Shown here piece by piece: positions 1 through 5,635 of a DNA stretch of 5,635 bases. The notes beneath the pieces were generated by a model. It had not been told where the DNA came from, did no database searches, and saw only the letters and a program-made list of their open reading frames with translations. Both the position numbers and the translations under genes were made by a program. This DNA is from a bacterium (lineage in GTDB: Bacteria; UBP15; UBA6099; DSWB01), in the NCBI GenBank assembly GCA_020061125.1, contig JAGUYV010000041.1:1-5635 (forward strand), given 5' to 3'. Position 1 is the stretch's first letter; each line of letters begins with the position of its first letter.

Positions 1-977
1 TGATGACCACGCTGCTGGCCATGGAAGCCCTGGCGCGCGGCGGCTGCGACGCCGGCACCTGCCTGGCCTGGGGCGCGCACACCATCCTGTGCGGCGTGCC
101 CATCTGGCAGGTCGGCAACGAGGAGCAAAAGAAAAAATACCTGCCCGGCATCGCCTCCGGCGAACTCATCGGCGGCTTCGGCCTCACCGAGCCGGAAGCT
201 GGCTCCGACGCCGCGGGCGCCAAAACCACTGCCGTGAAAAAGGGCGACAAATACATCCTCAACGGCTCCAAAATGTTCATCACCAACGGCCCCATCGGGC
301 ATGTGTTCGTGGTCATCGCCGTGACCAACAAGGCCGCGGGCCATTTCGGCATCTCCGCCTTCATCGTGGAAAAAGGGTTCCCCGGCTTCTCCGTGGGCGA
401 GGATCTTGACAAGCTCGGCAACCGCTCCAGCACGACCTGCGAGCTGATCTTCGAGGACTGCGAAGTGCCCGCCGAAAATCTCCTCGGGCAGGAAGGCTTC
501 GGGTTCATCACCGTGGGCAAAACCACGCTCGAATGGGAACGCTCGTGCCTGCTGGCCGCGGGCGTGGGCGGCATCGAGTTCGGCCTCGACAAAACCGTGC
601 AGTACGCCAAAGAGCGCAAGCAGTTCGGCAAACCCATCGGCAAGTTCCAGGCCGTACAGAATATGCTCTCCGAAATGAAAGTCAGCGTGGAAGCCGCGAA
701 AATGGCGCTGTACCGCGTGGGCTGGCTCAAGGAGCAGAATCTGCCCGCCATGCTCGAGGCGTCCATCGCCAAGCTGTTCATCTCCGAAGTGGGCCTTCGC
801 GCCGCGGACCTGGCCGTGCAGGTGCACGGCGGCTACGGCTACATGAAGGAATATGATGTGGAGCGCGGCTACCGCGACGCCAAGCTCGGCACCATCGGCG
901 CGGGCACTTCCGAGGTCCAGCGCATGATCATCAGCAAAATGCTCCTCAACACCAAGAAGAAAGGGGGCAAAAAATAA
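1..977 (+). CDS. Acyl-CoA dehydrogenase, putative catalytic subunit (ACAD-A), 5'-truncated
   Basis: FAD-dependent alpha,beta-dehydrogenation of an acyl-CoA thioester; the acyl substrate cannot be told from sequence. The first complete codon is at 3, and the ATG there is internal, not the start: the flavin motif LTEPEAGSD lies at visible residues 61-69, whereas in full-length homologues it sits near residue 125, so about 60 residues lie upstream of the window. Visible motifs: T62 of TEP, KMFITNG (90-96, with T94), YAKERKQFGKPIG (201-213, R205), QVHGGYGY (273-280) and YRDAK (290-294). The C-terminal segment that reads IYEGT in short- and medium-chain enzymes is IGAGT here (298-302), so the usual base is absent. 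Instead, E179 in LEWERS (codon 537-539) occupies the helix-G position used by isovaleryl-CoA dehydrogenase (E254 in human IVD). The protein ends in a lysine/glycine tail. It overlaps the next ACAD by one base. Family call is very secure; catalytic assignment is by alignment from memory. Confidence 0.95.
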   Translation, partial: MTTLLAMEALARGGCDAGTCLAWGAHTILCGVPIWQVGNEEQKKKYLPGIASGELIGGFGLTEPEAGSDAAGAKTTAVKKGDKYILNGSKMFITNGPIGHVFVVIAVTNKAAGHFGISAFIVEKGFPGFSVGEDLDKLGNRSSTTCELIFEDCEVPAENLLGQEGFGFITVGKTTLEWERSCLLAAGVGGIEFGLDKTVQYAKERKQFGKPIGKFQAVQNMLSEMKVSVEAAKMALYRVGWLKEQNLPAMLEASIAKLFISEVGLRAADLAVQVHGGYGYMKEYDVERGYRDAKLGTIGAGTSEVQRMIISKMLLNTKKKGGKK

Positions 978-979
978 TG
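961..979 (+). promoter_or_regulatory. Ribosome binding site and TAATG stop-start overlap of the two ACAD genes
   Basis: AAGGGGG at 961-967 lies nine bases before the ATG at 977-979. The upstream gene's TAA (975-977) shares its last A with that ATG. The Shine-Dalgarno sequence falls within the codons for the lysine/glycine tail of the first ACAD. This arrangement favours translational coupling and roughly equal amounts of the two proteins. Confidence 0.8.
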
Positions 980-2125
980 GACTTCGCGCTCAACAAAGAC
1001 CAGAAAGAACTCCAGACCGCGTTCGGCAAGGTGTGCGCCGCGGACATCGCCCCAGGCGCGGCCGCCGCGGACGCCGCCGCTTCGTTGCAGATTGACAACC
1101 TCAAGAAAATCGCGCGGGCAGGCTATTTCGCAACCGCCGTGCCAGAGGAATTCGGCGGCAAGGGCGAAGAGCTTGTGACACTTTTCGCGCTCACCGAATC
1201 GCTGGCCGCAGCCTGCCCCGGCACGGCCATGGCCGCTTCCACCTCGGCCTGGCTCTGCAACACCGCCATCCTGAAATACGGATCCGAGAGCCTCAAGAAA
1301 TCCCTGCTGCCCGCGCTCGCCGCGGGCGAAAAACTGGGCGCTTTCGCCCTGGCCGAACCCGGCGCCGGATCGGACATCAACGCTATGGCCGCCACTGCGG
1401 TCAAAGACGGCGATTCCTGGAAACTCGACGGCGTCAAGGGCCTGTGCTGGAACGCCGCGGCCGCGGATGTCATCATCGTGATCGCCAAAACCGGAGACGG
1501 CGCGGACGCACAGCCCGCCCTGTCCGCATTCGCTGTGGAAAAAGGCTGCGGCTACACCGTAGGAGAACAGGCTAAAACTCTGGGCCTGCGCGCCGCGCCC
1601 GCCGCGAACATTGACCTGTCCGGATGCGCCGTGCCCGCCGCAAACCTGCTCGGCGCCGAGGGCGCGGGCTGGGACATCGCCATGGATCTGCTCGATTACG
1701 GCCGCCTGCAGATGGCCGCCCTGGCCGTGGGCGTGTCCACCGCCTGCTTCATGGCCGCCAAAGAGCACGCCGAGGCCCGCATGGCGTTCGGCAAACCCAT
1801 CGGCGTTTTCCAGGAAGTGGCGTTCAAGGCCGCGGACATCTATATCGCCGCGGATGTGCCGCGCCTTCTCGCCAACCAGGCCTGCTGGAGAAAACAGCAG
1901 GGCGAAAACTGTGCGCATCTCATCGCCAGCGCCAAGCTGCTCGCTTCGCAGAAAGTCGTGGAAGCGGCCCACAAGTGCCTCCAGGTTTTCGGCGGCAAAG
2001 GCTACACCGCGGACGCGCCCGCCGAGCGCCTGTACCGCGACGCCCGCTTCTTCGAAATCGGCAACGGCACAACCGAAATCATGCGCCAGGTAATCTGCAA
2101 GGATCTTCTGGGCGCGGATTTTTAA
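977..2125 (+). CDS. Acyl-CoA dehydrogenase-like subunit lacking catalytic glutamate (ACAD-B)
   Basis: A 382-residue protein of normal ACAD length, with the N-terminal helical domain (about 1-120), middle beta domain (about 121-235) and C-terminal helical domain (about 236-382). The fold is clear from AEPGAGSD (126-133), ARMAFGKPIGVFQ (267-279), QVFGGKGY (336-343) and LYRDAR (352-357). The active site is not intact. The IYEGT glutamate is asparagine (IGNGT 361-365, N363), and the alternative helix-G position is glycine (LDYGRL, G242). The flavin-contacting threonine of TEP is A126, and the FITNG-type motif reads LCWNA (156-160), putting W158 where the N5-contacting threonine belongs. Residues that contact FAD across the subunit interface (R268, Q336) are kept. 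It probably acts as the non-catalytic partner of the upstream ACAD. Alternatives are an enzyme with a displaced base or a different reaction. The start is fixed by the TAATG overlap and ribosome binding site. Confidence 0.95.
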   Translation: MDFALNKDQKELQTAFGKVCAADIAPGAAAADAAASLQIDNLKKIARAGYFATAVPEEFGGKGEELVTLFALTESLAAACPGTAMAASTSAWLCNTAILKYGSESLKKSLLPALAAGEKLGAFALAEPGAGSDINAMAATAVKDGDSWKLDGVKGLCWNAAAADVIIVIAKTGDGADAQPALSAFAVEKGCGYTVGEQAKTLGLRAAPAANIDLSGCAVPAANLLGAEGAGWDIAMDLLDYGRLQMAALAVGVSTACFMAAKEHAEARMAFGKPIGVFQEVAFKAADIYIAADVPRLLANQACWRKQQGENCAHLIASAKLLASQKVVEAAHKCLQVFGGKGYTADAPAERLYRDARFFEIGNGTTEIMRQVICKDLLGADF

Positions 2126-2174
2126 TCCTGGCATCCGCGCGCTGTTCCGCGCACCGCTAAACAAGCATTCCCCG

Positions 2175-2206
2175 GGCGGGGCCAACAAGCCCCGCCTTTT
2201 GTTTTT
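2175..2206 (+). terminator. Rho-independent terminator of the ACAD operon
   Basis: A perfect 8-bp stem, GGCGGGGC (2175-2182) and GCCCCGCC (2189-2196), with a 6-base loop, followed by TTTTGTTTTT (2197-2206). It begins 50 bases after the ACAD-B stop. On the minus strand no T-tract follows the stem, so it should mainly stop plus-strand transcription; no separate terminator was found for the convergent lyase gene. Confidence 0.93.
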
Positions 2207-2249
2207 CAGCAGTACGCGGAAATCAATCTCGGCGTTTAGGGCAGAAAAA

Positions 2250-3635
2250 CTAAAAAGACGGATCCTCGGTCATGCGTTTGATATTCAGGAGGCTGTCGAG
2301 CTTTTCATCGCTCATCAGGTTTTCGCTCCTTGCGGCTTCGCGGACCGTCATGTTCATGTCCAGCGCCTTTTTTGCAATGTCCGCGGCGCGCGCATACCCG
2401 ATTTCCGGGGCCAGAGCCGTGGCCAGGGCGTTGCTCATTTCCGCGTGCCGCAGGCATACCTCGCGATCCGGTTCGAGGCCATTGACGCACCGGTCCGAAA
2501 ACGCGCGCACAGCGCCCGCCAGAATCTGGATTTCCTGCAGGAAGTCATAGGCGATTACGGGCATCATGACATTCAGTTCCATCTGCCCTGCCTGGGCCGC
2601 GGCTACAATGGCGGCATCCAGGCCCAGAGCGTGGAAACAGGCCATGTTCAGCATTTCGGCCATGACCGGGTTAACCTTGCCGGGCATGATGGATGAGCCA
2701 GGCTGCACGGGTGGAAGTTTTAATTCGCCAAGACCGGTGCGCGGCCCGCTGCCCAGGAGCCGGAAATCATCGGCGATTTTTCGCAATGCCGTAACAAGCA
2801 CGCGCAGCGCGCCGCAGACCTCGACAACCGCATCAAAACAGTGCTGGGCCTCAAAAGCATTTTCGGGAATACGAAACTCAAGCCCTGTCAGAGCGCTGAT
2901 TTCCTCACACATGCTCTGCCGGAATCCAGGGGGCGTGTTCAACCCGGTTCCCACGGCAGTGCCGCCCACGGCCAGTTCCCGCAGCGCCTCGGACGCGCTC
3001 TCTACGCGGCGGCGCGCACGGGCGATCTGCGCGGCATAGCCGCTGAATAATTGCCCCAGCCGGATGGGCGTGGCATCCTGCAGGTGCGTGCGCCCGATCT
3101 TCACCACATCGTCAAATTCCCCGGCTTTGCGCGCGAGGGCTGCATGCAGTTCATCGAGAGCCGGCAGCAGGCTGGAGTGAACGGCCGCAAGCCCCGCAAT
3201 GTGAATGGCGGCATGAATGGTGTCGTTGGTGGACTGGCTCATGTTGGCGTGGTCATTGGGATGCACCGCGCTGCGCGCCGCGCCCATGATTTCCGCGGCT
3301 CGCGCGGCCAGCACTTCGTTCACATTCATGTTCTGGGAGGTGCCCGCGCCCGCCTGAAACACATCCACCACAAACTGGTCCGCAAACTGCCCGGCGATGA
3401 TTTCGTCCGCGGCGTTCATGATCGCTTGAGAAACGGCCCGGTCCAGGATGCCCGCATCGGCGTTGACCTTTGCCGCGGCCCGCTTGATAACTGCCTGGGC
3501 GCTCACGAATTCGGGCTGCAGGCGCAGGCCGCTCACCGGGAAGTTCTCCACGGCGCGCTGCGTCTGGGCCGCATAATAGGCATTCTCCGGCACCTGCATG
3601 CTGCCCATGGTGTCCTGTTCGATACGGTATTTCAT
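2250..3635 (-). CDS. Class II fumarase/aspartase-family lyase, probably aspartate ammonia-lyase
   Basis: Probable cytoplasmic homotetramer releasing ammonia from L-aspartate to give fumarate; fumarase activity is the alternative. The protein is 461 residues, the family's normal length. Visible motifs: AGAGTSQNMNVNEV (95-108, T99), HPND (125-128, the fumarase B-site equivalent), SQSTND (133-138), GRTHLQDATP (181-190, T183/H184) and the signature GSSIMPGKVNP (313-323), with the presumed catalytic base S314 plus K320 and N322. SQSTND (fumarases usually SQSSND), GAGTS (fumarases GSGTQ), AGQMELNVMMP and the ending LLNIKRMT favour aspartase; THLQDATP and SGPRTGLGEL are also seen in fumarases. An in-frame ATG at 3683 would add 16 residues, but it has no ribosome binding site and the family begins at MKYRIEQDTMG, so 3635 is chosen. 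Oddity: the conserved proline of NDxxPTA is H141. Convergent with the ACAD operon and divergent from the protease gene. Family call secure; specificity about 70:30 for aspartase. Confidence 0.93.
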   Translation of the reverse strand: MKYRIEQDTMGSMQVPENAYYAAQTQRAVENFPVSGLRLQPEFVSAQAVIKRAAAKVNADAGILDRAVSQAIMNAADEIIAGQFADQFVVDVFQAGAGTSQNMNVNEVLAARAAEIMGAARSAVHPNDHANMSQSTNDTIHAAIHIAGLAAVHSSLLPALDELHAALARKAGEFDDVVKIGRTHLQDATPIRLGQLFSGYAAQIARARRRVESASEALRELAVGGTAVGTGLNTPPGFRQSMCEEISALTGLEFRIPENAFEAQHCFDAVVEVCGALRVLVTALRKIADDFRLLGSGPRTGLGELKLPPVQPGSSIMPGKVNPVMAEMLNMACFHALGLDAAIVAAAQAGQMELNVMMPVIAYDFLQEIQILAGAVRAFSDRCVNGLEPDREVCLRHAEMSNALATALAPEIGYARAADIAKKALDMNMTVREAARSENLMSDEKLDSLLNIKRMTEDPSF

Positions 3636-3643
3636 GGCGGCTT

Positions 3644-3651
3644 TCCTCCCC
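3644..3651 (-). promoter_or_regulatory. Strong ribosome binding site deciding the lyase start
   Basis: Read on the minus strand, GGGGAGGA lies upstream of the ATG at 3635-3633, with the GGAGG core (3649-3645) nine bases away. The upstream in-frame ATG at 3683 has no comparable purine run. This supports the shorter, family-length protein. Confidence 0.82.
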
Positions 3652-3792
3652 GGCACTGTGCGCACGGCACTTATGGCTGTCATCGGTTGCGCTTTTATCT
3701 TATCAAATCAACAATGCGACGCGCCGGAAAGTTCAGAAAAATACAGCAGAACCCGTTCGGTTATTGCCTTATCCCTGTAAGGAAAACGGCAC

Positions 3793-3822
3793 TTGTGCAA
3801 TTTATAATAAATAAGATATAAT
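3793..3822 (+). promoter_or_regulatory. Sigma70-type promoter candidate for the archaemetzincin gene
   Basis: TTGTGC (3793-3798; 3 of 6 matches to TTGACA) is separated by 18 bases from a perfect TATAAT (3817-3822), in the most AT-rich block of the window. Transcription would begin near 3829, giving a leader of about 50 bases. A second perfect TATAAT at 3803-3808 lies in a 9-base direct repeat, so the exact -10 is uncertain. The rest of the 244-base gap (3636-3879) holds no gene I can support, and I found no convincing minus-strand -35/-10 pair for the divergent lyase. Confidence 0.55.
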
Positions 3823-3879
3823 AAAGCAGAGGGGGCGAGGCCCGTTACAAGGAAATCCGCGCACAGAGCATTTGTTCCC

Positions 3880-4608
3880 ATGCAGTCCCGCGCCTTGCTG
3901 ATTTTTTATGCGCTTATAGCCATTTTGTCTTTATGCTCCGGCGCTCTGGCGGCACAGGCGCAGGAAAAAACTGCTGTATCCAGGCCGGATTTCCCATTCG
4001 CCATCCACATTCTGATTTTTGAAGGGGTGGAAGAAGAGCCGGTTTTGGGGATAATCCCCGGTTTGGAGCGCGAGTTCGGGTTCCCGGTCGTGGTTCTGGA
4101 CGCAAGGCCCGCCGTTGATCCCGAGTGGAAAGACCCCGAGCGCAACCAGTATCAGGCTCTGCGGGTTCTGGAGGCGGCCACAGCCTGGGTCCCGGAAAAT
4201 TCCGCGAGATTCCTTGCATTTTTTCCCGAGGACCTGTATATTGGCCAGATGGGGTTTGTTTTCGGACTGGCCCACCCGGACGGCCGGGGCGCGGTGATCT
4301 CGCAGTTCCGGCTGTTGAGCGGCGAGAAGAAGCGGCAGACGCAACGGCTCTACGGAGAAGCCCTTCACGAACTCGGGCACACATTCGGACTCGAGCATTG
4401 TCCGGCCCAGGCCCAGTGCGTGATGCGCGTGGCCCGCACGGTGCAGGCCGCGGATGCCCGGCCCAATGTATTTGAACCGGCCTGCCGCCAGAAACTCGAT
4501 GCCGCAATCCGGGATCTCAAGTCCGAATTGATCCAGAAGCAGACTGCAAAAGGCAAGTCCGCCGAAACAGGAGTACAGGAAAAGGAAGAGAAAAGCAGCG
4601 AAAAATAG
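3880..4608 (+). CDS. Archaemetzincin-family zinc metalloprotease with signal peptide
   Basis: Zinc-dependent peptidase of the archaemetzincin family; the substrate is unknown. Of 242 residues, 1-27 look like a Sec signal peptide: short MQSR, a hydrophobic run at 5-24, then ALA-A (22-25) or AQA-Q (25-28) as cleavage sites. C19 is a poor lipobox (LSLC), so a lipoprotein is unlikely. The mature region fits the family along its length: a strand IHILIF (42-47), NQYQA (89-93), MGFVFGLAHP (124-133), then the zinc site HELGHTFGLEHC (163-174), with zinc ligands H163, H167 and H173 and catalytic E164. C180 and the Met-turn M182 follow. The structural-zinc CxxC at the end is reduced to ExxC (E199, C202). 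The spacing between C174 and C180 is five residues; I recall four in relatives. The charged tail (215-242) is lysine/glutamate-rich. Family members are usually cytoplasmic and about 180-200 residues. The ribosome binding site is weak (AGAG near 3865), but no better start exists. Confidence 0.88.
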   Translation: MQSRALLIFYALIAILSLCSGALAAQAQEKTAVSRPDFPFAIHILIFEGVEEEPVLGIIPGLEREFGFPVVVLDARPAVDPEWKDPERNQYQALRVLEAATAWVPENSARFLAFFPEDLYIGQMGFVFGLAHPDGRGAVISQFRLLSGEKKRQTQRLYGEALHELGHTFGLEHCPAQAQCVMRVARTVQAADARPNVFEPACRQKLDAAIRDLKSELIQKQTAKGKSAETGVQEKEEKSSEK

Positions 4609-4637
4609 GGATATCAGCCAGAAATCAGGATCATAAT

Positions 4638-4667
4638 TTGGCGACACGAGTACATGGGAGGTATAAA
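4638..4667 (+). promoter_or_regulatory. Sigma70-type promoter candidate for the zinc-ribbon gene
   Basis: TTGGCG (4638-4643; 4 of 6 matches to TTGACA) and TATAAA (4662-4667; 5 of 6 matches to TATAAT) are 18 bases apart. Transcription would begin near 4674, leaving a leader of about 105 bases. I see no terminator after the archaemetzincin stop at 4608, so read-through from that gene is also possible. Confidence 0.5.
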
Positions 4668-4670
4668 TCA

Positions 4671-4779
4671 GGTTTTCACGGATTTTGAAAACCCTGGAAC
4701 AACCGGAGGTCTCAACTGTTCTAATATTACGGGAGCCTCATGTCCGAAAGGACTTTTCATAAACGGGAAGGGATAAGAA
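4671..4779 (+). promoter_or_regulatory. Possible structured 5' leader of the zinc-ribbon gene, with its ribosome binding site
   Basis: The stretch before the zinc-ribbon gene can form GGTTTTCA/TGAAAACC (4671-4678 with 4686-4693, 7-base loop) and GTCC-GAAA-GGAC (4742-4753), a GNRA-tetraloop hairpin. A possible longer-range pairing joins GAGG (4706-4709) to CCTC (4736-4739). None is followed by a T-tract, so these are not terminators. The ribosome binding site AAGGGA (4768-4773) is six bases before the ATG at 4780. I do not recognise any known riboswitch class. Hairpins this short can arise by chance, so regulatory function is a guess; the ribosome binding site is solid. Confidence 0.35.
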
Positions 4780-5058
4780 ATGGCAAAGAAAACCACACCG
4801 AGCAAGGATTGCACGCACGAATTTGTGGCCACGGGCGACAAGGGCGTATGGGAAGTGCAGGCCATCAGCCTGAACAAGCGCGGCAAACCGCGCACCCAGC
4901 GCGTGAACACCACCGTGTTCCAGTGCAAAAAGTGCGGGCAGGAAAAAGAGTACCCCGACACCTGGGAGAAGAACTATCTGCTGCCGCGGCCCGGCACAAC
5001 CCCGCGCGTCAAAAAAGCCAAGGCGAAAACCAGAAAAAAGACCAAGACCGGGGCCTGA
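4780..5058 (+). CDS. Small zinc-ribbon-like protein with lysine-rich tail, function unknown
   Basis: A 92-residue protein I do not recognise as a named family. C11 and H13 (CTH) near the N-terminus, and C49 and C52 (QCKKCGQEK) after about 35 residues, form a CxH...CxxC set that could hold one zinc ion in a ribbon or treble-clef fold. The region between contains basic residues (NKRGKPRTQR, 32-41) and probable strands. Residues 76-89 are mostly lysine and arginine (RVKKAKAKTRKKTK), a probably disordered tail. There is no signal peptide or membrane segment, so it should be cytoplasmic. The basic charge and zinc knuckle suggest RNA or DNA binding, but this is inference. The start has a good ribosome binding site (4768-4773), and a bidirectional terminator follows the stop. 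It reads in the same direction as the archaemetzincin gene, 171 bases downstream, probably from its own promoter. Confidence 0.82.
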   Translation: MAKKTTPSKDCTHEFVATGDKGVWEVQAISLNKRGKPRTQRVNTTVFQCKKCGQEKEYPDTWEKNYLLPRPGTTPRVKKAKAKTRKKTKTGA

Positions 5059-5087
5059 TATTCCGCCGCGCCAATATTCTCGAACAC

Positions 5088-5121
5088 AAAAAAAGCCGCG
5101 CAATGCGCGGCTTTTATATTT
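5088..5121. terminator. Bidirectional rho-independent terminator between convergent genes
   Basis: GCCGCGC (5095-5101) pairs perfectly with GCGCGGC (5105-5111) around a 3-base loop, extended by four A-T pairs. Plus-strand transcripts meet TTTTATATTTT (5112-5122); minus-strand transcripts meet seven U's from the A-run at 5088-5094. It lies 29 bases after the zinc-ribbon stop and 14 bases after the hydrolase stop, so it can serve both genes. Confidence 0.92.
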
Positions 5122-5135
5122 TGAGCGGAATTGCG

Positions 5136-5635
5136 TCATCCGAGGGTGCGGACAAATCCAAGAATGCGGTCCGCGCATTCGCCGGGCGCCTCGAGCATGA
5201 GCATGTGCCCGCAGCCGGGCAACTGCACCAGCTCCGATCCGGTGATGTTTTCATGCAGATAGGCCGAATACTTGAATGGCGTGAGATTGTCCTTGTCCCC
5301 GCACAAAATCAGGCACGGTACGCGGATCTGCGCGAGGCGCGGCATGATGTCGAAGGAATCGCAGATGCGGAAATCCTGCACAACCACCTCGGGAACCGCG
5401 CGTTTGAGGCTTTCCGCGTATCCCTGAATCAGAGCGGGCGGAGCGCCGGGCGCAAAGGCTGCGCCGGACATCATGGAAACCGCCGCGGCGGGATCCGGGG
5501 ATTCAAACTGCTGAATGAGCGCGGGAAGAACGCGCAGTCGCGCGCCCGTGGCGGCAAGAGCCAGCCCGCGCACCGCATCCGGATGCTCCAGCGCAACGCA
5601 CATGGCCAGCGCGCCGCCCATGGAGTGCCCAGCCA
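5136..5635 (-). CDS. Alpha/beta hydrolase, N-terminal part cut by the window edge
   Basis: Serine hydrolase of the alpha/beta-hydrolase fold; the substrate is not predictable from this part. The ATG at 5621 is internal: the frame stays open to the right edge, and the codons at 5622-5633 read A-G-H-S, giving the nucleophile elbow AGHSMGG with the catalytic serine at 5622-5624. Counting from that internal methionine, the acid is D111 in CGDKDNLTP (107-115) and the histidine is H139 in GCGHMLMLE (136-144), so the triad is complete. The cap region (about 25-95) has no diagnostic motif. About 165 residues are visible; the elbow usually sits near residue 90-110, so roughly a third of the protein is missing. 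It resembles the enol-lactonase/esterase/haloperoxidase-like group, but that does not fix a reaction. The gene converges on the zinc-ribbon gene and shares its terminator. Confidence 0.92.
   Translation of the reverse strand, partial: AGHSMGGALAMCVALEHPDAVRGLALAATGARLRVLPALIQQFESPDPAAAVSMMSGAAFAPGAPPALIQGYAESLKRAVPEVVVQDFRICDSFDIMPRLAQIRVPCLILCGDKDNLTPFKYSAYLHENITGSELVQLPGCGHMLMLEAPGECADRILGFVRTLG

Follow-up and report, generated by a model that had tools for sequence, protein, structure and literature searches.

An acyl-CoA dehydrogenase homologue lacking any known catalytic base, encoded directly after a predicted complete acyl-CoA dehydrogenase

Introduction

What is the role of an acyl-CoA dehydrogenase (ACAD) homologue that carries no known catalytic base and is encoded directly behind another ACAD? 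The question is raised by the window analysed here, which is the whole 5,635-base contig of a draft genome and which opens with two such genes, ACAD-A and ACAD-B. ACADs are among the best-studied flavoenzymes; to our knowledge they are nearly always homo-oligomers, and the exceptions known to us share FAD half-sites.

The alpha2beta2 ACADs of steroid degradation (ChsE4-ChsE5, ChsE1-ChsE2, IpdE1-IpdE2 and Scd1AB) are likewise encoded by two adjacent ACAD genes, and they too possess the catalytic base in one subunit (at the helix-G position, 255, in the alpha subunits read here) and a partner without one. The original prediction for the window drew on such a likeness: ACAD-B would have lost the residues of its own site, kept those that cross the dimer interface, and served only to complete the FAD sites of ACAD-A.

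Results

Layout of the locus

ACAD-A lies on the forward strand at positions 3-977, and its match covers positions 67-389 of the A-family model. Its apparent start at position 3 is internal, about 66 N-terminal residues being cut off because the contig begins inside the gene. ACAD-B follows on the same strand (977-2125, 382 amino acids), and its start codon (977-979) has one base in common with the stop codon of ACAD-A (975-977), giving the overlap TAATG at 975-979 of the forward strand; in most orthologous pairs the junction is similarly tight or overlapping. The three ACAD Pfam domains (PF02771, PF02770 and PF00441) score above cut-off in both proteins.

Further along, the window encodes a protein of the class II fumarase / aspartate ammonia-lyase family (2250-3683, reverse strand), which scores above the subfamily cut-off but falls short of the fumarase and aspartase equivalog cut-offs, and an archaemetzincin-like M54 metalloprotease (3880-4608, forward strand) with the motif HELGHTFGLEH, a signal-like N-terminus and an NCBIfam score of 113.5, below the cut-off of 145. 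Another ACAD gene of the same genome (L002, G000:C217:1707-2840) contains one in-frame TAG, which may reflect a pseudogene or an error of assembly. In relatives, the neighbours of the ACAD pair are TetR regulators, an AMP-forming (acyl-CoA) ligase, SCP-x-like thiolases, BKACE and a MaoC-like hydratase, and the pair therefore likely plays a role in the beta-oxidation of some acyl-CoA.

ACAD-B has no known catalytic base

Both proteins were aligned with human MCAD (1ege) and IVD (1ivh), the reference sequences having been verified against the PDB. The coordinates and reading frame of ACAD-B, and all six of the residues on which the original prediction rested, were confirmed by this alignment. 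At the position of the catalytic Glu376 of MCAD, ACAD-B has N363 (AAC, 2063-2065), and at that of IVD E254 (MCAD T255) it has G242 (GGC, 1700-1702), so that Glu is missing from both. The own-site flavin contacts T136 and T168 of MCAD are replaced by A126 (1352-1354) and W158 (1448-1450), and the residues that contact the neighbouring subunit's FAD, R281 and Q349, are retained as R268 (1778-1780) and Q336 (1982-1984); all six codons lie on the forward strand.

The lack of a base extends to the orthologues of ACAD-B in the window's phylum, which was sampled through seven genomes, all from one order. At the positions that can be read, none of them has Glu: residue 376 (MCAD numbering, as throughout for family comparisons) is Asn, Gly, Gly or Asp, and residue 255 is Gly, Val or Ala. 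The loss recurs throughout the phylum's B proteins and hence cannot be put down to sequencing error. The pattern also exceeds chance: a Glu at 376 or a Glu/Asp at 255 is present in 39 of 39 background ACADs and in all nine close relatives of B, and in none of the nine B proteins termed Glu-less here, one of which (G005_B) has its position 376 past the contig end and hence unreadable.

A compensating acidic residue in B was considered and rejected: Asp occupies position 376 in G001b only, the other proteins having Asn, Gly or Phe there, and position 255 offers none in the window phylum. Another ACAD without the usual base, with Gln at 255 and Gly at 376, is encoded in G001 (L081:3625-4785, contig C172), and no A gene adjoins it within the stretch read.

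The predicted fold of ACAD-B is that of a normal ACAD (pLDDT 82, pTM 0.85). Homotetrameric SCAD/butyryl-CoA dehydrogenases head the structure search, with the same fold (DALI-scale Z 49 against butyryl-CoA dehydrogenase, 9w60) and 32-38% identity to ACAD-B, from which they differ in that ACAD-B lacks Glu376. ChsE5 is absent among the matches listed, which is no evidence of a difference. Together, the domains, the alignment and the predicted fold mark ACAD-B as a putative pseudoenzyme.

The pair is conserved and ACAD-B is under selection

The adjacency of the two genes proved to be conserved. An orthologue of A is present in all seven genomes of the phylum, with B directly after it, for a total of eight adjacent pairs, a count that includes two pairs from G001, each split across contig ends. 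The identity of A is still 66-76% across the distances over which the phylum keeps B beside it, and in the trees the branching order inside the phylum is the same for A as for B.

Among three species, dN/dS amounts to 0.04-0.05 for B and 0-0.007 for A. B is thus under purifying selection and is therefore a working protein, and its reading frames are intact in all complete copies of the gene. That B is a pseudogene or the product of faulty assembly is rejected on account of these dN/dS values and of recurrence across all orthologues. B does evolve faster than A, by about 3.5-fold, and by 3.4-fold on paths inside the phylum, and the B/A rate ratio is 3.4-3.6 in Glu-less lineages versus 2.0-2.7 in Glu-bearing ones. 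This quicker evolution and the eroding active site are what would suggest a functionless, decaying duplicate; however, the low dN/dS, the intact frames and the position beside A in seven phylum genomes make such a duplicate very improbable.

ACAD-A resembles a complete enzyme

In order to compare FAD sites, six own-site and six cross-dimer FAD positions were scored per protein. The assignment agrees with published contacts, which for SCAD are F152, L154, S155, T187, G160, S161 and E396 in cis and R297, Q365 and G369 in trans (PMC13027082), and which for IVD include R312, Q323 and G384 in trans (PMC12369846).

In the alignment, ACAD-A has Glu at position 255, the base position of the IVD/LCAD type, and Ala at 376. 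The predicted catalytic codon is found at 537-539 of the forward strand (E179 of the visible reading frame, in the motif LEWERS, equivalent to IVD E254), and position 255 is Glu or Asp in 16 of 16 A-family proteins. The family retains 96 of 96 own-site residues (100%) and 95 of 96 cross-dimer residues (99%). With its own FAD site intact and the residues for completing that of a neighbour also in place, A could form working A-A dimers unaided.

Furthermore, the cross-dimer set is kept even where the partner can hardly bind FAD. The flavin loop is broken in the B proteins of G315 and G005, in which FAD binding is hardly possible, and their A partners nevertheless keep 5/6 and 6/6 cross-dimer residues, respectively, which argues that A-A dimers matter. 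Solitary A-like proteins occur in G217, G076 and G050, so the A family does not always need B. The best reading of these sequence features is that ACAD-A is a self-sufficient dehydrogenase.

The flavin/phosphate loop of the G005 B (L075:5761-6622) reads SDPDGGHLSD in place of EPGAGSD, and this protein probably does not bind FAD. In all the A proteins of a second phylum and of G315 (L125, L149, L150, L151, L152 and L153), Asp takes the place of Glu at the helix-G catalytic position, within the motif EWDRSA. These proteins form an aspartate-based group of ACADs, likewise paired with a B.

The EWER motif of ACAD-A is shared with the prolyl-carrier-protein dehydrogenase AnaB, and its catalytic position with IVD. 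Against the RedW and PigA models, ACAD-A scores 287 and 299 bits, below both cut-offs (650 and 500 bits), and the A family of relatives has an acyl-CoA gene context, unlike the prolyl-carrier-protein dehydrogenases AnaB, PigA and RedW.

The half-site arrangement and the actinobacterial heterotetramers

If the pair were an alpha2beta2 enzyme of the ChsE/IpdE type, A and B would form heterodimers with FAD in the site of A only, completed by the R268/Q336 region of B. As in ChsE4/5, the genes are adjacent and translationally coupled and Glu resides in one subunit only (PMC8399759; PMC11153573). The window's B, taken alone, also fits: it scores 4/6 for own-site and 6/6 for cross-dimer residues. 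R281 is moreover present in eight, and Q292 in all nine, of the Glu-less B proteins.

The controls were adjacent ACAD pairs from G378, an ACAD-rich genome, one of whose pairs corresponds to ChsE4/ChsE5 (chains A and D of 4x28). In the actinobacterial alpha subunits, 92% of own-site residues and 18% (11/60) of cross-dimer residues are retained, as against 39% and 96% in the beta subunits. Such reciprocal decay is as expected if FAD is bound only in alpha and completed by beta. The alpha-type loss of partner-completing residues is not found in A, whose 95 of 96 contrasts with the 11 of 60 of actinobacterial alpha (p about 1e-28) and speaks against the proposal that B completes the FAD site of A.

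In the nine Glu-less B proteins, own-site residues are kept at 80% and cross-dimer residues at 76% (p = 0.81), so that the predicted pattern of own site lost and cross-interface kept does not hold as a rule of the family. Among 130 columns conserved in active B proteins, the Glu-less ones retain 64% at own-site, 64% at cross-dimer and 61% at other positions. For the four FAD-contact residues named in the original prediction, the comparison gives 15/17 versus 9/17 (p = 0.057), and p = 0.40 when Ser is allowed for Thr. In short, the actinobacterial alpha loses its cross-dimer residues and beta its own FAD loop, whereas in the window's family A is intact and B erodes at both kinds of position alike.

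The combination of A126 and W158 with a full cross-dimer set is peculiar to the window's B. Of the seven other Glu-less B proteins readable at position 136, six have Ser or Thr there, position 168 is Thr in six of eight, and the own-site FAD residues are complete in the B proteins of G002, G004, G006, G001a, G041 and G392. The sister orthologues from G002, G004 and G006 retain Thr168 and either Ser or Thr at position 136 but carry Q349K and Ala-Ser for Gly352-Gly353 (G353S), for scores of 6/6 own-site and 3/6 cross-dimer; they have thus lost Q349 and G353, which would be needed to serve the FAD of A. In human SCAD, the Q365H mutation at the position matching Q349 prevents tetramer formation (PMC13027082).

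Finally, A, B, actinobacterial alpha and actinobacterial beta form four separate groups in the tree, in which no shared ancestry of the pair with the established alpha and beta families was found. A single clade of B plus beta is not rejected (p = 0.32); however, since B includes Glu-bearing members, the loss of its base was separate from that in beta. On this evidence the ChsE/IpdE-type arrangement appears unlikely for the window's pair.

Repeated loss of the base in the B family

At least three other small lineages also have orthologous A-B pairs. They are found in the G026 phylum (A in 7/9 genomes) and G020 and, more distantly, in the G186/G041 phylum (A in 5/7 genomes) and G315. Glu376 is kept in the B proteins of G026-type genomes, G020, G394 and G395 and is missing in those of G041, G392, G186 and G315; the relatives with Glu376 in B are L117-L119, L123, L133-L135, G394 and G395. 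When other ACADs are included in the tree, A is a single clade (support 99), and B constitutes one side of a branch supported at 93/95 in the careful tree, with the solitary proteins L094 and L095 inside.

A single clade of all Glu-less B proteins is rejected (AU test, p = 0.001). Together with the retention of Glu376 in some lineages, this topology points to an active Glu376-type enzyme as the ancestor of B and to at least two losses of Glu, some of the repeated loss depending on long branches (G315_B, 2.05). L094 and L095 are homologues of B for which the stretches read show no adjacent A and the genomes gave no A-family match. Homologues of this kind were named as refuting evidence in the original prediction, but both keep Glu376. 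Among the B homologues examined, no Glu-less B without a neighbouring A was found, and loss of the base in B is observed only where A adjoins.

The preserved own-site residues (80% overall in Glu-less B proteins) also raise the question as to whether B is a separate flavoenzyme that has taken up new chemistry, acting on the product or a side-product of A. Relatives of the ACADs provide precedents, namely 3-sulfinopropionyl-CoA desulfinase and TdaE, the latter illustrating that ACAD-like proteins are able to adopt other chemistry (PMC8283759). Against this stand the lack of a conserved replacement at 376 (Asn, Gly, Asp or Phe) or 255 (Gly, Val or Ala), the broken flavin loops of G315 and G005, and the Ala/Trp pair in place of Thr/Thr in the window's B. 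With no conserved replacement and with broken loops, one shared new reaction is unlikely, and we regard a separate flavoenzyme as a rather improbable explanation.

Discussion

A full cross-dimer set in A, strict pairing of the genes and selection on B together suggest that A is the enzyme and B its non-catalytic partner. We give a probability of roughly 55% to the reading in which A is a complete enzyme and B a co-translated pseudoenzyme that probably joins it in a hetero-oligomer, of a kind other than the ChsE half-site type. ACAD-A would be a complete FAD-dependent ACAD with an IVD/LCAD-type base, able to form working A-A dimers unaided. The ancestor of B would have been an active ACAD of the Glu376 type, encoded directly after A, whose base was later lost while the protein was retained by selection. 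B is most likely co-produced with A and would serve it in a structural, stabilising or regulatory capacity; for instance, B-B and A-A dimers could combine into one tetramer, or B could be a minor subunit of mixed tetramers. It probably does not contribute half of A's FAD site in the way that ChsE5 does for ChsE4. The sequences themselves show that both bases are gone from B, that the adjacency is conserved, that B is under selection, that the loss was repeated and that A is complete; both the physical contact between A and B and a contribution of B to the activity of A are inferred.

Of the original prediction, the non-catalytic partner role therefore stands as the best guess, because B has no known base, always accompanies A when Glu-less and is maintained under selection; the half-site mechanism is not supported. 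One observation argues against a purely structural B, as most Glu-less B proteins keep much of an FAD site that such a subunit would not need.

The suggestion that a heteromeric ACAD outside Actinobacteria would be worth describing for that reason has been overtaken by the literature. Heteromeric ACADs have been reported or proposed there for steroid-degrading Proteobacteria and for dicarboxylate degradation, with Scd1AB, ScdC1C2 and PimCD-like pairs as examples (PMC8399759, PMC6678751, PMC12543098), so finding one beyond Actinobacteria is not by itself a novelty. PimC/PimD (pimeloyl-CoA dehydrogenase) and related dicarboxylyl-CoA pairs are also encoded by two adjacent ACAD genes, and PimC/PimD-like pairs have been proposed to be possibly heterotetrameric (PMC12543098). 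The present proteins score far from these families: the PimC/PimD cut-offs are 624-653 bits, and A reaches 97 and 93 bits and B 84 and 91. New, as far as the literature searched shows, are ACAD pairs that form a family apart, in which one partner has lost its base repeatedly and reciprocal decay is not seen.

A broader proposal, which we advance tentatively and hold somewhat less probable than not as a whole, is that these pairs represent a second route to a two-gene ACAD, outside the steroid heterotetramers. It would combine a self-sufficient A, a co-translated pseudo-dehydrogenase B, at least two independent losses of the base in lineages from small phyla that have been little studied, and the survival of an active, ancestor-like B in sister genera.

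If this is true, a complete partner paired with one that repeatedly loses its base would constitute a different path to heteromery. As lineages with an active B and lineages with an inactive B are both extant, the order of events, and whether the complex came first and the base was lost later, is directly testable. The pair also carries a warning for annotation, since ACAD-B would be named an active acyl-CoA dehydrogenase.
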